Source: Bacteroidia bacterium (lineage in GTDB: Bacteria; Bacteroidota; Bacteroidia; 2-12-FULL-35-15). From it: a stretch of DNA of 64,000 nt. Positions 1 through 64,000 of the stretch are shown here, piece by piece; positions within the stretch are counted from its first letter, which is position 1, and every line of letters begins with the position of its first letter. Location: contig JAURXZ010000008.1 of NCBI GenBank assembly GCA_030654175.1, positions 1 through 64,000 of the forward strand, written 5' to 3'. The notes below the pieces were generated by a model. It ran no database searches, had not been told where the DNA came from, and saw only the letters and a program-made list of their open reading frames with translations. A program made the position numbers and the translations under genes.

Positions 1-223
1 CAATACTATATGCTATTATTTTACCTTCGCTACCATTAGCTCGGATGTTATTAAAATTTAACATAGGACAAATATAATGACTATTACGAATAAATAAACC
101 GTTATAGATATAAACAAAAATCCTTTATAGGGATAAGTACGAATTTTTTTTTTAAGATATTCTATTTTACCTTATTTTTGGACAATATAATCTTACTTTA
201 TTAATAAACTAAAAAATAAAATT

Positions 224-766
224 ATGGAAATTGAAGGCATTGAATTAATGGGTGAAAATGTACGAACTAAACTCAAATCGTGTGGTGAAGGTGTTAAGTT
301 GTATCCTATGGCTAAAATAGCATTTCCTCATGTTGTCGAATTAGGCAATCACTCCAAAGTTCGTGATTTTGCATTCATTTTTGCTGGAGAAGGTGTTATT
401 ATTGGCGAGTACACAGATATACAGCCACATACTGTAATTTGGGGGGGGGGGCTAACCATTATTGGAGATAGAGTTTCTACTGGCCCTGGAACAGTGTTTT
501 TATCTGCTACTTATTCGCATGCACCCGGTCTGAGAATGGTTGACGGATTGGGCGAAGGGGCAGCTATTGCAATTGGCGGAAGGCTTGTAGTAGGCAACGA
601 TGTTTATATTGGCGCAAGAAGCGTAATAATGCCTGTTACGATAGGTGAAGGTGCAATTATTGGGGCAGGTAGCTTTGTAAACAAAGATTGCGAACCATAT
701 GGTATTTATGTTGGTAGTCCAGCAAAAAAAATTGGACAAAGACCAAAATTAGATCCTATTAAATAA
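224..766 (+). CDS. Hexapeptide-repeat (left-handed beta-helix) acyltransferase
   Basis: A 180-residue protein whose body is built of hexapeptide repeats ending in isoleucine/valine-rich turns (VIIGEYTDI, LTIIGDRV, IAIGGRLVVGNDVYIGA, VTIGEGAIIGAG) and closing with YVGSPAKKIG, the usual end of Maa/WbbJ/NeuD-type sugar O- or N-acetyltransferases. The fold and acyl-CoA use are family knowledge; the acceptor is not visible. Its place two genes before pseudaminic acid synthase suggests acylation of a nonulosonic acid or another glycan sugar. The oddity is a run of 11 G (441-451) encoding Trp-Gly-Gly-Gly. Loss of one G gives TAA at once, and gain of one gives TAG six codons later, so the gene could be switched by slippage. 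Confidence 0.85.
   Translation: MEIEGIELMGENVRTKLKSCGEGVKLYPMAKIAFPHVVELGNHSKVRDFAFIFAGEGVIIGEYTDIQPHTVIWGGGLTIIGDRVSTGPGTVFLSATYSHAPGLRMVDGLGEGAAIAIGGRLVVGNDVYIGARSVIMPVTIGEGAIIGAGSFVNKDCEPYGIYVGSPAKKIGQRPKLDPIK
441..451 (+). repeat. Poly-G(11) tract inside acyltransferase gene
   Basis: Eleven consecutive G in an otherwise AT-rich coding region, read in frame as the end of a Trp codon plus three Gly codons. Both possible one-base shifts meet a stop codon within seven codons. It is a candidate contingency tract; only sequence composition supports this. Confidence 0.8.
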
Positions 767-861
767 AACGGGTGGATTTTTATGATCTTTTAATATTCTG
801 TAAGATAGGACAATAGTTCATATCAAGGTAGTTTTTCATTTTAATAAGTCATAAGTTTTTT

Positions 862-1995
862 ATGGAACGTGTCCTGATTCTGGGAGCTGGAGAAATGCAA
901 CTTCCAATAATACAAAAGGCAAAGCAAATGGGTGTTTACTCAATCGTAGCCGATTTTGATCAAAATGCTCCGGGTCTTTTAATAGCCGATGAAAAAGCGA
1001 TAATAAGTACAATTGATTTTGGAAAAGTTTTACAATTAGCTAAGGAGAAAAATATTGGTGGAATTTTAACCACTTCGGATTATCCCGTGAATATAGTTGC
1101 AAAAGTTGCCGAAGAATTAAGCTTAAAAGGAATGTCAATTAAAGTGGCAGAATTATGTACAAATAAATATTTACAAAGAGAGTTTTTTCAAATCAACGGT
1201 ATTAATACACCTAACTTCAAGTTGATAAAAGATGCAAATGATTTAAAACAGATCAACCATTTTCCCTCAATAATAAAACCGGTTGATTCATCTGCTAGCA
1301 GAGGTGTTAAGAAAGTTAATAATTATAATGAATTACGACAGCAATTTGATATAGCGATTCAATTCTCCAGACAAGCAAATGTAATAGTAGAAGACTATAT
1401 TTCAGGTAGAGAATTTAGTGTTGAAACCTATACACAAGATCAAGTAACAACTATTGTAGCTATTACAGAAAAGTTAACTAAAGGAGAAGAAAAAGGTTTT
1501 TTTGTTGAAGACACACATATTACCCCTGCGAGAATAACTTCTATCGAACAAAACTTAATTATTAATGAAGTGCTGAAAGCAATTTTAGCACTGGAAATTA
1601 ATAATTGCCCGACTCATACAGAAATTAAATTAAATGAAAATGGAGCTTTTATAATTGAAATTGCATGTAGATTAGGTGGAGATTATATTACTTCTGATCT
1701 TGTTCCATTATCAATCGGAGTAGATATGCTCGAAAATTTAATAAACATTTCGCTTGACAGAAAAATAAATGTTGAGACAAAATGGAATAAAATTGCGGCT
1801 GTTCAATTTTTGAATAGTTTAAACTATCAAAAGTGCGTTAATTTTATTGAAAAAAAAGATGATAAAATCATTCGTTCTGAAATAAAGAAATTTCATAATA
1901 ATGATATTACAAGTTCATTGGAAAGAATGGGCTATATTCTACTGCAAACAAATACAGTAGAAGAAATGAACTTAATACTTAACGAATTAAATTAA
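862..1995 (+). CDS. ATP-grasp enzyme of the nonulosonic-acid/glycan locus
   Basis: A 377-residue ATP-grasp protein. The N-terminus (RVLILGAGEMQLP) is a pre-ATP-grasp Rossmann-like segment. The ATP-binding region follows with IIKPVDSSASRGVKKV (about residues 135-150), VIVEDYISGREFSVE and the metal/phosphate segment EIKLNENGAFIIEIACR-GG (about 255-280). Family members ligate a carboxylate to an amine or thiol through an acyl phosphate; the substrate here is unknown. The next gene, pseI, starts 6 nt after the stop, so the two are almost certainly co-transcribed. ATP-grasp enzymes occur in Pse/Leg-type sugar clusters, possibly decorating the sugar with an amino acid, but that role is inference. 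Confidence 0.85.
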   Translation: MERVLILGAGEMQLPIIQKAKQMGVYSIVADFDQNAPGLLIADEKAIISTIDFGKVLQLAKEKNIGGILTTSDYPVNIVAKVAEELSLKGMSIKVAELCTNKYLQREFFQINGINTPNFKLIKDANDLKQINHFPSIIKPVDSSASRGVKKVNNYNELRQQFDIAIQFSRQANVIVEDYISGREFSVETYTQDQVTTIVAITEKLTKGEEKGFFVEDTHITPARITSIEQNLIINEVLKAILALEINNCPTHTEIKLNENGAFIIEIACRLGGDYITSDLVPLSIGVDMLENLINISLDRKINVETKWNKIAAVQFLNSLNYQKCVNFIEKKDDKIIRSEIKKFHNNDITSSLERMGYILLQTNTVEEMNLILNELN

Positions 1996-2001
1996 TCCCC
2001 A

Positions 2002-3015
2002 ATGCGTATAACCGATAAGCCTTTTATCATTGCAGAGATGTCTGGAAATCATAACCAGTCTCTTGATCGTGCATTAAAAATTGTTGATGCAGCCGCTGAT
2101 TCAGGGGCTCATGCTATCAAATTACAAACCTATACGGCTGATACAATTACTGTAAAAGGCGCTCTTACTATAAATGAAGAAGGTTCATTATGGAAGGGGA
2201 AAGAATTATATGATTTGTATAAAGAAGCTTATACCCCTTGGGAGTGGCATAAACCTATTTTTGAGCACGCAAAAAAAAGGGGATTGATCGCTTTCAGTTC
2301 ACCTTTTGATGAAACTGCTGTGGACTTATTAGAATCGTTAAATGTTCCATTATATAAGATAGCCTCATTTGAAAATACAGATCATATTTTATTGAAAAAA
2401 GTAGCTAAAACCGGTAAACCAATTATCATGTCAACCGGTGTTTCAACTATTGCTGATATTGACGAATCTGTCCGGTTATTACGTGAATATGGGTGCAAAG
2501 AATTGGTATTATTAAAGTGTACTAGTACTTATCCGGCAACGCCTGAGAATACAAATCTTCTAGCCATACCATTATTAAAAAAATTATTCAATTGCCATGT
2601 AGGATTATCAGATCACACGATGGGGGTTGGAGCTTCAGTGGCCGCTATCGCCTTAGGGGCTATTGTCATTGAAAAACATTTTACACTAAGTAGGGCAGAA
2701 GGGGGAGTTGATTCGGCATTTTCATTAGAACCACACGAACTTAAAAGTTTGGTAGAAGAAACAGAAAGGGCTTTTTTAGCTTTGGGAAAACCATTTTTGG
2801 GAGTTCAAGAAGCAGAGCAAGAGAATATTAAATACAAACGTTCATTATATGTTGTTGAAGATATTAAAACTGGAGAATTTTTCACGAAAGAGAATTTAAA
2901 ATCAAAGCGTCCTGCTTTTGGCTTACATACTCGAAATTATGAATTAATATTGGGCAAAAAAGCCAAAGAAAATATTATTAAGGGAACAGCGCTTAGCTGG
3001 CATTTAATAAGTTAA
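2002..3015 (+). CDS. pseI: Pseudaminic acid synthase (NeuB family)
   Basis: This 337-residue protein has the NeuB TIM-barrel signature PFIIAEMSGNHNQSLDRAL, then GAHAIKLQTYTADT, YKIASFENTD, STGVSTIADI, HVGLSDHTMG and IEKHFTLSRAEGG, followed by a C-terminal antifreeze/SAF-like domain (about 280-337). The EMSGNHN and KLQTYTADT forms are those of PseI rather than NeuB or LegI. It condenses a 2,4-diacetamido-trideoxy-hexose with phosphoenolpyruvate to make pseudaminic acid. The other pathway genes (pseB, C, H, G, F) are not in the window and are expected to the left. The gene is followed by 270 nt without a gene that contains a strong palindrome. Confidence 0.93.
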   Translation: MRITDKPFIIAEMSGNHNQSLDRALKIVDAAADSGAHAIKLQTYTADTITVKGALTINEEGSLWKGKELYDLYKEAYTPWEWHKPIFEHAKKRGLIAFSSPFDETAVDLLESLNVPLYKIASFENTDHILLKKVAKTGKPIIMSTGVSTIADIDESVRLLREYGCKELVLLKCTSTYPATPENTNLLAIPLLKKLFNCHVGLSDHTMGVGASVAAIALGAIVIEKHFTLSRAEGGVDSAFSLEPHELKSLVEETERAFLALGKPFLGVQEAEQENIKYKRSLYVVEDIKTGEFFTKENLKSKRPAFGLHTRNYELILGKKAKENIIKGTALSWHLIS

Positions 3016-3129
3016 AATTAAAAACTACATCCTAACTTTACTTCAACTTTTATTCCGTTATTCCATTCGAGAGTATAAATACGTTGAGAGATTAGTTGTA
3101 CAATTATACATATTAACTCCATATAAGTT

Positions 3130-3157
3130 ATTAAGGTACTCGATCGAGTATCTTAAT
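3130..3157. promoter_or_regulatory. 28-bp near-perfect palindrome between pseI and flippase
   Basis: The two 14-nt halves (left ATTAAGGTACTCGA) are reverse complements with one mismatch that would be G-U in RNA. The palindrome has no spacer at its centre. It lies 114 nt after pseI and 128 nt before the flippase. It may be an operator or a terminator-like hairpin; the following DNA is T-rich but not a pure T tract. The rest of 3016-3285 shows nothing else recognisable. Confidence 0.5.
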
Positions 3158-3285
3158 ATTCTTAAATCCTCAAATAGTAGAACCTGTGTTTTTAATACAA
3201 TCCCAAATTCGTACCTAAATATATTTATATTTCAGAATAGTAGTGCATATTAAAATCAAAGTTTATAATTCAATCATTTTAATTT

Positions 3286-4527
3286 ATGCAAATAAACAAG
3301 CAATCTTTTTTTAATCTTTCTCTCCGCGGACTCTCCATGGGAGCGAGATTTTTATTGATATTCTGTTTGGGTAAATATTTTTCTATTGAGGATCTTGGTT
3401 TATATGGAATATTCTATACTACAGTTACATTAGGGATTTTAGCATTGGGATTAGATTTTTATACTTTCAGTAATCGAGAAATCTTATATGCAAAGAATGA
3501 AGATAAATTATCTATACTAAGAAATCAGCTTCTTTTTTATGGATTAACATATGTGTGTTTTTTGCTACCTATGCTATTGATATTTTTTTATGACGTTTTA
3601 CCTTTTAAATTCATTTGTTTTTTTTATGTGATTTTAGTGCTGGAGCATTTATCTCAGGAGTTTTACCGGATTTTTATAATTCTTTCATATCCCATTTTTG
3701 CAAATTGGCTTCTTTTCCTTAGAACCGCCATCTGGGTTTTTTTATTGATAGTGGCATATGCAATAATGCAGTATAACAATTATTCATTAGCGCCAATATT
3801 TATAGGATGGATAATTGGTGCAGGATTGTCCGTTCTCTTAGGATTTATTCGAATTATAAAACTATTTAAAGGTTATAGTTTAAAACCCATTCAATTAAAT
3901 TGGTTCATATCCGGAATAAAGGTTTGTTCGTTTTATTTTTTCTCAACAATAGCGTTGAAAATAATTGAATCCTCAAACCGTTATATGATTGAATATTGGT
4001 GCGACTTGAAATCCGTTGGTATTTTTGTTTTTTATAGTCAAATAGCCAATATGATTAATGTTGTAATTTTCACGTTATTCTTAATGGTTATTTATCCTAA
4101 ACTTATCATCGCTGTAAATGATAAAAATATAATAGAATTTAATCACCTTAAATCATACATTATGAAAAAAGTATTGATTTATTCCATTTCACTAGGGTTA
4201 GTTTTGGCAGCTTTGATTTATCCGATATTGTTTTTTATTAATAAAAATGAGTATTTTTATGAGATAGTCACATTTTATATTTTAGTGGTATCAAATATTT
4301 TTCTTAATATATCTTTGGTGTATCATTATATATTGTATGCTTTTAAAAAAGATTTTTCTTTGTTTATTTCTACCACAATAGGTGCTATTTCAAGTCTTAT
4401 TTTTAACGTTATATTAATTAAGAAATTTGGCATTGCTGGTGCAGCAACTTCATTATTATTAAGTTATATGATTTTAACAATTTCAAAAGCAATTTATTCG
4501 AAAATGGCTGAGGCTAATTTTGAATGA
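3286..4527 (+). CDS. Polysaccharide/lipid-linked oligosaccharide flippase (Wzx-like)
   Basis: This 413-residue integral membrane protein has about 12 predicted hydrophobic segments and few long loops. The N-terminus (GLSMGARFLLIFCLGKYFSIEDLGLYGIF) looks like the start of MOP-superfamily polysaccharide exporters, where the first helices carry a small/positive motif before LG-Y/F. Such proteins flip undecaprenyl-linked repeat units across the inner membrane. Position among glycosyltransferases and polymerase genes supports this. No wzx subtype can be assigned by eye. Its AT content is higher than in the housekeeping genes to the right, fitting a horizontally exchanged glycan locus. Confidence 0.8.
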   Translation: MQINKQSFFNLSLRGLSMGARFLLIFCLGKYFSIEDLGLYGIFYTTVTLGILALGLDFYTFSNREILYAKNEDKLSILRNQLLFYGLTYVCFLLPMLLIFFYDVLPFKFICFFYVILVLEHLSQEFYRIFIILSYPIFANWLLFLRTAIWVFLLIVAYAIMQYNNYSLAPIFIGWIIGAGLSVLLGFIRIIKLFKGYSLKPIQLNWFISGIKVCSFYFFSTIALKIIESSNRYMIEYWCDLKSVGIFVFYSQIANMINVVIFTLFLMVIYPKLIIAVNDKNIIEFNHLKSYIMKKVLIYSISLGLVLAALIYPILFFINKNEYFYEIVTFYILVVSNIFLNISLVYHYILYAFKKDFSLFISTTIGAISSLIFNVILIKKFGIAGAATSLLLSYMILTISKAIYSKMAEANFE

Positions 4528-4624
4528 ATTTTAAATTGGAAATAAATGAACTTAATTTTTGTATTATGTTTAATAAAATATTCTGATTAATAATGTATTC
4601 TTTAAAAAAGAGAAGGGAATTGAA

Positions 4625-5593
4625 ATGAAAGAGGTCGGAATTGTAAAAAATAATGTCTTTATATGCTATACCCCCTTGCAGATACTTCTTTCTGAAAAGA
4701 TAATAGAACTTGAAAATATTGACACTTTTATTCTAATATTTTACTTCGAAAAAGATAATGCTAAAAGTAAATATTATTTTAATAAATTATCTTCGAAAGC
4801 AAAACAAGCATTTTATATTAAGAAAAACAACCAAATATTTTCCGCATTAAAATCATTTTGCTTTTTATATCTAAAACTTAGGAAATTTTCTTCTCCGTAT
4901 AATTTTTTTACTGGAAATATAAAAAGTGCCTACTCAAGGTTTATTATTTATTTATTGGGTTTTAAAGTATTATATACTTTTGATGATGGAATTGGTAACG
5001 TTTGTGGAGATGGATATTTTTATGGAAATATAAAACCATCCGCAATTATAAGCTTATTGCCATTTTTAAGACTGAATTTTACATACGGGAAAATGCATTC
5101 CCAAATAAAGAAGCATTATTCCATTTATACATTGCCTAATGTAATGCCCAATTCAACATATGTTAATTTATTTAATTATGATTTTTTAGAGGTACTTAAT
5201 CAAGTTGAAAAGGAAATTGTTATATTATTAACCAGTACTTTACATGAGGAAGGCTATATGAAATTAGAGCAAGAAAAAGCACTTTATAATAATATTACAA
5301 CAAAATATAATGTTACTCATGTGATTTCTCATCCGTTAGAAAAATTCAAAAAAATTGATAATCCCCAAATAGTGTTGATTGAGTCAGAAAAAATTGCGGA
5401 GGAAATTATTTTGAATCTAAGAAAGGAATATACTAAAATTAAAGTTATTGGGATTTCTTCATCAGCCCTTTTTAATCTTAAAGGAATGGAAGGCGTGGAA
5501 ATTATTAACATTCATTATAATGAAAATGCACCAGATGCTAATATGGAAAATATTTTATCCTTATTTAATATTGAAACTTACTATCTTTCGTAA
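4625..5593 (+). CDS. GT52 family glycosyltransferase (sialyl/pseudaminyl-transferase-like)
   Basis: A 322-residue protein that resembles the GT52 lipooligosaccharide sialyltransferase family (Lst). Near the N-terminus it has VFICYTPLQILLSEKII, mid-protein YTFDDGIGNVCGDGYFYG (about residues 118-135), then ISHPLEKF and a late segment IGISSSALFNL that fits the CMP-sugar binding half. GT52 enzymes move sialic acid from CMP-Neu5Ac to a glycan. Because the locus has PseI rather than NeuB, the donor here is more likely CMP-pseudaminic acid; that is inference. It lies downstream of the flippase and 10 nt before the next gene. Confidence 0.72.
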   Translation: MKEVGIVKNNVFICYTPLQILLSEKIIELENIDTFILIFYFEKDNAKSKYYFNKLSSKAKQAFYIKKNNQIFSALKSFCFLYLKLRKFSSPYNFFTGNIKSAYSRFIIYLLGFKVLYTFDDGIGNVCGDGYFYGNIKPSAIISLLPFLRLNFTYGKMHSQIKKHYSIYTLPNVMPNSTYVNLFNYDFLEVLNQVEKEIVILLTSTLHEEGYMKLEQEKALYNNITTKYNVTHVISHPLEKFKKIDNPQIVLIESEKIAEEIILNLRKEYTKIKVIGISSSALFNLKGMEGVEIINIHYNENAPDANMENILSLFNIETYYLS

Positions 5594-5603
5594 ATATTAA
5601 ATT

Positions 5604-6758
5604 ATGAAAATATCTTCTATTCATATTCTTTTTTTAATTTTAATTTACCCATTTTTCTACTTAAGTTCTTACATTGCATTTGATATTGGATATTTATTTG
5701 CTGTTTACTATTTTATTCCGATAACATTTTTTTGTATAATTCTGAATTTCCGAAAAATCCCTGTCGATATCTTCAAAAAGAATATAGTAAACTTCGGATT
5801 ATTAGCCGCTATCATTGTTGTGGTGCTGTTTAATACCGATGATATCAGGTACTCTAAACCTATAGTTTTTTTTATTTTTGTTTTGAATTTTTATATATTA
5901 AGTCTTACTCTTGAATTTAAGGTAAATAATAAATTGATACAAAGTCTGTTTGTTGTCTTACTTTTGTTTTCTGTAATTTTCCTTAGTATTGAAGAGAGGT
6001 ATTTAGACGGTGACCGGTATTTTGCATTTCTTATAAGTCCAACTGTATATAGTGTTTATACTGAGGTTTTTTTAATCCTTTTTTTGTGTTTTTCAAAAAA
6101 GCCCCAATTGAAAATAGTTGTATTTTTTATTGCGGGTTTTTTTATTTTATTAACTAAAACAAGACTTAACTTGTTTTTCTACTTAACTATTCCTTTTATG
6201 ATATATTATTTTGATAAGTTAAATATATCAAAATTTAGGGTTGTTTTAATTTATATTTTTTGTTTAAACTTACTGTATCCTATTTATAGTTTTGTTATAA
6301 AATCTGAAGCAGGAAAGAGTAGCTTAGTAACTTCAAGATACAAAGATGGCAGGGATGCATCTTTTGGTTTACGAAATTCTTTAAATTCATTTACTTATAA
6401 TGAATATATTTTAAATTCAACCTTATCACAAAAAATTTTTGGAAAAGGCTCAGAAGCTTCTCGAAAATCAATGATAAGTCAGCTTAAAATGGACATTTTG
6501 CCGCACAATGATTTTATAAGATTTTCGCTCGACTTTGGATTGTTATGCACAATATTGTACCTGACTTTTTTATTCAGGATTGCAAGGGGAAATATTGTTT
6601 CATTTATACTTTTACTACTTTATTTATTTTCATTTTATCATAACATGATTTATGATTTTTTCTTGATTGCAGTATTCATTTATTTTAGTGGATTAAGTGA
6701 AAATTATAAATTAAAGGAACAAATTTTAATTGTAGAGAATAATGATAGCACATATTAA
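5604..6758 (+). CDS. wzy: Polytopic membrane protein, probable O-antigen polymerase (Wzy)
   Basis: A 384-residue hydrophobic protein with about 10-12 membrane segments and one larger periplasmic loop before a PHNDFIRFSLDFGLL motif (about residues 297-311). That motif resembles the His-containing loop of the Wzy_C/O-antigen polymerase and ligase superfamily. The most economical role is polymerising the repeat unit on the periplasmic face of the inner membrane. The last 17 nt overlap the start of the GT26 gene, so translation is coupled. A ligase role cannot be excluded, since a second Wzy_C-type protein lies two genes on. Confidence 0.7.
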   Translation: MKISSIHILFLILIYPFFYLSSYIAFDIGYLFAVYYFIPITFFCIILNFRKIPVDIFKKNIVNFGLLAAIIVVVLFNTDDIRYSKPIVFFIFVLNFYILSLTLEFKVNNKLIQSLFVVLLLFSVIFLSIEERYLDGDRYFAFLISPTVYSVYTEVFLILFLCFSKKPQLKIVVFFIAGFFILLTKTRLNLFFYLTIPFMIYYFDKLNISKFRVVLIYIFCLNLLYPIYSFVIKSEAGKSSLVTSRYKDGRDASFGLRNSLNSFTYNEYILNSTLSQKIFGKGSEASRKSMISQLKMDILPHNDFIRFSLDFGLLCTILYLTFLFRIARGNIVSFILLLLYLFSFYHNMIYDFFLIAVFIYFSGLSENYKLKEQILIVENNDSTY

Positions 6759-7497
6759 AATTGGAAGGATTCCCGTTCATGTATTTACTGAGGAAACTTT
6801 ACATATTGAGATCGATCAAGTTATTAAGGATAGTAGTAAAAAAACTTTTTTAAATACAAATGCGCACTTGGTCCAATTAGCAAATTCAACCGAACAATGG
6901 CTAATAAACTACTTTAGTGAACAAGTTGATTATGTGGTATGCGATGGCGCAAGTATTCAATTAGGTGCAAAATATACAAATCAAGTGGTACCAGAAAAAA
7001 TAACATATAATATTTGGTTTTGGAATTTTGCGAAATTCTGTTCAGAAAATAATCATTCAATTTTTTTATTAGGCGGCCAGGATGGAGTCGCACAAAAAGC
7101 CGTTCAACGCTTAATTGATAAAAACCCGGAATTAAAGATTTATTACCATCACGGCTATTTTAATAAAAAAAGCGGAAGTAAAGAAAATGATGAAGTAATT
7201 AAAATGATTAATAAAATAAAACCAAATATTTTGGTGGTTTGCTTTGGGATGCCAATACAGGAAAAATATATCAAGGATAATTACGATCTTTTGAATGTAA
7301 ATGTTTTTTTATCTGGAGGAGGCGCATTAGATTTTATTTCGGGAAATGTTAAAACAGCTCCTTCGTTTATTAGTAAAATCTATATGGAATGGTTTTACAG
7401 ATTATGCTTAGATCCAAAAAGACTTTGGAAAAGATATCTTATTGGGAACTTTATGTATATTTATTATGTACTTAAATATCGAAAAAATAAAATATGA
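6742..7497 (+). CDS. WecG/TagA/CpsF (GT26) glycosyltransferase
   Basis: This 251-residue protein covers the whole GT26 domain: TFLNTNAHLVQLAN near the N-terminus, the catalytic-region motif VVCDGASIQLGAK, FLLGGQDGVAQKAVQ, then ILVVCFGMPIQEKYI and the signature SGGGALDFISGNVKTAP. The C-terminus (MEWFYRLCLDPKRLWKRYL) is the amphipathic segment that attaches the family to membrane. Members add N-acetylmannosamine(uronic acid) or a similar sugar to undecaprenyl-PP-linked acceptors; the sugar here is unknown. It overlaps the polymerase gene by 17 nt and the following ligase-like gene by 4 nt (ATGA). Confidence 0.9.
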   Translation: MIAHIKIGRIPVHVFTEETLHIEIDQVIKDSSKKTFLNTNAHLVQLANSTEQWLINYFSEQVDYVVCDGASIQLGAKYTNQVVPEKITYNIWFWNFAKFCSENNHSIFLLGGQDGVAQKAVQRLIDKNPELKIYYHHGYFNKKSGSKENDEVIKMINKIKPNILVVCFGMPIQEKYIKDNYDLLNVNVFLSGGGALDFISGNVKTAPSFISKIYMEWFYRLCLDPKRLWKRYLIGNFMYIYYVLKYRKNKI

Positions 7498-8807
7498 TGT
7501 TTATAAAAAATCTTGTTCAGAAGTTTAATGAATACAATAAATTTGATTTGTTTTTTAAGTTAGCTTTATTATTAGTTCTTATTAGTTTGCCTTTATCTGG
7601 ATATTTTACCAGAATTTCTATTATTTTGTTGGCAATATCATGGGTACTCGATAAAAATTATAAAAATTTTAAATGGCTATTAAATTATAAATCAGTTGCA
7701 TTTATTGCGTTTTATTTGATGTATGTTATTGGAATGTTTTATACAGAAGACAAGCATAATGGATACTTTCAACTTGAACAAAAGCTCTCTTTGATAATTT
7801 TCCCATTGATATTTTCCACTACACCAAAAATTAGCTTAGGGTTTATTAATAAAGCTTTTATGTGGTTTGTAGGTTCTTGTGTGTTTGCAACAATAATTTG
7901 TCTTTGGGAGGGGCTTAAGTTAAATTATTTTTATAATAATTTTGAAACTATAAATATGGAACTGCTGACAAACCAAACTCTGGCTGGTTATATAGGGGCC
8001 CACTCAACCTATCTATCTATATATTTACTATTTTGTGTTTTTATATTAATAAATGACTTAGTTTCACATAAAAAGTCTTTCCTCATAAAGGCGGGAGTTA
8101 TACTTTTAATAATATATTTACTATGTTTTGTTTTATTGCTGGCTGCCAGAATGGTTATTTTGGCAGCGGTTTTAATATTTATAGGGTCATTTTTTGTTTC
8201 TTTTTTTAAAGGTATTATGAATTTTAAATCATTTTTGGGACTATTAATTGTTGCGGTTATTTTTATTGGAATAACATTTCAAAATAATTATTTAACTAAC
8301 CGTTTTAAACAAATGTATAATTTCAATATGGCTGATCTTATTGGAAGTAATAATGAAAATGGAGTAACTCAACGTATTTTTTTATGGCAAAATGGAGTTG
8401 AAATAATCAAAAAAAAGCCAATTTTCGGTTCTGGAACTGGGGATGTAAATTTGGAAATGAAATATCAATATGAAAAATTATTATCTGAAAACAAGAACTT
8501 CTCTCCAAGTGTAATTGCTGCGGTAAATTCATTTTCATTGATAAGTTTAAATGCGCATAACCAATTCATTCAAATAACTATTTCTATTGGAGCGATAGGT
8601 TTAATTATATTTCTAATAAACATTGGAATATCTGGTAATATTGCATATAAAAACAAACAATACTTGTTTTTGTCTTTCTTGGTTTTGTTTTTTTTGAGTT
8701 GTTTTACGGAATGTTTAATCGAAAGGCAAAGTGGTATAGTTTTCTATTCTTTTTTAAATTCACTTTTTGTTTTTCATTATTTTAAAAACAAGCAGGTTAT
8801 TCGATAG
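7494..8807 (+). CDS. O-antigen ligase/polymerase family (Wzy_C) membrane protein
   Basis: A 437-residue polytopic protein with the Wzy_C arrangement: many membrane segments, a conserved LAARMVILAA stretch, then a periplasmic loop with NRFKQMY, QRIFLWQNGVEIIKKKP and SGTGDVNLEM, and a late NAHNQFIQITISIGAIGL motif. That His-containing motif is typical of WaaL-type O-antigen ligases and PglL-type O-oligosaccharyltransferases, which move the finished glycan from undecaprenyl-PP to lipid A core or protein. The choice between ligase, OTase and second polymerase is not possible by eye. It starts in an ATGA overlap with the GT26 gene and ends the plus-strand glycan operon. Confidence 0.8.
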   Translation: MMFIKNLVQKFNEYNKFDLFFKLALLLVLISLPLSGYFTRISIILLAISWVLDKNYKNFKWLLNYKSVAFIAFYLMYVIGMFYTEDKHNGYFQLEQKLSLIIFPLIFSTTPKISLGFINKAFMWFVGSCVFATIICLWEGLKLNYFYNNFETINMELLTNQTLAGYIGAHSTYLSIYLLFCVFILINDLVSHKKSFLIKAGVILLIIYLLCFVLLLAARMVILAAVLIFIGSFFVSFFKGIMNFKSFLGLLIVAVIFIGITFQNNYLTNRFKQMYNFNMADLIGSNNENGVTQRIFLWQNGVEIIKKKPIFGSGTGDVNLEMKYQYEKLLSENKNFSPSVIAAVNSFSLISLNAHNQFIQITISIGAIGLIIFLINIGISGNIAYKNKQYLFLSFLVLFFLSCFTECLIERQSGIVFYSFLNSLFVFHYFKNKQVIR

Positions 8808-8831
8808 GGGGGAGTGGCAAATATATATATT

Positions 8832-9725
8832 TTAATATTTATTTTTCTTCTTTTCTTTCCTACTAAATAACCATAGCAGTCCTAAAGTGAAACTGGAAAT
8901 AATTCCGACAAGCAGATAATAAAATAAACTTACGGTAGGAATAGCGGGGGAAAATCCTATTACTATTTCAAAACTATTATTAAGTTCCCGTTGTTCATTT
9001 ATTCTTAATTGAGATTTATATAAATCCATTCCCGTTTGATAAACTTTAACAGGGTCAATCGGTTCTCCTAAAATTATTCCATTTCCCGCACTTCTGGGAA
9101 TAATACTTTTATCAACAATACGTTTTAAACTATCAATTGCAATGATTTCTTTTTTCATTTTCTCTTCATATTTGTCTAAATACTCTCTATTGATCTTTTT
9201 TCTTTTCGCTGCGTATTCATTAGATTCCAAGTAATTTAAAATTCCTTTTTGAAGGCTATCCAAAATAGATGAATTATATACTTTTACTTCTATTTTAAAC
9301 GGTAATAATACAAAAGTCGAATCTTTATAATTTTTTTCAAGTGTTTCATTTAATGCTTTACATGAAATGCTTTTTATTGCCTTTGCCGTTTTAACATCAA
9401 TACTCAATTTTTTTGCGAGCATACTATCGCTATTGTTTGAATTATCGCGAAGCTTTGTCAGATCATTAACCATTGCAAAACATTCACTATTATTTAGCCT
9501 TGTATGCGATATAGTAAGGTCAGCAACGTAGACCGTTTTTTTTAAGAAAAATATTCCAATACTTATACCAATACCTAGAAGTACAAAAACAATAAGTGTT
9601 TTTATATTTTGAAGAGAAAAATTAATTAATTTTCCAATTGATTGGAAAAAATTCGAAAATCCTTTTTTTATGTTATAGAAAACAGAAAGTAAATCTATTT
9701 CTTCTGAGGAATTATTATCTTTCAT
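8832..9725 (-). CDS. Wzz-like chain-length determinant/polysaccharide co-polymerase
   Basis: This 297-residue protein has one membrane segment near the N-terminus (about 43-62, LIVFVLLGIGISIGIFFL) and a second at the C-terminus (about 268-288) followed by a lysine-rich tail. Between them is a mostly helical periplasmic region with charged repeats around residues 165-240. This two-TM layout with a cytoplasmic acidic N-terminus (MKDNNSSEEIDLLSVF) is that of Wzz/PCP proteins that set glycan chain length. Sequence similarity is weak, so the call rests on topology plus location. It is convergent with the ligase-like gene. Confidence 0.65.
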   Translation of the reverse strand: MKDNNSSEEIDLLSVFYNIKKGFSNFFQSIGKLINFSLQNIKTLIVFVLLGIGISIGIFFLKKTVYVADLTISHTRLNNSECFAMVNDLTKLRDNSNNSDSMLAKKLSIDVKTAKAIKSISCKALNETLEKNYKDSTFVLLPFKIEVKVYNSSILDSLQKGILNYLESNEYAAKRKKINREYLDKYEEKMKKEIIAIDSLKRIVDKSIIPRSAGNGIILGEPIDPVKVYQTGMDLYKSQLRINEQRELNNSFEIVIGFSPAIPTVSLFYYLLVGIISSFTLGLLWLFSRKEKKKNKY

Positions 9726-9770
9726 TTTTTTGGATTCTTATCGGTACAAAATCTGTTTGTAAATTTGAAT

Positions 9771-9810
9771 AACTTATTGACAATAGTTTAACTTAATCTA
9801 TCAATAAGTT
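9771..9810. promoter_or_regulatory. Inverted repeat upstream of the Wzz-like gene
   Basis: A perfect 10-bp inverted repeat (AACTTATTGA at 9771-9780, TCAATAAGTT at 9801-9810) with a 20-nt spacer lies 46 nt upstream of the Wzz-like start codon. It could be an operator or a leader hairpin. The sequence is AT-rich, so chance occurrence is possible. Confidence 0.3.
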
Positions 9811-9935
9811 CACTTATTAATGCGAATCAAAGGTAATAATAAATTGGGATTAGGAACTATTGTTTTTTATTTCAAATATTGTGACGAGATCATTTTATAT
9901 GATATAATTCCAAAATTCGCGAGAGCATCTAAAGC

Positions 9936-11306
9936 TTAATAAACATTTTCGTCCTTCTTTAAAATAGAAATTATTGTATATAAAATAACTTTTAAATCCA
10001 GATAAAACGACCAGTTTTCAATATAAAATCTATCTACTCTTGCCCGCATCTTCATTTGGTACAATTCTTTTGTTTCTCCGCGATACCCCATAATTTGAGA
10101 AAGTCCGGTAATACCAGGTTTAACGGTATGACGAACCATATATTTGTCTACCTTTTGAGAATACTCTTCTGTTAATTTTAATGGATGAGGCCGTGGCCCT
10201 ACTACAGACATATTTCCCCATAATGTATTAAAGAATTGTGGTAGTTCATCTAAACTTGTTTTTCGTAAAAATGCACCCACATTTGTTATGCGGGGATCAT
10301 TTTTTGTGGCTTGCAGAGTATGCGCTTGATCATTTACCCTCATAGTTCTAAATTTTAAACAATTAAAAGGTAGATTATTTAAACCACTTCTTTTCTGAAT
10401 AAAAAATACAGGACCTCTAGAATCTATTAATACAAAACAGGCAATAATTGGTATAAGCCAGGATAAAATAAAAACAATAACCAAAAATGAAAAGCAAAAA
10501 TCAAAAGCGCGTTTTAAATATTGATTTTGCAGTTCATCAAATGGGTTTTTACGAATTAATAACAGAGGGATTAGTTCGAGATAAGTTAGGACGAAATTGT
10601 ATCCTAACTCGCTGGATGAATCAGGGATAAATTTTATAGTAATTAAGTTATTTTCTGCAAATTTTATTATAGAATTTAGTGTGTCTTTATCAACTTTTTC
10701 TAATGAACATATTATTTCACTTACATTATTGGTTAAAACAAATTTTTCAATTTTTGAGTAAGTTCCTAAGTTTTTTTCTTTAGTAGTATTAATGATGTTA
10801 TTTGAAAAAAAGCCTAAAACATTGTAGCCGTATTCCGGATGCATTTCAATAAATTCTTTATAGAATATGCTATTAGTGCTAAATCCAACTATTATAATAT
10901 TTTTTTTATTTTTATGAGATTTAGCTAACCATTTTGATAAAATGAAAAAAACTATAATTCGCCATCCAACAAGAAATATAAAAAGCCCAAAAGAGTAGTT
11001 TAAAAACAAGCTGTCAGAAAATTGGTTTTTATGAAAAAAACCAATAAATGTGTAGAATACAAGAATAAAAAAAACAAATAAAGTGCTTAAATTTAAAATG
11101 CTTGTTAAAATTCCTGGAGAACGATTTATATAATAATATTTCGTAAAAAAAGTGCTTAAGAACCAGGCTATATTGGAAAAGACGATAACGCCTATATCGA
11201 TAGATTCTTGAGCAGAAAAAAATAAAAAAAATAAAAGGATATTTATTATTATTAATTCCCCAAATAGATTTAAAGGGACTAAATATCTCATGCTGAAATT
11301 TTTCAT
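9936..11306 (-). CDS. Undecaprenyl-phosphate sugar phosphotransferase (WbaP/WcaJ family)
   Basis: A 456-residue polyprenyl glycosylphosphotransferase. The N-terminal part has about four to five membrane helices. A central nucleotide-binding-like domain follows ([18 protein letters not shown], about 135-240). The C-terminal bacterial sugar transferase domain carries [10 protein letters not shown], the membrane re-entrant helix, [18 protein letters not shown], the catalytic-region [21 protein letters not shown] and [10 protein letters not shown]. It transfers sugar-1-phosphate to undecaprenyl phosphate and starts repeat-unit synthesis. The likely substrate is UDP-glucose, UDP-galactose or a UDP-bacillosamine-like sugar; this is not resolved. 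It precedes the Wzz-like gene on the same strand. Confidence 0.92.
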
Positions 11307-11412
11307 CTATTTAACAATTATTAGTAGTTCAGTTCAAGAGTTTTAGCTAAATTTTAGGAAAGGCACAATATACAATTAAAATAAGAAAGTTTGAAATTAT
11401 AAAAAACAAAAC

Positions 11413-12483
11413 TCACCCCCCACCCAAAAACTCCATAGTATCCACCCCATCAGCATAATCATCTAATTTAGGACTTTGCCCCTCTCCAAATGGGACCACA
11501 TAGTCAATTTTAGAACTAGTTGAAACAATACACTGAATTTGTTCCTTCTCATTTTGAAGTCGCTGGTTTAAAATATGGATATCATCATAAAACTCATAAA
11601 ATAAAACACCAATTGGTGATGAATAGGTTGGATCTTCTTTTAATAATAAAAAATTATTATCTAATAGTGATTCATTATTACCCATCAAATAGACTGTCCG
11701 GTTATAATCATAATTATTGCCGTATTTATTATTGTTTACCACGTATTGATATTCAAAAATTGATTCGTAAAGTGTATCGAATTTATACCCTCTTGGGACA
11801 AATAGTTTGGAAACATTTCGACATCCTAATCCAAAATATTGAAAAATATCTTTTCCTAAAAGTTTTAGGTCTTCCTTGCTTTCCATCCCTGACAAAACAG
11901 CTACCGAATTTCTGTTTTTACGAATAATGTGAGGATATTTCCCAAAATAATATTCGAAATAGCGGGCTGAGTTATTGCTACCGGTCGCAATTACTGCATC
12001 AATATTTTTAAGTTGTCCCTCAGTAAATTCAATGTAATTGGCAAATTTAGGTTCAATTGCAATTAATATTTTAGCAACATAAGGCAATAGCAGTCTATCA
12101 TCTGATGATAATTTACCTGTAAACTTATTCCCGGATAACAACACACATAACATATCGTGAAACCCTACCATAGGGATATTTCCAGCCATAATAACCGCAA
12201 CATTCTTTGCTTGTGGGGTAGCTGATATTGTTTTTCTATATTTTGAAAGCCAACTTATCAGCAAGTCCTGATTTAAGCTTGAAGCAATCGCCCCGATTGC
12301 ATTTCGGACATTATCTTCCGTAAACCATCCATTATTATAATGTACCGATTGTATCAACTCATTAAAATCATTGTAAAATAGATTATTTAGGGAGTTATCA
12401 GCTTGTTTTTCTCCTTGTCCTGAATACTGTTTTAAGAAATCCCCCAATGAAACAAAGGCTTTTACGCGGTTATCTAGTGTCAT
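11413..12483 (-). CDS. LuxC-like acyl-CoA reductase
   Basis: This 356-residue protein resembles the LuxC acyl-CoA/acyl-protein reductase fold (aldehyde-dehydrogenase superfamily). Visible landmarks are AVIMAGNIPMVGFHDMLCVL (cofactor-binding region, about 95-114), VIATGSNNSARYFEYYF, KNRNSVAVLSG and the candidate nucleophile Cys in YFGLGCRNVSKLFVPRGY (about residue 217). LuxC reduces acyl groups to aldehydes with NADPH. No luxD or luxE partner is near, so luminescence is not suggested. In Bacteroidota this gene is often found beside a ferredoxin, as here, where the ferredoxin is divergently placed 227 nt away. The C-terminus ends in Gly-Gly-Gly within a C-rich stretch (11417-11425). Confidence 0.78.
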   Translation of the reverse strand: MTLDNRVKAFVSLGDFLKQYSGQGEKQADNSLNNLFYNDFNELIQSVHYNNGWFTEDNVRNAIGAIASSLNQDLLISWLSKYRKTISATPQAKNVAVIMAGNIPMVGFHDMLCVLLSGNKFTGKLSSDDRLLLPYVAKILIAIEPKFANYIEFTEGQLKNIDAVIATGSNNSARYFEYYFGKYPHIIRKNRNSVAVLSGMESKEDLKLLGKDIFQYFGLGCRNVSKLFVPRGYKFDTLYESIFEYQYVVNNNKYGNNYDYNRTVYLMGNNESLLDNNFLLLKEDPTYSSPIGVLFYEFYDDIHILNQRLQNEKEQIQCIVSTSSKIDYVVPFGEGQSPKLDDYADGVDTMEFLGGG

Positions 12484-12710
12484 GTTTTGTAAAACGAATT
12501 AAGAAATTAAATTACGAAATAAATACCTTCCCCTGGCATTATCTTACACTTCCCCTTTGCTCATCTCAAACAATTACTCAAAGCTGTCTTTTTGACAAAG
12601 CTATATCCACAATTGCCAATTGTTTTTATAGCCAACTTCAAAATTGCCTACTGATTATACGTATATTTGTGAAATATTTTTTACAAAACTAACAAAAACA
12701 AAAGACTCTA

Positions 12711-13061
12711 ATGGCGATTAAAATTACTGAGGAGTGCATTAATTGTGGAGCATGCGAGCCGGAATGTCCCAATAACGCAATATACGAAGGTGGAAATGAG
12801 TGGCGTTTTTCTGATGGAACCTCTATAAAAGGGATGTTTACCTCAAAAAGCGGGATGACCGTTGATGCAGATACTCCGGAAACACCTGTAGCGATGGATA
12901 TATATTATATAGTTTCCGATAAATGTACCGAGTGTGTTGGGTTTCATGATGAGCCGCAATGTGCAGCTGTTTGCCCGGTCGACTGTTGTGTGGATGATGA
13001 AAACTGGAGAGAAAGCAAAGAAGAACTTTTGGCTAAAAAAAGTACACTTCATATTTCATAA
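12711..13061 (+). CDS. 4Fe-4S dicluster ferredoxin
   Basis: A 116-residue protein with two bacterial ferredoxin cysteine clusters: [12 protein letters not shown] near residues 10-21 and [18 protein letters not shown] at about 72-89, the second with the longer spacing seen in Alvin-type ferredoxins. Between them is a loop (SFSDG.. region, about 30-60) common in Bacteroidota ferredoxins. It carries electrons in the cytoplasm. The divergent acyl-CoA reductase makes that enzyme a possible partner, though this is inference. The start is clear: [10 protein letters not shown] is the usual family N-terminus. Confidence 0.93.
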
Positions 13062-13203
13062 ATTTCTTAGTTCTGCTCAATTGCTGATTATACGCCAATC
13101 GCCTGATGGTGGGTTTAATTTAATACTCAAATGCTATAAAGTACAATTTGTACGAATTTTATGCGTTTCAAAGTGTTCATGAACTACATTATACTTTGAG
13201 CAA

Positions 13204-14175
13204 ATGAAAAAAATAAGCATTTTTATTTTATTTTTATTTTCATTAAAAGTGTCTGCCCAGGAGGGTAGTATGGAGAAACGCGCGTTTGATTCTGATAATG
13301 ATTCCCTTAAAAGTATTTGCAAAAAAATATATAATTCAAAGTCAGATCTTGATAAAAAAAAATATAATGATCAATTGCTTAGAACTTTCGAAACGATTCT
13401 GATTAAGCCCAATTCATTCGATTATGCATTTGATTCATTAAACGATATAGCGCTATTAACCCCCCCCGATAAAACATTCAGGATCATAAATTGGAATGTG
13501 CCTTATAGTGATGGAACACAGGAGTATTTCGGATTTATTCAATACAAACATATTCAAATAAAAAAGAAAGGGTTGTTCAAAAAAGAAAAAACAGAAACCT
13601 TTCAGCTATATCCCTTAATTGACAAATCCTCTGAAATTAAAAATCCGGAAAATACGATCAGCGATAATAAAAAATGGTTTGGAATGCTCTATTATAAGGT
13701 CATTACAAAGAAAACAAAGAACAAAATATATTATACTTTGCTTGGATGGGATGGCAATGATAAATTTAGCATTAAAAAAATTATTGATGTATTAACCTTC
13801 GATAATAATGGAACTCCCCGGTTTGGTGCTGATATTTTTAACATGTCTAAAAAAAATCCTAAAAGGGTGATTTTTGAATACGCTTCTTCATGCTCTATGT
13901 CTCTTAAATACAGCAATAAAAAGGATTCCATCGTGTTTGACCATTTAACACCTGCACAAGCTCAATTAGAAGGTCAATATCAATATTATTGCCCGGATAT
14001 GAGTTATGATGGTTTTGGATTCAAAAAAGGGAAATGGAATTACGGTACCGATTTGAATGTGACCAATGAGAAAGACAGCTCTGACAAGTTTTACAATGAT
14101 CCTCATAATACAAAAGCTACTCGTGAAAGCAATACCCTTATTAAGAAAGTAAAGAAGAGAAAAAAGGATAAATGA
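13204..14175 (+). CDS. Exported protein of unknown function with a C8 tract
   Basis: A 323-residue protein with a signal peptide (MKKISIFILFLFSLKVSAQ) and no domain I can name. The body is rich in Lys and aromatic residues (FRIINWNVPYSDGTQEYFGF, YYTLLGWDGNDKFS, YGTDLN), similar to conserved Bacteroidota secreted proteins of unknown role, and it ends in a basic tail (KKVKKRKKDK). A run of 8 C at 13460-13467 encodes Thr-Pro-Pro; one fewer or one more C leads to a stop within nine codons. It is convergent with the phenylalanine hydroxylase gene 25 nt away. Confidence 0.7.
   Translation: MKKISIFILFLFSLKVSAQEGSMEKRAFDSDNDSLKSICKKIYNSKSDLDKKKYNDQLLRTFETILIKPNSFDYAFDSLNDIALLTPPDKTFRIINWNVPYSDGTQEYFGFIQYKHIQIKKKGLFKKEKTETFQLYPLIDKSSEIKNPENTISDNKKWFGMLYYKVITKKTKNKIYYTLLGWDGNDKFSIKKIIDVLTFDNNGTPRFGADIFNMSKKNPKRVIFEYASSCSMSLKYSNKKDSIVFDHLTPAQAQLEGQYQYYCPDMSYDGFGFKKGKWNYGTDLNVTNEKDSSDKFYNDPHNTKATRESNTLIKKVKKRKKDK
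13460..13467 (+). repeat. Poly-C(8) tract inside exported-protein gene
   Basis: Eight consecutive C, in frame as the end of Thr plus two Pro codons. C7 reaches TAA after about eight codons; C9 reaches TAA two codons on. A candidate slippage site, shorter and weaker than the G11 tract. Confidence 0.6.
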
Positions 14176-14200
14176 TGATTTCCGCCATCATAAATACTCT

Positions 14201-14947
14201 CTAATGTAATTTTAGTTGTTCATTGTTTATAGAAACCTCAATCAGTTTTTCTATCTCCTCTAAAGAATCAAATAGTTGTTGAAACGATTCAATTACAAAG
14301 TACTTTACCTGAAGTATATCCGTCCTGAAATCAGTGTTGAAAATAGTTTGAACATCAAAATTAAGATGTATGGCCTGTGCACTCAGGCAATGTTTTGTTT
14401 CCCCCATGGATGAAATAATACCTGCTCCATAAATTTTCAGTTCATCATTTTCTTTTATTAACCCAAATTCGATGGTAAACCAGTAAATACGGCCAAGTAA
14501 TTCAATTGCTTTTGGATTATCAATATGTTTCAGGGCTATATTACTGATGCCCTTAAAAAAATCAACATAAGTTTGATTGCTCAATAACGGAACATGTGCA
14601 AACACATCGTGAAACATATCAGGCTCTTCCAGGTAATCTAATTGCTCCATTGTTCTTAACCAGCATGTTGCAGTAAATTTTTTTTGAGAAAGAAATTCAA
14701 AAAAAGTTTTTTGCGGACTAATGTTCGGCACCACTTCCATACTCCAACCTGTCAGCGGTTTTAGAAGTTCAGCTACTTCATCAAAATGAGGGATTTTATC
14801 CGAAGAAAATTGTACTGTTTCCAATGCTTCCAGATATGCTGATGAAACAATTGGTTTTAAAATTTTTATTTGTCTTTCGAATAATGTTTGCCAAACCAAA
14901 AAATCAAGTTCAGTATAGTTATTATATATTTGCTTTGTTGGCCGCAT
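14201..14947 (-). CDS. phhA: Phenylalanine 4-monooxygenase (phenylalanine hydroxylase)
   Basis: A 248-residue bacterial-type aromatic amino acid hydroxylase. The iron-ligand motif is MFHDVFAHVPLL (two His in HDxxxH), with the third ligand Glu in YWFTIEFGL. GAGIISSMGETKHCLS is the conserved active-site loop. It hydroxylates phenylalanine to tyrosine with O2 and tetrahydropterin. The bacterial form has only the catalytic domain, which fits this length. The matching pterin-4a-carbinolamine dehydratase is not adjacent but at 57466-57723. It lies beside phenylacetate-pathway genes, consistent with aromatic amino acid catabolism. Confidence 0.95.
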   Translation of the reverse strand: MRPTKQIYNNYTELDFLVWQTLFERQIKILKPIVSSAYLEALETVQFSSDKIPHFDEVAELLKPLTGWSMEVVPNISPQKTFFEFLSQKKFTATCWLRTMEQLDYLEEPDMFHDVFAHVPLLSNQTYVDFFKGISNIALKHIDNPKAIELLGRIYWFTIEFGLIKENDELKIYGAGIISSMGETKHCLSAQAIHLNFDVQTIFNTDFRTDILQVKYFVIESFQQLFDSLEEIEKLIEVSINNEQLKLH

Positions 14948-15039
14948 TTTAATTGGGTGATGAAAATAATTTTTGTTGCAATAATTTTATTTTTCAATTC
15001 AATACTTCTCTTAACAGAATTGAAAAACAACAAATAAGA

Positions 15040-16209
15040 TTAATAAAATGTCTCCCCTTTAGCAGCCATTGTTTTTAATAAAATGCAGGGTCTGTAACGG
15101 TCTTCGGCATAATTGGCATACAAATTTTCCAGTATATCTAGTATGATTTGCAAACCTAATTCATCAGCCCATTTCAATAATCCTTTTGGATAATTTACTC
15201 CTTTTGTCATGGCCAGATCCAAATCTTCTTTGCTTGCTAATTGCAGATACATGGAATCAATCGCTTCATTGATCAGCATTGCAATAACACGGTAAAAAAT
15301 AGTTTTAGCCAATTCGTCATTCTCTTTAGGTGCTGGTAGTATGGCTCCCTCAGCATAATTGTAATACCCTTTTCCGGATTTACGGCCAAACCATTTCGCC
15401 TCATACAATCGTTTTTGTGTTAAGGATGGCTTGAAACGTGGCTCGTAAAAGAATTGCGTCCATACACTTTCGGTAACTTTATAATTTATGTCATTACCAA
15501 TAAAATCCATCAATTCAAAAGGTCCCATTTTAAAGCCTCCAACGGTTTTCATTGCCCAATCAATAGTTGCAAAATCTGCAAGGCCTTCTTCATAGATACG
15601 TATAGATTCCCCATAAAATGAGCGAGCTACACGATTAACAATAAACCCCGGGGTATCTTTTGTAAGGACAGTTTGTTTTCCCCAGCTATCGATCAGTTTT
15701 TTTGAACGTTCTGTAACTTCACTATCAGTGGTAATAGCAGGGATGATTTCCACCAAAGGCATAATAGGAGCGGGGTTAAAAAAATGAATTCCTATTACGC
15801 GCCCCGCATTTTTACAAGCCGAAGCGATTGAAGCGATTGATAGCGAAGAGGTATTGCTTGCCAATATACAATCAGTAGAAACGATGTTTTCCAGATCAGA
15901 AAACAATTTTTGTTTTACATCTAAATTTTCTACAATGGCTTCAATGATCAACTCGCAATTTTTGCATTCCTTTAGTTCAGATGCAAATAGCATACGTTCA
16001 ATGATTTCTTTTGAATTTTGTGCTGTTAGTTTTTGTTTCTCAACTAATTTTTTTAAGGTGCTTTCTAAATTATGCTTTGCTTTATCCAAAGCAGTTTTAT
16101 TCGTATCGAATAAGATCACGTTATGCCCTGCAGCAGCTGCCACTTGTGCAATTCCGGCTCCCATTGCCCCCGAACCAATTATTCCTATTCTTGATTTTTT
16201 TGAAAACAT
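15040..16209 (-). CDS. paaH: 3-hydroxyacyl-CoA dehydrogenase (PaaH-type)
   Basis: This 389-residue protein begins with the NAD-binding motif IGIIGSGAMGAGIAQVAA, has IEAIVENLDVKQKLF, ASNTSSLSI, and RVIGIHFFNPAPIMPLVEII, then the 3HCDH C-terminal domain with PGFIVNRVARSF and GPFELMDFIGND, plus a second shorter C-terminal 3HCDH half (KEDLDLAMTKGVNYPKGLL). This double C-terminal arrangement matches PaaH (PaaC in Pseudomonas naming), which oxidises 3-hydroxyadipyl-CoA to 3-oxoadipyl-CoA. It is followed on the same strand by phhA (92-nt gap) and preceded by a paaG-like gene, which supports a phenylacetate role; a general beta-oxidation role is the alternative. Confidence 0.85.
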   Translation of the reverse strand: MFSKKSRIGIIGSGAMGAGIAQVAAAAGHNVILFDTNKTALDKAKHNLESTLKKLVEKQKLTAQNSKEIIERMLFASELKECKNCELIIEAIVENLDVKQKLFSDLENIVSTDCILASNTSSLSIASIASACKNAGRVIGIHFFNPAPIMPLVEIIPAITTDSEVTERSKKLIDSWGKQTVLTKDTPGFIVNRVARSFYGESIRIYEEGLADFATIDWAMKTVGGFKMGPFELMDFIGNDINYKVTESVWTQFFYEPRFKPSLTQKRLYEAKWFGRKSGKGYYNYAEGAILPAPKENDELAKTIFYRVIAMLINEAIDSMYLQLASKEDLDLAMTKGVNYPKGLLKWADELGLQIILDILENLYANYAEDRYRPCILLKTMAAKGETFY

Positions 16210-16260
16210 AGTATGATGTGAAAAATTAAAACTACATTGTTGAATTGTTTAATTTTTAAA

Positions 16261-16270
16261 TTGCCTACTG
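16261..16270 (+). repeat. TTGCCTACTG word (one of six dispersed copies)
   Basis: This spacer between the paaH- and paaG-like genes contains the exact 10-mer TTGCCTACTG followed by CAAAATTGCCCAATT. The same word occurs in spacers at 12644, 19820, 19835, 50546 and, inverted, at 26658. Confidence 0.6.
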
Positions 16271-16287
16271 CAAAATTGCCCAATTAT

Positions 16288-17067
16288 TTACTCCCCTTTA
16301 AAAACCGGTTTACGTTTTTCTAAAAAAGCCTTCACTCCTTCATTATAATCATAGGTTTTAGATGCACTTATTTGTTCTATACCTTCAGCAATCAATTGTT
16401 GTTCGAGTGTATTATTTATTGATTGATTCAATAATCGTTTTGTTAAGCCTATTGCCCGGGTTGGTAGGTTAGCCAGCGTTTTTGCGATCGTTAGTGCATC
16501 TTCCTTTAATTTATCATCTTCAATTACTTTATAGATCATTCCCATTTTTTCTGCATCTGAAGCTGAAATTTTATCACCTAACATCATCAATGCAGATGCT
16601 TTTCCAAATCCAATTAAACGTGGAAGAAAAAATGTTCCTCCGCTATCCGGGATCAACCCGATTTTACTAAATGCTTGAATAAATGCAACTGAATTCCCTG
16701 CAATTACAATATCACAAGCTAAAGCAATGTTTGCCCCTGCCCCTGCAGCAACACCATTGACAGCACAAATAACCGGTTTTTCAATATTCCTGATTTTTTC
16801 AATAATAGGATTGTAATGTTCAGTAACTATTTTTTCAAGTCCAACCCCATTCGGGTCAACCACTTCAGCAAGATCTTGTCCTGCACTAAACGCTTTTCCT
16901 TCACCGGTTAAATAAACAGCACGAATCGCACTATGTGTAGCAGCTTTATCCAATGCGGCTTGCAGTGCTAAAGCCATCTCACGATTAAAGCTGTTGAATT
17001 TATCGGGACGGTTAAGTGTTATTTTTAACACATTTCCATCTAACTCGGATTTAATAAATGATGACAT
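16288..17067 (-). CDS. paaG: Enoyl-CoA hydratase/isomerase (PaaG-type)
   Basis: A crotonase-family enzyme. Motifs: LNRPDKFNSFNREMALAL, the oxyanion-hole pair FSAGQDLAEV and NGVAAGAGANIALACD, SKIGLIPDSGGTFFLPRLIG (with Asp for general catalysis) and an EKRKPVFKG end. The Asp at SKIGLIPDSGG and the AFSAGQDL form match PaaG, the ring-1,2-epoxyphenylacetyl-CoA isomerase that makes an oxepin-CoA. I chose Met at 17067 (MSSFIKSELDG) as start; an upstream in-frame Met at 17100 would add 11 residues of unconserved basic sequence. It precedes the paaH-like gene on the same strand. Confidence 0.82.
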   Translation of the reverse strand: MSSFIKSELDGNVLKITLNRPDKFNSFNREMALALQAALDKAATHSAIRAVYLTGEGKAFSAGQDLAEVVDPNGVGLEKIVTEHYNPIIEKIRNIEKPVICAVNGVAAGAGANIALACDIVIAGNSVAFIQAFSKIGLIPDSGGTFFLPRLIGFGKASALMMLGDKISASDAEKMGMIYKVIEDDKLKEDALTIAKTLANLPTRAIGLTKRLLNQSINNTLEQQLIAEGIEQISASKTYDYNEGVKAFLEKRKPVFKGE

Positions 17068-17121
17068 ATTTTTTATTGATTTATGTTTTTGAGAATTCAA
17101 ATATAATCAAAACTCTTACGT

Positions 17122-17217
17122 TGCGTTAGGGATTGCAGTGGAAATCCTTTTCTTTTTAGAAAAGATTGAAACGTAAAGCCCGCCCCTTTCTTTTTACGAA
17201 AGGGGAACGCCCAAATG
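17122..17217 (-). repeat. Two-module hairpin element, copy 1
   Basis: Read on the minus strand, it starts TTTGGGCGTT, forms a hairpin (CCCCTTTC / GAAAGGGG), continues CGGGCTTTACGTTTCAATC, then has a second A/T-rich hairpin, then GGATTTCCACTGCAATCC and CTAACGCA. It ends 2 nt from the stop codon of the TonB receptor gene. The same layout is found at 21899, 44587 and 52689. Confidence 0.8.
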
Positions 17218-17219
17218 AA

Positions 17220-19745
17220 CTAAAACTTCACGATCATCCTTAAATTCAACTGACGCTGAGTTAAAAAATTAGGAACTGCGTATTGACGATTGGTAACATC
17301 TTCCACCCAAATGTAGGAGACTGTATTGCTTGTTCCCAAGAGGTTAAAAACTTCTAAACTTATCCAAACTGATTTTAGAAAACGTCCCGGATTTTGAGCT
17401 TTAACCTTTCTGTCTTCTCGTAATGCCTGATAAGAAAAACCGATATCAACTCTGCGGTACGGTGGCATTTTCAATGTTTGTTTGTATCGTTGCGAATTTG
17501 GTGGGCCAAATGGTACACCACTTCCGAATAGTAAATTGAGATGCATTTTTAGATCAGGCAGTCCCGGCATATTATCCTGAAAAAATAAACCAAAATTTAC
17601 ACGTTGGTCGGTAGGGCGAGGAATATAGCCCGGTTCGTGACGTATACTGTCTGTTGCAATGTTATTGAAAGTAATACCTGGTTCAATTTTTTCGCCATCG
17701 CTGTTAAAATAATCATAATAAAAATCATCCTTTATATCTTCACGTGTTTCCATTATTGATATAGACGCCCATGACTCCAATCCTTTTACAAATTCCCCAT
17801 TCACTTTTAAATCAATACCGGTGGCATACCCACGGGCATTGTTTTTTGCCGAGTAACGTATGCGAACATTGTCAACTTCATAAGGGATCAAATTATCTAA
17901 ATATTTATAATATGCCTCCGCAATAAATTTAAATGGACGCTTCCACGATTTGAAATTATAATCGCTGCTTAACACAAAGTGGATGGATGTTTGGGCTTTG
18001 ATGTTATAATTAATAACGCCTTTAGCATCACGCAGTTCCCTGTAAAAGGGGGACTGATAATAATATCCGGAAGAAAACTTAAACAAAAAATCTTTTTTCC
18101 AGTGTGGCTTTAAACCAATTGTTGCACGGGGCCCAACAAGAGCCTGGTCATTCAGGTCCCAATAATTTGCACGAATGCCACCTACCAGTGAAACAAGTGA
18201 TGAATCCTTCATTTCTTTTCTCCATACGCCTTGTACAAAGCCCGAAACACGATTTGATGAAATATTTATTTTTTGTTTGATAACATCCTGTAAAATGATT
18301 TGCTGTGGATCAGTTATTGGCAGAGAAAAGCCGGCACTATCAATATATTTCCATTCACTTAATTTATCGGTGATCATTTCATTTGAATACTTTGCTCCCC
18401 ATAATAGTTGCTTGCCTGAAACGGTATAGGTTCCTTTGTGCTCCGCACTTAGTACATTGGCCTGAAGATTGGTTCTTGCGTGATTTAAAAAGGTTCCAAT
18501 ACCCCTGTTTGCAACAATATCACCAAAAGTGGGCTTTCCAAAATCAGTTTCGAGCTCATCAATAAAATATTGACCTTGTATATCAAAGGCTTCACTTTCC
18601 TTACTTTGGAAGGCCGATCCTATAAATCTAAGATTCAATTTATCGCTACGATCATGGTAATTAGCAGACAAAGCACCCATCATAGTAGTATATTGATCTA
18701 CTTCTCTGCCGTCAAAATAAATTTTCAAACGCAACGCCTGATTCAACGTGCCAAAATCAGTTTCACGATTTTCCGGAATGATCTCATATTTATTACTTGC
18801 ATAATTACCCAAGAAATCAAGTTCCCACCGTGGGTTCAGATCGTAGGTGATATAGGATTGGACATCACCAAAAAAGGGTTTATACTGCCCTTTAGTGTCT
18901 AATCCATTTAATAAATATTGATTGGTTTTATAACGTGCACCAATGATCCAGGAAAGTCGGTAATTTTTTGAGCTGCCTTCTAAATGAACATTCGTACCAA
19001 GTAAACTTCCTGAAACAGTTCCCCCAAATTTGCGAGGTCTGCGATACTGAACGTCCAGTACTGACGACATTTTATCACCATACTTTGCTTCAAACCCACC
19101 TGCTGAAAACAATACAGATGAAACCAGATCGGGGTTAACAAAGCTAAGTCCTTCCTGCTGACCGGAACGAACAAGAAATGGACGATACACCTCAATACCA
19201 TTGACATAAACAAGGTTTTCATCAAAATTTCCTCCGCGTACGGAATAGGAGGAGCTTAGCTCATTACGGCTCGACACACCGGGAAGCGTAAATAAAATAG
19301 CATTAAAATCCTGGCTGGCAGTTGGAATATGGGTGATATGAAGAGGGTCGATGCGTGTAACTTCCAAAAAACGATTCCCATCACTAACTACAACTTCTTT
19401 AATTATATTTTTAAATGTTAAGGCTCTGCTCAACTCAAGTCGTTCACCCGGTGCCAGCCTTACTTTTCGCTGCTCCTGCTTATGACTAAGGCTATAAAAA
19501 ACGATCGTTAATTCCTGGTTGGCCGGGATGGAATAGGTATATTCTCCTTTTTGGTCGGTATAAACCGGAGGCAGGGATAAGCCTAAAATAGAAACGCTGA
19601 TATCAGGCAGAGGTTCATTTTCAGAGTTGGTTACCTTACCATAAATTGTGGCTGTATCCTGTGCAAGTATTGCAAACGAACTGAAAAGTATAAAACCTAG
19701 AAATAAGAATTTAAGTTGATTCAGTTTTTTTCTTTTCACGTCCAC
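17220..19745 (-). CDS. TonB-dependent outer-membrane receptor with CarboxypepD_reg domain
   Basis: An 841-residue protein with a signal peptide (FLFLGFILFSSFAILAQ), then a CarboxypepD_reg-like beta-sandwich (about 30-115, ATIYGKVTNSENEPLPDIS), the plug domain (about 120-240, with ITHIPTASQDFNAILFTLPG and YSVRGGNFDENLVYVNGIEV), and a C-terminal 22-strand-type barrel ending in RQLNLRMIVKF with a terminal Phe. Such receptors import substrates through the outer membrane using TonB energy. There is no SusD partner, so it is not a typical polysaccharide-utilisation pair. Its substrate is unknown; it sits between two sets of phenylacetate genes, which makes an aromatic or siderophore-like ligand conceivable but unproven. 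Confidence 0.92.
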   Translation of the reverse strand: MDVKRKKLNQLKFLFLGFILFSSFAILAQDTATIYGKVTNSENEPLPDISVSILGLSLPPVYTDQKGEYTYSIPANQELTIVFYSLSHKQEQRKVRLAPGERLELSRALTFKNIIKEVVVSDGNRFLEVTRIDPLHITHIPTASQDFNAILFTLPGVSSRNELSSSYSVRGGNFDENLVYVNGIEVYRPFLVRSGQQEGLSFVNPDLVSSVLFSAGGFEAKYGDKMSSVLDVQYRRPRKFGGTVSGSLLGTNVHLEGSSKNYRLSWIIGARYKTNQYLLNGLDTKGQYKPFFGDVQSYITYDLNPRWELDFLGNYASNKYEIIPENRETDFGTLNQALRLKIYFDGREVDQYTTMMGALSANYHDRSDKLNLRFIGSAFQSKESEAFDIQGQYFIDELETDFGKPTFGDIVANRGIGTFLNHARTNLQANVLSAEHKGTYTVSGKQLLWGAKYSNEMITDKLSEWKYIDSAGFSLPITDPQQIILQDVIKQKINISSNRVSGFVQGVWRKEMKDSSLVSLVGGIRANYWDLNDQALVGPRATIGLKPHWKKDFLFKFSSGYYYQSPFYRELRDAKGVINYNIKAQTSIHFVLSSDYNFKSWKRPFKFIAEAYYKYLDNLIPYEVDNVRIRYSAKNNARGYATGIDLKVNGEFVKGLESWASISIMETREDIKDDFYYDYFNSDGEKIEPGITFNNIATDSIRHEPGYIPRPTDQRVNFGLFFQDNMPGLPDLKMHLNLLFGSGVPFGPPNSQRYKQTLKMPPYRRVDIGFSYQALREDRKVKAQNPGRFLKSVWISLEVFNLLGTSNTVSYIWVEDVTNRQYAVPNFLTQRQLNLRMIVKF

Positions 19746-19819
19746 TGTTTTATGTCATCAGTCAGTTAGTCATTGGCCATTGATACATTAGCACATCAGC
19801 ACATTATTTAATTGACAAA

Positions 19820-19856
19820 TTGCCTACTGCTAAATTGCCTACTGTTCAATTGCCTA
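19820..19856 (+). repeat. Tandem TTGCCTACTG-type words
   Basis: Between the TonB receptor start and the next gene there are three consecutive variants of the word: TTGCCTACTG at 19820 and 19835, and TTGCCTA at 19850, each preceded by AAAT or CAA. The flanking 19750-19810 is similarly word-like (CAGTCAGTTAGTCATTGGCC). Confidence 0.6.
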
Positions 19857-19865
19857 AATTGGCTA

Positions 19866-20525
19866 CTAATCTTTCTTCTTAAAATCACCGTTTTTCCATG
19901 CTTTGATAAATTTTGCCCATGCTATAGGATTTAGCAAATTATTGGGTGGATATTGTCCTGCATAATAAAGTTTGCTTTGATATTGTTGTGAACTGTATTT
20001 GTAATTTAAACTTGCATCCATTGCCATGCCTACCATTTGATCTTTCATATCGGAACGGTCCATGTTTTTTGAAGCTCTTGCCAGATCATCTTCCGGAAGA
20101 TCAAGGTTTAAAAAAGCTTGTTTAAATTGTTCTTTCGAAGGCCATGGAAATACTTCGGTAAGTCTTAAGTAAACAGTATCTTTCAACAATACTTGTATCA
20201 ATGAATAGGTGTTGGAAGTCAATGTATCCGGGATGATATATTGTGCCGGACTAAAACCAATTGCCGAAAATTCAATAGTATCGTTCAAATTAGCAACAAA
20301 AGAAAAATAGCCATAAAAATCACTTATAGTACCACGGTGCGTGTTTTTAACAATGATACTCGTGTAAGGTACCGGGCGCAAGTCATTCCCTTCCACAACT
20401 ACTCCCGAAAACTGGATCAAACTAAGCCCCTTTTTTTCGGGAACTTTAGATTTTTTTTCCTGTGCAAACGCAGTTGCATCTACCAGGATTATTAATAGCA
20501 ATACTAAATGTATTTTTTTAAACAT
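19866..20525 (-). CDS. Exported protein with CarboxypepD_reg-like domain
   Basis: A 219-residue protein with a signal peptide (LVLLLIILVDATAFAQ), then a CarboxypepD_reg-like beta-sandwich (about 38-125, SGVVVEGNDLRPVPYTSIIV, RGTISDFYGYFSFVA). The remaining 90 residues are polar with no recognised domain and contain aromatic, Asn- and Lys-rich sequence. Members of this group are conserved in Bacteroidota and are usually not characterised; an envelope or cell-surface role is likely. It is upstream of the TonB receptor on the same strand (120-nt gap), so the two may be co-expressed, but the spacer's repeats make this uncertain. Confidence 0.75.
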   Translation of the reverse strand: MFKKIHLVLLLIILVDATAFAQEKKSKVPEKKGLSLIQFSGVVVEGNDLRPVPYTSIIVKNTHRGTISDFYGYFSFVANLNDTIEFSAIGFSPAQYIIPDTLTSNTYSLIQVLLKDTVYLRLTEVFPWPSKEQFKQAFLNLDLPEDDLARASKNMDRSDMKDQMVGMAMDASLNYKYSSQQYQSKLYYAGQYPPNNLLNPIAWAKFIKAWKNGDFKKKD

Positions 20526-20657
20526 AATTTATTGTTTTAATGGATGTCAAAAATACGTATTTATTGCCTTGTTTGCTGCATGAGGCCTAATAACTTAAAA
20601 AAAGTGAAATTATTGCCTTTTAATTCCTTAAATTCGCCTTAACAAAACTATATGACC

Positions 20658-21773
20658 ATGAAAAAAATTACTTTTTTAGTAGCTGGTATTTTTATTTCTA
20701 TTCTATCAATTGCTCAAACTCCCATTACTATTACTTCTGGTGACATGCCTAATGAAAATGATGAAGTATTGGTTAGTGTTAATACTAACATTGGAGCCAT
20801 TGATCCTTCCCTTACAGGAGCAAATTTTAATTGGGATTTTTCATCATTAACACCTAACGTCCAGCAGTTTGAGAAGTTTGATTCCCCCCTTTCTTTTACA
20901 TCACCTTATAATTATCTGTTTAATCCCTTTAACACATCCTATGGTAGGGATAATTACGAATTTTCTACTATTTCATTGCCCGGTGGAACTGAGATCACCG
21001 ATGCCTATGATTTTTATAAAGAATCCTCATCACAATATAAACAGATAGGTGCAGGATTTACTGTAAATAACGTGCCAATCCCATTTTTATACTCTCAGGA
21101 AGATATTATTTACGAATTTCCAATGAATCATTTGAATACGAATGATTGTAATTATAAATATGGTTTAGATATTCCGGGTATGGGTTACTATGGCCAATCG
21201 GGGCACCGTGTTAACCTTGTTGATGGTTGGGGAACATTAATTACCCCTTTTGGAACGTTTCAAACATTACGTGTAATATCAACTATTGATGCTATTGATA
21301 CGGTTTACAATACTTCTTTAAATGCCGGAACCAATATACCACGTCCTTTAAAATATGAATTTAAATGGCTGGCAACAGGTAAAAAAATACCGGTTTTGAA
21401 AATCGAAGCTACTGATATTGCCGGTAATATCACTGTTTCTAATGTGCGCTATACCGATAGCACAAGAGCAGGAGTTCCACAAGTTGGAATTGCTGAGAAT
21501 AAATCGTTGACTATGGGACTTGCAGTTTACCCAAATCCTTGTGTTAATGAAATAAAAGTAAATTATAAGTTGCCAACAACTACTCATGTTAAAATAAGTA
21601 TTACTAATGTAATTGGTGAAACTATTGCTAATGTTGTTGATGAAACACAAATCAGCGGAGCTCACCAAAAATCAATAAGTATAGCTGATTTACACTTAAA
21701 TTCCGGGATCTATTTCATAACCCTTCAAACAGATAAGTATAAAGAAATTCAGAAAATAGTGGTTAGCCGATAA
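20658..21773 (+). CDS. Secreted protein with type IX secretion C-terminal sorting domain
   Basis: About 371 residues. A signal peptide (KKITFLVAGIFISILSIAQ) leads into a beta-rich body of unknown function with Thr/Asn-rich motifs (TITSGDMPNENDEVLVS). The last ~75 residues form a Por secretion-system type A sorting domain: VYPNPCVNEIKVNY, VKISITNVIGE and LNSGIYFITLQT. Such domains direct export through the type IX system and attachment to, or release from, the cell surface. I take Met at 20658 (MKKITF) as start; a Met two codons upstream is possible. It has no clear operon partner. Confidence 0.85.
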   Translation: MKKITFLVAGIFISILSIAQTPITITSGDMPNENDEVLVSVNTNIGAIDPSLTGANFNWDFSSLTPNVQQFEKFDSPLSFTSPYNYLFNPFNTSYGRDNYEFSTISLPGGTEITDAYDFYKESSSQYKQIGAGFTVNNVPIPFLYSQEDIIYEFPMNHLNTNDCNYKYGLDIPGMGYYGQSGHRVNLVDGWGTLITPFGTFQTLRVISTIDAIDTVYNTSLNAGTNIPRPLKYEFKWLATGKKIPVLKIEATDIAGNITVSNVRYTDSTRAGVPQVGIAENKSLTMGLAVYPNPCVNEIKVNYKLPTTTHVKISITNVIGETIANVVDETQISGAHQKSISIADLHLNSGIYFITLQTDKYKEIQKIVVSR

Positions 21774-21818
21774 TAAGACACAATCTTAGCTAAGGTTAAG
21801 GAGTTTGTGCGCGGTCAT

Positions 21819-21862
21819 ATTGAGCTTAGCCTTTGCTGAGCTCTTGTCGAAGTATCGAAATA
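21819..21862 (+). repeat. REP-like element with the TTGAGC...TTGTCGAAGTA motif
   Basis: The sequence TCATATTGAGCTT, a small hairpin (GAGCTTAGC/GCTGAGCTC type) and TTGTCGAAGTATCGA look like a common dispersed repeat of Bacteroidota. It is part of a 411-nt gene-free stretch (21774-22184) that otherwise holds only the two-module hairpin element at 21899-21996 and about 190 nt without recognised features before paaE. Confidence 0.45.
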
Positions 21863-21898
21863 TGTGTGTGGGAATTATTAACCGATTTCAATTGTTTA

Positions 21899-21996
21899 TT
21901 TGGGCGTTCCAATTCTTGAAGGAGAATTGGCGGGCTTTCCGCTCCAATCTTTTTGTAAAGAACAAAAAGGATTTCCGCTGCAATCCCTAACGCAGC
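21899..21996 (+). repeat. Two-module hairpin element, copy 2
   Basis: TTTGGGCGTT, hairpin CCAATTCT...AGAATTGG (21909-21930), CGGGCTTTCCGCTCCAATC, hairpin CTTTTTGT...ACAAAAAG (21949-21969), GGATTTCCGCTGCAATCC, CTAACGCAGC. The arms of both hairpins differ from those in the other copies, yet pairing is kept. This is the key evidence that the structure, not the sequence, is conserved. Confidence 0.85.
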
Positions 21997-22184
21997 ATTA
22001 ACCAATAATAAAACATCCTGCAATTAATTGAAGGTCTTTAGGCTTTTGATTTAAATCTTCTGCGTTTACGGACTTTAGTAAAAATTAACAATCAAAATCA
22101 GGTATTTTACTTTAATCTGTGAATTGGCATCAATTTTTTTTGAATATTAATCGTAAATTCGCGCATTAAATTTAAAAACTGAAC

Positions 22185-23255
22185 ATGTCGAAATTTCATA
22201 CGTTAAAAATAATTGATATTGTACGCGAAACAGCTGATGCCGTTTCTGTTGCATTTGAAGTGCCGGATAATTTAAAACAAGAATATATATACAAGCAGGG
22301 GCAATACCTTACTTTAAAGTTTTTTGTTAATGGTGAAGAGTTAAGACGTTCGTACTCCATTTGTAGCAGCCCTGTTGAAGAAAACGAGTTGAGGGTTGCC
22401 ATAAAAAAAGTAAAGGATGGCAGAATGTCTTCTTATATTAATGATAAAATTAAAGTAGGTGATACCATGGAAGTGATGATTCCAATGGGTAATTTCTATA
22501 CAGAACTGAATCCTGCTCACAAAAAAAATTATGTTCTTTTTGCAGGTGGTAGTGGGATCACACCCATGCTTTCCATCTTAAAAACTGCTTTAAAGCTGGA
22601 GCCGAACAGCACGGTTACTTTGTTTTATGGTAACAACGATGAAGCTTCTACTATTTTCAAAAAACAAATTGATTCAATTGCTGCTAATAATCCCGAAAGA
22701 TTAAAAGTGTTTCATGTCCTATGTAATGCTCCTGCGGGCCACTCTCAGGCGCTGCAAGGATTAATGACAAAAGAAAAAAATATAGAGCTCGTTAAAAATT
22801 TTGTGTCCCCTACTGCGGATAATGAATATTTTATTTGTGGTCCCGGCCCAATGATGGACAATGTAGTAGCTGCTTTGAAGGAATTGAAAACTGATGAAAC
22901 AAGAGTTCATATCGAATATTTTTCTGCTCCCGTAGTTGCCGATGAATCCAAAAAGATCACTCCATCAATTGTTGGCACCACAGCAACAATTATTATGGAT
23001 GGCGATCAACATACCGTTACTTTGGAGGATAATGAAACAATCCTTGAAGCTGCCTTACGAATTGGAATAGATGCGCCTTATGCTTGTCAGGGTGGTTCTT
23101 GCTGTACTTGCCGTGCTTTATTAGAAGGTGGTAAAGTGGAGATGGCGGTTAATTATGCATTATCTGCCTCCGAAGTAAAACAAGGATATATTCTTACCTG
23201 TCAAAGCCGCCCTACAACACCTAATGTGGTGGTGAATTACGATAAGGGGCTGTAA
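22185..23255 (+). CDS. paaE: Phenylacetyl-CoA epoxidase reductase subunit
   Basis: A 356-residue ferredoxin-NADP-reductase-like protein. The FAD-binding domain has LRRSYSICSSP, the NAD(P) domain has LFAGGSGITPMLSILK and a late FICGPGPMMDNV, and the C-terminal plant-type 2Fe-2S domain has CQGGSCCTCRA with the last Cys at ILTCQS. It carries electrons from NADPH to the PaaABC di-iron oxygenase. It begins 198 nt before paaA and ends with its own strong terminator-like hairpin (23305-23343), so expression of paaE and paaABCD may be uncoupled in part. Confidence 0.95.
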   Translation: MSKFHTLKIIDIVRETADAVSVAFEVPDNLKQEYIYKQGQYLTLKFFVNGEELRRSYSICSSPVEENELRVAIKKVKDGRMSSYINDKIKVGDTMEVMIPMGNFYTELNPAHKKNYVLFAGGSGITPMLSILKTALKLEPNSTVTLFYGNNDEASTIFKKQIDSIAANNPERLKVFHVLCNAPAGHSQALQGLMTKEKNIELVKNFVSPTADNEYFICGPGPMMDNVVAALKELKTDETRVHIEYFSAPVVADESKKITPSIVGTTATIIMDGDQHTVTLEDNETILEAALRIGIDAPYACQGGSCCTCRALLEGGKVEMAVNYALSASEVKQGYILTCQSRPTTPNVVVNYDKGL

Positions 23256-23304
23256 TATTAACTTTTCTCTATAAAGAGGAGCCCTCCAAAAAAGAATATG
23301 AAAC

Positions 23305-23343
23305 GAAAGGACGCAAATGAAATTTATTTTTTGCGTCCTTTTC
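23305..23343 (+). terminator. Terminator hairpin after paaE
   Basis: GAAAGGACGCAAA (23305-23317) pairs with TTTGCGTCCTTTTC (23330-23343), giving a 12-13-bp stem around a 12-nt loop rich in T. Being A-rich before and T-rich after, it could work in both directions. It separates paaE from paaA. Confidence 0.75.
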
Positions 23344-23453
23344 ATTTAAAAATTGTTTATAGAGAGTAAAACATAATATACTTTGTTATTACTGATAAAA
23401 ATCATAATTTTATAGCTAGGTATTAGTAATATTGCATCAGATAATTCACAACA

Positions 23454-24395
23454 ATGGACGATAAAAAACAATTAGAGCAATTTGAGGCTAAGATCGCAGC
23501 TGGGCTGAAAATAGAACCCAAAGATTGGATGCCGGAAGCGTACCGTAAACAATTGATCAGAATGATGAGTCAGCATGCACATTCCGAAATTGTTGGGATG
23601 TTGCCTGAAGGAAATTGGATCACACGTGCTCCAAGCTTGCGTAGAAAAGCAATTTTGTTAGCAAAGGTTCAGGATGAAGCCGGACATGGTTTGTATTTAT
23701 ACAGTGCTACTGAAACCTTAGGTGTTGATCGTTCCGAATTATTAGAACAATTACACTCCGGAAAAGCAAAATATTCAAGTATATTCAATTACCCAACCCT
23801 TACATGGGCTGATATTGGTGCAATTGGCTGGTTAGTGGATGGCGCAGCCATTATGAATCAAACTGCATTAGCACGTGGTTCTTATGGACCGTATTCCCGT
23901 GCAATGGTGAAAATTTGTAAGGAAGAAAGTTTTCACAATCGTCAGGGTTATGAAATAATGATGAACCTTGCACAAGGAACACCTGAACAAAAAGAGATGG
24001 CACAGGATGCGTTTAACCGCTGGTGGTGGCCTTCTATCATGATGTTGGGACCTAGTGATGATAAATCCCCAAATTCGGATCAATTAATGCGTTGGAAAGT
24101 GAAGATGGAAAGTAACGATGCTATCCGTCAGCGTTTTATTGACCGCACTGTTCCACAAGCTGAATTTATTGGCTTAAAGGTTCCTGATGCTGATTTGAAA
24201 TTTAATGACGTAACAGGTCATTATGAGCATGGGCCAATCAACTGGGAAGAATTTTTTGACGTGATCAAAGGAAATGGCCCTTGCAATGCAAAACGAATAA
24301 AAGATCGCGTAGAAGCGGATAAAAAAGGTGCCTGGGTGCGGGAAGCAGCAACAGCTTACGCAGCAAAGCAAGCAAAAGAAAAATTAGTAGCTTAG
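23454..24395 (+). CDS. paaA: Phenylacetyl-CoA epoxidase catalytic subunit
   Basis: A 313-residue member of the PaaA di-iron family. It has [32 protein letters not shown] (E and EAGH metal ligands), [15 protein letters not shown] (second E..H pair), and [14 protein letters not shown]. It adds one O atom across the aromatic ring of phenylacetyl-CoA. It starts the run paaA-paaB-paaC-paaD. Full length and all metal ligands are visible. Confidence 0.97.
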
Positions 24396-24505
24396 GTTAG
24401 TTGATAGTTGTTGGTTGTTAGTTGATAGGCAAATAACCGTTTGTGAGTCACTAACAACTAACAACCACGAACTAACAACTAAAAACCAACAACTAACAAC
24501 CAATA
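24396..24505. repeat. Word-like inverted repeat in the paaA-paaB spacer
   Basis: The left half is built of GTTAGTTGATAGTTG words (24396-24429). The right half (24449-24502) is made of CTAACAAC/CCAACAAC words. CTAACAACCAACAACTA, the complement of the left arm, matches 16 of 17 bases in the right arm. This fills essentially the whole spacer up to the paaB start. Confidence 0.7.
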
Positions 24506-24508
24506 AAA

Positions 24509-24796
24509 ATGAGTGATTCACAATGGCCTTTATGGGAAGTATTTGTACAAGGTAATCCCGGAATACCCCACAAACACGTAGGTAGCGTTCATGCTCCCGA
24601 TGCCGAAATGGCAATTCAAAATGCACGTGATGTTTATACGCGCAGAAGTGAAGGTATCAGCATTTGGGTAGTTCCAGCAGTTGAAATATCGGCATCAAGC
24701 CCCGAAGATCAAGGTGCATTTTTTGAGCCATCAAATGATAAACCATACCGTCATCCAACATTTTATAAAATTCCGGAAGGAGTTAAATATTTGTAA
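24509..24796 (+). CDS. paaB: Phenylacetyl-CoA epoxidase subunit PaaB
   Basis: A small protein of 95 residues with the PaaB signature: WPLWEVFVQGNPGIPHKHVG near the start, then VHAPDAEMAIQNARDVYTRR and EGISIWVVPA. It bridges PaaA/PaaC subcomplexes and is needed for activity. The length and whole-length motif agreement make the call firm. It is flanked on both sides by spacers made of inverted low-complexity words. Confidence 0.96.
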   Translation: MSDSQWPLWEVFVQGNPGIPHKHVGSVHAPDAEMAIQNARDVYTRRSEGISIWVVPAVEISASSPEDQGAFFEPSNDKPYRHPTFYKIPEGVKYL

Positions 24797-24797
24797 A

Positions 24798-24866
24798 TTA
24801 GATGTGAGATATTAGATATTAGATTTGGGCATGGCTCTCATCTAACATCTAATATCTCATATCTCA
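24798..24866. repeat. Hairpin of locus-specific words in the paaB-paaC spacer
   Basis: The left arm 24798-24823 and right arm 24841-24866 are 26 nt each and complementary at 23 positions, with a 17-nt loop. Both arms are built of TCTAATA/ATCTCA-type words. All three mismatches could be G-U in the RNA of one strand. The hairpin ends 11 nt before the paaC start. Confidence 0.75.
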
Positions 24867-24877
24867 ATACTTTGTAT

Positions 24878-25636
24878 ATGAATCTACAACAAGCAAAATT
24901 CGAATACCTGCTTCGCCTTGGTGATAGCAGTCTGATAATTGGTCATCGTCTTTCCGAATGGTGTGGACATGGTCCGATTTTAGAAGAAGATATTGCATTA
25001 ATAAATATTGCATTGGATTTTGTTGGTAATGCAACATCGCTTTTAGGTTATGCAGCTCAGGTAGAAGGGAAGGGGCGTACGGAGGATGATCTGGCTTATT
25101 TGCGTGGCGAACGTGAATACCGGAATCTATTATTAACAGAACAGCCTAATGGCGATTATGCTGCTACCATTGCACGTCAGTTTTTATATGATACCTATAC
25201 CTTCTTTTTGTATGAAGAACTGAAAAGCAGCAAAGATGAGACCATTGCTGCAATTGCAGTTAAATCGCATAAAGAAATTACTTATCATTTACGTCATACC
25301 ACGCAATGGATGCTCCGTTTGGGTGATGGCACAGAAGAAAGCCATCAACGATTACAAACCGCATTAAATGAATTGTGGATGTTTACTTCTGAGTTGTTTG
25401 ATATGGATGAAGTAGATGGATTATTGATCAATGAAGGAATTGCCGCTGATTTGGATAAAGTAAAAGCGGCTTGGGAAAAACGAGTGAATGAAGTGATCAC
25501 AGAAGCTACTTTACAGGTTCCTGTGACCAATATCAAACAAAAAGGCAGCCGTGAAGGTAAACATAGCGAACATTTGGGCTTTTTGTTAGCCGAAATGCAG
25601 TATATCCCAAGATCCTACCCCGGATCTAAATGGTAA
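24878..25636 (+). CDS. paaC: Phenylacetyl-CoA epoxidase structural subunit
   Basis: About 252 residues, PaaC family: LLRLGDSSLIIGHRLSEWC, EDIALINIALDFVGNA, AYLRGEREYRN and ITYHLRHTTQWMLRLGDGT (degenerate di-iron helices). PaaC is the non-catalytic partner that holds PaaA. I choose the ATG at 24878; an in-frame TTG two codons upstream is less likely. It is separated from paaD by a CACAGAG hairpin element. Confidence 0.95.
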   Translation: MNLQQAKFEYLLRLGDSSLIIGHRLSEWCGHGPILEEDIALINIALDFVGNATSLLGYAAQVEGKGRTEDDLAYLRGEREYRNLLLTEQPNGDYAATIARQFLYDTYTFFLYEELKSSKDETIAAIAVKSHKEITYHLRHTTQWMLRLGDGTEESHQRLQTALNELWMFTSELFDMDEVDGLLINEGIAADLDKVKAAWEKRVNEVITEATLQVPVTNIKQKGSREGKHSEHLGFLLAEMQYIPRSYPGSKW

Positions 25637-25642
25637 TTTTTT

Positions 25643-25729
25643 AACACAGAGTACACAGAGGAAGAAAGAGCCACACAGAGTTTTTTTTTCTCTGTGAAAC
25701 TCATAAAAAAACTCTGTGAACTCTGTGTT
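25643..25729. repeat. CACAGAG hairpin element, copy 1
   Basis: Outer arms AACACAGAGTACACAGAG (25643-25660) and CTCTGTGAACTCTGTGTT (25712-25729) are complementary at 17 of 18 positions. A nested hairpin CACAGAG / CTCTGTG with a T-rich loop lies inside. The same type of element occurs at 35981 and 55769. Confidence 0.75.
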
Positions 25730-25743
25730 GAAACTAAGATAAT

Positions 25744-26241
25744 ATGAATACTTCAACATATACAAAAGAACAACTATTCTCTCTTCTTTCCGAAATTCCA
25801 GATCCGGAAATTCCAGTCATAAATATTATTGAATTAGGAATATTACGTGATGTACAGTGGGATGGAAGCTTATGTACCGTAATAATTACACCCACTTATA
25901 GCGGCTGTCCGGCAATGAAAGTAATTGAAGATGATATTAGGATCAAACTCAATGAAATTGGAATTAGTAATGTAAAAATAGATTTGGTTTATTCTCCCGC
26001 CTGGACAACCGATTGGATCAGTGATATTGCCAAAGAAAAACTACGTGCTTATGGAATAGCACCTCCCGACCATAGCACTATTGATAAAGCAGTATTGATG
26101 GGAAAAGCACGCGAATTAAAATGCCCGCAATGCGGTTCAAAAAACACCGAAATGATCTCGCAATTTGGTTCTACAGCCTGTAAAGCACTATACCGCTGTT
26201 TGGATTGCAAGGAACCTTTTGATTATTTTAAATGTTTGTAA
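25744..26241 (+). CDS. paaD: Phenylacetate epoxidase maturation protein PaaD (MIP18/DUF59 family)
   Basis: This 165-residue protein starts with a DUF59 domain (IPDPEIPVINIIELGILRDV, TYSGCPAMKVIEDDI) and ends with a zinc-ribbon-like region (CPQCGSKNTEMISQFGSTACKALYRCLDC). PaaD is thought to help mature the di-iron centre of the epoxidase. It is the last of the paaA-D genes. paaK (ligase), paaZ and paaJ are not in this window, so the pathway must be completed elsewhere. Confidence 0.93.
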   Translation: MNTSTYTKEQLFSLLSEIPDPEIPVINIIELGILRDVQWDGSLCTVIITPTYSGCPAMKVIEDDIRIKLNEIGISNVKIDLVYSPAWTTDWISDIAKEKLRAYGIAPPDHSTIDKAVLMGKARELKCPQCGSKNTEMISQFGSTACKALYRCLDCKEPFDYFKCL

Positions 26242-26250
26242 ATTGAGCAA

Positions 26251-26631
26251 ATGAAAAAAGTCCAAAAGCCGGTTCCGTTTAATTTTGCGATTGAAAATTT
26301 ATTTGCACTTGCCCCCACAATAAAAGCTATGTTTGGCGCGTATGCTATTTACGTTGGCAACAAAATTGTATTGATACTTCGTGATAAGAAAGATGAGGAT
26401 AGTGGGGTTTGGATTGCTACAACACCTGAACATCATGCAAGTTTAAAAAAAGATTTCCCATCAATGCGTTCCATAAAAGTATTTGGTCCGGGTGAAACCG
26501 GATGGCAGGTATTGCCAATGGATGCTGATGATTTTGAATCGAGTGTGAATCAGGTTTGTGATCTTATTATAAAAGGGGACAAACGTATCGGTAAGATCCC
26601 TAAACCGAAAAAGAAAAAGGTAATACTTTAG
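26251..26631 (+). CDS. Small TfoX-N-like protein
   Basis: 126 residues, starting 9 nt after paaD and so probably co-transcribed. KAMFGAYAIYVGNKIVLILRD resembles the core of TfoX N-terminal-domain proteins (MFGGYGIYxxGK), and the C-terminus is a lysine-rich tail (KPKKKKVIL). TfoX/Sxy regulates competence in gamma-proteobacteria, but the stand-alone domain is widespread and its function outside that group is not established. No catalytic residues are recognised. Confidence 0.55.
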   Translation: MKKVQKPVPFNFAIENLFALAPTIKAMFGAYAIYVGNKIVLILRDKKDEDSGVWIATTPEHHASLKKDFPSMRSIKVFGPGETGWQVLPMDADDFESSVNQVCDLIIKGDKRIGKIPKPKKKKVIL

Positions 26632-26657
26632 GTCAATTTAACAATTTAGCAATTTAA

Positions 26658-26667
26658 CAGTAGGCAA
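26658..26667 (-). repeat. TTGCCTACTG word, inverted copy
   Basis: Minus-strand TTGCCTACTG, preceded on the plus strand by tandem CAATTTAA/CAATTTAG words (26634-26657). The following part of the same spacer (26715-26750) has repeated ATTCGTA/ATTCGTT heptamers. The spacer 26632-26790 is thus almost wholly word-like. Confidence 0.55.
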
Positions 26668-26790
26668 CCCGCCCGAACCGCTGAAGTTTTTCTGTCAGGC
26701 TGGTCTTAACAAACACAGATTCGTAATTCGTTAAAATTCGTAATTCGTAGTAGTTTTCGTAACTTTGTTTAAAGATTTTTATACCAATAA

Positions 26791-27210
26791 ATGTTATACC
26801 CAAAGGAAGCAATAGAAAAAGCAGGTGCCTGGATGGAAGGCGATGTACGTGCAAAATTATGGTTACAGGAAAGTAACTATGAAGAACTTGTTCAGCTAAA
26901 AGATGCTGTAAGTCGCTATCCAAAAGCATTTGAATACTTATTGATCAATAAACACTTTGTTCTTGCTGCATTTGTTAATTCTATCTGGGACGACAAAAAA
27001 GCATTGAAATTGTTAATGGATAAAAAAGAATTTTTTTGGGCTGCAATGTCAAATTATATCAACGGGGATGAAAATGCCCATGTTTTTCTGGTCAAAAATA
27101 ATTTGAGACATTATGCCGACCTGGCGCATAAAATTCAGGCTAAGATCCGTAAAGAAGGGGATGACAGAACCGGTTTATTTAACAGCGGACCTTTTAAGAT
27201 TGAAAAATAG
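26791..27210 (+). CDS. Conserved hypothetical protein
   Basis: 139 residues, soluble, mostly helical, without a domain I can name. It is rich in Trp/Lys/Ala with motifs such as EKAGAWMEGDVRAKLWL, YPKAFEYLLINKHFVLAAF and INGDENAHVFLVKNN, suggestive of short repeated helices (about 35 residues each). No signal peptide. Coding status is supported by length and by composition like its neighbours. Function unknown. Confidence 0.6.
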   Translation: MLYPKEAIEKAGAWMEGDVRAKLWLQESNYEELVQLKDAVSRYPKAFEYLLINKHFVLAAFVNSIWDDKKALKLLMDKKEFFWAAMSNYINGDENAHVFLVKNNLRHYADLAHKIQAKIRKEGDDRTGLFNSGPFKIEK

Positions 27211-27260
27211 TTTTTGGTAACTACTTTTAAAAATAGTATAACAATTCAAATAAGAAATTA

Positions 27261-27506
27261 ATGCGTATCATCGGTACTATAGCACATCCTAAAATTACTA
27301 TTTCTATTTTTTCAATGAATGATAAATATCAGGTGAAATTTGAAGCCGGACCAATGGAACAAATATTCAAACTCTCCCACACTGAAGTAAATGGTATTGA
27401 AGGAATACAAAAATTAGTGGATGAGGCATTTATGGAAAAAATAATGGATCGTTTTAATGAAATGTATTTATCTTTCAAAGGCGCTAAAGAACGGTATATA
27501 GCTTAA
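27261..27506 (+). CDS. Small conserved hypothetical protein
   Basis: 81 residues with no domain I recognise. The order of hydrophobic beta strands (RIIGTIAHPKITISIFSMND, YQVKFEAGPMEQIFKL) followed by a helical half (GIQKLVDEAFMEKIMDRFNEMYLSF) looks like a small alpha/beta protein. Starts 50 nt after the previous gene. Function unknown. Confidence 0.55.
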   Translation: MRIIGTIAHPKITISIFSMNDKYQVKFEAGPMEQIFKLSHTEVNGIEGIQKLVDEAFMEKIMDRFNEMYLSFKGAKERYIA

Positions 27507-27560
27507 GTTTTTTATTAGTTATTGTTTTAATTATACTTTACTCGAATTAATATGGGAAAC

Positions 27561-27592
27561 AATTCCCCCTTGAAAAGGGGGCTAGGGGGATT
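27561..27592 (+). repeat. GGGGG/CCCCC dispersed hairpin repeat
   Basis: CCCCCTT-gaa-AAGGGGG (27565-27581) followed by CTAGGGGGATT. This resembles a very common dispersed G-rich repeat in Bacteroidota. It lies in the spacer before the DUF4159 gene. Confidence 0.5.
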
Positions 27593-27669
27593 AAAACGAA
27601 TTACTATTGCTAATTGAAAATTGTGCCCTTGTATTTATTGAAAATGAAAGAGTTTTGGAGAAAATTATT

Positions 27670-28350
27670 ATGATAAAAAAAACGATATTACTTTTTTTAA
27701 TTGTGTTAAGCTGTGCTGCTTTCAGTCCGGCTCCTACCTATCAAATAGCCTTGCTGAAATACAGTGGGGGAGGAGATTGGTACGCTAATCTGGAAACATC
27801 TTTACCCAATTTGATCCAATTTTGTAACAGTAATTTGAAAACCAATATTAATCCGGAACAAGCCATTGTTGAAGTTGGCAACCCCGATATTTTTAATTAT
27901 CCTTTTGTTCACCTTACCGGACACGGAAATGTGGTTTTTAATGTTCAGGAAACAGAGAATCTGCGCAACTACTTAATTGGTGGTGGTTTTGTTCACTTAT
28001 CGGATAATTACGGAATGGATAAATTCATTCGTATTCAAATGAAAAAAGTTTTTCCTGAATTGGATTTTGTTGAGCTTCCATTCTCTCATCCTATTTATCA
28101 CCAAAAATTTGATTTCCCCAATGGCCTGCCAAAAATACATGAACACGAAAGCAAATCACCTCAAGGTTTCGGATTAATTTACCAGGGACGATTAGTTTGT
28201 TTCTACGATTACGAGTGCGATCTTGGTGATGGCTGGGAAAGTTTTGAAGTTCATAAGGATTCCCCTGAAACGCATCAAAAAGCCCTGAAAATGGGAGCCA
28301 ACATCATACAATATGTATTGATGGGTGGTGAGAATGTGGTTAAAAAGTAA
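27670..28350 (+). CDS. DUF4159 domain exported protein
   Basis: About 226 residues with a signal peptide (MIKKTILLFLIVLSCAAF). The body has the DUF4159 signs YQIALLKYSGGGDWYANLE, FPFVHLTGHGNVVFN-type (NYPFVHLTGHGNVVF) and LIGGGFVHLSDNYGMDKFI, a glutamine-amidotransferase-like flavodoxin fold of unknown enzymatic role. An upstream in-frame Met at 27607 would add 21 residues without signal character; I choose 27670. It is followed by the REP array. Confidence 0.85.
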   Translation: MIKKTILLFLIVLSCAAFSPAPTYQIALLKYSGGGDWYANLETSLPNLIQFCNSNLKTNINPEQAIVEVGNPDIFNYPFVHLTGHGNVVFNVQETENLRNYLIGGGFVHLSDNYGMDKFIRIQMKKVFPELDFVELPFSHPIYHQKFDFPNGLPKIHEHESKSPQGFGLIYQGRLVCFYDYECDLGDGWESFEVHKDSPETHQKALKMGANIIQYVLMGGENVVKK

Positions 28351-28396
28351 TTGTTTTGATTGGCTAGTTTAATTTTGATGTTTAGGCCAATATTTA

Positions 28397-28640
28397 AGAG
28401 TTGCGAAATTTTAAATAGATATTAATTACACGAAATTTCATGATGCCCTGAAAAGGCTATATATATATATATATATATCAACGTAGCGCATCGCCCTATG
28501 TTGAAAAAAAATTAATGAGTTCCGAAATTTTAAACAGGTATTAACTGCATTAAATTTCACTTTGCCCTGAAAGGGCTATATATACCAACGTAGGGCATCG
28601 CCCTACGAAGAAAGAAACAAAAAAATAGCCCTGAAAGGGC
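28397..28640 (+). repeat. Left REP array flanking the transposase
   Basis: Two tandem long units plus one half unit fill the spacer 28351-28653. Each full unit has a 5' part (GAGTT.CGAAATTTTAAA, then TATTAA), hairpin 1 (GCCCTGAAAGGGC) and hairpin 2 (CGTAGGGCATCGCCCTACG). Unit 1 (28445-28501) is degenerate and has a 20-nt TA run between the hairpins. Unit 2 is at 28564-28607. A lone hairpin 1 at 28626-28640 ends 13 nt before the transposase ATG. Confidence 0.8.
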
Positions 28641-28653
28641 GTAATAATAAAAC

Positions 28654-29106
28654 ATGTCTCAATCATTAACAAAAATATATACACATTTGGTTTTCAGTAC
28701 GAAATACAGGGAGTCAGTATTACATAAGGAGGTGCAAACTGAATTATATAGTTACTTAGGTGGAATATGTAAAAATTTAGAATGTTTTCCTATAAAAATA
28801 GGCGGGTATACCGATCATATCCATATCCTGTGTTTGCTATCAAAAAAAATAGCAGTTATGAAGCTCCTCGAAGAAGTAAAGAAAAATTCTTCAAAATGGA
28901 TTAAAACAAAAGGAGAAGAATTTGCAGGTTTTCATTGGCAGGATGGATACGGTGCCTTTTCTGTGAACCCCAGTGAAATTGATATAGTAGTGAGGTATAT
29001 CGAAAACCAGGAAGAGCACCACAAGAAAGTTTCATTTCAGGATGAATACCGCGCATTTTTAAAAAAGTATAAAGTGGATTACGATGAACGCTATGTTTGG
29101 GATTGA
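28654..29106 (+). CDS. IS200/REP-associated (Y1, HUH) transposase
   Basis: 150 residues, Y1 transposase family: YTHLVFSTKYRESVL at the start, HUH motif DHIHIL (His55 and His57), WQDGYGAFSV, and the catalytic Tyr115 in RYIENQEEHHKK. These enzymes nick single-stranded DNA at hairpins and move or copy them. The gene is intact. Palindromic repeats surround it on both sides, and the hairpin 1 motif stands just before its start, which suggests a RAYT-like relation in which the enzyme recognises the repeats. An ordinary IS200 copy is the alternative. Confidence 0.9.
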   Translation: MSQSLTKIYTHLVFSTKYRESVLHKEVQTELYSYLGGICKNLECFPIKIGGYTDHIHILCLLSKKIAVMKLLEEVKKNSSKWIKTKGEEFAGFHWQDGYGAFSVNPSEIDIVVRYIENQEEHHKKVSFQDEYRAFLKKYKVDYDERYVWD

Positions 29107-29153
29107 TATATTTTACCCTTACAGGGTAATAGGATTTTTGGGTAGTTTGTTTT

Positions 29154-29197
29154 CACAGGGCGATGCCCTGTGTTAGTGTATAAAGCCCTTTCAGGGC
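29154..29197 (-). repeat. Inverted REP unit just downstream of transposase
   Basis: CACAGGGCGATGCCCTGTG (29154-29172) and AGCCCTTTCAGGGC (29184-29197) are hairpin 2 and hairpin 1 in reverse order and orientation compared with the other units. A single reversed copy after the gene and direct copies before it resemble left/right ends of an IS200-type element. Confidence 0.7.
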
Positions 29198-29300
29198 AAA
29201 CTTGTATTTGCATTTAGCAAATGGTATTTAGCACCGGAAATAAATCCATCGTTTGTAAGGCTTTTGACTTCTTTGATATTAACTGATCGAAGTTTCAATT

Positions 29301-29720
29301 GCCCTGAAAGGGCTATATTACTGACGTAGGGCATCACCCTGCGAAAAAAATAATAAACACGAAATTAGCCCTGAAAGGCAATATATACTGACGTAGGGCA
29401 TCGCCCTGCGAAAAAAATAATAAACACGAAATTAGCCCTGAAAGGGCAATATAACTGACGTAGGGCACCACCCTGCGAAAAAAAATAATAAACACGAAAT
29501 TAGCCCTGAAAGGGCAGTATATACTAACGTAGGGCATCGCCCTACGAAAAAAACAGTAAACAAAAAATTAGCCCTGAAAGGGCAATATATACTAACGTAG
29601 GGCATCGCCCTACGAAAAAAACAGTAAACAAAAAATTAGCCCTGAAAGGGCTATATATACCAGCGTAGGGCATCGCCCTACGAAGAAAAAAACAAACAAA
29701 AAATTAGCCCTGAAAGGGCG
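29301..29720 (+). repeat. Right REP array, six full units and one half unit
   Basis: Full units at 29301-29343, 29367-29411, 29434-29478, 29502-29547, 29570-29614 and 29638-29683, spaced about 68 nt, then a half unit (hairpin 1 only) at 29706-29720. Each has AGCCCTGAAAGGGC, a short TATA spacer, then ACGTAGGGCATCGCCCTACGA. Between units are near-identical AAAAAAATAATAAACACGAAATT-type linkers. The gene-free stretch 29107-29790 consists of this array, the inverted unit, and the transposase relic. Confidence 0.85.
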
Positions 29721-29766
29721 TAATAAAACCAGGTCTCAATCATTAACAAAAATATACACCCATTTG
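29721..29766 (+). pseudogene. Relic of a second transposase copy (5' end only)
   Basis: After the last half unit the sequence follows the start of the intact transposase gene: GGTCTCAATCATTAACAAAA then ATATACACCCATTTG, against the first ~15 codons at 28654. The start codon ATG has become AGG, and similarity stops after about 45 nt. This shows that a second copy, with the same half-unit upstream, once stood at the right end of the array. Confidence 0.8.
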
Positions 29767-29790
29767 TTGAATTATCAACTCTTATTTTTT

Positions 29791-30573
29791 TTAATTAACT
29801 GTCAGGCGGGTATTAAAATAAAAAGTACTTGAATTATACTGCCATGGAGCACTACAAATGCTAATATCATAAACACCCGAACCAATAAAATTCACATAAA
29901 CACTGCTACCATTACTAAGAGTTCCGGAAATAAATCCACCGAAAAAAGAAATATTCACCTCTCCATAACCTGGAGATGTATTGGTAGTGGTTGTATAAAT
30001 TCCGGTTGTTATGATTGAGCCGAAAGTGAAATTTACTGTTGGTCCGCTGCTTGTTTGTGCTGTAAATTCCCATTCGTACATATAGTTGACAGGGGTGCTA
30101 ATATTTGTATATGAATGAGTAGGTTGCCCTCCTCCTTCGCTCACAGTGTTCATAATATTTGTACAAGGGGGCGTTACATTCATCGCTATAATACTATCGA
30201 GTGAAACATCATTACCATAAACATAACCATAATAATTTGTTGCCCATGTTCTGAAATAATAAACAGAATCAACGTCAAAACCAGAACCGGGGTATATCGC
30301 AGAAAATTTAGTACCATTGGTGGTAACCCTCATTTGGTTGCTTACCATGTTGGGATTTATGCTCGTAGAGTAGCAAAAGCCGATGTATTCAATAGAAGCA
30401 GCACCTTCAGAAACCACCTCGCCCTCCACGAGCACTGTTCCATCAGTTTGAATGATGGCAGAAACTGTTTTTATTTTAGGTAAATAATCGTTAACATCCT
30501 TTAATGCTTTCCTGCATGAAATTGTTAGTGTTAAAAAAGAAATAACAAGTATCCAATAAAATCTTTTTTTCAT
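29791..30573 (-). CDS. Lipoprotein of unknown function, FN3-like
   Basis: 260 residues with a lipoprotein signal (ILVISFLTLTISC, Cys about 20). The N-terminal half has a pattern typical of Bacteroidota fibronectin-type surface proteins (VSEGAASIEYIGFCYSTSINPN, VYYFRTWATNYYGYVYGND). The C-terminal half is Thr/Ser/Gly-rich with beta character. It is probably anchored in the outer membrane. Its start lies 9 nt after the preceding gene's stop, so both are one transcription unit. Function unknown. Confidence 0.75.
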   Translation of the reverse strand: MKKRFYWILVISFLTLTISCRKALKDVNDYLPKIKTVSAIIQTDGTVLVEGEVVSEGAASIEYIGFCYSTSINPNMVSNQMRVTTNGTKFSAIYPGSGFDVDSVYYFRTWATNYYGYVYGNDVSLDSIIAMNVTPPCTNIMNTVSEGGGQPTHSYTNISTPVNYMYEWEFTAQTSSGPTVNFTFGSIITTGIYTTTTNTSPGYGEVNISFFGGFISGTLSNGSSVYVNFIGSGVYDISICSAPWQYNSSTFYFNTRLTVN

Positions 30574-30582
30574 AAATAATAT

Positions 30583-31188
30583 TTAATCGAATGAATACCG
30601 CATTCCAATACCATAATCATTAGCCCAGGCTAATGCTCTTGGCTCTGTTACCAAAAAAACATTTCGGTTTGCGTTTAAATTTAGCGCTATATAGTCATTT
30701 ATAATATATTCCGCACCTAAGCGAAAACGAAAACCTGCTAAAATTCCACCTCCTGAATAACTTTCATAAACAGCAGTTTGAATATTGTATTCATATTCCA
30801 CGTTTGCGCCACCCATTATTAGACCTAATCCCGTGTAAATAGTGTATTTTTCCTTGTTCACAAATGCAAAATCTAGATCACATAATAATAATCCAAGATT
30901 GTATTTTTGAAATGACTGTTCTCCCGGAAGAACTGTTGTGCCGACAATACCATAGACCGGAAAAACATCCATCCTTGGTTTCATTTGCAAAAATGTAAAC
31001 AAAAAACCGCCTCTGACACGATCACCTTCAAAAGGCTGCTGATATCCTATTTCTGCAGAGAACAGTGGTTTCATCACAGATCCGAATTCACCTGTAGGGC
31101 GGTAGTTGAAACCCCGAATCATAATTTGGCTAAAAGCAATATTGCTCGTCAAAAGAGTAAAAAAAATAATTTTTAAAAAAGTACGCAT
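30583..31188 (-). CDS. Outer-membrane beta-barrel-like protein of unknown function
   Basis: 201 residues with a signal peptide (LKIIFFTLLTSNIAFSQ). The body alternates polar and aromatic residues in strand-length pieces (FSAEIGYQQPF, YTIYTGLGLIMGGANVEYEYN, ILAGFRFRLGAEYIIND) and ends with GIGMRYSFD, whose terminal strand pattern fits a small 8-10-strand barrel. Upstream of the lipoprotein in the same transcription unit. Function unknown. Confidence 0.7.
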   Translation of the reverse strand: MRTFLKIIFFTLLTSNIAFSQIMIRGFNYRPTGEFGSVMKPLFSAEIGYQQPFEGDRVRGGFLFTFLQMKPRMDVFPVYGIVGTTVLPGEQSFQKYNLGLLLCDLDFAFVNKEKYTIYTGLGLIMGGANVEYEYNIQTAVYESYSGGGILAGFRFRLGAEYIINDYIALNLNANRNVFLVTEPRALAWANDYGIGMRYSFD

Positions 31189-31251
31189 ATGTTTTGTTTC
31201 TTTGATTACAGAAAACTTCTCAAAACTTCTTCTTCCGATGTTACTGATTGG

Positions 31252-32109
31252 CTATTTCTTTCCAATAGCAGCATTAAGATTTATAATTTGTTTTTCTTTT
31301 ACTGACATATTAGCGGCTTTCCTATCTGCATAAATCGCAGATTTGGATCCACCATCAAAAATTAATATATGACCAGTGAACAAAGCTGTATTATCAGATA
31401 TAACGCAATATTTCTCAGGTTCCGAATTTATTAGTGAAACTATTTCAGTTAAACTTGCTACTTTATAGCTGTATTTATACTTTGCTAATACTTCTTTTTT
31501 AAGAGGTCTTGTGCAAATTTCACTAACAAGCAAAGTTTTAGTCTTTAATGCTGATGGATCTTTTGGAAACCCTTTTTCAAACAAATGTATTCTGTCATTT
31601 GTTGCATGGGCATATCTCCATTCTTCAATTTTATTGTCAATGACAAAATTTGTCAGATCATTCAAATATTTAACAGTAAAATCTAAAAAACGGCCAGTAA
31701 AGGCCCTTTCATAAAAATAGAAAGGACAATAAGCCATAGGCAGTTGACTACTTTTTTTACGGGCAGATCCATAAAAAATATAAATGCCATCAATTTCTTT
31801 ATTTGAAATGGGAGAAGAAACATCAGTTGTACGGCCGTTTAAGGGTGCGATAAAGCAATTGTTTTCATCCCCTAAATATTTTACATACTCATTCTTTGTC
31901 AATGTTTTTGTTGGTGAAATTTTCCAATATTTTTCAACAGAAGCTTTTAAACTATCATCAAAAATCTTGTCACCTGTTTGCACGATATAAAGTGGTCCCT
32001 TTTTGAGGTTCTCCATTTCTTTTGAGTCAAAACCGGAGTTGAAGGTTTGTCCAAATAAATTTGCAGAAATTAAAAAAACTGCAATGAATGTTGTTTTAAA
32101 TGTTTTCAT
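31252..32109 (-). CDS. Exported protein of unknown function
   Basis: 285 residues with a signal peptide (TTFIAVFLISANLFGQ) and no domain I can name. A repeated feature is aromatic-Lys rich segments (YIVQTGDKIFDDSLKASVEKYW, IYIFYGSARKKSS, RLLVSEI-type). It stands first in a minus-strand set of three exported proteins (31252-32109, 30583-31188, 29791-30573; gaps 63 and 9 nt). It is divergent from the small XRE regulator, and 200 nt separate them. Confidence 0.65.
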   Translation of the reverse strand: MKTFKTTFIAVFLISANLFGQTFNSGFDSKEMENLKKGPLYIVQTGDKIFDDSLKASVEKYWKISPTKTLTKNEYVKYLGDENNCFIAPLNGRTTDVSSPISNKEIDGIYIFYGSARKKSSQLPMAYCPFYFYERAFTGRFLDFTVKYLNDLTNFVIDNKIEEWRYAHATNDRIHLFEKGFPKDPSALKTKTLLVSEICTRPLKKEVLAKYKYSYKVASLTEIVSLINSEPEKYCVISDNTALFTGHILIFDGGSKSAIYADRKAANMSVKEKQIINLNAAIGKK

Positions 32110-32257
32110 GTTTTTTAGTTTTTGGTTTCCATACTTGGATGGCTTTTGGTTGTTTAGAAGTAATTGTTCTTATAATTTCAAATTTGACCTGTATTATCAA
32201 TACTTAAAAAAGTCTAAAGGTGCACAAATCTTTACCAAAAATAGTTTATTTTTTTAA

Positions 32258-32277
32258 TTAACCCATATTTGGGTTAA
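32258..32277. promoter_or_regulatory. Operator-like palindrome upstream of XRE gene
   Basis: TTAACCCA-TATT-TGGGTTAA, perfect 8-bp arms, 31 nt before the XRE start codon. XRE repressors commonly bind such dyads and repress their own gene. It lies in the divergent region with the exported-protein gene, so it could also influence that operon. Confidence 0.6.
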
Positions 32278-32308
32278 AACATTTTTGTACTTATCACATT
32301 TTTAATGT

Positions 32309-32533
32309 GTGAAATACATTAGAAACGATAAGGCTATTAAAAAATTAGGTAAGAAGGTTAGGCTTTTGAGAAAGGAGCAAAACATCTCTCAAAGCCAATT
32401 GTCTTTTGAAGCGAATGTTCGTATTAATCAAATTGGAAGAATTGAGAGGGGAGAAATAAACACCAGTATTAGTAGCCTTATTGCAATTGCCGAAGCTTTA
32501 AATGTCAAAGTCAGAGATTTATTTGATTTTTAG
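32309..32533 (+). CDS. XRE-family helix-turn-helix regulator
   Basis: 74 residues that are nearly only an HTH_3 domain: KKLGKKVRLLRKEQNISQ, SQLSFEANVRINQIGRIERG, and TSISSLIAIAEALNVKVRDLF. The start is GTG; no in-frame ATG exists before it. Small single-domain XRE proteins act as autorepressors or as antitoxins. No toxin gene is seen next to it. The likely target is the palindrome just upstream. Confidence 0.88.
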   Translation: MKYIRNDKAIKKLGKKVRLLRKEQNISQSQLSFEANVRINQIGRIERGEINTSISSLIAIAEALNVKVRDLFDF

Positions 32534-32535
32534 AA

Positions 32536-33189
32536 TTATCTGTTTCCCAACTCCTCATTAATTATCTTATTTATCTCCTCGGCTCTATTCACGATCATAA
32601 AATGTGATCCATCCTTAATTGAATAATTACAATTCACAATTTTTTTATGGGGTAATACCTGGTCTGCCGTACCATGAATATGAATAATGTTTTCAGGTAT
32701 CTCTTGATTGTTCCATGTCAGGATACAATGTATAGCACCTTTAAAATAATTTTCAGGAGCGGTGTTTAGCATTTGTTCAAATCGCTCTCCCTGCTCTTTA
32801 CTGGTAACTCCAAAAAGATTTTTTACCAGTAATGCTGCATTTCTATAAACAGAATCATTCAACTTTTTATACAAAGGAATACGAGACCACATTTTAATTT
32901 TTTGCGGTACCTCTTCTCTTGTTTTACTACTTGAAACCAAAAATGTTTTTACAGGATTTAATTTTTTTGCAATTTCTATACAGCACATTCCTCCAAACGA
33001 AACACCTATTAAAGCAAATGGTTGCGTTGTATCAATCAGTTCTGCCAGGCGCATAGCATATTCCGGAAGCGTTTCATTTTTGAATGGTGTTTGCCATTTA
33101 ATATGATGAATTGTACAATTATTCAATTCCAGGTTTCTGAACATTCGCTCATCAACTCCCATTCCGGATATGCAATATATATTTAGCAT
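32536..33189 (-). CDS. Alpha/beta hydrolase
   Basis: 217 residues. The nucleophile elbow is GVSFGGM (Ser about 64), the acid is in HIHGTADQVLP (Asp), and the His in KDGSHFMIVNRAE. All three members of the catalytic triad are visible. N-terminus CISGMGVDERMF is typical for the small Bacteroidota hydrolases of this kind. The substrate is unknown. It is downstream of ppa with a 69-nt gap, so it may be part of the hutH-ppa transcription unit. Confidence 0.85.
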   Translation of the reverse strand: MLNIYCISGMGVDERMFRNLELNNCTIHHIKWQTPFKNETLPEYAMRLAELIDTTQPFALIGVSFGGMCCIEIAKKLNPVKTFLVSSSKTREEVPQKIKMWSRIPLYKKLNDSVYRNAALLVKNLFGVTSKEQGERFEQMLNTAPENYFKGAIHCILTWNNQEIPENIIHIHGTADQVLPHKKIVNCNYSIKDGSHFMIVNRAEEINKIINEELGNR

Positions 33190-33258
33190 TTTTTATTATT
33201 TATATTTCAATCCGTCAGACAACATCCACAAAAAAACTTTTCATACCGGTCTCTTAAA

Positions 33259-33870
33259 TTACAAAAATTTATTCTTATAGTCTTCCATACTTCTTTTAAT
33301 CACTTCATAAGCTTCCTCTCTTCCATAAACATGAGTGATCTCACAGGTAGGTTTTTCTAAGCCAGGTATGTTTTTATACGTTAAAAAATAATGTTTCAAA
33401 CGGTTTATTACTGCTTCGGTACAATCGGTAATATCTTTCCAGCTCTCATAAACTTCATCGTCTTTCATTATCGCAATAATTTTATCATCAGCTTCACCTT
33501 TATCAATAAGGCGTAAGCCACCAATTGGAATAGCTTGCAACATAATATCACCATGGATGATGGATCGTTCGCTCAAAACACAAATATCCAGGGGATCTCC
33601 ATCGCCTTTTACTATTTCCCTGCCTGTTTTCAATGATGCGAATTCGGCTATTTTTATATCACAATATGTTTGAGGGATAAAACCATATAAAGTGGGAACA
33701 ACATTAGAAAACTTTTGTGGGCGGTCGATCTTTAGGTGGCCACTTTCTTTATCAATTTCATATTTAACAGTATCCGTTGGAACAATTTCAATAAAAGCAG
33801 TTACCATTGTCGGAGCATTTGCTCCAATGGTAATACCATGCCAGGGATGAGCTTTGAATTTATTTGTCAT
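33259..33870 (-). CDS. ppa: Inorganic pyrophosphatase (family I)
   Basis: 203 residues with family I sequence: FIEIVPTDTVKYEIDKESG, YGFIPQTYC, and the metal-binding signature DGDPLDICVL, followed by IGGLRLIDKGEADDKIIAI. It hydrolyses PPi to phosphate in the cytoplasm. The start codon overlaps the preceding gene by 11 nt, so expression is coupled with it. Confidence 0.96.
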   Translation of the reverse strand: MTNKFKAHPWHGITIGANAPTMVTAFIEIVPTDTVKYEIDKESGHLKIDRPQKFSNVVPTLYGFIPQTYCDIKIAEFASLKTGREIVKGDGDPLDICVLSERSIIHGDIMLQAIPIGGLRLIDKGEADDKIIAIMKDDEVYESWKDITDCTEAVINRLKHYFLTYKNIPGLEKPTCEITHVYGREEAYEVIKRSMEDYKNKFL

Positions 33871-34465
33871 TTTTTTTCTTTTTTTTTCTTGTTACAAAAT
33901 AAACAATGGCCATTACACTAAACGAAATTAGCAGAAGTAATAATTTATTGCTACCACTTGGCTGTTCATTACGTGATTTAAAATCGCTTTGTTGCTGAGA
34001 TAATTCATCATTTTGAACTGCTGAATGTACGCCAAGTGTAGTTTTTAAAAATTGTTTTTCTTCTTCAAAGCTACGCTGTGCAGCCATTTGATAATAGTCC
34101 TGAGATGGATCATTAAAAAATTTTCGACTATGTCCACATAAATTTACAACAAGCATATCAAATCGTGAATAGGTGGCATACATCAGCCATTCTTCTTCTT
34201 TTGAAAAACTCATCATACATTCTGATGAACATTCGAAAACAACTTCCTGGTGCTGATTAAGATTTCCTTTGTATAGCTCATTGATAAAAAAATATGCCTT
34301 GCTTTTTCCATCGGTTAAACAAGCAGAAACAGAATCTACCCGCCCGGTAAAAATTGCATCATAAGTATTGAACAGGTCCTTTGAAATAGGTTTAATTGGA
34401 GGGCATTCGCAAGCAAATGTCACTTTGGTAAGTAAGAAGAATAAAAATGGAATGTATTTTTTCAT
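33860..34465 (-). CDS. Exported/membrane protein with CECPP start, unknown function
   Basis: 201 residues. A signal peptide (KKYIPFLFFLLTKVTFA) is followed directly by CECPPIKPISKDLFNTYDAIF, a Cys-rich start resembling tissue-inhibitor/NTR-like exported domains of Bacteroidota, with more Cys at VFECSSECMMSF and NLCGHSRKFF. A C-terminal transmembrane helix (LLLLLISFSVMAIVYFVT) and KKKKK tail follow. It lies between hutH (14-nt gap) and ppa (11-nt overlap) in one operon. Function unknown. Confidence 0.75.
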   Translation of the reverse strand: MKKYIPFLFFLLTKVTFACECPPIKPISKDLFNTYDAIFTGRVDSVSACLTDGKSKAYFFINELYKGNLNQHQEVVFECSSECMMSFSKEEEWLMYATYSRFDMLVVNLCGHSRKFFNDPSQDYYQMAAQRSFEEEKQFLKTTLGVHSAVQNDELSQQQSDFKSRNEQPSGSNKLLLLLISFSVMAIVYFVTRKKKKKNDK

Positions 34466-34479
34466 TTTTATTTAAAGAA

Positions 34480-35967
34480 TTAAATATCAAATTTTGACTG
34501 TTTCAAAAATTGCACGCTTTTTTCAATCTCTGTGTACATGATTTTATCAGCATCTATAAATGGAATATGTTTGCGATAATCAGAAATTATTTTTTCAATA
34601 ATTGGTGATGATTTTAATGGTCTTCTGAATTCCAATGCTTGTGATGCATTCAGCAATTCTATAGCTAGTATCCGTTGTAAATTTTCAACTACTTTATAGC
34701 ATTTTGTTGCTGCATTGGCTCCCATTGAAACATGGTCTTCCTGTCCGTTTGAACTGACAATAGAATCAATAGAAGCGGGAGAACACAATTGTTTGTTTTG
34801 ACTTACAATGCTTGCTGCGGTATATTGAGGTATCATAAATCCTGAATTTAATCCCGGTGTTGCAACAAGAAATGAAGGTAAACCGCGTGTCCCTGAAATC
34901 AATTGATAGGTACGTCTTTCAGAGATACTTCCTAATTCTGCTAATGCTATTGCTAAAAAATCCAACGCTAATGCAAGTGGTTGACCGTGAAAATTACCAC
35001 CCGAAATTATTTCATCTTCATCCGGAAAAACAGTTGGATTATCAGTAACAGAATTTATTTCAATTAAAAAAACATTCTCAGCGTAAGCAATTGCATCTTT
35101 CGAAGCACCATGCACCTGTGGGATACATCGGAATGAATAGGGATCCTGTACGTGTTCTTTTTTACGTTTGATAATTTCGCTGCCTTCTAATAATTTAAGC
35201 ATATTAGTAGCAGTTTGCAATTGTCCTTTATGAGGTCGTATGGTATGGATATGTAATTTAAGCGGGTCCATTCTACCATCAAAAGCATCCAATGAAATTG
35301 CACCGATCACATCAGCGGCAATACTTATTTTTTTTGTATTTAATAAACACCACACACCGTATGCACTCATAAATTGTGTGCCATTCAATAGTGCAAGCCC
35401 TTCTTTTGATTTTAGTTGAATTGGTTGTAAATTCAATTGTTTCAGTACAGCAGCTGCATCTTGTTTTTTACCCTGATAAACAACTTCACCTAATCCCAAC
35501 AATGGTAAGCTCATGTGTGCAAGCGGAGATAGGTCGCCCGAAGCACCAAGGGAGCCCAGTTGATATACTACCGGTAAAATATCATGATTGAAAAAATCGA
35601 CTAAGCGTTCAACGGTTTGTAACTGAACACCTGATTTACCATAAGAGAATGCCTGAATTTTTAATAACAACATCAACTTCACTACTTCTTGAGGTACCTC
35701 ATCTCCTGTACCGCAAGCATGCGACATTACCAGGTTTCGTTGAAGTTTTTCCAGATCCTGATTTGGAATAACGATGTCGCACAAAGAACCAAAGCCGGTA
35801 TTGATACCATAAATAGGCTCTTTTTGAGCAGCCATTTTTTTATCAAGATATTCGCGGCAACGCACAATATTTGTTTTTGCTTCATCTGATAAAACAAGTT
35901 TTTTATTTTTAGAAATGATCTCTGAAATGATATCGAAATCTAATTTTGATGTTGTAATGTGATGCAT
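34480..35967 (-). CDS. hutH: Histidine ammonia-lyase
   Basis: About 495 residues. The MIO-forming triad Ala-Ser-Gly is in GSLGASGDLSPLAH at positions 142-144 if translation starts at 35967 (MHHITTSKL), the same numbering as in characterised HutH. An in-frame ATG/GTG six codons upstream is less likely. The selectivity loop reads NLVMSHACGTG; Ser-His here is typical for histidine lyases and unlike the Tyr- or Phe-selective enzymes. It deaminates histidine to urocanate. hutU, hutI and hutG are not in the window. It heads an operon with the CECPP protein and ppa. Confidence 0.9.
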   Translation of the reverse strand: MHHITTSKLDFDIISEIISKNKKLVLSDEAKTNIVRCREYLDKKMAAQKEPIYGINTGFGSLCDIVIPNQDLEKLQRNLVMSHACGTGDEVPQEVVKLMLLLKIQAFSYGKSGVQLQTVERLVDFFNHDILPVVYQLGSLGASGDLSPLAHMSLPLLGLGEVVYQGKKQDAAAVLKQLNLQPIQLKSKEGLALLNGTQFMSAYGVWCLLNTKKISIAADVIGAISLDAFDGRMDPLKLHIHTIRPHKGQLQTATNMLKLLEGSEIIKRKKEHVQDPYSFRCIPQVHGASKDAIAYAENVFLIEINSVTDNPTVFPDEDEIISGGNFHGQPLALALDFLAIALAELGSISERRTYQLISGTRGLPSFLVATPGLNSGFMIPQYTAASIVSQNKQLCSPASIDSIVSSNGQEDHVSMGANAATKCYKVVENLQRILAIELLNASQALEFRRPLKSSPIIEKIISDYRKHIPFIDADKIMYTEIEKSVQFLKQSKFDI

Positions 35968-35980
35968 GGTGTTTTTTTTA

Positions 35981-36053
35981 ACCACGGAGACATAGAGTTA
36001 ACGGAGTTTCACAGAGTTTCTGTGTTTCTTTGTGTTCTCCGTGTCTCTGTGGT
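35981..36053. repeat. CACAGAG hairpin element, copy 2
   Basis: ACCACGGAGACATAGAG (35981-35997) and CTCCGTGTCTCTGTGGT (36037-36053) pair at 14 of 17 positions; a nested CACAGA-gtt-TCTGTG hairpin is inside. It fills the gap between hutH and hisS. Confidence 0.7.
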
Positions 36054-36059
36054 AATTTT

Positions 36060-37433
36060 TTATTTTAACTCTTCAATTATTGAATCAATTGTGATTTTCG
36101 CTTGCTCTCCGGTTGTCATATTCTTTAAAGTTAACATGCCATTTAGCATTTCATCACTTCCAACTATTACCACAAAAGGGATTTTTTTATCATCCGCATA
36201 TCCCATTTGTTTTTTCATTTTTGCTCCTGCATCCGGATATATTTCGGAATTAATACCTGCTTTGCGAGCCTGCGCTAATAAAGGAAGACAATAATTTTGT
36301 TCAGCTTCACCAAATGTTACAAATAATAATTTAGTAGAAGCAGCAACCGATTCAGGAAATAAATTTAATTCATTCAATACATCATAGATCCTGTCAGCGC
36401 CAAAAGAGATGCCAACCCCCGACATGTTTGGTAAACCGAAAATACCTGTTAAGTCATCGTATCTTCCACCACCACAAATACTGCTGGTAAAAGTTCCTGC
36501 ATTTGATTTAACTTCAAAAATAGCACCTGTGTAATAGTTTAAGCCCCTTGCAAGAGTAATATCCAATTCGGTTTTTGCTGTATTCAATCCTAAACTATCC
36601 ACCGTTTTGAAAATATATTCTACTTCTTCAATACCTTTTAAGCCAATTTCAGAATTCCCCAAAAGTTGTTTCAAGAAATTTAATTTTTCCAAAGTACTTC
36701 CCTGGAAAGAAATTAAAGGTTGAAGTTTTTCTATAGCACTATCACTAACACCATTTTCTTGTAATTCTTTATTTACGCCATCCACACCAATTTTATCTAA
36801 TTTATCAATGGCAACAGTTATGGTTACAATTTTTTCTTTTTCTCCAATTATTTCTGCTATTCCGCTTAATATTTTGCGGTTGTTAATTTTGATCAGAACA
36901 GGAACATTTAATTTGGTAAACACATCGTCAATAAGTTGTACCAATTCCACTTCATTTACCAATGAATTACTTCCGATCACATCAGCATCACATTGATAAA
37001 ATTCGCGGTAACGTCCTTTTTGAGGTCTGTCGGCACGCCAAACTGGTTGTATCTGATAACGTTTGAAAGGGAAGGTGATTTCGTGTTGGTGTTGTACAAC
37101 ATAACGTGCGAATGGAACAGTAAGGTCGTATTTAAGAGCTTTTTCTGAAATGTGAGATGAAATTACTCCAGAACTTGCAAAATTAAATCCTTCACCAAGC
37201 GAATCTTTTGCATTTTTAATAAAATCTCCAGAATCAATAATCTTAAAAATCAATTTATCACCTTCTTCCCCATATTTCCCCATTAGCGTTTGAAGGTTCT
37301 CCATTGCAGGCGTTTCGATTGGCAAATAGCCATATCGTTGAAAAACTTGTTTGATAGTATCAAAAATATAATTACGTTTCACCATTTCTGTTGGTGAAAA
37401 ATCACGGGTGCCTTTAGGAATGCTTGGTTTCAA
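36060..37433 (-). CDS. hisS: Histidyl-tRNA synthetase
   Basis: 457 residues, class II synthetase. N-terminal [14 protein letters not shown] and [18 protein letters not shown], then [20 protein letters not shown] (motif 2), [15 protein letters not shown], and [13 protein letters not shown] (histidine-specific motif), then the anticodon-binding domain with [22 protein letters not shown]. It charges tRNA-His. The length is normal. It lies upstream of the hutH operon on the same strand. Confidence 0.97.
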
Positions 37434-37582
37434 TTTTTAAAAAAATTAGAGAATTAGGGAATTGATGATTTGGAGAATTAATGAATTAGTGATTTAGTAA
37501 TTTTCTTCTATTTTACAACGTTAGAACTCTCCATTTCTCCAACTCTCTATTTCTGCGTTTTGTCACGCGAATATCGTGTTTT

Positions 37583-37614
37583 TTTGCATAATGTAATAAA
37601 ATCACTTATCTTTG
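37583..37614 (+). promoter_or_regulatory. Bacteroidota-type promoter for the DUF4290 gene
   Basis: TTTG (37583-37586) and TATCTTTG (37607-37614) are separated by 20 nt, matching the sigma-ABfr consensus TTTG-N19/20-TAnnTTTG. Transcription would begin near 37620, about 60 nt before the start codon. It is the clearest consensus promoter in the window. The rest of 37434-37580 has GAGAATTAG-type words. Confidence 0.7.
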
Positions 37615-37678
37615 TTGTCTCGATTACAAGTTTTTAAAATACCAACCTATTACGATTACCAACCCAATAAAAGACCAA

Positions 37679-38359
37679 ATGGATTACAATACTAGTTTAC
37701 CCCACATGATTATTCCTGAATATGGAAGAAATATTCAGAAAATGATTGATTTTGCTATTTCTGTTGAAAATCGCGATGAGCGTAACAGGGTAGCTCAAGC
37801 TATTATCATGGTTATGGGTCAGTTAAATCCGCATTTACGTGATGTTACCGATTTCAAACATAAATTATGGGATCATATATTTATTATTTCTGATTTTAAA
37901 TTGGATGTAGATTCACCATATCCAAAACCAACCCGCGAAACCTTTCAGACAAAACCAGATAGAGTGGCATATCCAAGTAATGATATCCGTTACAAACATT
38001 ATGGTAAAACAGTGGAGCGTATTATTTCAAAAGCACGTGAATACCCAGAAGGTGAAGAGAGAAACGCTTTAGTAGAACAAATTGCTAACCTGATGAAGCG
38101 TTCTTATTTAACATGGAACCGCGATTCGGTGAATGATGAAGTGATCTTAAAACAATTAAATGAAATTTCGAAAGGCGAACTTAAATTAGCCGATTCATCT
38201 TCTTTGCGTAGCACTCAAACCTTTGTACCTCGTCCGCCAAACCCAAGCCGCGATCGTGATAAAAAGAAACCATCCAATGGAAAGCAAGGTAGTGGCGGTT
38301 TTCGTAAGGATAATACAAATACCGGTGCTAATCCGAAGTTTAAACGTAAGCCTTTTTAA
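37679..38359 (+). CDS. DUF4290 domain protein
   Basis: 226 residues. The N-terminal two-thirds match the Bacteroidota-specific DUF4290 (IPEYGRNIQKMIDFAI, MGQLNPHLRDVTDFKHKLWDH, YPEGEERNALVEQIANLMKR); the C-terminal ~50 residues are basic, Ser/Gly/Asn-rich and disordered-looking (SRDRDKKKPSNGKQGSGGF). The function is unknown. It has its own consensus promoter and is divergent from hisS. Confidence 0.88.
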   Translation: MDYNTSLPHMIIPEYGRNIQKMIDFAISVENRDERNRVAQAIIMVMGQLNPHLRDVTDFKHKLWDHIFIISDFKLDVDSPYPKPTRETFQTKPDRVAYPSNDIRYKHYGKTVERIISKAREYPEGEERNALVEQIANLMKRSYLTWNRDSVNDEVILKQLNEISKGELKLADSSSLRSTQTFVPRPPNPSRDRDKKKPSNGKQGSGGFRKDNTNTGANPKFKRKPF

Positions 38360-38388
38360 TTTTCTTAAATAACCAAAGCTTTTTGCTT

Positions 38389-39177
38389 CTATTTTTTTGA
38401 AATCAAATAATAGCAGGCTGTTGTGAAAAAATTTCGAAGTACCGGGATTTTTGTAATGAAACCATAGGACTCCCTTGGCTTTAGTTTAAATTTCACCTCG
38501 TAATTTGGATTTATAAAGAAGAATGTTTTTCTATCAATTTTCCAGTTTTCTGCCTTTAATATCCTTTCAAATCGTTCAATACTAATTCCGGTATCTTTTA
38601 TTTCCAACAGGTTGGCAATTGAATTTTCGCTTTCGCCAAACAATTTTAAAACGCCCTTGTAAAGCGGTTTTGGAAGCAGGTGGAAATAGGGGGTTTTTGA
38701 TAAAATTTTGCTGCTGCAAACCTGCTGATGCCCGCCAAACGGGTTTTGCCATGGTGGAAAACCAAAAAATATCTTACCATTTGGTTTCAGAAGTGATTTT
38801 AAACAAGCTAAAAATTTTTCCTGATTGTGAATATGTTCAATAACGTCTCTGAGTATGATCAGATCAAATCCTTCCTTTAATTCATCTACCATATGGTAAA
38901 TGTCTTTAACTACTAATTTAAGTAAATGATTATTTGGATGGGTTGAAAAATATTCTCTTGCGTATTCAACCTTGTCTGCGTTTAGATCCACTCCCATTGA
39001 GGGGCATCCCATATCGAGAAAAGGCTTAAGATTTCCAGCTTCACCACACCCGATTTCAAGAACATTAAAGTCTTTATTCAAAGTAACAAATTCGCTGATA
39101 AAAGGAATAACATATTTTTGAGTAGTGTATTCTTGTTCTTTAAAATACATGTCTTTATCTGTATGTCTCTCTTGCAT
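38389..39177 (-). CDS. Class I SAM-dependent methyltransferase
   Basis: 262 residues. SAM-binding motif I is VLEIGCGEAGNLKPF, followed by MGVDLNADKVEYAREYF (acidic loop) and GFDLIILRDVIEHIHNQEKFL (motif IV), then LLKPNGKIFFGFPPW. This is the Methyltransf_11 type. The C-terminal part (FERILKAENWKIDRKTFFFINP) is like small-molecule or lipid/quinone-type methyltransferases; the substrate is not identifiable. It is convergent with the DUF4290 gene. Confidence 0.85.
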   Translation of the reverse strand: MQERHTDKDMYFKEQEYTTQKYVIPFISEFVTLNKDFNVLEIGCGEAGNLKPFLDMGCPSMGVDLNADKVEYAREYFSTHPNNHLLKLVVKDIYHMVDELKEGFDLIILRDVIEHIHNQEKFLACLKSLLKPNGKIFFGFPPWQNPFGGHQQVCSSKILSKTPYFHLLPKPLYKGVLKLFGESENSIANLLEIKDTGISIERFERILKAENWKIDRKTFFFINPNYEVKFKLKPRESYGFITKIPVLRNFFTTACYYLISKK

Positions 39178-39431
39178 AAATTTTTAAATTTTTGTTTGAA
39201 AACTGAAGTTTTTCAAAACTTTAAAAGTGAAATTGTTTTTTTATAATTGGTTTGTAAAAATAGTCAATTTATTCAACTAATTTAATTAGCAATGCCCACA
39301 CTTTAAAATTCAGTTTTTTGTTAATTAAACTGTTCGTAAAATATATTTTCCTGCATCAGCATTGCCGCCTTTTAATTCGTAATTCGTATTGGTTATAATT
39401 CTTTCTTATTTCAATTTAAAAAGATATTAAA

Positions 39432-40736
39432 ATGAGTGTATTCGAAATCATTGGCGGAAAAAGATTAAAAGGAGAAATTACTCCTCAAGGGGCTAAAAAT
39501 GAGGCATTGCAAATATTGTGTGCTGTTTTACTGACCCCCGAAAAAGTTGTAATTAGTAATATTCCGGATATTGTAGATGTAAATAAATTAATAGATCTGT
39601 TAAGGGATCTGGGGGTTGCCATAGAAAAAACAGGGCATGAAGAATACACGTTTCAGGCAAATAATGTAAATGTAGATTATCTTAATTCCCCTGAATTCAA
39701 GAAAAAGGGAGGCAGTTTACGTGGTTCAATCATGATCGTAGGGCCTTTACTTTCTCGTTTTGGTAAAGGATATATTCCAAAACCGGGTGGAGATAAAATT
39801 GGCAGAAGAAGGTTGGATACGCACTTTATCGGCTTTCAAAATCTTGGTGCAAAATTTATTTATGATGAAGAGAACGAATTTTATAAGGTAGAAGCCTCTA
39901 ATTTGAAAGGCTGTTATATGCTTTTAGATGAAGCATCTGTAACAGGTACTGCCAATATTGTGATGGCAGCGGTTCTGGCAAAAGGGGTAACAACCATTTA
40001 CAATGCCGCTTGTGAGCCATACGTACAGCAATTATGCAAAATGCTGAATAGAATGGGAGCAAAAATCACCGGGATCGGTTCTAATTTATTATACGTAGAA
40101 GGTGTTGAGTACTTAGGCGGAACAACACATCGTATGTTACCGGATATGATCGAAGTAGGAAGTTTCATTGGACTTGCAGCAATGACTCAATCGGAGATCA
40201 CCATTAAAAACGTGTCGTATGACGAGTTAGGGGTGATACCAAGTGTATTTCAACGTTTGGGAATTAAATTAGAGCGCAGGGGTGATGATATTTTTATTCC
40301 TTCCCAGGAAAGTTATGAGATTGATACTTTTATCGATGGATCTATTTTAACCATTTCAGATGCCATTTGGCCGGGTTTCACGCCCGATCTGTTGAGTATT
40401 ATATTGGTTGTGGCAACACAGGCAAAAGGAACAGCATTGATCCATCAAAAAATGTTTGAAAGCCGTTTGTTCTTTGTGGATAAATTGATTGATATGGGGG
40501 CGCAGATCATTCTTTGCGATCCACACCGTGCAACGGTAATTGGTTTGAACAGGGAGCACCAGTTAAAAGGAATTTCAATGACCTCACCGGATATACGTGC
40601 CGGGGTATCGCTTTTAATAGCTGCTCTTTCTGCAAAAGGGAAAAGCACCATTCATAATATAGAGCAGATAGATCGCGGTTATCAGAACATCGACATCCGT
40701 TTACAAAAACTTGGCGCAGATATTGTTAGGAAATAA
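39432..40736 (+). CDS. murA: UDP-N-acetylglucosamine 1-carboxyvinyltransferase
   Basis: 434 residues, EPT/RTPC fold. It has the N-terminal ITPQGAKNEALQIL (Lys22-Asn23 type) and ends with the IHNIEQIDRGYQNIDIRLQKLGA stretch. It catalyses the first step of peptidoglycan synthesis. In the catalytic loop PGG-x-KIGRRRLD the usual Cys is Asp121 (GAT at 39792-39794). The Cys-to-Asp form is known to be active and insensitive to fosfomycin in other bacteria. Length and other conserved residues are normal. Confidence 0.96.
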   Translation: MSVFEIIGGKRLKGEITPQGAKNEALQILCAVLLTPEKVVISNIPDIVDVNKLIDLLRDLGVAIEKTGHEEYTFQANNVNVDYLNSPEFKKKGGSLRGSIMIVGPLLSRFGKGYIPKPGGDKIGRRRLDTHFIGFQNLGAKFIYDEENEFYKVEASNLKGCYMLLDEASVTGTANIVMAAVLAKGVTTIYNAACEPYVQQLCKMLNRMGAKITGIGSNLLYVEGVEYLGGTTHRMLPDMIEVGSFIGLAAMTQSEITIKNVSYDELGVIPSVFQRLGIKLERRGDDIFIPSQESYEIDTFIDGSILTISDAIWPGFTPDLLSIILVVATQAKGTALIHQKMFESRLFFVDKLIDMGAQIILCDPHRATVIGLNREHQLKGISMTSPDIRAGVSLLIAALSAKGKSTIHNIEQIDRGYQNIDIRLQKLGADIVRK

Positions 40737-40834
40737 TTCAATTCTTGGATCTTTGAAGGCTTTATTGAAATTTATGGCCGGATAATCTCAAAAAACAAGT
40801 TTAGAATAATTAAATTAATTGTAATATTGTACTC

Positions 40835-41416
40835 ATGAAAAAAATAAACATTTTACTAATCCTGGCAGCTGTATCGGTTACCGGATTCGGATTTATCAAA
40901 ACCGGCACTACCAATAATGTTATACAGGAAGCTGCTAAAACAGGAACTGTAGTTGGAATTGAAATTGGAAATAAGGCTCCTGACTTGAAATTTAACAATC
41001 CCCAGGGAAAAGAAATTTCACTTTCTTCATTAAAAGGTAAAATAGTGTTGATCGATTTTTGGGCATCCTGGTGTGGTCCTTGTCGTCATGAAAACCCTAA
41101 TGTAGTGGCTGTTTATAATACTTATAAAGACACAAAATTCAGTAAAAAAGCAAATGGATTTACGGTATTTGGCGTATCTCTGGATAGTAATAAAGATGCA
41201 TGGATAAACGCAATAGCAAAAGATGGTTTGATATGGGAAAACCATGTAAGCGATCTAGCCGGATGGCATTCTAAGGCATCTGCATTATATGCTGTAAACA
41301 GTATTCCTGCCGGTTTTTTAATTGATGAGAATGGAATAATAGTTGCAAAAGGAGGATCTTTACGTGGAGAAGGCTTGGCGAATGAGTTGAAGAAACTGAT
41401 CAAAGATAAAAACTAA
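40835..41416 (+). CDS. TlpA-like thiol-disulfide oxidoreductase
   Basis: 193 residues. A hydrophobic N-terminus (KKINILLILAAVSVTGFGF) acts as signal or anchor. The thioredoxin domain has GNKAPDLKFNNPQGKEISL, DFWASWCGPCRHENPNV (CxxC) and VSLDSNKDAWINAIAKDGL, and the cis-Pro region SIPAGFLIDENG. Such proteins reduce or exchange disulfides in the periplasm. It ends with a terminator-like hairpin at 41438. Confidence 0.9.
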   Translation: MKKINILLILAAVSVTGFGFIKTGTTNNVIQEAAKTGTVVGIEIGNKAPDLKFNNPQGKEISLSSLKGKIVLIDFWASWCGPCRHENPNVVAVYNTYKDTKFSKKANGFTVFGVSLDSNKDAWINAIAKDGLIWENHVSDLAGWHSKASALYAVNSIPAGFLIDENGIIVAKGGSLRGEGLANELKKLIKDKN

Positions 41417-41437
41417 TTAAGATTCTAATTTTTTGTA

Positions 41438-41473
41438 TAAAAGACAGGATTCAAAAAGAGTTCTGTCTTTTTA
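41438..41473 (+). terminator. Terminator after the TlpA-like gene
   Basis: The stem is TAAAAGACAG (41438-41447) with CTGTCTTTTTA (41463-41473), ending in a T run. A-rich DNA before and T-rich DNA after suggest bidirectional action. Confidence 0.7.
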
Positions 41474-41617
41474 TATTTTATTTAAGCAGTATTTATGTCA
41501 ATTTGTCTTGTTTTCCGTTGATGGCAAATAATTTGACTATCAGAACAACAGTTAAAATCATTCTCTTTTAGTGTAAAAGAATTTGGTCTTTAAACGAATG
41601 AAATCATAACTCTTACA

Positions 41618-42202
41618 ATGGGAGAAAGTAGTATAAAAAAAATAAAAAATATATTTAAAAAAATGAATAAACCAGAGACCGAAAAAGTGGATGATCAGAA
41701 TCAACCACAAGAAGAGCAGCATACAGAGGCGTCCATTCAGTTGATAAATGAAGATAAAATTACTGAATTGCAATCCAAAGTAGATGAATTGAATGATAAA
41801 TACCTTCGTTTGTATTCTGAGTTTGATAACTTCAGAAAACGTACTGCTAAGGAAAAAATTGAGTTGATTCAATCTGCAAGCGAAAACGCTTTTAAAATTA
41901 TGTTACCCATAGTGGATGATTTTGATCGTGCTATAAAATCAAATTCAGATATTACAGATGCAAAAGTAATTTCAGATGGTGTAAACTTGATTTACAATAA
42001 ATTTAAAAGTACACTTTCACAAAAAGGGCTTGAAGAAATGAAAGCCATCGGTGAGCCTTTTAATACCGATTTACATGAAGCGATCACCAATGTGCCGGCA
42101 CCTTCTGAAGATCTTAAAGGTAAGGTTATTGAAGAGCTTGAGAAAGGTTATATGTTGAACGGTAAGGTAATTCGTTTTGCGAAAGTGGTTATTGGGAGTT
42201 AG
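41618..42202 (+). CDS. grpE: GrpE nucleotide exchange factor
   Basis: 194 residues. A long acidic and coiled N-terminal half (NEDKITELQSKVDELNDKYLRL) is followed by the GrpE core YSEFDNFRKRTAKEKIELI, MLPIVDDFDRAIK, and a beta end with VIEELEKGYMLNGKVIRFAKVVI. It releases ADP from DnaK. An in-frame Met at 41663 (MNKPETEK) could be the true start; I keep 41618. It precedes dnaJ by 144 nt. Confidence 0.95.
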   Translation: MGESSIKKIKNIFKKMNKPETEKVDDQNQPQEEQHTEASIQLINEDKITELQSKVDELNDKYLRLYSEFDNFRKRTAKEKIELIQSASENAFKIMLPIVDDFDRAIKSNSDITDAKVISDGVNLIYNKFKSTLSQKGLEEMKAIGEPFNTDLHEAITNVPAPSEDLKGKVIEELEKGYMLNGKVIRFAKVVIGS

Positions 42203-42271
42203 TTAATAGTTGTTAGTTATGAGTAAAAAGTCATTGGATAATAGCAATGAGCAATTAAATCATTAAAACGA

Positions 42272-42331
42272 TTTGAAAATGTGTAATTTGAAAACAACCT
42301 TTTTTATTATCAAATTACCAAATTATCAAAT
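42272..42331. repeat. Word-like inverted repeat in the grpE-dnaJ spacer
   Basis: TTTGAAAATGTGTAATTTGA (42272 onward) and TTATCAAATTACCAAATT (42308 onward) form a ~23-nt imperfect inverted repeat with a 9-bp exact core (TCAAATTAC). ATCAAATTA-type words repeat up to the dnaJ start. AT-rich, so it could be partly chance. Confidence 0.5.
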
Positions 42332-42346
42332 TATCAAATTAATAAA

Positions 42347-43504
42347 ATGTCAAAAAGAGATTATTACGAAATATTAGAAGTTCAAAAGAATTCAAGTGGG
42401 GACGAGATAAAAAAGGCATATCGCAAAATGGCGATCAAATTTCATCCCGATAAAAACCCCGGTGATAAAGCTGCAGAGGAAAAATTTAAAGAAGCAGCAG
42501 AAGCTTATGAGATATTAAGCAATGCTGAAAAAAAACAACGTTACGATCAATTCGGACATGCCGGAATGGGTGGTAATGCCGGCTATGGCGGAGGCAGAGG
42601 AGGTTCCGGAGGATTTGGCGGAATGAATATGGATGACATCTTCAGTCAGTTTGGAGATGTTTTTGGTGGTCATTTTGGTGGTGGTGGCGGAGGCCGTGGA
42701 GGAAAACGCGTAAATCGCGGATCCAATTTGAGAGTGAAAGTGAAAATGACACTTGAAGAAATTGCCAACGGTGTAGAGAAAAAAATTAAAGTAAATAAAT
42801 ACGTTGCTTGTAAGCCATGCAGCGGAAGCGGTGCAAAAGATGGTTCGGCATTCAATACCTGTTCAACATGCAGAGGAACAGGGCAGGTAACACGTATTAC
42901 CAATACCATACTTGGTGCAATGCAAACTACAAGCACATGTCCTACTTGTGGTGGCGAAGGCCAAAGCATTACTGATAAATGTATTGTTTGTCATGGTGAT
43001 GGAATTGTGCGTGACGAAGATGTGATCAATATTAATATACCTGCGGGTGTCGCAGACGGAATGCAGCTTTCGGTAAGTGGAAAAGGTAATATGGGTGCGC
43101 GTGGAGGCGTTGCAGGAGATTTAATTATTGTGATTGAAGAGGTTGAACATGAGCTTTTGAAACGTGATGGTTTGAATTTATTTTACGACCATTTTATTAG
43201 TTTTGTTGATGCAGCGATGGGCACACATATTGAAGTGCCAACTATTGATGGAAAAGCAAAAATAAAGGTAGATGCCGGTACTCAAAGCGGTAAAGTACTG
43301 CGCCTTAAGGCAAAAGGCTTACCTGATATCAATAGTTATTCCCGTGGTGATATTTTGGTAAATATTAACGTATGGACGCCACAGCATTTAAGTAAGGATG
43401 AAAAGTTGATCCTTGAGGGTTTGCGAAATGCTGAAAATTTTAAGCCTAACCCAACTAAAAAAGATCGTGGTTTTTTTGAAAGGATGAAACAATATTTTGA
43501 ATAA
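42347..43504 (+). CDS. dnaJ: Chaperone DnaJ
   Basis: 385 residues. J domain (residues 1-70, [14 protein letters not shown] with HPD), a Gly-rich linker ([15 protein letters not shown]), four zinc-finger repeats ([32 protein letters not shown]) and the C-terminal peptide-binding domain. It stimulates DnaK ATPase. Complete; all Cys pairs present. Confidence 0.97.
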
Positions 43505-43516
43505 CATCTAGTCACT

Positions 43517-43579
43517 GGTCATTCGTTATTGGTTATTAGGCTGTGGGTAGTTTACACCAATAATTAATAACGAATGCCC
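43517..43579. repeat. Word-like inverted repeat in the dnaJ-ABC spacer
   Basis: GGTCATTCGTTATTGGTTAT (43517 onward) and its complement in 43556-43579 pair over 24 nt with about five mismatches (11-bp exact core AATAACGAATG). The right side continues with CCAATGAC/CAAATGAC words that run into the start codon of the next gene. Confidence 0.65.
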
Positions 43580-43616
43580 AATGACCCACTTCCCAATGAC
43601 AAATGACTAATAGCCA

Positions 43617-44546
43617 ATGAATATTCTTTCCGCACAAAATATTGTAAAACGTTATTCAAGCCATACAGCCCTGAATGATGTAACTTTAGAAATTCCTCAA
43701 CAAAGTATTTTCGGTTTATTAGGACCTAATGGTGCCGGTAAAACTTCCCTTATTCGTATCATCAATCAAATTACCGGGCCTGATAGTGGAGAGCTTTTTT
43801 TTGAAGGCGAAAAACTATCTCCAAAACATATCGAACAGATAGGTTACTTACCTGAAGAACGCGGACTCTATAAAAAAATGGAGGTTGGCGAACAGGCCCT
43901 GTATTTGGCACAATTGAAGGGGATGACAAAAAGTGATGCCAAAGTAAAATTAAAATATTGGTTTGAGAAATTTGAGATAGATGCCTGGTGGCATAAAAAA
44001 GTAGAAGAACTTTCGAAAGGAATGCAGCAAAAGGTTCAGTTCATTGTAACGGTGATGCATGAACCAAAATTATTGATATTGGATGAGCCTTTTAGCGGTT
44101 TCGATCCTATTAATGCCAACCTGATAAAAAATGAAATTTTACATTTAAAAAAACAGGGCTCTACCATTTTATTTTCAACACATAACATGGGGTCGGTGGA
44201 AGAGTTGTGTGATAATATTGCCCTTATAAATAAATCGAAAAAAATTCTGGATGGTTCTGTAAAGGAAATTCGTAAGCAATTCAGATCAAATATTTATGAG
44301 ATCGAATTTACAGGAAATATGATGGGTTTTACCAATTCCTTATGGACACATGGAAAATTGATAGAACATATTACTGAAGGAGAACATTGTAAAGCCCATG
44401 TTCAATTGGCTCCTGGAACAAAATCAAATGAATTATTACATGCTGTGATGCCTGTTGCTGAAATTTATTCCTTCAAAGAAGTTGTACCAAGCATGAATGA
44501 TATTTTTATTGCTAAAGTAAATGAAGAGATAGTAGTGCCCGGCTAA
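43617..44546 (+). CDS. ABC transporter ATP-binding protein (NatA-like)
   Basis: 309 residues. Walker A is GPNGAGKTSL, the signature is ELSKGMQQKVQFI, Walker B is LLILDEPFSGFD, and the H-loop is TILFSTHNM. DUF4162-like C-terminal region present. Together with the permease after it, it resembles the Na+/drug efflux NatAB family. The start codon lies within the CCAATGA repeat words. Confidence 0.93.
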   Translation: MNILSAQNIVKRYSSHTALNDVTLEIPQQSIFGLLGPNGAGKTSLIRIINQITGPDSGELFFEGEKLSPKHIEQIGYLPEERGLYKKMEVGEQALYLAQLKGMTKSDAKVKLKYWFEKFEIDAWWHKKVEELSKGMQQKVQFIVTVMHEPKLLILDEPFSGFDPINANLIKNEILHLKKQGSTILFSTHNMGSVEELCDNIALINKSKKILDGSVKEIRKQFRSNIYEIEFTGNMMGFTNSLWTHGKLIEHITEGEHCKAHVQLAPGTKSNELLHAVMPVAEIYSFKEVVPSMNDIFIAKVNEEIVVPG

Positions 44547-44586
44547 AATTTGTATGAAGCTAAATTCATGTTTATAACAGAGGCTG

Positions 44587-44684
44587 CTGCGTTAGGGATT
44601 GCAGCGTAAATCCTTTTCTTGTTTAAGAAAAGATTGAAGCGCAAAGCCCGCCACTTTCTTTTTAGAAAGGGGAACGCCCAAATG
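44587..44684 (-). repeat. Two-module hairpin element, copy 3
   Basis: Same layout as copies 1, 2 and 4, read on the minus strand. The hairpins here are CCCTTTC...GAAAGTG (imperfect) and ATCTTTTCTT...AAGAAAAGGAT. It lies between two genes of one ABC transporter operon, so it would be part of the mRNA. Confidence 0.8.
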
Positions 44685-44758
44685 AATAAAATAATACTTC
44701 TTCTCCGAAGAAAATAATAGATCAATTATATCAGAAAACAATACCGAAACTTCAGTTA

Positions 44759-46096
44759 ATGAATAAAATATCTCTCATAATAAAACGTGAATACTTAACA
44801 AGGGTTAAGAAAAAATCATTCATCATTATGACTATTCTTGGCCCTGTTTTGATGGCCGGATTGATGATCGTGCCTATCTGGATGGCAACAAAAAAAACAG
44901 ATAAGCAGGAGATTCAAGTGATTGATGAGAGTTATTTATTTAAAGATCTGATCCCTCAAAAAGATTTTATTGATTTTGATTATCCTGATATTAGCTTTGA
45001 AAAGGCTCAAGATGGCTTTTATGAGTCGGGCTATGATGCAATTTTATTTATACCCGATAATATTTTAGAAGGAGGAAAAGCAATAAAAATATTTTATAAA
45101 AAACAATTGGGTATTGCTACTGAAGAATACATCGGTTCTACGATCAGTAAAATGATGTACAATGTTATTTTAGCAAAAAATAAAGTTGATCTGAACATTA
45201 TAAAAGATGCTGAAGTAAATTCACGATTCACAGTTATCACTGAAAAATTAGAAGAAACAGGAAAGAGCAAAAAAACAAATACCGGTTTGTTTATGGCAAT
45301 CGGAATAGGGGGAGGCGTATTGATCTATATGTTTATTTTCCTTTATGGTGTGCAGGTAATGCGCGGTGTAATGGAGGAAAAAACAAGCCGTATTGTGGAA
45401 GTGATACTTTCTTCAGTAAAACCATTTCAGCTGATGATGGGGAAGATATTAGGTGTAGCATTAGTTGGTTTAACGCAGTTTTTATTATGGGTGATTTTAA
45501 CAATGACTTTGTACAGTGTTGCTACCGTTACCATTTTGAAAAATATTGACATAAAGCAGGTTCAGCAAAAGGAGCAAATAATAAAAGTAGGCGCAGATCT
45601 AAAGTATTCTGAAATGAAAAAAATAGACCGGCCTAATGTTGTTACTGAGGTTTGGAATGATTTTAAGTCCATTGATATGGTAACTATCTTTTTGTGTTTC
45701 TTATTTTATTTCTTGGCCGGTTATCTTTTGTATAGCGCTCTGTTTGCCGCTGTGGGCTCTGCGGTGGATAATGAAGCTGATACCCAGCAATTTATGTTAC
45801 CCATAACCATTCCTCTTATTTTTTCATTTATTATCGCTCAAAATGTGATTCAGGATCCGGAAAGCTCAATGGCTTTTTGGTTTTCAATTATACCTTTAAC
45901 CTCACCGGTGATCATGATGGTGAGAATGCCATTCGGAGTTCCAGCCTGGGAATTAGCGCTTTCAATGGGTTTATTGGTACTTGGTTTTATTTTTACTACG
46001 TGGCTTGCCGCTCGTATCTATCGTACCGGCATATTAATGTATGGCAAAAAGGTTACCTGGAAAGAGTTGGGCAAATGGCTTTTTTATAAAGGATAA
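44759..46096 (+). CDS. ABC transporter permease (NatB-like)
   Basis: 445 residues. An N-terminal membrane helix after IIKREYLTRVKKKSFIIMT is followed by a large extracytoplasmic domain (about 55-175), and then five or six membrane helices with EEKTSRIVEVILSSVKPFQLMMGKILG, the ABC2-type sequence. The protein is the membrane part of the NatA-like ATPase at 43617. It probably exports ions or small molecules; no substrate evidence. Confidence 0.9.
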   Translation: MNKISLIIKREYLTRVKKKSFIIMTILGPVLMAGLMIVPIWMATKKTDKQEIQVIDESYLFKDLIPQKDFIDFDYPDISFEKAQDGFYESGYDAILFIPDNILEGGKAIKIFYKKQLGIATEEYIGSTISKMMYNVILAKNKVDLNIIKDAEVNSRFTVITEKLEETGKSKKTNTGLFMAIGIGGGVLIYMFIFLYGVQVMRGVMEEKTSRIVEVILSSVKPFQLMMGKILGVALVGLTQFLLWVILTMTLYSVATVTILKNIDIKQVQQKEQIIKVGADLKYSEMKKIDRPNVVTEVWNDFKSIDMVTIFLCFLFYFLAGYLLYSALFAAVGSAVDNEADTQQFMLPITIPLIFSFIIAQNVIQDPESSMAFWFSIIPLTSPVIMMVRMPFGVPAWELALSMGLLVLGFIFTTWLAARIYRTGILMYGKKVTWKELGKWLFYKG

Positions 46097-46227
46097 TTTT
46101 AATTGAAGGAATTGAGATTTTTGAGTTGAGAATTAAGAAATTCGCGAAATAGAGCAATGGAGAGTTGTAGAATTAAATAAATCAGTAAATTAGCAAATCT
46201 CTAAATCAACAAATCTCTATTTTTTTT

Positions 46228-47163
46228 ATGGACCGCATTGCCGTCATTGATCTGGGAACCAATACATTTAATCTTCTTATTGTTGAAGTAAGTTCTGATA
46301 AAACCTATGAACTTGTTTTTCAAACTAAAATTTCTGTAAAGCTTGGTGAAGGTGGCATTAACAAAGGTTTCATTGCGCCTCTTCCTTTTAATCGCGGTAT
46401 TGATGCGCTTAAAGTTCACAAACAAACTATTGAAAAATATAATGTAGGAAAAGTGTATGCTATTGCTACATCGGCTATCAGGGGGGCTTCAAACGGAGCT
46501 GAATTTGTAGCCAGAGCAAATGAAGAATGCAATATTGATGTTCAGGTTATTTCCGGTGATAAAGAAGCGGAAACCATTTATTATGGTGTACGTGATGCAG
46601 TGAAGATGAGTGACGAAACCTCTCTTATAATTGACATTGGTGGAGGGAGTACAGAATTTATCATTGCCAATAAACATCAAATATTTTGGAAGCAAAGTTT
46701 TTTATTGGGCGTAGCCCGTTTGCTCGAGATGTTTAACCCTTCCGATCCGATCACTGATAAAGAGAAGCAGGCTTTGGTTGCATATTTAAATCAGGAGTTA
46801 CAACCGCTTTTTGATGCTATTAAAGAGTTTCCGATAACTGAATTAATTGGTTCTTCCGGTTCATTCGATTCAATTGCAGAAATGGTTGCGCATAGATTTT
46901 ATTCACCTCATATTTTTGATGGTAAAACAGAATTCAGTTTTAATTTGGATGACTGCGCTGCGGTTCATAAAACAATTGTGAAATCTACCCTTGCAGAGCG
47001 TTTGCAGATGAAAGGACTTGTTGCGATGAGAGTGGATATGATCGTTATTTCAAGTATCCTGGTTCATTTTATTCTTAAATCATTTTCAATTCCCAAAATG
47101 CGTTTGTCTACTTATTCTTTGAAAGAAGGATTGTTATTTGAAATTATCAATTTAAAAAAATAA
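46228..47163 (+). CDS. ppx: Exopolyphosphatase (Ppx/GppA family)
   Basis: 311 residues. The ASKHA ATP-like phosphate motifs are AVIDLGTNTFNLLIVEV at the N-terminus and IIDIGGGSTEFIIA. It hydrolyses polyphosphate or pppGpp. It lacks the long C-terminal HD domain of E. coli Ppx and so is the short Bacteroidota type. The spacer before it is made of AAATCTC words. Confidence 0.92.
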   Translation: MDRIAVIDLGTNTFNLLIVEVSSDKTYELVFQTKISVKLGEGGINKGFIAPLPFNRGIDALKVHKQTIEKYNVGKVYAIATSAIRGASNGAEFVARANEECNIDVQVISGDKEAETIYYGVRDAVKMSDETSLIIDIGGGSTEFIIANKHQIFWKQSFLLGVARLLEMFNPSDPITDKEKQALVAYLNQELQPLFDAIKEFPITELIGSSGSFDSIAEMVAHRFYSPHIFDGKTEFSFNLDDCAAVHKTIVKSTLAERLQMKGLVAMRVDMIVISSILVHFILKSFSIPKMRLSTYSLKEGLLFEIINLKK

Positions 47164-47189
47164 GTTATTTTATTCGCAGTAATACTTTT

Positions 47190-48083
47190 ATGAGTCATCA
47201 ATTATCCGAATCAGAATTGCCAGTTACTCCTGTAAAGCTTATTGACGTTGAAAAGGCAATTGCAAGTAAAAACCCGAAATTATTAAAATTTTTACCTGCT
47301 TTTATTCTGAGATACATAAAACGTGTGCTTCATGAAGATGAATTAAATGACGCGAATAATCGTTTTAGCCAATATTATGAAATTGATTTTGTGGATTGTG
47401 CCATAAAGGAATTTGGTGTAAATGTAAAAGTGAAAGGAGAAGAAAATATTCCTAAAGAAGGTGGTGTAATTTTAGCTGCCAATCATCCTCTTGGTGCTTT
47501 GGACGGAATTGCATTTATGAAAGCGGTTGGTGCGCATCGTAAAGACATTCGTTTTTTAGTGAATGATCTGTTAATGGCTATTAAAAATTTTGGAGAATTA
47601 TTTATTCCCGTTAATAAACACGGCCGTAATTCCGGAGATTATATTGAAACGATAGATAAAGTATATGCTTCATCTAATTGTTTGTTAATATTTCCGGCAG
47701 GTTTGGTATCCAGAAGGCAAAAAGGAGGGATAATAGAAGATCTGATATGGAAAAAAAGTTTTATTTCAAAAGCAGTTCTGAACAAAAAAAATATAGTTCC
47801 TGTGTACATAGAAGGCCGTAATTCCAGCTTTTTTTATAACTTGGCGTACTGGCGAAAAAAGATCGGAATTAAGGCGAATATAGAAATGTTTTATCTGGTG
47901 GATGAAATGTATAAACAAAATGACAAAACACTTACCTTTATATTCGGTGAGCCTATTTCATGGCAAACATTTACTCCTGATCATCGTGATGAATATTGGG
48001 CAGAAAAGATGAAACGTCATGTTTATGCGTTAAAATCAGGAGATAGATCAATGATGTTACCTACGAAGAACATTCAAAGTTGA
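47190..48083 (+). CDS. glsA: Lysophospholipid-type O-acyltransferase (GlsA-like)
   Basis: 297 residues. The acyltransferase motif is AANHPLGALDGIAF, an HX5D form rather than HX4D, characteristic of the hemolysin/ornithine-lipid branch; then LLIFPAGLVSRR and VPVYIEGRNSSFFYNL. The next gene is an N-acyltransferase of the GlsB/OlsB type, so the pair probably makes glycine or other amino-acid lipids, as in Bacteroides. The last nine codons are duplicated in the spacer that follows. Confidence 0.82.
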   Translation: MSHQLSESELPVTPVKLIDVEKAIASKNPKLLKFLPAFILRYIKRVLHEDELNDANNRFSQYYEIDFVDCAIKEFGVNVKVKGEENIPKEGGVILAANHPLGALDGIAFMKAVGAHRKDIRFLVNDLLMAIKNFGELFIPVNKHGRNSGDYIETIDKVYASSNCLLIFPAGLVSRRQKGGIIEDLIWKKSFISKAVLNKKNIVPVYIEGRNSSFFYNLAYWRKKIGIKANIEMFYLVDEMYKQNDKTLTFIFGEPISWQTFTPDHRDEYWAEKMKRHVYALKSGDRSMMLPTKNIQS

Positions 48084-48263
48084 AAAGTTCAAGGTGTGCA
48101 ACACAAAAAGGAGCTACTTAACTTTAATCTAAATAACTTTCAAACTTTAAACTAAATAATGTTACCTACGAAGAAAGTTCAAAGTTGAAAAGTGGAAAGT
48201 TTGCAACAAAAAATGTGCGACTCAACTTTAAACTAAATATCTTTCAAACTTTAAACTAAAAAA
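48054..48263 (+). repeat. 105-bp tandem duplication including a gene's 3' end
   Basis: Copy 1 (48054-48158) begins inside the acyltransferase gene with its last codons (MLPTKNIQS stop). Copy 2 (48159-48263) repeats the same with few changes (MLPTKKVQS stop), including spacer words such as CTTTCAAACTTTAAACTAAA. Copy 2 abuts the start codon of the N-acyltransferase. Both copies are 105 nt. Confidence 0.85.
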
Positions 48264-48264
48264 A

Positions 48265-49194
48265 ATGCAAGCAGTAATAGAACCGATTTCCAAAGATATA
48301 TTAGAAGCAGAACTTACCCCGGATAAATTTGTACGTGTTACCAATAACGGGGATAATGAAATTTATATTATCACGCACCATGATTCTCCCAATATAATGG
48401 TTGAGATCGGCCGTTTGCGTGAACTTACTTTTCGTGCTTCAGGGGGGGGGACAGGTAAAAGTATTGATATAGATGAATATGATACTGCTGATGCACCATA
48501 CAAACAATTGATCGTTTGGAGCCCTGATGAAAAAGAAATTGTTAGCGGTTATCGTTTTATTAAATGTAAAGATGCTCCTGTAGGTATTGATGGCGTTGTT
48601 CAGCTTGCCACAACAGAGCTATTTAAATTCTCAGATAAATTTGTAAGTGATTATTTGCCTTATGTAATTGAACTTGGCCGCTCATTTGTTCAACCTAAAT
48701 ATCAGCCTTCTATTGATAACCGTAAAGGTTTATTTTCATTGGATAATTTATGGGATGGTTTAGGAGCAATAGTTGTTGACAATCCTGATATTCGTTATTT
48801 CTATGGTAAGGTTACCATGTACACTCATTTTAATGTTCATGCCCGCGATATGATCCTGGCGTTTATGAATTATTATTTTCCTGATAAAGAAAATTTAGTG
48901 GTTCCCATTGAGCCATTGGGTATAACAACAGATGTTTCCGAGTTTTTAAAATCTATTGATGGTTTAAATTATAAAGATGGTCACCGTATCTTAAATCAAA
49001 ATGTACGTGATCTTGGTGAACACATTCCTCCTCTTGTAAATGCGTATATGAATTTGTCAGCCACCATGAAAACATTCGGAACTGCTATGAATACTCATTT
49101 TGGAGAAGTAGAAGAAACTGCTATCATGGTAAAGATTTCTGACATTTATGATTCTAAAAAAGAACGGCATGTTGCTACTTATAAAAAGTCATAA
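48265..49194 (+). CDS. glsB: N-acyltransferase of the glycine/ornithine lipid family (GlsB-like)
   Basis: 309 residues, GNAT/hemolysin-type acyltransferase: VEIGRLRELTFRASGGGTG, IDEYDTADAPYKQLIVWSP, GYRFIKC, then ELGRSFVQPKYQPSIDNRKG and DNLWDGLGAIVV. OlsB and GlsB use acyl-ACP to N-acylate an amino acid. With the O-acyltransferase before it, this gives a two-step lipid. The sequence contains a run of 9 G (48442-48450); both one-base slips lead to stop codons soon after. Confidence 0.82.
   Translation: MQAVIEPISKDILEAELTPDKFVRVTNNGDNEIYIITHHDSPNIMVEIGRLRELTFRASGGGTGKSIDIDEYDTADAPYKQLIVWSPDEKEIVSGYRFIKCKDAPVGIDGVVQLATTELFKFSDKFVSDYLPYVIELGRSFVQPKYQPSIDNRKGLFSLDNLWDGLGAIVVDNPDIRYFYGKVTMYTHFNVHARDMILAFMNYYFPDKENLVVPIEPLGITTDVSEFLKSIDGLNYKDGHRILNQNVRDLGEHIPPLVNAYMNLSATMKTFGTAMNTHFGEVEETAIMVKISDIYDSKKERHVATYKKS
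48442..48450 (+). repeat. Poly-G(9) tract inside the N-acyltransferase gene
   Basis: Nine G encoding Gly-Gly-Gly. With G8 a TAG follows after seven codons, and with G10 a TAA after two. A second candidate slippage site in a lipid/glycan acyltransferase gene. Confidence 0.65.
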
Positions 49195-49195
49195 G

Positions 49196-49322
49196 GTTGG
49201 AAAGTTTAAAGTTGGAAAGTAATTAGTTATAGGCGAATAAGAAGTAGAAAATAAAAAAAATGATAATCAAATATAGAAAGTAGGTTGTTTGAAGGAAACT
49301 TTTGAACTTTAAACTTTCCAAC
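49196..49322. repeat. Word-like inverted repeat in the glsB-engB spacer
   Basis: GTTGGAAAGTTTAAAGTT (49196-49213) is the exact complement of AACTTTAAACTTTCCAAC (49305-49322), 18 of 18. About 91 nt lie between. The arms share vocabulary with the 105-bp duplicated spacer upstream. Confidence 0.7.
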
Positions 49323-49339
49323 TTTAAACTTAAAAATCA

Positions 49340-49948
49340 ATGGAAATTAAAACAGCACAATTTGTTATAAGTAACACGGATGTATCAAAATGCCCTGCAC
49401 CAACCATGCCGGAATATGCTTTTATCGGCCGGTCAAATGTTGGTAAATCATCACTTATCAATATGTTATGCGACAGGAAAGATATGGCAAAAACATCTTC
49501 CAAGCCGGGTAAAACGCAGCTTATCAATCATTTTATAATTAATGCAAATTGGTATTTAGTGGATTTGCCGGGTTATGGCTATGCTAAGGTATCACAGGAT
49601 TTAAAGACTAAATGGAATAAATTCATTGAGCAATATATTCTTACCCGCCCCAATTTAATGTGTGTGATGGTATTACTGGATTCACGCATCCCTCAGCAAA
49701 AAGTGGATTTGGATTTTATGGATTGGCTGGGTGAACACGGAATTCCTTTTGTGATGGTTTTTACAAAAACCGATAAGCTTTCCAAAAAGAAGATCAGTGA
49801 TAATTTAAAAGGTTATAAAGAAGAAATGGGCAAACATTGGGACGAATTGCCTCAGTGTTTTTATACTTCTGCAGAAAAAAAGGAAGGCAAAAAAGAATTG
49901 TTAAGTTTTATTGGAGACGCCAATAAACTATTTAAAAAGAATCCTTAA
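49340..49948 (+). CDS. engB: Ribosome-biogenesis GTPase YihA/EngB
   Basis: 202 residues. G1 is GRSNVGKSSLI, G3 is DLPGYG, and G4 is TKTDK. The TSSKPGKTQLINHFI (switch I) segment is characteristic of YsxC/EngB. It helps 50S subunit assembly and is usually essential. It is convergent with gldC; a strong bidirectional terminator separates them. Confidence 0.95.
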   Translation: MEIKTAQFVISNTDVSKCPAPTMPEYAFIGRSNVGKSSLINMLCDRKDMAKTSSKPGKTQLINHFIINANWYLVDLPGYGYAKVSQDLKTKWNKFIEQYILTRPNLMCVMVLLDSRIPQQKVDLDFMDWLGEHGIPFVMVFTKTDKLSKKKISDNLKGYKEEMGKHWDELPQCFYTSAEKKEGKKELLSFIGDANKLFKKNP

Positions 49949-50056
49949 AAAGGATTAGATTGTTTCTTTTCAAGGTTCATTAATTTTTTTGTGGCTTGTT
50001 TCAACTAACCCTAACAGGGGCTGAAACCCTGTCAGAGTTGTCCTTATTCAAGTTTT

Positions 50057-50096
50057 AAAAAGATCCGTAAAACAAGTTTGTTTTACGGATCTTTTT
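50057..50096. terminator. Bidirectional terminator between engB and gldC
   Basis: AAAAGATCCGTAAAACA and TGTTTTACGGATCTTTT form a 17-bp perfect stem with a 4-6-nt loop. There are A runs before and T runs after. The upstream 50005-50040 shows a GGG/CCC repeat fragment (CCCTAACAGGG...CCCTGTCAG). Confidence 0.88.
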
Positions 50097-50429
50097 TTAA
50101 TTGTTTTTTGCGATCAGATTCATTTTTTGACCAAAATGTTGAGCAAAACTGCGCATTTCTTTTGATGCTTCTACTTCTCCTGTTGCACGTTCAAAAGTGT
50201 CGGCCATAGAAAGAAGGCTTTGGTGATAAAACTGTTTCATTTCATCAATTACCATGTCTTTGGTCCATAGATCAATACGTAAAGTGTTGTTTTCCTGTGC
50301 ATCCCATAACGCAATCATTACTGCTTTGCTGGTGCTTTCTTCACCTGCATCAGATGCACTCCAGTCAATTTTTTCAGGTAAATTATTTTCGTCAAGAGTT
50401 ACGGTAAATTTAATTTCAGATTTTTTCAT
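50097..50429 (-). CDS. gldC: Gliding motility protein GldC
   Basis: 110 residues. The whole-length pattern of GldC is present: KSEIKFTVTLDENNLPEKIDW, KAVMIALWDAQENNTLRIDLW, and FYHQSLLSMADTFERATG. GldC is a small cytoplasmic partner that supports gliding by type IX secretion bacteria; it is helpful but not essential in Flavobacterium. It lies behind gldB on the same strand. Confidence 0.93.
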   Translation of the reverse strand: MKKSEIKFTVTLDENNLPEKIDWSASDAGEESTSKAVMIALWDAQENNTLRIDLWTKDMVIDEMKQFYHQSLLSMADTFERATGEVEASKEMRSFAQHFGQKMNLIAKNN

Positions 50430-50530
50430 TTTTTTCTTGATATGTTTTTTATTTAATTGCCTTAAACTACAGGTACAAGTTTAAATCAGAGTGTGATATT
50501 GCCTATTGCAAAAATTGTTAAATTGTTTTA

Positions 50531-50555
50531 TTGCATACTGCAAAATTGCCTACTG
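50531..50555 (+). repeat. TTGCCTACTG words between gldC and gldB
   Basis: TTGCATACTG (50531-50540, one change) and TTGCCTACTG (50546-50555), with more TTGCCTATTGCAAAAATTG words before (50501 onward). Same family as at 12644, 16261, 19820 and 26658. Confidence 0.6.
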
Positions 50556-50560
50556 ATAAA

Positions 50561-51577
50561 TTATTTCCTTGGTTTGTATTTTGCTTTGTTTAATATTTTT
50601 TGTGCATCCACTTCTTTCATCAATTGTTCTAAAGTTATTTCGGGATTGTTTTTCATATATTGTCTAACGATCTGCCAGCCGATCCAATAACCTATTCGTG
50701 AAGGGGCTTCTTTACTGAACGCACTGGTAAAAGGACCTTCGCTCGTGAACTTCATTATTTCGGCCTGGTTGGTCGTATACAATAATTTTTGTGCCGCAAA
50801 ATAACTCCATACATTAAATTCATTTTGCGAACAATAATCAAGTTGCTGTTCAGTGTATTGTATCTTCAAAGAGTCATGAACATTGGGAAGCATCGCATCA
50901 GTAAGGTATAATATTTTTCCCATATATGTTATTTCGCTTAAAAAATCACTCTTGTTCATGTGATAAGGGAATTCAGATATCATCCATGCCCTGGTGGCAT
51001 CCGGGGCAATGTTTTCTTTACCCATAAACATGGTTTTATAATGCGGTAGGGCAAGCATCTGATAAAACTTATTATTGCTTCCCAAATACATTTCCAGTCC
51101 AATGGCGAGCGTGCTGTCAAGCAATACTACCGAGTAATTAAACCCCGACATCATTGTTATTGTTTTTGGCAGATTTTTTTCGGGAAAATAATAGTTGAAA
51201 TGTTTAAATATTTCAGTTAGTTGTTCTGCTAGGAAATCCGTATTGGGATAAGCTTTCTGACAATCCTTAAAGGCTTCACGCATATCCGGATCTGCAATAA
51301 ATTGCTTCATCCGAGACAAATGGGACGAATCATGCCGGCCACCGGTATTAATGATCCGGGAAATGAAACTGAAATAGAAATTTCCGTATTTGGCTTGTAA
51401 TTTTTTGTCAGCCGTTTTTATATTGGCAGTATCTATATTAAAAATATCCTGTTCCATTCGATTGATCTTAACCTCAGGGATATTAATATCAGAAACATCC
51501 ACATCCAAACGATTACCATCACAAGAGTATAAAAACAAGGTAAAAACCGTTAATAAGTAAACAATGGATTTTTTCAT
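50561..51577 (-). CDS. gldB: Gliding motility lipoprotein GldB
   Basis: About 338 residues. Lipoprotein signal with lipobox (FTLFLYSC, Cys at about 19) and the GldB body (VKINRMEQDIFNIDT, NFYFSFISRIINTG, and MFMGKENIAPDATRAW). GldB is required for gliding and type IX secretion in flavobacteria. I take the Met at 51577 (MKKSIVYLL) rather than 51589. It precedes gldC with 131 nt of word-like spacer. Confidence 0.92.
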   Translation of the reverse strand: MKKSIVYLLTVFTLFLYSCDGNRLDVDVSDINIPEVKINRMEQDIFNIDTANIKTADKKLQAKYGNFYFSFISRIINTGGRHDSSHLSRMKQFIADPDMREAFKDCQKAYPNTDFLAEQLTEIFKHFNYYFPEKNLPKTITMMSGFNYSVVLLDSTLAIGLEMYLGSNNKFYQMLALPHYKTMFMGKENIAPDATRAWMISEFPYHMNKSDFLSEITYMGKILYLTDAMLPNVHDSLKIQYTEQQLDYCSQNEFNVWSYFAAQKLLYTTNQAEIMKFTSEGPFTSAFSKEAPSRIGYWIGWQIVRQYMKNNPEITLEQLMKEVDAQKILNKAKYKPRK

Positions 51578-51672
51578 ATTAAAATTCAAATGATAGAAAA
51601 TATGCCTAATATTGTAGTGTGAAATTAATCCAGGACACCCCTGAATAATAAAAATTCAAAATTAGAAAAAAT

Positions 51673-52539
51673 ATGAAGAAGATTCTTATAATTACTGCAA
51701 TAGCTTTGTCAACAAATTTCGTATTTGGACAAGATGTTGAAAATGAGCTTAAAAATTTCCGTTTTGGGTTGAAATTTTCACCTTCAATAAACTGGTATAA
51801 GCCTGACGGGAAAATCATGTCGGCAAATGGGCCGGTTGTGAGATATGGCGGTGGATTAGTTACAGAATTCAGATTGGCAAAGGTTGTTTCTATTCAAACT
51901 GGCGTTCAGGTTGATGTTGATGGTGGTAAGATCAAATATAATAATGGTGGTCCAAACAACGCAAATGCAAATACCGTTAGTTACTACTATTTGGGGCTTG
52001 ATGATGAAATTGTAATATATGATCCTGTGCTTGCCAATTCGGCTTCACATACTCATTATCAATTGAACGAACGAACTTATAAAGTTACCTATATCACTAT
52101 TCCTTTATCTTTAAAAATGAAAACTAAAGAAATTGGAGCCTTAACGTATTATGGCCAGATAGGAATGAACAATTCTTTCAGATGGAAAGCGAGTGCAAAT
52201 GACGAATTACAAGTGATCAATGACGTTTCCAACACTCTAGGTACCAAGGATAATAAATCAAAAATTGATATCACCCAGGATATAAGCGTATATGCAGCGT
52301 CTTTGAATTTTGGTTTAGGTGCTGAACTTAATTTTTCAGGAAGTACTTCATTAACGTTTGGTTTAAGTTACAGTTTAGGCTTCACCAATGTTGTTAAAAA
52401 TGATTCTGATTATTTGGGAAGACGTGCAAATAATGCCGATTATAATCCTACAACTAACCCAACCGGATATCTTTCATCTAAAATGCCTCAAAGTATCAAA
52501 TCAAATGCAGTACTTATAAATGTTGGAGTGCTGTTTTAA
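51673..52539 (+). CDS. Outer-membrane beta-barrel protein (PF13568-like)
   Basis: 288 residues with a signal peptide (ILIITAIALSTNFVFGQ). The start of the mature protein (NFRFGLKFSPSINWYKPDG) and regular strands with GLKFS and VVSIQTGVQVDVDGGK are typical of the outer-membrane beta-barrel domain family of Bacteroidota. Function unknown. It ends with a terminator at 52561. Confidence 0.82.
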   Translation: MKKILIITAIALSTNFVFGQDVENELKNFRFGLKFSPSINWYKPDGKIMSANGPVVRYGGGLVTEFRLAKVVSIQTGVQVDVDGGKIKYNNGGPNNANANTVSYYYLGLDDEIVIYDPVLANSASHTHYQLNERTYKVTYITIPLSLKMKTKEIGALTYYGQIGMNNSFRWKASANDELQVINDVSNTLGTKDNKSKIDITQDISVYAASLNFGLGAELNFSGSTSLTFGLSYSLGFTNVVKNDSDYLGRRANNADYNPTTNPTGYLSSKMPQSIKSNAVLINVGVLF

Positions 52540-52560
52540 AAAATAATATTTTGTATATTT

Positions 52561-52596
52561 AATCCCGATTTCTGTTTTAGAAATCGGGATTTTTAT
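52561..52596 (+). terminator. Terminator after the beta-barrel gene
   Basis: ATCCCGATTTCT-gtttt-AGAAATCGGGAT followed by TTTTTATTT: a 12-bp perfect stem with a T tract. Confidence 0.88.
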
Positions 52597-52688
52597 TTCC
52601 TGAATAGGCTTTGGTTGCTTACGCATTGTATTAAAATTCCATTTTTCTTTTTTAGTTAAAATAGTAGGAGTTAATTTGTAGAAATAGT

Positions 52689-52786
52689 CATTTGGGCGTT
52701 ACCCTTTCTTAAACAAGAAAGGGTCGGGCTTTACACTTCAATCTTTCCTAAAAAGGAAAGGATTTACGTTTCAATCCCTAACGCAG
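52689..52786 (+). repeat. Two-module hairpin element, copy 4
   Basis: CATTTGGGCGTT, hairpin ACCCTTTCTT...AAGAAAGGGT (52701-52724), CGGGCTTTACACTTCAATC, hairpin CTTTCC...GGAAAG (52743-52760), GGATTTACGTTTCAATCC, CTAACGCAG. It ends 8 nt before the nadE start codon. Confidence 0.85.
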
Positions 52787-52794
52787 TATTATCC

Positions 52795-53574
52795 ATGAAA
52801 AACAAGGCAGTTATAGATCATATAGTTCATTGGCTTCTCAATTACAGTGAGCAAAGTAAAACCAGCGGTTTTGTTATTGGTATTTCCGGAGGTATTGATT
52901 CTGCATTAACATCTACCTTATGTGCTAAAACCGGGAAACCTGTTATTTGTTTGAATATGCCAATTCATCAGCATAAAACGGAATACGACAGAGGGCACGA
53001 ACATATCAATTGGCTGAAGAAAAATTTCAATAATGTATCTTCCTTTGAGGTTGAATTAACTGACACTTTTAAAAGTATAAGCGCTGCATTACCCGCTGAT
53101 ATACAGGATTGGTTAACTATGGCAAATACACGTGCCCGTTTACGAATGACAACTTTGTATGCATTTGCGTGCAATAAAAAAATGCTTGTGGTAGGAACAG
53201 GAAATAAAGTAGAAGATTTTGGCATAGGATTTTTTACAAAATATGGAGATGGGGGAGTTGATTTAAGCCCTATTGCAGATCTAATGAAATCAGAAGTGTT
53301 TGCTTTGGCAAAAGAATTAGGTGTAGCGGAATCAATAATTAAAGCAAAACCTACAGATGGATTATTTGCAGATAGCAGAAGTGATGAGGACCAGATCGGT
53401 GCTACTTATGATGAGTTGGAGTGGGCTATGGCGTTTTTAGATAAACCTGAAAATTTCACAAAATTAACCGAGCGTCAACAAATAGTTTTGGATATATATA
53501 CAAGAATGAATAAAGCAAATCAACACAAAATGAATCCTATTCCGGTTTGTGTGATACCTTCGGAATTAAAATAA
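52795..53574 (+). CDS. nadE: NAD+ synthase (ammonia-dependent type)
   Basis: 259 residues. PP-loop SGGIDSAL at residue about 31, VVGTGNKVEDFGIGFFTKYG, and PTDGLFADSRSDEDQIG. It makes NAD from deamido-NAD. It lacks the N-terminal nitrilase (glutaminase) domain, so it should use ammonia. Start codon follows the hairpin element directly, which may be its 5' UTR. Confidence 0.94.
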   Translation: MKNKAVIDHIVHWLLNYSEQSKTSGFVIGISGGIDSALTSTLCAKTGKPVICLNMPIHQHKTEYDRGHEHINWLKKNFNNVSSFEVELTDTFKSISAALPADIQDWLTMANTRARLRMTTLYAFACNKKMLVVGTGNKVEDFGIGFFTKYGDGGVDLSPIADLMKSEVFALAKELGVAESIIKAKPTDGLFADSRSDEDQIGATYDELEWAMAFLDKPENFTKLTERQQIVLDIYTRMNKANQHKMNPIPVCVIPSELK

Positions 53575-53635
53575 AATATCCGTTGTCGAATGCGTAATTT
53601 AATATAATATTTTATTTTTTGATTACTACTTTAAT

Positions 53636-54940
53636 ATGATTCAGGAACTTTATAATCATTTTCTCAAACACCCTGTTGTTTGTACCGATACACGCGACAT
53701 TAAACAAGGTTCCATTTTTTTTGCATTGAAAGGAGATAATTTTAATGCAAATAAATTTGCCGAACAGGCTTTGGATTCCGGTTGTTCATTGGTGGTTATA
53801 GATGAAGAAATTTACAAAAAAGATGAGCGTTATTTTTTGGTGGAAGATGTATTATCCACTTTGCAGGCCCTTGCAAATTATCATCGTAAACAATTATCAA
53901 TCCCGATCATTAGTATTACCGGTACAAACGGGAAAACGACTTCGAAAGAACTGTTAAATGCGGTATTGAGTCAAAAATATAATGTTCTTGCAACCAAAGG
54001 GAACCTGAACAATCATATTGGTGTGCCGCTTACTTTATTGAATATTACTAAGCAGCATGAAATGGCGATTGTTGAAATGGGCGCGAATCATGTTGGAGAA
54101 ATTGCTATGCTTTGCGCCATTGCCGAACCTGATTTTGGAATGATAACAAATATTGGGAAAGCCCATTTAGAAGGATTTGGAGGGTACGAAGGCGTTGTAA
54201 AAGCGAAAAGTGAATTGTACCATTTCATTCAGCAAAAAGGCGGGAAACTTTTTGTTAATGCGGATAATAAAGTGCTTCAGCAACTTTCTGCCGGAATCGA
54301 TAAAATAACCTTCGGAACATTGAAAAGCGTTGATTTTGAAGGACAATTTGTTGAAAGTAATCCTTTTGTAAAGTTGAAATGCAAAGCAAAAGATGATATT
54401 CAGCCAATTGAAGAAAAATCTGTAATAACCACGCAGTTAATAGGGAATTATAATTTTGAGAATATTCTGGCAGCAGCTTGTATCGGCCATTATTTTAAAG
54501 TTTCGGAAGAACAAATTAAAGCAGGATTAGAAAATTATGTTCCTTCTAATAATCGTTCTCAGGTTATGCAAACAAAAAGTAACTTGTTGTTGTTAGATGC
54601 CTATAATGCAAATCCATCCAGCATGAATGCCGCTATCGAAAATTTTGCGCAAATGGACCAGCCCAATAAAATGGCAATATTGGGCGATATGCTTGAATTA
54701 GGTGACGATAGTGCGAAAGAGCATGATAGTATTGTAAACCTTCTGAATAATAAAAATATAACCAATTTAATATTGGTCGGCCCTTTTTTCAAGGAGGCCG
54801 GCAGATCAATTAATGCAAAAACTTTTTCTAATAGCGATGAAGTTGTAGATTATCTCAAACAACATCCTGTAAAAGATTCCACCATTTTAATTAAAGGTTC
54901 GCGGGGAATAAAACTGGAGAAAGTAGTAGAACTTTTGTGA
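53636..54940 (+). CDS. murF: UDP-N-acetylmuramoyl-tripeptide--D-alanyl-D-alanine ligase
   Basis: 434 residues, Mur ligase. N-terminal VCTDTRDIKQGSIFFALKG, ATP-binding SITGTNGKTTSKELL, NHIGVPLTLLN, EMGANHVGEI and DAYNANPSSM. It adds D-Ala-D-Ala to the muramoyl tripeptide in the cytoplasm. It follows nadE with a 61-nt gap. Confidence 0.96.
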   Translation: MIQELYNHFLKHPVVCTDTRDIKQGSIFFALKGDNFNANKFAEQALDSGCSLVVIDEEIYKKDERYFLVEDVLSTLQALANYHRKQLSIPIISITGTNGKTTSKELLNAVLSQKYNVLATKGNLNNHIGVPLTLLNITKQHEMAIVEMGANHVGEIAMLCAIAEPDFGMITNIGKAHLEGFGGYEGVVKAKSELYHFIQQKGGKLFVNADNKVLQQLSAGIDKITFGTLKSVDFEGQFVESNPFVKLKCKAKDDIQPIEEKSVITTQLIGNYNFENILAAACIGHYFKVSEEQIKAGLENYVPSNNRSQVMQTKSNLLLLDAYNANPSSMNAAIENFAQMDQPNKMAILGDMLELGDDSAKEHDSIVNLLNNKNITNLILVGPFFKEAGRSINAKTFSNSDEVVDYLKQHPVKDSTILIKGSRGIKLEKVVELL

Positions 54941-55013
54941 TTTGGAGAATACTGATATAGGTCTCTCATCTCAATATTTATAATACAATCGGAATTTGTT
55001 AATGTTAAGTTAA

Positions 55014-55043
55014 TTTAGATTTAACACTAAAGTTAAATCTAAA
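55014..55043. promoter_or_regulatory. Perfect 12-bp dyad upstream of the response-regulator gene
   Basis: TTTAGATTTAAC-actaaa-GTTAAATCTAAA. Arms are exact, loop 6 nt, and it ends 32 nt before the start codon. Could be an autoregulatory site (OmpR-type proteins usually bind direct repeats, so this is not certain) or a 5'-UTR hairpin. Confidence 0.5.
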
Positions 55044-55075
55044 TGGGAACTTTACATTAAATTAATTGAAAAAGT

Positions 55076-55759
55076 ATGAGTACCGAACAAAAAATATTAC
55101 TGGTAGATGACGAGCAAGATATTTTAGAATTTCTTAGTTACAATCTAAAAAAGGAAGGCTACAGTGTATTTACCGCTAATAATGGGAAAGAAGCAATAAT
55201 TATTGCTAAAAAAGTAACTCCTGACCTTATTATATTAGATGTGATGATGCCGGATATGGATGGTATTGAAACTTGCAGAGGATTACGTGAAATTCCGGAA
55301 TTAAAAAATGTAATGATCGCATTTTTAACTGCACGTAATGAAGATTATTCTCAAATTGCCGGGTTTGATGTTGGTGCTGATGACTATATTAATAAGCCAA
55401 TTAAGCCTCGGGTGTTGATCAGCCGGATCGAAGCTTTATTACGAAGAGCTCCAGGTACAGAGGTCAATAAAATAGATAAAGTAGACACAGGTGGAATTAA
55501 AATCGATCGTGAACGTTATGTTATAGAAAAAAATGGTGTAGAAATTAACCTTCCGAAAAAAGAATTTGAATTACTTGCTTTGCTTGCTTCAAAACCAGGA
55601 AAAGTATTTACACGTGAAGTTATATTGGATCTGGTTTGGGGTGGAGATGTGGTGGTTGGTGACCGAACCATTGATGTTCATATCCGTAAATTGCGTGAAA
55701 AAATAGGTGAAGATTTTATTAAAACAATTAAGGGTATTGGGTATAAATTCGAATTTTAA
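55076..55759 (+). CDS. OmpR/PhoB-type response regulator, no adjacent kinase
   Basis: 227 residues. Receiver domain with acidic pair LLVDDEQD, phospho-acceptor Asp in DLIILDVMMPDMDG, conserved Thr in FLTARNED and Lys in YINKPIKP. C-terminal winged helix (LPKKEFELLALLASKPGKVF, DVHIRKLREKIGE). Complete. No histidine kinase gene is beside it; the next gene is on the other strand. Confidence 0.93.
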   Translation: MSTEQKILLVDDEQDILEFLSYNLKKEGYSVFTANNGKEAIIIAKKVTPDLIILDVMMPDMDGIETCRGLREIPELKNVMIAFLTARNEDYSQIAGFDVGADDYINKPIKPRVLISRIEALLRRAPGTEVNKIDKVDTGGIKIDRERYVIEKNGVEINLPKKEFELLALLASKPGKVFTREVILDLVWGGDVVVGDRTIDVHIRKLREKIGEDFIKTIKGIGYKFEF

Positions 55760-55768
55760 ATATTTTTT

Positions 55769-55874
55769 AACACAGAGTAAACAGTGAAAACGGAGGTTCA
55801 CAGAGTTTTAGGGCTATTCGTAAAAAATCTGTTTTTTCTCTGTTGAACTCATAACACTCAGTGACCTCTGTGTT
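55769..55874. repeat. CACAGAG hairpin element, copy 3
   Basis: Outer 9-bp arms AACACAGAG (55769-55777) and CTCTGTGTT (55866-55874) match perfectly; inner CACAGAG and CTCTGTTGAACTC words repeat in between. Less exact than copy 1. Lies between convergent genes. Confidence 0.65.
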
Positions 55875-55905
55875 AAATAGTTTTTTTGCCATAAAAGCTG
55901 AACAC

Positions 55906-57375
55906 TCACTCCATCTCCGCTATTGCGATCATCAACTTCTCTAACTTTTTTTTCATTTCAGGGGGCGTACATTCATAATTGTTTGCAAGTAAAGAGAAAC
56001 AAAGCATTTCGCCCTTTTTATTTTTTACATAACCTGCATAACCTCGTGCTCTGGTGATATATCCGCTTTTGGCACATAAATTATCTTTCGCAGAAGTACC
56101 TTCACAGAAATTGTCCAAAGGGCCAATTTTTCCGGCAATGGGAAAGGATCTATAATATGCTTTAAAGTTCTTGTCTTTTGCCATCAGGCGTAAAATTTGA
56201 GCTTCAGTTTTTGTGGTAATTACGTTGGAGCGGGAAAGGCCACAACCGTCATTCATAAAAAAACCATTAACATCTACTCCTTTATTTTTCCAAAATGCAG
56301 TAATGATCTCAGTACCTTCATTTTCCCTACCTATTCCATCTTTTTTGTAAGCAATGTATTTTAGCAAGTGCTCGGCATACAGATTATTACTTTTAAAATT
56401 GGTCCAGTATATAATTTCATTTAAGGTTGGTGAGTAGTGTTTGTATAAAGTAGTTTTATTAGAAAAAAGATATTCATCAGCTTCTTTCAAAACTCTCGTA
56501 GTGGTTGCTTTTTTAGTGATTTTAATACCGATTTTTTTTAATGAGCTTTCTAATGATTGTGCGCAATATAAAGCAGGGTCAGGTATAGAGCCTTCCACTT
56601 CATAATTGTTTTTATTCGCAGGAATAGTGCCTTGGATCTCGCGGTAATAGGAGTAAGGGGCTCCATAAATAAAAGCATTGTCGTCATTCCCACCTGATGA
56701 CACATTATTTACCATTTGCAAACCATTGATATCGGGTTTTGTTTTTGTTATCAGAGATTTACTTCCTACAACTCCTGATTTCAAATACAAAGTGTATTTA
56801 TTATCATGGTAAGATAATCCACTGGCACCTGCACCAAAATAATTTCCAATATCGGCCCATATCCATTGGGCTGGGATCATATTGTCATCGAAAATACCTG
56901 CATCACCAATAATAGCGCCTTCAATCTTTTTTATTCCTTTCTTTTTAAGTAATTCAGCCCATTTATCGGTTGTACTCAAGCTGTCTTTTTTGTCTTTAAA
57001 ATATTCCGATTCAAGAGTGGGATCGCCTCCTCCGATAATATATAAATTACCTTTAATTATTCCCGTCAAGGTGTCAAAAACACCATCGTATTGAAGTTTT
57101 GTTTCGAATTTAAAATCACCACCAAGCATGGATAGAGCGGCTCCGGTAGTTACAATTTTTAAGGTGCTTGCCGGGACCAGGCTTATATTACTGTTGTATT
57201 CGGCAAGGATCGTATCTTTTTTAACAGGCATTACACAAATGCTCCAAACAGCATGTTTTAGAGCTTCATCGGTTTTTAATTTTTCAATTTCAATATTCAG
57301 TTTTGAGATACTTTGTGAATATGAAAAAATAATTTGCGACAAAAAAAGAAATATGATTAAAGATCTTTTGATCAT
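55906..57375 (-). CDS. dacB: D-alanyl-D-alanine carboxypeptidase/endopeptidase (PBP4 type)
   Basis: 489 residues with a signal peptide. SxxK is in VPASTLKIVTTGAAL, SxN in FKSNNLYAEHLL and KSG in LCAKSGYITRARG. PBP4-family insert is present between. It trims or cuts peptidoglycan peptides in the periplasm. All active-site motifs are intact. Confidence 0.94.
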   Translation of the reverse strand: MIKRSLIIFLFLSQIIFSYSQSISKLNIEIEKLKTDEALKHAVWSICVMPVKKDTILAEYNSNISLVPASTLKIVTTGAALSMLGGDFKFETKLQYDGVFDTLTGIIKGNLYIIGGGDPTLESEYFKDKKDSLSTTDKWAELLKKKGIKKIEGAIIGDAGIFDDNMIPAQWIWADIGNYFGAGASGLSYHDNKYTLYLKSGVVGSKSLITKTKPDINGLQMVNNVSSGGNDDNAFIYGAPYSYYREIQGTIPANKNNYEVEGSIPDPALYCAQSLESSLKKIGIKITKKATTTRVLKEADEYLFSNKTTLYKHYSPTLNEIIYWTNFKSNNLYAEHLLKYIAYKKDGIGRENEGTEIITAFWKNKGVDVNGFFMNDGCGLSRSNVITTKTEAQILRLMAKDKNFKAYYRSFPIAGKIGPLDNFCEGTSAKDNLCAKSGYITRARGYAGYVKNKKGEMLCFSLLANNYECTPPEMKKKLEKLMIAIAEME

Positions 57376-57465
57376 TCTTTTTAATTGATTTTTACGCTTG
57401 TCTTGATCAGCCTCATAGAGTTTTGAACTCTGTCAGGTTAATTTAGAATAATCCCAGAGAAATAC

Positions 57466-57723
57466 TTATCGTTGAAAAATAGAACTTTTTCCTGCAAAAG
57501 CTTTATCAATTTCATTCGCAAGTTTGCGGTCTTTTTCGGTAATAGTATTGCCTTCGTCATGGGTGAAAAGGGTAATATCTACTTTGTTATATACATTGCT
57601 CCAGTTAGGATGATGGTTCATTTTTTCAGCTGCCAATGCTACCTTGGTCATAAAACCAAATGCTTCAATAAAATTACTAAATTGAAAGCTTCTTTTCAGT
57701 TGATTATTTTCTTCTTTCCACAT
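57466..57723 (-). CDS. phhB: Pterin-4a-carbinolamine dehydratase
   Basis: 85 residues, PCD/DCoH family: [42 protein letters not shown] (the conserved His-His-Pro-Asn-Trp) and LANEIDKAF. It dehydrates 4a-hydroxytetrahydropterin and so recycles the cofactor of phenylalanine hydroxylase (14201). In many bacteria the two are adjacent; here they are 43 kb apart. Confidence 0.95.
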
Positions 57724-57822
57724 GATTTTTTTTATTTAGAGATTTGGAAATTTAGTGATTTAGTGAATTTTGATTTATTTAATTTTAAAATTTAATGACT
57801 TAGAAATTAGTTCATTTAGTGA

Positions 57823-57862
57823 CTCTCCACCTCTCCACCTCTCCACCTCTCCACCTCTCCAA
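57823..57862 (+). repeat. Tandem 8-mer CTCTCCAC/A, five units
   Basis: Four exact CTCTCCAC units and a fifth CTCTCCAA, next to GATTTAGTGA-type words in the same spacer (57740-57822). It is a pure microsatellite stage of the word-like spacers. Confidence 0.7.
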
Positions 57863-57872
57863 CTCACTAATT

Positions 57873-58295
57873 CTACAATTCAATAACAGCCATTGTAAGT
57901 CTGCTTATACAAACTATTTTAGCTTGTTCATTTTTTATTTCAATGCTCCAAACATGCGTTTTTTTACCAATATGTATTGGTTTTGCCTCTGCATAAACAA
58001 ATCCACCAACCGCAGGACGCAAATGGTTAGCGTTAATATCTAACCCTACGCAAGCATATTTATCAGGATCAACAATTAAATGTGAACCGATACTTCCCAG
58101 CGTTTCAGCTAAAGCAACGGATGCACCACCGTGCAAAATATTCATTGGCTGCACTGTTCGGTGGTCCACGGGCATTTTACCTTTAACAGAATCAGGTGTG
58201 AGTTCGGTAATTTCAATACCAATGGTTTCACACATATTGTTTTTCAGCATTCCCTGAATGTCGGCCGCTGTATAAGGTTTAAACCAAATGCTCAT
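57873..58295 (-). CDS. PaaI/YdiI-type hotdog thioesterase
   Basis: 140 residues. Hotdog motifs: KGKMPVDHRTVQPMNILHGGASVALAETLGS, with the His-Gly-Gly loop and catalytic Glu, and GLDINANHLRPAV. It hydrolyses acyl-CoA thioesters; in the phenylacetate context it could act on dead-end CoA products (PaaI) but the YdiI/MenI-type (dihydroxynaphthoyl-CoA) is equally possible. Confidence 0.87.
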   Translation of the reverse strand: MSIWFKPYTAADIQGMLKNNMCETIGIEITELTPDSVKGKMPVDHRTVQPMNILHGGASVALAETLGSIGSHLIVDPDKYACVGLDINANHLRPAVGGFVYAEAKPIHIGKKTHVWSIEIKNEQAKIVCISRLTMAVIEL

Positions 58296-58409
58296 AATGT
58301 TTTTATTTTAAAACGAAATTAAGAAGAATTCGCTTATGGAATTTTTAAATTATTGCATCTATAAAATAAATTACTTTATTTTACAATAATTCATTAAAAA
58401 CCTCTAAAA

Positions 58410-59330
58410 ATGAAAACTATGTATTCTCTTATTCTGGCAATTGTGATGTTAACGTCTTGTGGTGGTAACAAATCTGCTGACTACAATGGTCTGCTTTCTT
58501 CATCTGAACAGGGTGTTAGTAGTGAAATGAGCCCCCCTGCGCCACCTTCGCCCCCTGCAGATGGAGCAATGAATGATGAAGCCAGTATTGTTCCTGAGGA
58601 ACCCCAAATGGAAGGTGTAGGGGGAAGTTCTGTTAATAAGGCCAATTCAACGTTTGAACGAATTAAGATAGCGGAAAAAATTAAAAAGACTGCCGATCTG
58701 AATCTCACAGTTGAGGATTACAAAAAGGCAAGAATTGAAATTGAAAAAATTGTAAAATCGGGAAATGCTTATATCGGAAGCGAAAATGAACAAAATACAA
58801 CCTATAGCATCACTAATTATATGGTGATACGTGTGTTGAATAAGGATTTCGACTCCATGGTGAATAAACTGTTAACTGTTGCAAGCAATGTAAATTCAAA
58901 AAATGTTACTGCCGAAGATGTTACTGCCCAGTTTGTTGATATTCAATCCCGTTTGAAATCAAAGAAGGAAATTGAAAAACGTTACCTGGATATATTACAA
59001 AAGGCATCTAAAGTGTCTGACATATTAGAGATTGAACAAAAATTGGGCGAGATACGTGAAGAAATTGAAGCAAAAGAAGGAGAATTGAAATTTCTCTCAG
59101 ATCAGGTAAATTATAGTACCATCAATTTGAATTTTCACCAGGAATTCGAATATACTCCAACTGACAGGCCAGGCTTCTTTGGTAGAATGGGAAGTGCTTT
59201 TGGGAATGGCTGGAGTGGTTTTTTAAGTTTTCTTGTTGGAGTTGTATATGTTTGGCCTTTATGGTTGATCTTAGGCTTAACCGCTTATTTACTTGTCAAA
59301 TTTATTAAAAGACAATCGAAAAAAAAGTAG
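58410..59330 (+). CDS. DUF4349 lipoprotein
   Basis: 306 residues. Lipoprotein signal (ILAIVMLTSCGGNK), a Pro/Ala-rich linker (PPAPPSPPADGAMNDE), the DUF4349 domain (ADLNLTVEDYKKARIEIEKIV, EDVTAQFVDIQSRLKSKKEIE) with a central coiled coil (EIEQKLGEIREEIEAKEGEL) and a C-terminal membrane helix with a basic tail. The function is unknown; the coiled coil suggests an envelope-spanning role. Confidence 0.87.
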   Translation: MKTMYSLILAIVMLTSCGGNKSADYNGLLSSSEQGVSSEMSPPAPPSPPADGAMNDEASIVPEEPQMEGVGGSSVNKANSTFERIKIAEKIKKTADLNLTVEDYKKARIEIEKIVKSGNAYIGSENEQNTTYSITNYMVIRVLNKDFDSMVNKLLTVASNVNSKNVTAEDVTAQFVDIQSRLKSKKEIEKRYLDILQKASKVSDILEIEQKLGEIREEIEAKEGELKFLSDQVNYSTINLNFHQEFEYTPTDRPGFFGRMGSAFGNGWSGFLSFLVGVVYVWPLWLILGLTAYLLVKFIKRQSKKK

Positions 59331-59345
59331 TTTAATCTCTTTTAA

Positions 59346-59464
59346 TTTCAACCGTCATCCTGAAGAGCCTTTTTGGGATGAAGGATATTGTTCTTCAACA
59401 GAAGTAATCTCCTTTTAAAAGGAAAAGATTCTTCATCCTTTAAGGATGATTCTGAATGTCACAG
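59346..59464. repeat. REP-like element with GTCATCCTGAA...TTCTGAATGTCAC ends
   Basis: Terminal parts GTCATCCTGAAGAG and GATTCTGAATGTCAC are imperfectly complementary. Inside are TCCTTTTAAAAGGA (59410-59423) and CATCCTTTAAGGATG (59434-59448) hairpins. It looks like the common GTCATTCTGAA..GAAGAATCT dispersed repeat of Bacteroidota. Confidence 0.5.
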
Positions 59465-59521
59465 CTATTAAATTGTTTTTCACTAAGGTTCAAACTTAAT
59501 CAAGAACCTTTTTCACGCAAA

Positions 59522-60880
59522 TTATTTGCTCACAAGCATCTTCCTGTATTCATCTTTGATCTTATCAAATTCAGCTATGATCTGTTCCCGTTCAGTAATA
59601 AGGTTGGAAATGAAAACACTTTTTTTGTAAAACAACAGCATTAGCACCCATTTGGTCCGCATTTTATTTACAGTATGAAAGTACCAATAGGCAAATAAAC
59701 CGCTCAGGGGAAGGCTTAATCCATATGTAATGGTGAGCCACCGGATGTGGGTAAGTTTCCATACTAAAATAATTTGTGTGGAATAAAATATCAGAAAAGT
59801 AAACATTCCCCCCACCATGCTGATCGCTCCTCTAAACTCAATTGATTTACTCACTTTGTATGCAATACGTCCGGGAATAATGAAGGGTAAATAATTATTT
59901 ACTAATCCGTAAATATAAATTGGAAACCCTAAAATAAGTATAAATAAAGCTTTCAAATTACTGCGAACAAAGGACTTGCTCTTTTGGCTTCGCACAATAT
60001 CCGTATCTGTTAATCCTAACTTATTTATATTATTTAAATATTCCTGCACCCTTAAGCGTATCTTCTCTACACGTTCCGGATTGTGTTGCAGATAATGATT
60101 TACGGTTTCGATAATATTTTTGGTCATTATAAAATCAGCATCCTTGTCTTTTTTACTGATTCCCAACTCTTTCGAAAGCTTGTATTTGTAAAGTGTTTCA
60201 ATGTTTTTTACTAATTCATCTGTTTTATCATCTTCAATGGCAATTATTAAATTTTCAAGTCGTTTACGAATTTCTTCCGTTAAATTTTCAGCTCCTTGAA
60301 ATTCATCTCTGGTATAATCTTCTTTAAAATCAGCAACTGAAATAGGCTTTCCAATATTTATAAATAGGTCGCGATTGAATTTATGAGGGTTGGCATAGTT
60401 TAATCCAATGGTAATAATATGCACTCCAAGCTCAAAATTGTTTTGTGCTTCGGCTCCTAAAGCAATTCGTGCAGCCCCTGTTTTTATTTGTCTTAATTTA
60501 CGTTCAGTGATACTAGTGCCTTCCGGGAACATTAATAGCGCACCACCTTTTTCTAAATGTTCAAAACACTTGATAAAAACATCTTTATTTTTATTCATCA
60601 ATGAAGGGTCATCTTTTTGGCGATAGATGGGAATCACATTGAATTTGGGCAAAAGCCATGCAGCGATCTTATTTTTAAATAATACCCCTTTGCCTAAAAA
60701 AAACACCTTTCTATTGAGCATGGTGGCCACAACAATAGGATCCATAAAAGTGCTTGGATGGTTTACCAATACCATAATTGGGCCCTTATCAGGGATCAGT
60801 TCTTTGTTCCGGATAGTGATGGAACGAAAAAATACACGTACCGTAATTTGCATTACTATTTTCAGAAAGGAGTAGAGCAT
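59522..60880 (-). CDS. Glycerophosphate/lysophosphatidate-type acyltransferase
   Basis: About 452 residues. Acyltransferase motif VNHPSTFMDPIVVATML (an HX5D form), FFLGKGVLF, LMFPEGTSITERKLRQIKTGAARIAL, and a long C-terminal part with three or four membrane helices (about 310-410). It probably acylates glycerol-3-phosphate or lysophosphatidate. I choose Met at 60880 (MLYSFLKIV) over the upstream Met at 60928. Divergent from metK. Confidence 0.82.
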   Translation of the reverse strand: MLYSFLKIVMQITVRVFFRSITIRNKELIPDKGPIMVLVNHPSTFMDPIVVATMLNRKVFFLGKGVLFKNKIAAWLLPKFNVIPIYRQKDDPSLMNKNKDVFIKCFEHLEKGGALLMFPEGTSITERKLRQIKTGAARIALGAEAQNNFELGVHIITIGLNYANPHKFNRDLFINIGKPISVADFKEDYTRDEFQGAENLTEEIRKRLENLIIAIEDDKTDELVKNIETLYKYKLSKELGISKKDKDADFIMTKNIIETVNHYLQHNPERVEKIRLRVQEYLNNINKLGLTDTDIVRSQKSKSFVRSNLKALFILILGFPIYIYGLVNNYLPFIIPGRIAYKVSKSIEFRGAISMVGGMFTFLIFYSTQIILVWKLTHIRWLTITYGLSLPLSGLFAYWYFHTVNKMRTKWVLMLLFYKKSVFISNLITEREQIIAEFDKIKDEYRKMLVSK

Positions 60881-61038
60881 TGTTTGAATTTTGATGGAAA
60901 TATAATCAAATTTAATTGTTAATAACACATAGATTTTACCGGTGATTATAAATGTTTGTTTCTATTAGAAACAAAAAATTTCATATTGATTAAATAATTG
61001 TATTTTAGCGCCCATAAAATTTAAAAACTAAACATACA

Positions 61039-62292
61039 ATGCCATACTTATTTACATCCGAATCGGTGTCAGAAGGACACCCAGACAAAGTAGCTGATCA
61101 GATCTCTGACGCTTTAATCGATAACTTTTTAGCGTTTGATCCGGAATCAAAAGTTGCTTGCGAAACATTAGTAACCACCGGACAAGTAATACTTGCAGGT
61201 GAAGTAAAATCAAAAGCATATTTGGATGTACAAACTATTGCTCGTGATGTGATCAAAAAAATTGGTTACACAAAAAGTGAATATATGTTCGAAGCAAATT
61301 CATGTGGTGTGCTTTCCGCAATCCACGAACAATCTGCTGATATTAATCAGGGAGTTGATAAAAAGAAAAAAGAAGAACAGGGTGCAGGTGACCAGGGGAT
61401 GATGTTTGGTTATGCAACCAACGAAACTGAAGATTATATGCCGTTAGCATTGGATCTTGCACACAAAGTATTAATTGAATTAGCTGTATTGCGCAGAGAA
61501 GACAAACAAATTAAATATTTGCGTCCGGATGCAAAATCTCAAGTTACATTAGAATACGATGATAATAATGTCCCTGTACGTATTGATGCTATTGTAGTTT
61601 CAACACAACATGATGATTTTGATTCAGAAGCGAAAATGTTAGCTAAGATCAAAAGTGATATTATTGCTATTTTAATTCCACGCGTAAAAGCAAAATATAA
61701 AAAATTCGCTCATTTGTTTAACGACAAGATCAAATACCATATTAACCCTACAGGTAAATTTGTAATTGGTGGTCCTCACGGTGACACAGGTCTTACTGGT
61801 CGTAAAATCATTGTAGACACCTATGGTGGAAAAGGTGCTCATGGTGGTGGTGCATTCTCCGGTAAAGATCCTTCAAAAGTGGATCGTTCTGCTGCTTATG
61901 CTACACGTCACATTGCTAAAAATCTAGTTGCTGCAGGTGTTTGTTCTGAAGTATTAGTGCAGGTGTCATATGCAATCGGTGTTGCAAAACCAATGGGTAT
62001 TTATGTAAATACATATGGTACTGCAAAAGTTAAAATGAATGACGGACAAATTTCAAAATTAGTTGAAAGTGTTTTTGATATGCGTCCATACTTTATCGAA
62101 CAACGTTTAAAATTACGTAATCCTATTTATAGCGAAACCGCTGCTTACGGGCACATGGGACGTAAAAATGAAGTGGTAACTAAAACTTTCAGAACACCTG
62201 ATGGTAAAGAAAAGAAAGTAAAAGTTGAATTATTTACTTGGGAAAAATTAGATTATGTTGCTAAAGTAAAAGCTGCTTTCAAAATAAAATAA
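61039..62292 (+). CDS. metK: S-adenosylmethionine synthetase
   Basis: 417 residues. Motifs [30 protein letters not shown], and [19 protein letters not shown]. Makes SAM from ATP and methionine. It is the lineage's usual length with a slightly extended loop. It has no recognisable riboswitch upstream. A strong terminator follows. Confidence 0.97.
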
Positions 62293-62310
62293 TTATTTTT
62301 TTCGAGATGT

Positions 62311-62349
62311 AAAAAGCTCCTTCTGCATTACTGCAGGAGGAGCTTTTTT
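62311..62349 (+). terminator. Terminator after metK
   Basis: AAAAAGCTCCTTCTGCA-ttac-TGCAGGAGGAGCTTTTTT: a 17-bp stem with one mismatch and a T6 tail. Long A/T flanks suggest action in both directions. Confidence 0.92.
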
Positions 62350-62504
62350 GCTTTTCGTGTTAGTTTAATTGGTTGGCTTACGTTTGAAAATGTGGGGAAA
62401 AATTTAAAATTTTATGCTGGACCGTTTTTTTAATTGAAATTATAGAGATAAATATTAAAAGTATGCCCGAGAAAGAAATTGGCAAATAATAGTAATAGTC
62501 AACT

Positions 62505-63449
62505 ATGAAAGATATAATTGAGCAATTTATTGTGCAATACCAAAGTGAATTTGATTACTATTCTCAAACTTCGAAAATTTGTGCACATCAATTAGAGAAC
62601 AAATTGGAATCAAGTGGTATAAGGGCAATGATAACCTTTAGGGCTAAAAGGGCCGATAGGTTGGAGGACAAATTGAGAAAACGAAACCCGGAAAAGAAGT
62701 ATAAAACATTCGAAGATATTTACAAAGACATAGTTGATCTTGCTGGCGTTAGAATTGCCTTTTATTTTCCTCAGGACATCCAAGAGATAGACAAGATTAT
62801 TCTTAACCAATTTCATATATTAAAATCAAAAGAATTCCCTAAGATTGGTGACCAAGGTTATAGAAAAACCTTCATTGGCTATAAAGCAAAGCACTACAGA
62901 ATAAATTTAGATCCCCAAAAGTTAATTGCTAACGAAAAAAAGTTTTCTCAGGCATTAATTGAGATCCAGGTAGCCTCAATACTAATGCATAGCTGGGCTG
63001 AAGTTGAGCACGATTTAGTATACAAACCATTAAGTGGTGATTTGTCTGAGGATGAACTAGCTATTTTGGACGAATTAAATGGCTTGGTATTAACCGGAGA
63101 AATTGCGCTGGATGGACTTCAAAGGGCATTTAGAAGAAGAATGGTAAATGAAGATAATCAATTCGATAATCATTTTGAGCTGGCCGCTTACATTTATCAG
63201 GTGATCAAATCCGACAAACAAAAAAGTGTATTTGAAAATGTGATTGGAAATGTTGATGTCCTTTACAGTTTTATTCAAGCAATAAACTTTAATTGTCGTA
63301 ATAAGATTAAAAAATATGTTTCTAAGGTCGTTCTTAGCCCAAAACAAGAACCCATTTCCGATCAGATCATTAACCTTGTTTTAATGGAACACCCTGAGTT
63401 TAATACTGATTTTGATAAGGTCAAGATAAAGTTTATTTCCCAAAAATAA
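62505..63449 (+). CDS. RelA/SpoT-domain nucleotide pyrophosphokinase-like protein
   Basis: 314 residues with a stand-alone RelA_SpoT synthetase domain: ITFRAKRADRLEDKLRKR (ATP-site basic region, about 42-60), DIVDLAGVRIAFYFPQDI, GYKAKHYRI (G-loop with Tyr and His) and LIEIQVASILMHSWAEVEHD (with EIQ and E-H-D). No HD hydrolase, TGS or ACT domains. About 100 further helical residues at the C-terminus are unassigned. It may be a small alarmone synthetase (ppGpp) or a toxSAS-like toxin (tRNA or ATP-acting). There is no adjacent antitoxin gene. Confidence 0.82.
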   Translation: MKDIIEQFIVQYQSEFDYYSQTSKICAHQLENKLESSGIRAMITFRAKRADRLEDKLRKRNPEKKYKTFEDIYKDIVDLAGVRIAFYFPQDIQEIDKIILNQFHILKSKEFPKIGDQGYRKTFIGYKAKHYRINLDPQKLIANEKKFSQALIEIQVASILMHSWAEVEHDLVYKPLSGDLSEDELAILDELNGLVLTGEIALDGLQRAFRRRMVNEDNQFDNHFELAAYIYQVIKSDKQKSVFENVIGNVDVLYSFIQAINFNCRNKIKKYVSKVVLSPKQEPISDQIINLVLMEHPEFNTDFDKVKIKFISQK

Positions 63450-63623
63450 AATAGTCGAAATTGGCGGAAGAGCTAATATTTTTAAGGTTATAGTTTGAAA
63501 TTATCTGTTTGATTCATCTTTTACAAAGCAAATTGAGCCATTAAAGAGTGATTTTAATCAAGAAAGACCTTCGTTTAGCTTTTTGTCCATTAATTGCCAA
63601 AAATAGTCTAAATTTACACAAAA

Positions 63624-63697
63624 CTTTAGGGGTGCCACAATACCGGCTGAGATAATACCCTCATACCTGATGCAGTTAATGCTGCCGTAGGAAAAAG
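63624..63697 (+). promoter_or_regulatory. TPP (thiamine pyrophosphate) riboswitch
   Basis: The thi-box pattern is complete: P1 start CTTT, AGGGGTGCC, GGCTGAGATAATACCC (with CTGAGA at 63647-63652), ACCTGATGCAGTTAATGC (63665-63682), CCGTAGGAAAAAG closing P1. It lies 50 nt upstream of thiS. The aptamer binds TPP and represses thiamine genes. The expression platform is unclear; the short CTCT...AGAG hairpin after it may take part. Confidence 0.93.
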
Positions 63698-63746
63698 AAG
63701 ATACTCTGTCCATAGAGCATTCCTGAAGTTTCAAAACAGTATAGGA

Positions 63747-63950
63747 ATGGAAATTAAACTCAACAACCAAATTAAAATTTTTCCGGATCGATGCAATATT
63801 CAACAATTGCTTGATGAGGTTATTCCCGAAAAACAAAAAGGCATTGCTGTTGCTTTAAACAGTTCTGTGATTGCGAAAATTAATTGGCAAAATCAATTTT
63901 TAAAACAAAATGATGAAGTGCTTATCATTAAAGCTACGCAAGGTGGGTAA
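63747..63950 (+). CDS. thiS: Sulfur carrier protein ThiS
   Basis: 67 residues ending with the Gly-Gly that is adenylated by ThiF and thiocarboxylated (KATQGG). The pattern MEIKLNNQIKIFPD, IQQLLDEVIPEKQKGIAVALN and FLKQNDEVLIIKATQGG is that of ThiS. It delivers sulfur for the thiazole of thiamine. Being first behind the TPP riboswitch, it starts the thiamine operon. Confidence 0.95.
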   Translation: MEIKLNNQIKIFPDRCNIQQLLDEVIPEKQKGIAVALNSSVIAKINWQNQFLKQNDEVLIIKATQGG

Positions 63951-63984
63951 CTAATAATATTCAATATTTTAAAAAATAATAAAT

Positions 63985-64000
63985 ATGAAAAATAAAGACA
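63985..64000 (+). CDS. Start of a downstream thiamine-operon gene (truncated by window end)
   Basis: The window ends five codons into an open reading frame (ATG at 63985, Met-Lys-Asn-Lys-Asp), 34 nt after thiS. By usual Bacteroidota order this may be thiC, but five codons are not enough to say. Confidence 0.4.

Follow-up and report, generated by a model that had tools for sequence, protein, structure and literature searches.

Identity and anatomy of the repeated element

What is an element of about 98 bp that occurs four times within 64,000 nucleotides, and why do its hairpin arms differ from copy to copy and yet stay paired? This question is posed by the window, i.e. the whole stretch of that length from a Bacteroidia genome that was analysed here, and for which a sequence-only reading had proposed a dimer of one module that is selected for its structure. 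All four copies were found no more than 2 nt from the coordinates given in that reading, and the words that it regarded as shared, TTTGGGCGTT, CAATCCCTAACGCA and CGGGCTTTnCnnTnCAATC, are each present without mismatch in all of them; the differing hairpin arms do indeed remain paired. With one mismatch allowed, TTTGGGCGTT has 8 matches as compared to 6.05 by chance, and this short word alone is thus not above chance. For CGGGCTTTnCnnTnCAATC with up to three mismatches there are 10 matches versus 1.57 expected (maximum 5 in 100 shuffles), and eight of these ten are the two words of each of the four copies.

A cmscan of the window identified all four copies as Flavo-1 (RF01705), on the strand opposite to the one previously proposed and with scores that are all above the curated gathering score of 42 bits. 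Copy 1 (17120-17215, plus strand; RF01705 at 17120-17189, 55.9 bits) lies 4 nt past the stop codon of a gene for a TonB-dependent receptor, copy 2 occupies positions 21899-21996 of the minus strand (RF01705 at 21924-22001, 58.8 bits), copy 3 (44586-44682, plus strand; RF01705 at 44572-44657, 52.4 bits) has an ABC_tran gene on one side and an ABC2_membrane gene on the other, and copy 4 (52691-52787, minus strand; RF01705 at 52718-52787, 54.5 bits) ends 7 nt upstream of nadE, or 8 nt with the end assigned earlier. The end of a TonB gene, the interior of an ABC operon and the region upstream of nadE had all been named as sites before. R1, a covariance model that we built from 59 copies of the same genome, matches the four copies over these same intervals with 110.9, 101.4, 106.9 and 109 bits, respectively, each of them being itself part of the model. 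The core hairpin with its paired, covarying middle helix, the two words and the internal loops agree with Flavo-1 (PMC2864571), and the four sequences are full-length members of this family. Since their core is already in Rfam, the novelty that the sequence-only reading had implied is not supported. One difference concerns the base of the helix, which is CCG..CGG in the Rfam consensus and GGG..CCC in the window copies. The window also contains a TPP riboswitch (RF00059, 66.1 bits) at 63618-63710.

The complete unit is a three-way junction of about 95 nt on the Rfam strand. It consists of an outer stem (GCGTT/AACGC), a long hairpin that corresponds to the Rfam hairpin, and a third hairpin, in the order GCGTT-AGGGATTGNAGCGNAAATCC-hairpin B-GATTGNAGCGNAAAGCCCG-hairpin A-AACGCCCAAAT. 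In the long hairpin, two purine-rich internal loops flank a middle helix of two pairs. In copy 2, with all parts on the minus strand, the 5' arm of the outer stem (GCGTT, 21989-21993) pairs with its 3' arm (AACGC, 21904-21908), the word m1 (GGATTGCAGCGGAAATCC, 21969-21986) is one strand of the long imperfect helix and the word m2 (GATTGGAGCGGAAAGCCCG, 21931-21949) is the opposite one; hairpin B lies at 21950-21968 and hairpin A (CCAATTC...GAATTGG) at 21909-21930. The Rfam structure likewise pairs both repeated words across one long imperfect hairpin, and what had been taken for a dimer of one module is therefore a single helix seen twice. The Rfam model, which has 76 positions with unpaired ends, is truncated: it lacks both the outer stem and the third hairpin. 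In the genome analysed here, moreover, Flavo-1 is a high-copy dispersed element.

These features were studied in the genome from which the window is taken. Of its 134 RF01705 matches, we read the 99 that lie in the fetched stretches, leaving out the other 35, and 95 could be parsed; three were dropped due to a nested palindrome and one due to a damaged word. The outer stem is GCGTT/AACGC in 79 of the 95 copies, GCGTG/CACGC in seven and GCATG/CATGC in one, and has one departure in eight. The arms of hairpin B are Watson-Crick paired to 98.6% (73.6% upon shuffling), those of hairpin A to 79.5% versus 66.0% in 89 copies, with bulges not counted. Hairpin A exceeds 40 nt in 10 of the 95 copies, often through another long palindrome (ACCTCACCCC..GGGGTGAGGT). 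The long form was seen in L064, L070, L073, L077, L080, L082 and others, and the sister species carries the short form at one orthologous copy of such an element. A short palindrome (CCTTCGACAAG..CTCAGGATAAA) is nested within the Flavo-1 words at L066, L075, L084, L092, L100 and L332. Outside the outer stem, conservation is low past about 8 nt, save for weak signals near -14 to -16, where a word similar to CTTTCATTG occurs in 34 of the 95 copies as compared to 7 further upstream. A pattern search for half elements in about 0.55 Mb of this genome found 96 paired words. Of the six unpaired m2 words, four come from copies whose m1 contains a nested palindrome and two from one perfect palindrome; the two unpaired m1 words are those of damaged copies, and three head words look like chance. 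Thus, no split element was seen.

Covariation and strand of the junction

All arms of the junction covary. The middle helix is GC/GC in 52, AC/GT in 32 and GT/AC in 5 of the 95 copies, so that both pairs are Watson-Crick in 89 of them, as compared to a mean of 44 and a maximum of 62 in 10,000 shuffles. For an alignment, 59 of the 95 copies that are of similar length were used: 13 of 29 pairs show double changes, with 96 double-changed cells versus 26.4 upon shuffling, a number that was reached in none of 500 shuffles (7 to 29 in slid controls). This argues for the earlier proposal insofar as a folded strand has been selected or maintained; part of the variation in the arms may instead be due to gene conversion. 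The search with a covariance model that had been suggested along with this proposal was performed with R1, and it revealed matches both in the same genome and in other Bacteroidota. At E <= 0.1, R1 has 35 matches in the window and in 28 loci of other genomes, four of which are the window's own copies. In an alignment of these matches, which was fitted to the R1 model and whose two weakest members score 24 and 17 bits, double changes affect 25 of 28 pairs and, in the outer stem, all five pairs with 93.7% paired cells. The relatives contribute further outer stems, among them GCCTG/CAGGC and GCCTT/AAGGC. The same alignment contains a second class of Flavo-1 that is closer to the Rfam consensus (helix base of the CCG..CGG type) and in which the third hairpin is weaker.

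Orthologous copies in the sister species G017 provide a second view on these changes. Ten of eleven pairs were compared; L273/L064 was left out as the sister copy could not be parsed. The mean identity within the element is 0.89 for orthologs, 0.84 for non-orthologous pairs between the two species and 0.80 for paralogs in the one genome. Differences in the middle helix are fully compensated in four of the ten orthologous pairs (L279, L281, L288 and L293); at L286 this holds for one of its base pairs while the other is broken, and at L291 the copy in the genome of the window has one broken pair. Had the copies merely been a recent transposed sequence, the structural claim would have lost its ground, and one half of this objection is borne out: the copies are indeed dispersed mobile sequence. 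The compensated changes between orthologs, however, indicate that there is more to the pattern than descent from one transposed sequence. Hairpin B has been replaced as a whole in three of the ten pairs (L279, L288 and L291), suggesting that gene conversion is probably active in addition to selection on the fold.

Which strand folds? Departures from Watson-Crick pairing on the Rfam strand are G.T in 90 cases and A.C in 26, and the structured strand is therefore most likely that of Rfam and not the one that the sequence-only reading had chosen. We regard this excess as suggestive rather than as a proof, as the copies counted are related to each other. By part, hairpin B has 43 G.T versus 4 A.C, and 27 of these 43 G.T are probably one loop-side pair in the 27 copies that share the commonest hairpin sequence; hairpin A has 36 versus 19. 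Without both hairpins, the test gives 11 versus 3 and is weak (p 0.057). Folding energy does not choose the strand, since on either strand two of the four copies have the junction as their RNA fold of minimum free energy, namely copies 1 and 4 when the Rfam strand is folded and copies 3 and 4 when the opposite one is. The RNA folding z-scores of copies 1 to 4 are -2.7, -3.1, -1.4 and -4.5 on the Rfam strand, and -2.1, -1.8, -1.6 and -3.5 on the opposite strand. When copies 1 and 2 were folded with DNA parameters, the junction was obtained on the Rfam strand for copy 2 and on both strands for copy 1.

Dispersal through the genome and carriage of some copies by MITEs

The family is dispersed through the genome. 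Of the 134 RF01705 matches, 130 are above the cut-off, and there are at least 150 copies, as the full model R1 matched all 150 candidates that were scored. Among 41 genomes (this one and 40 relatives), RF01705 is found at E <= 0.001 in 25 and above the cut-off in 19; in the phylum, R1 matches at E <= 1e-6 in at least 41 of 296 genomes, this one included, with 14 candidates per genome scored. Nearly all copies that were read are intergenic, with 96 of the 99 not being within any open reading frame of at least 80 codons, and they have no orientation bias towards the neighbouring genes (34 versus 28 co-directional). Convergent gaps are in excess, as they make up 27 of the 90 gaps that hold a copy and 28 of the 185 that do not (p 0.006), and there is a deficit of divergent ones (9 of 90 versus 38 of 185, p 0.04). 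Of the neighbouring copies at distances below 5 kb, 28 of 33 pairs are inverted, as compared to 39 of 84 at larger distances, perhaps because close direct repeats are deleted.

Comparison with relatives revealed empty sites. Upstream of the orthologous gene at site 44586 (copy 3), there is no copy in any of the 28 genus members that have this gene, and copy 2 at site 21899 is absent from all 27 genus members covered; at both sites, two of 30 genus members are without the gene. No match was found upstream of nadE (copy 4) in the 78 relatives of mixed taxonomy that are covered. Three of the four window sites are thus empty in all covered relatives; the fourth, that of copy 1, is common to the sister species. 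The segments of G017 are 86-94% identical and share copy 1 and ten other examined positions, although these regions were chosen for holding copies and the shared positions hence give no rate. Four copies (L064, L077) are missing in G017, where one site is clean, one has a remnant and two hold other sequence. Conversely, at L297/L070 a copy in the sister faces a remnant in the genome of the window, and at L280/L098 the same element has been inverted in place between the two species.

At the clean site of G017 a whole unit of about 215 bp is absent, and the inserted unit is therefore larger than Flavo-1. Indeed, there are complete MITE units that are bounded by inverted ends of the CTGAGTTCGAT type, and some copies lie within a MITE of about 120 bp with such ends. 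At L334, a unit of 213 bp with terminal inverted repeats (TIRs) has CTTAAAAAT on both sides, i.e. a target duplication of 9 bp, where a random pair of 9-nt words matches by chance in 6 of 400,000 cases; such a duplication is evident in one of the seven TIR-bounded units that were read. The 119-bp unit at L331 is the MITE of L334 without the junction. The MITE unit is accordingly polymorphic for presence and absence, missing as a whole at one G017 site and lacking the junction in the paralogous unit L331. Clear TIRs bound the junction-bearing units L332, L334 and L335 (208-257 bp). L329, L330 and L333 represent a second MITE, about 220 bp long, that shares these ends but has other hairpins inside (CAACCACGGTCTGAAGACCGTGGTTG).

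The three junction-bearing units thus resemble MITEs in their size, their inverted ends and, in one case, the target duplication. In contrast, the junction alone has neither TIR nor duplication: in 95 copies no target duplication was detected at its own ends, the best z of 3.5 over many offset tests being taken as nothing. Junctions that lack MITE flanks are found as well. MITE-like flanks that exceed the 95% control level are present on the 5' side in 31, on the 3' side in 34, on at least one side in 52 and on both sides in 13 of the 95 copies, as judged with a consensus that was composed from the better copies, themselves part of the test; in the nine-copy GCGTG subfamily the flanks are at control level without a MITE-like signal. 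With both flanks MITE-like in only 13 copies and the GCGTG subfamily lacking the signal, the MITE is not the sole vehicle. Carriage by MITEs explains part of the copies: for some it is directly visible, for others it may be deduced from their flanks. A parent transposase was not found: 68 TIR-like sites (up to two mismatches) form seven facing pairs with spacings of 102-240 bp, there being no pair at 241 bp to 4 kb, and in the sequence of this genome that was searched no facing pair encloses a gene and no autonomous transposon with TIRs of the CTGAGTTCGAT type was found.

High copy number, intergenic position, hairpins and junction ends without target duplication are also what would be expected of an element of the REP kind, in which a Y1/HUH transposase (a RAYT or IS200/605 relative) recognises and spreads the folded single strand and competence for transposition keeps the covariation. 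REP/BIME sequences with their RAYTs, as far as the available part of the source describes them (PMC3733652), share the first three of these properties, and the genome has five Y1_Tnp matches, three of them strong genes. However, none of these five loci adjoins a copy, and among 34 Y1_Tnp loci that were fetched as a subset of the matches, only two have a copy within 1.5 kb, at 1.4 kb and about 190 bp. Moreover, three genomes with the family (G033 with 27 matches, G039 with 9 and G005 with 5) have no Y1_Tnp match, and tags at the copy ends are rare (GTAG in 1, CGTC in 2 of 95). Flavo-1 differs from the REP systems, as described in that part of the source (PMC3733652), in having no tag and no regular RAYT neighbour and in being present without a Y1_Tnp match; no RAYT gene flanked by a Flavo-1 repeat was found among the Y1_Tnp loci that were fetched from this genome and its relatives. 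The neighbourhood and co-occurrence tests do not support RAYT as the main route, and we regard mobilisation of this kind as unlikely. The Y1_Tnp of the window has its own unrelated palindrome array: the RAYT-like gene (28654-29106) lies within repeats of GCCCTGAAAGGGC and TAGGGCATCGCCCTA at 28440-29740, and a copied start-of-gene fragment near 29727 is part of this locus, which is a REP-transposase locus unrelated to Flavo-1.

The junction on clostridial plasmids and the maintenance of the fold

When plasmids were searched by blastn for copy 2, the only ones to match were from Paraclostridium bifermentans (four records). A fifth P. bifermentans plasmid was found via a longer region, and three P. 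sordellii records match only a piece of 44 nt. The five plasmids carry eight junctions with R1 scores of 54.6-68 bits. On pHD0315_2-5, pHD0315_2-6 and unnamed4 of DSM 14991, two junctions in opposite orientation flank an amidase gene, at a distance of 2.2-2.9 kb from each other; the other two plasmids have one junction each in the stretches searched. pHD0315_2-5 was searched as a whole, and both of its junctions are in paralogous regions with 70.5% identity over 624 nt. Among the eight junctions, the middle helix is G-C/T.G in four, G-C/T-A in one, A-T/T-A in two and mismatched in one, and it differs between paired copies by compensated changes. The outer stem is GAGTT/AACTC in six of the eight and has one departure in the other two.

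The first plasmid copy is embedded in a region of about 850 nt (L378:2045-2890 in NZ_CP094938.1; homologues L377, L379, L381 and L382) that is 76-79% identical between the plasmids and apparently noncoding, as there is no open reading frame of 60 codons. The region folds strongly (z -7.2, 20 shuffles), with a contribution of two strong hairpins near its 3' end. Downstream of the junction and on the same strand, i.e. the Rfam strand, it has one terminator-like site (0.4 expected); promoter-like sites are not in excess. That the junction precedes a terminator-like hairpin when the Rfam strand is read favours a role as RNA. In the consensus fold of the region, 13 of 208 pairs are double-changed, mostly in the 3' hairpins, and the covariation term is slightly unfavourable (+0.64). 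This fold does not contain the junction, and the plasmid junction thus rests on the model scores. ROOL and GOLLD are large ornate RNAs of a similar size. The plasmid region is like them in its strong folding, but it matches neither Rfam model, and Flavo-1 was the only family above the cut-off in a cmscan. The region is apparently undescribed.

Most of the 35 viral contigs with a word match that were searched are without the junction: five reach E <= 0.01 with the model, including one weak match. A pattern for the plasmid-type junction found no viral contig, the phage records searched gave no match to the junction, and a class I query had no match in plasmids. In the viral contig L380, the junction adjoins a GC-rich stretch (L380:2600-3260) with a folding z of -4.6 (20 shuffles) that is overlapped by an open reading frame of 167 codons on the other strand.

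Our preferred explanation, with a probability of about 0.55, is that Flavo-1, a dispersed three-way junction that is in part cargo of MITEs, folds as RNA and that its fold is kept by an interaction at the RNA level. In the genome of the window, at least part of the spread of the junction would be due to its carriage by short TIR-bounded MITEs, which may be moved by a transposase acting in trans. An inserted copy would then be read through within neighbouring transcripts and fold as RNA, and this fold may be kept through an interaction that matters to the element or to the host. The most likely partner would be a protein that binds the conserved GNA/GNA internal loops, and gene conversion between copies may help to keep the fold. 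A tentative extension, for which we see less reason, is that the junction is a portable RNA domain. It would be part of large structured RNAs that belong to mobile elements, namely the plasmid RNA of about 850 nt, of which a plasmid has one copy or two inverted ones, and possibly the viral GC-rich stretch. MITEs would have captured it separately and amplified it to at least 150 copies per genome in Bacteroidota, where it would still bind the same kind of partner.

Could the covariation have arisen without selection? Template switching or ectopic gene conversion might keep the palindromes perfect in otherwise inert copies. The wholesale exchanges of hairpin B between orthologs, the inversion in place at L280/L098, the existence of a perfect m2-hairpin-m2 palindrome (L099), and the fact that non-orthologous pairs between the sister species are nearly as alike as orthologous ones are all in line with this idea. 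However, next to the compensated middle helix the mismatched purines have persisted; such mismatches would be lost upon template switching, which is thereby disfavoured. Moreover, the middle helix is double-changed in other families of the phylum as well as between the paired clostridial plasmid copies. We therefore consider unselected covariation doubtful. That the copies stabilise or terminate transcripts between convergent genes, as a cis-acting mRNA 3' end or an insulator, would fit their enrichment in convergent and depletion in divergent gaps, a bias that is however also expected from the avoidance of promoters by any insertion. As there is neither an orientation bias nor a T-rich stretch directly 3' of the junction on the Rfam strand, such a role appears improbable.

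The remaining possibility, a family of independent trans-acting sRNA genes, corresponds to the Rfam type ("Gene; sRNA") and to the original description (Weinberg et al. 2010, PMC2864571), which lists Flavo-1 of Bacteroidetes as probably an RNA but not a cis-regulatory one ("RNA? y, cis-reg? n" in Table 1). Yet there are at least 150 copies in one genome, in both orientations relative to genes; the flanks beyond about 8 nt are without strong conservation, and the weak signals in a third of the copies are MITE remnants. Independent sRNA genes are thus very improbable. In F. psychrophilum, Flavo-1 matches are found alike in sense and antisense of transcribed regions and many are outside of them, and the part of that study available proposes no function (PMC9723704). 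This indistinct distribution weakens the reading of Flavo-1 as an RNA that we prefer. In its available part, a review names Flavo-1 without a function (PMC9029176). In the part of the literature that was searched, neither the junction nor the MITE vehicle nor the plasmid region was found to be described.

Flavo-1 has been on record as a probable RNA since 2010 without a function, and a flavobacterial transcriptome study of 2021 gave no real clue. From our results, an extension of the Rfam model to include the closed junction seems warranted, Flavo-1 matches are better regarded as dispersed repeats than as sRNA genes, and the family appears to have a vehicle of mobile DNA. Finally, the junction in a conserved plasmid region of another phylum offers a low-copy and genetically simple place to study the role of the fold.
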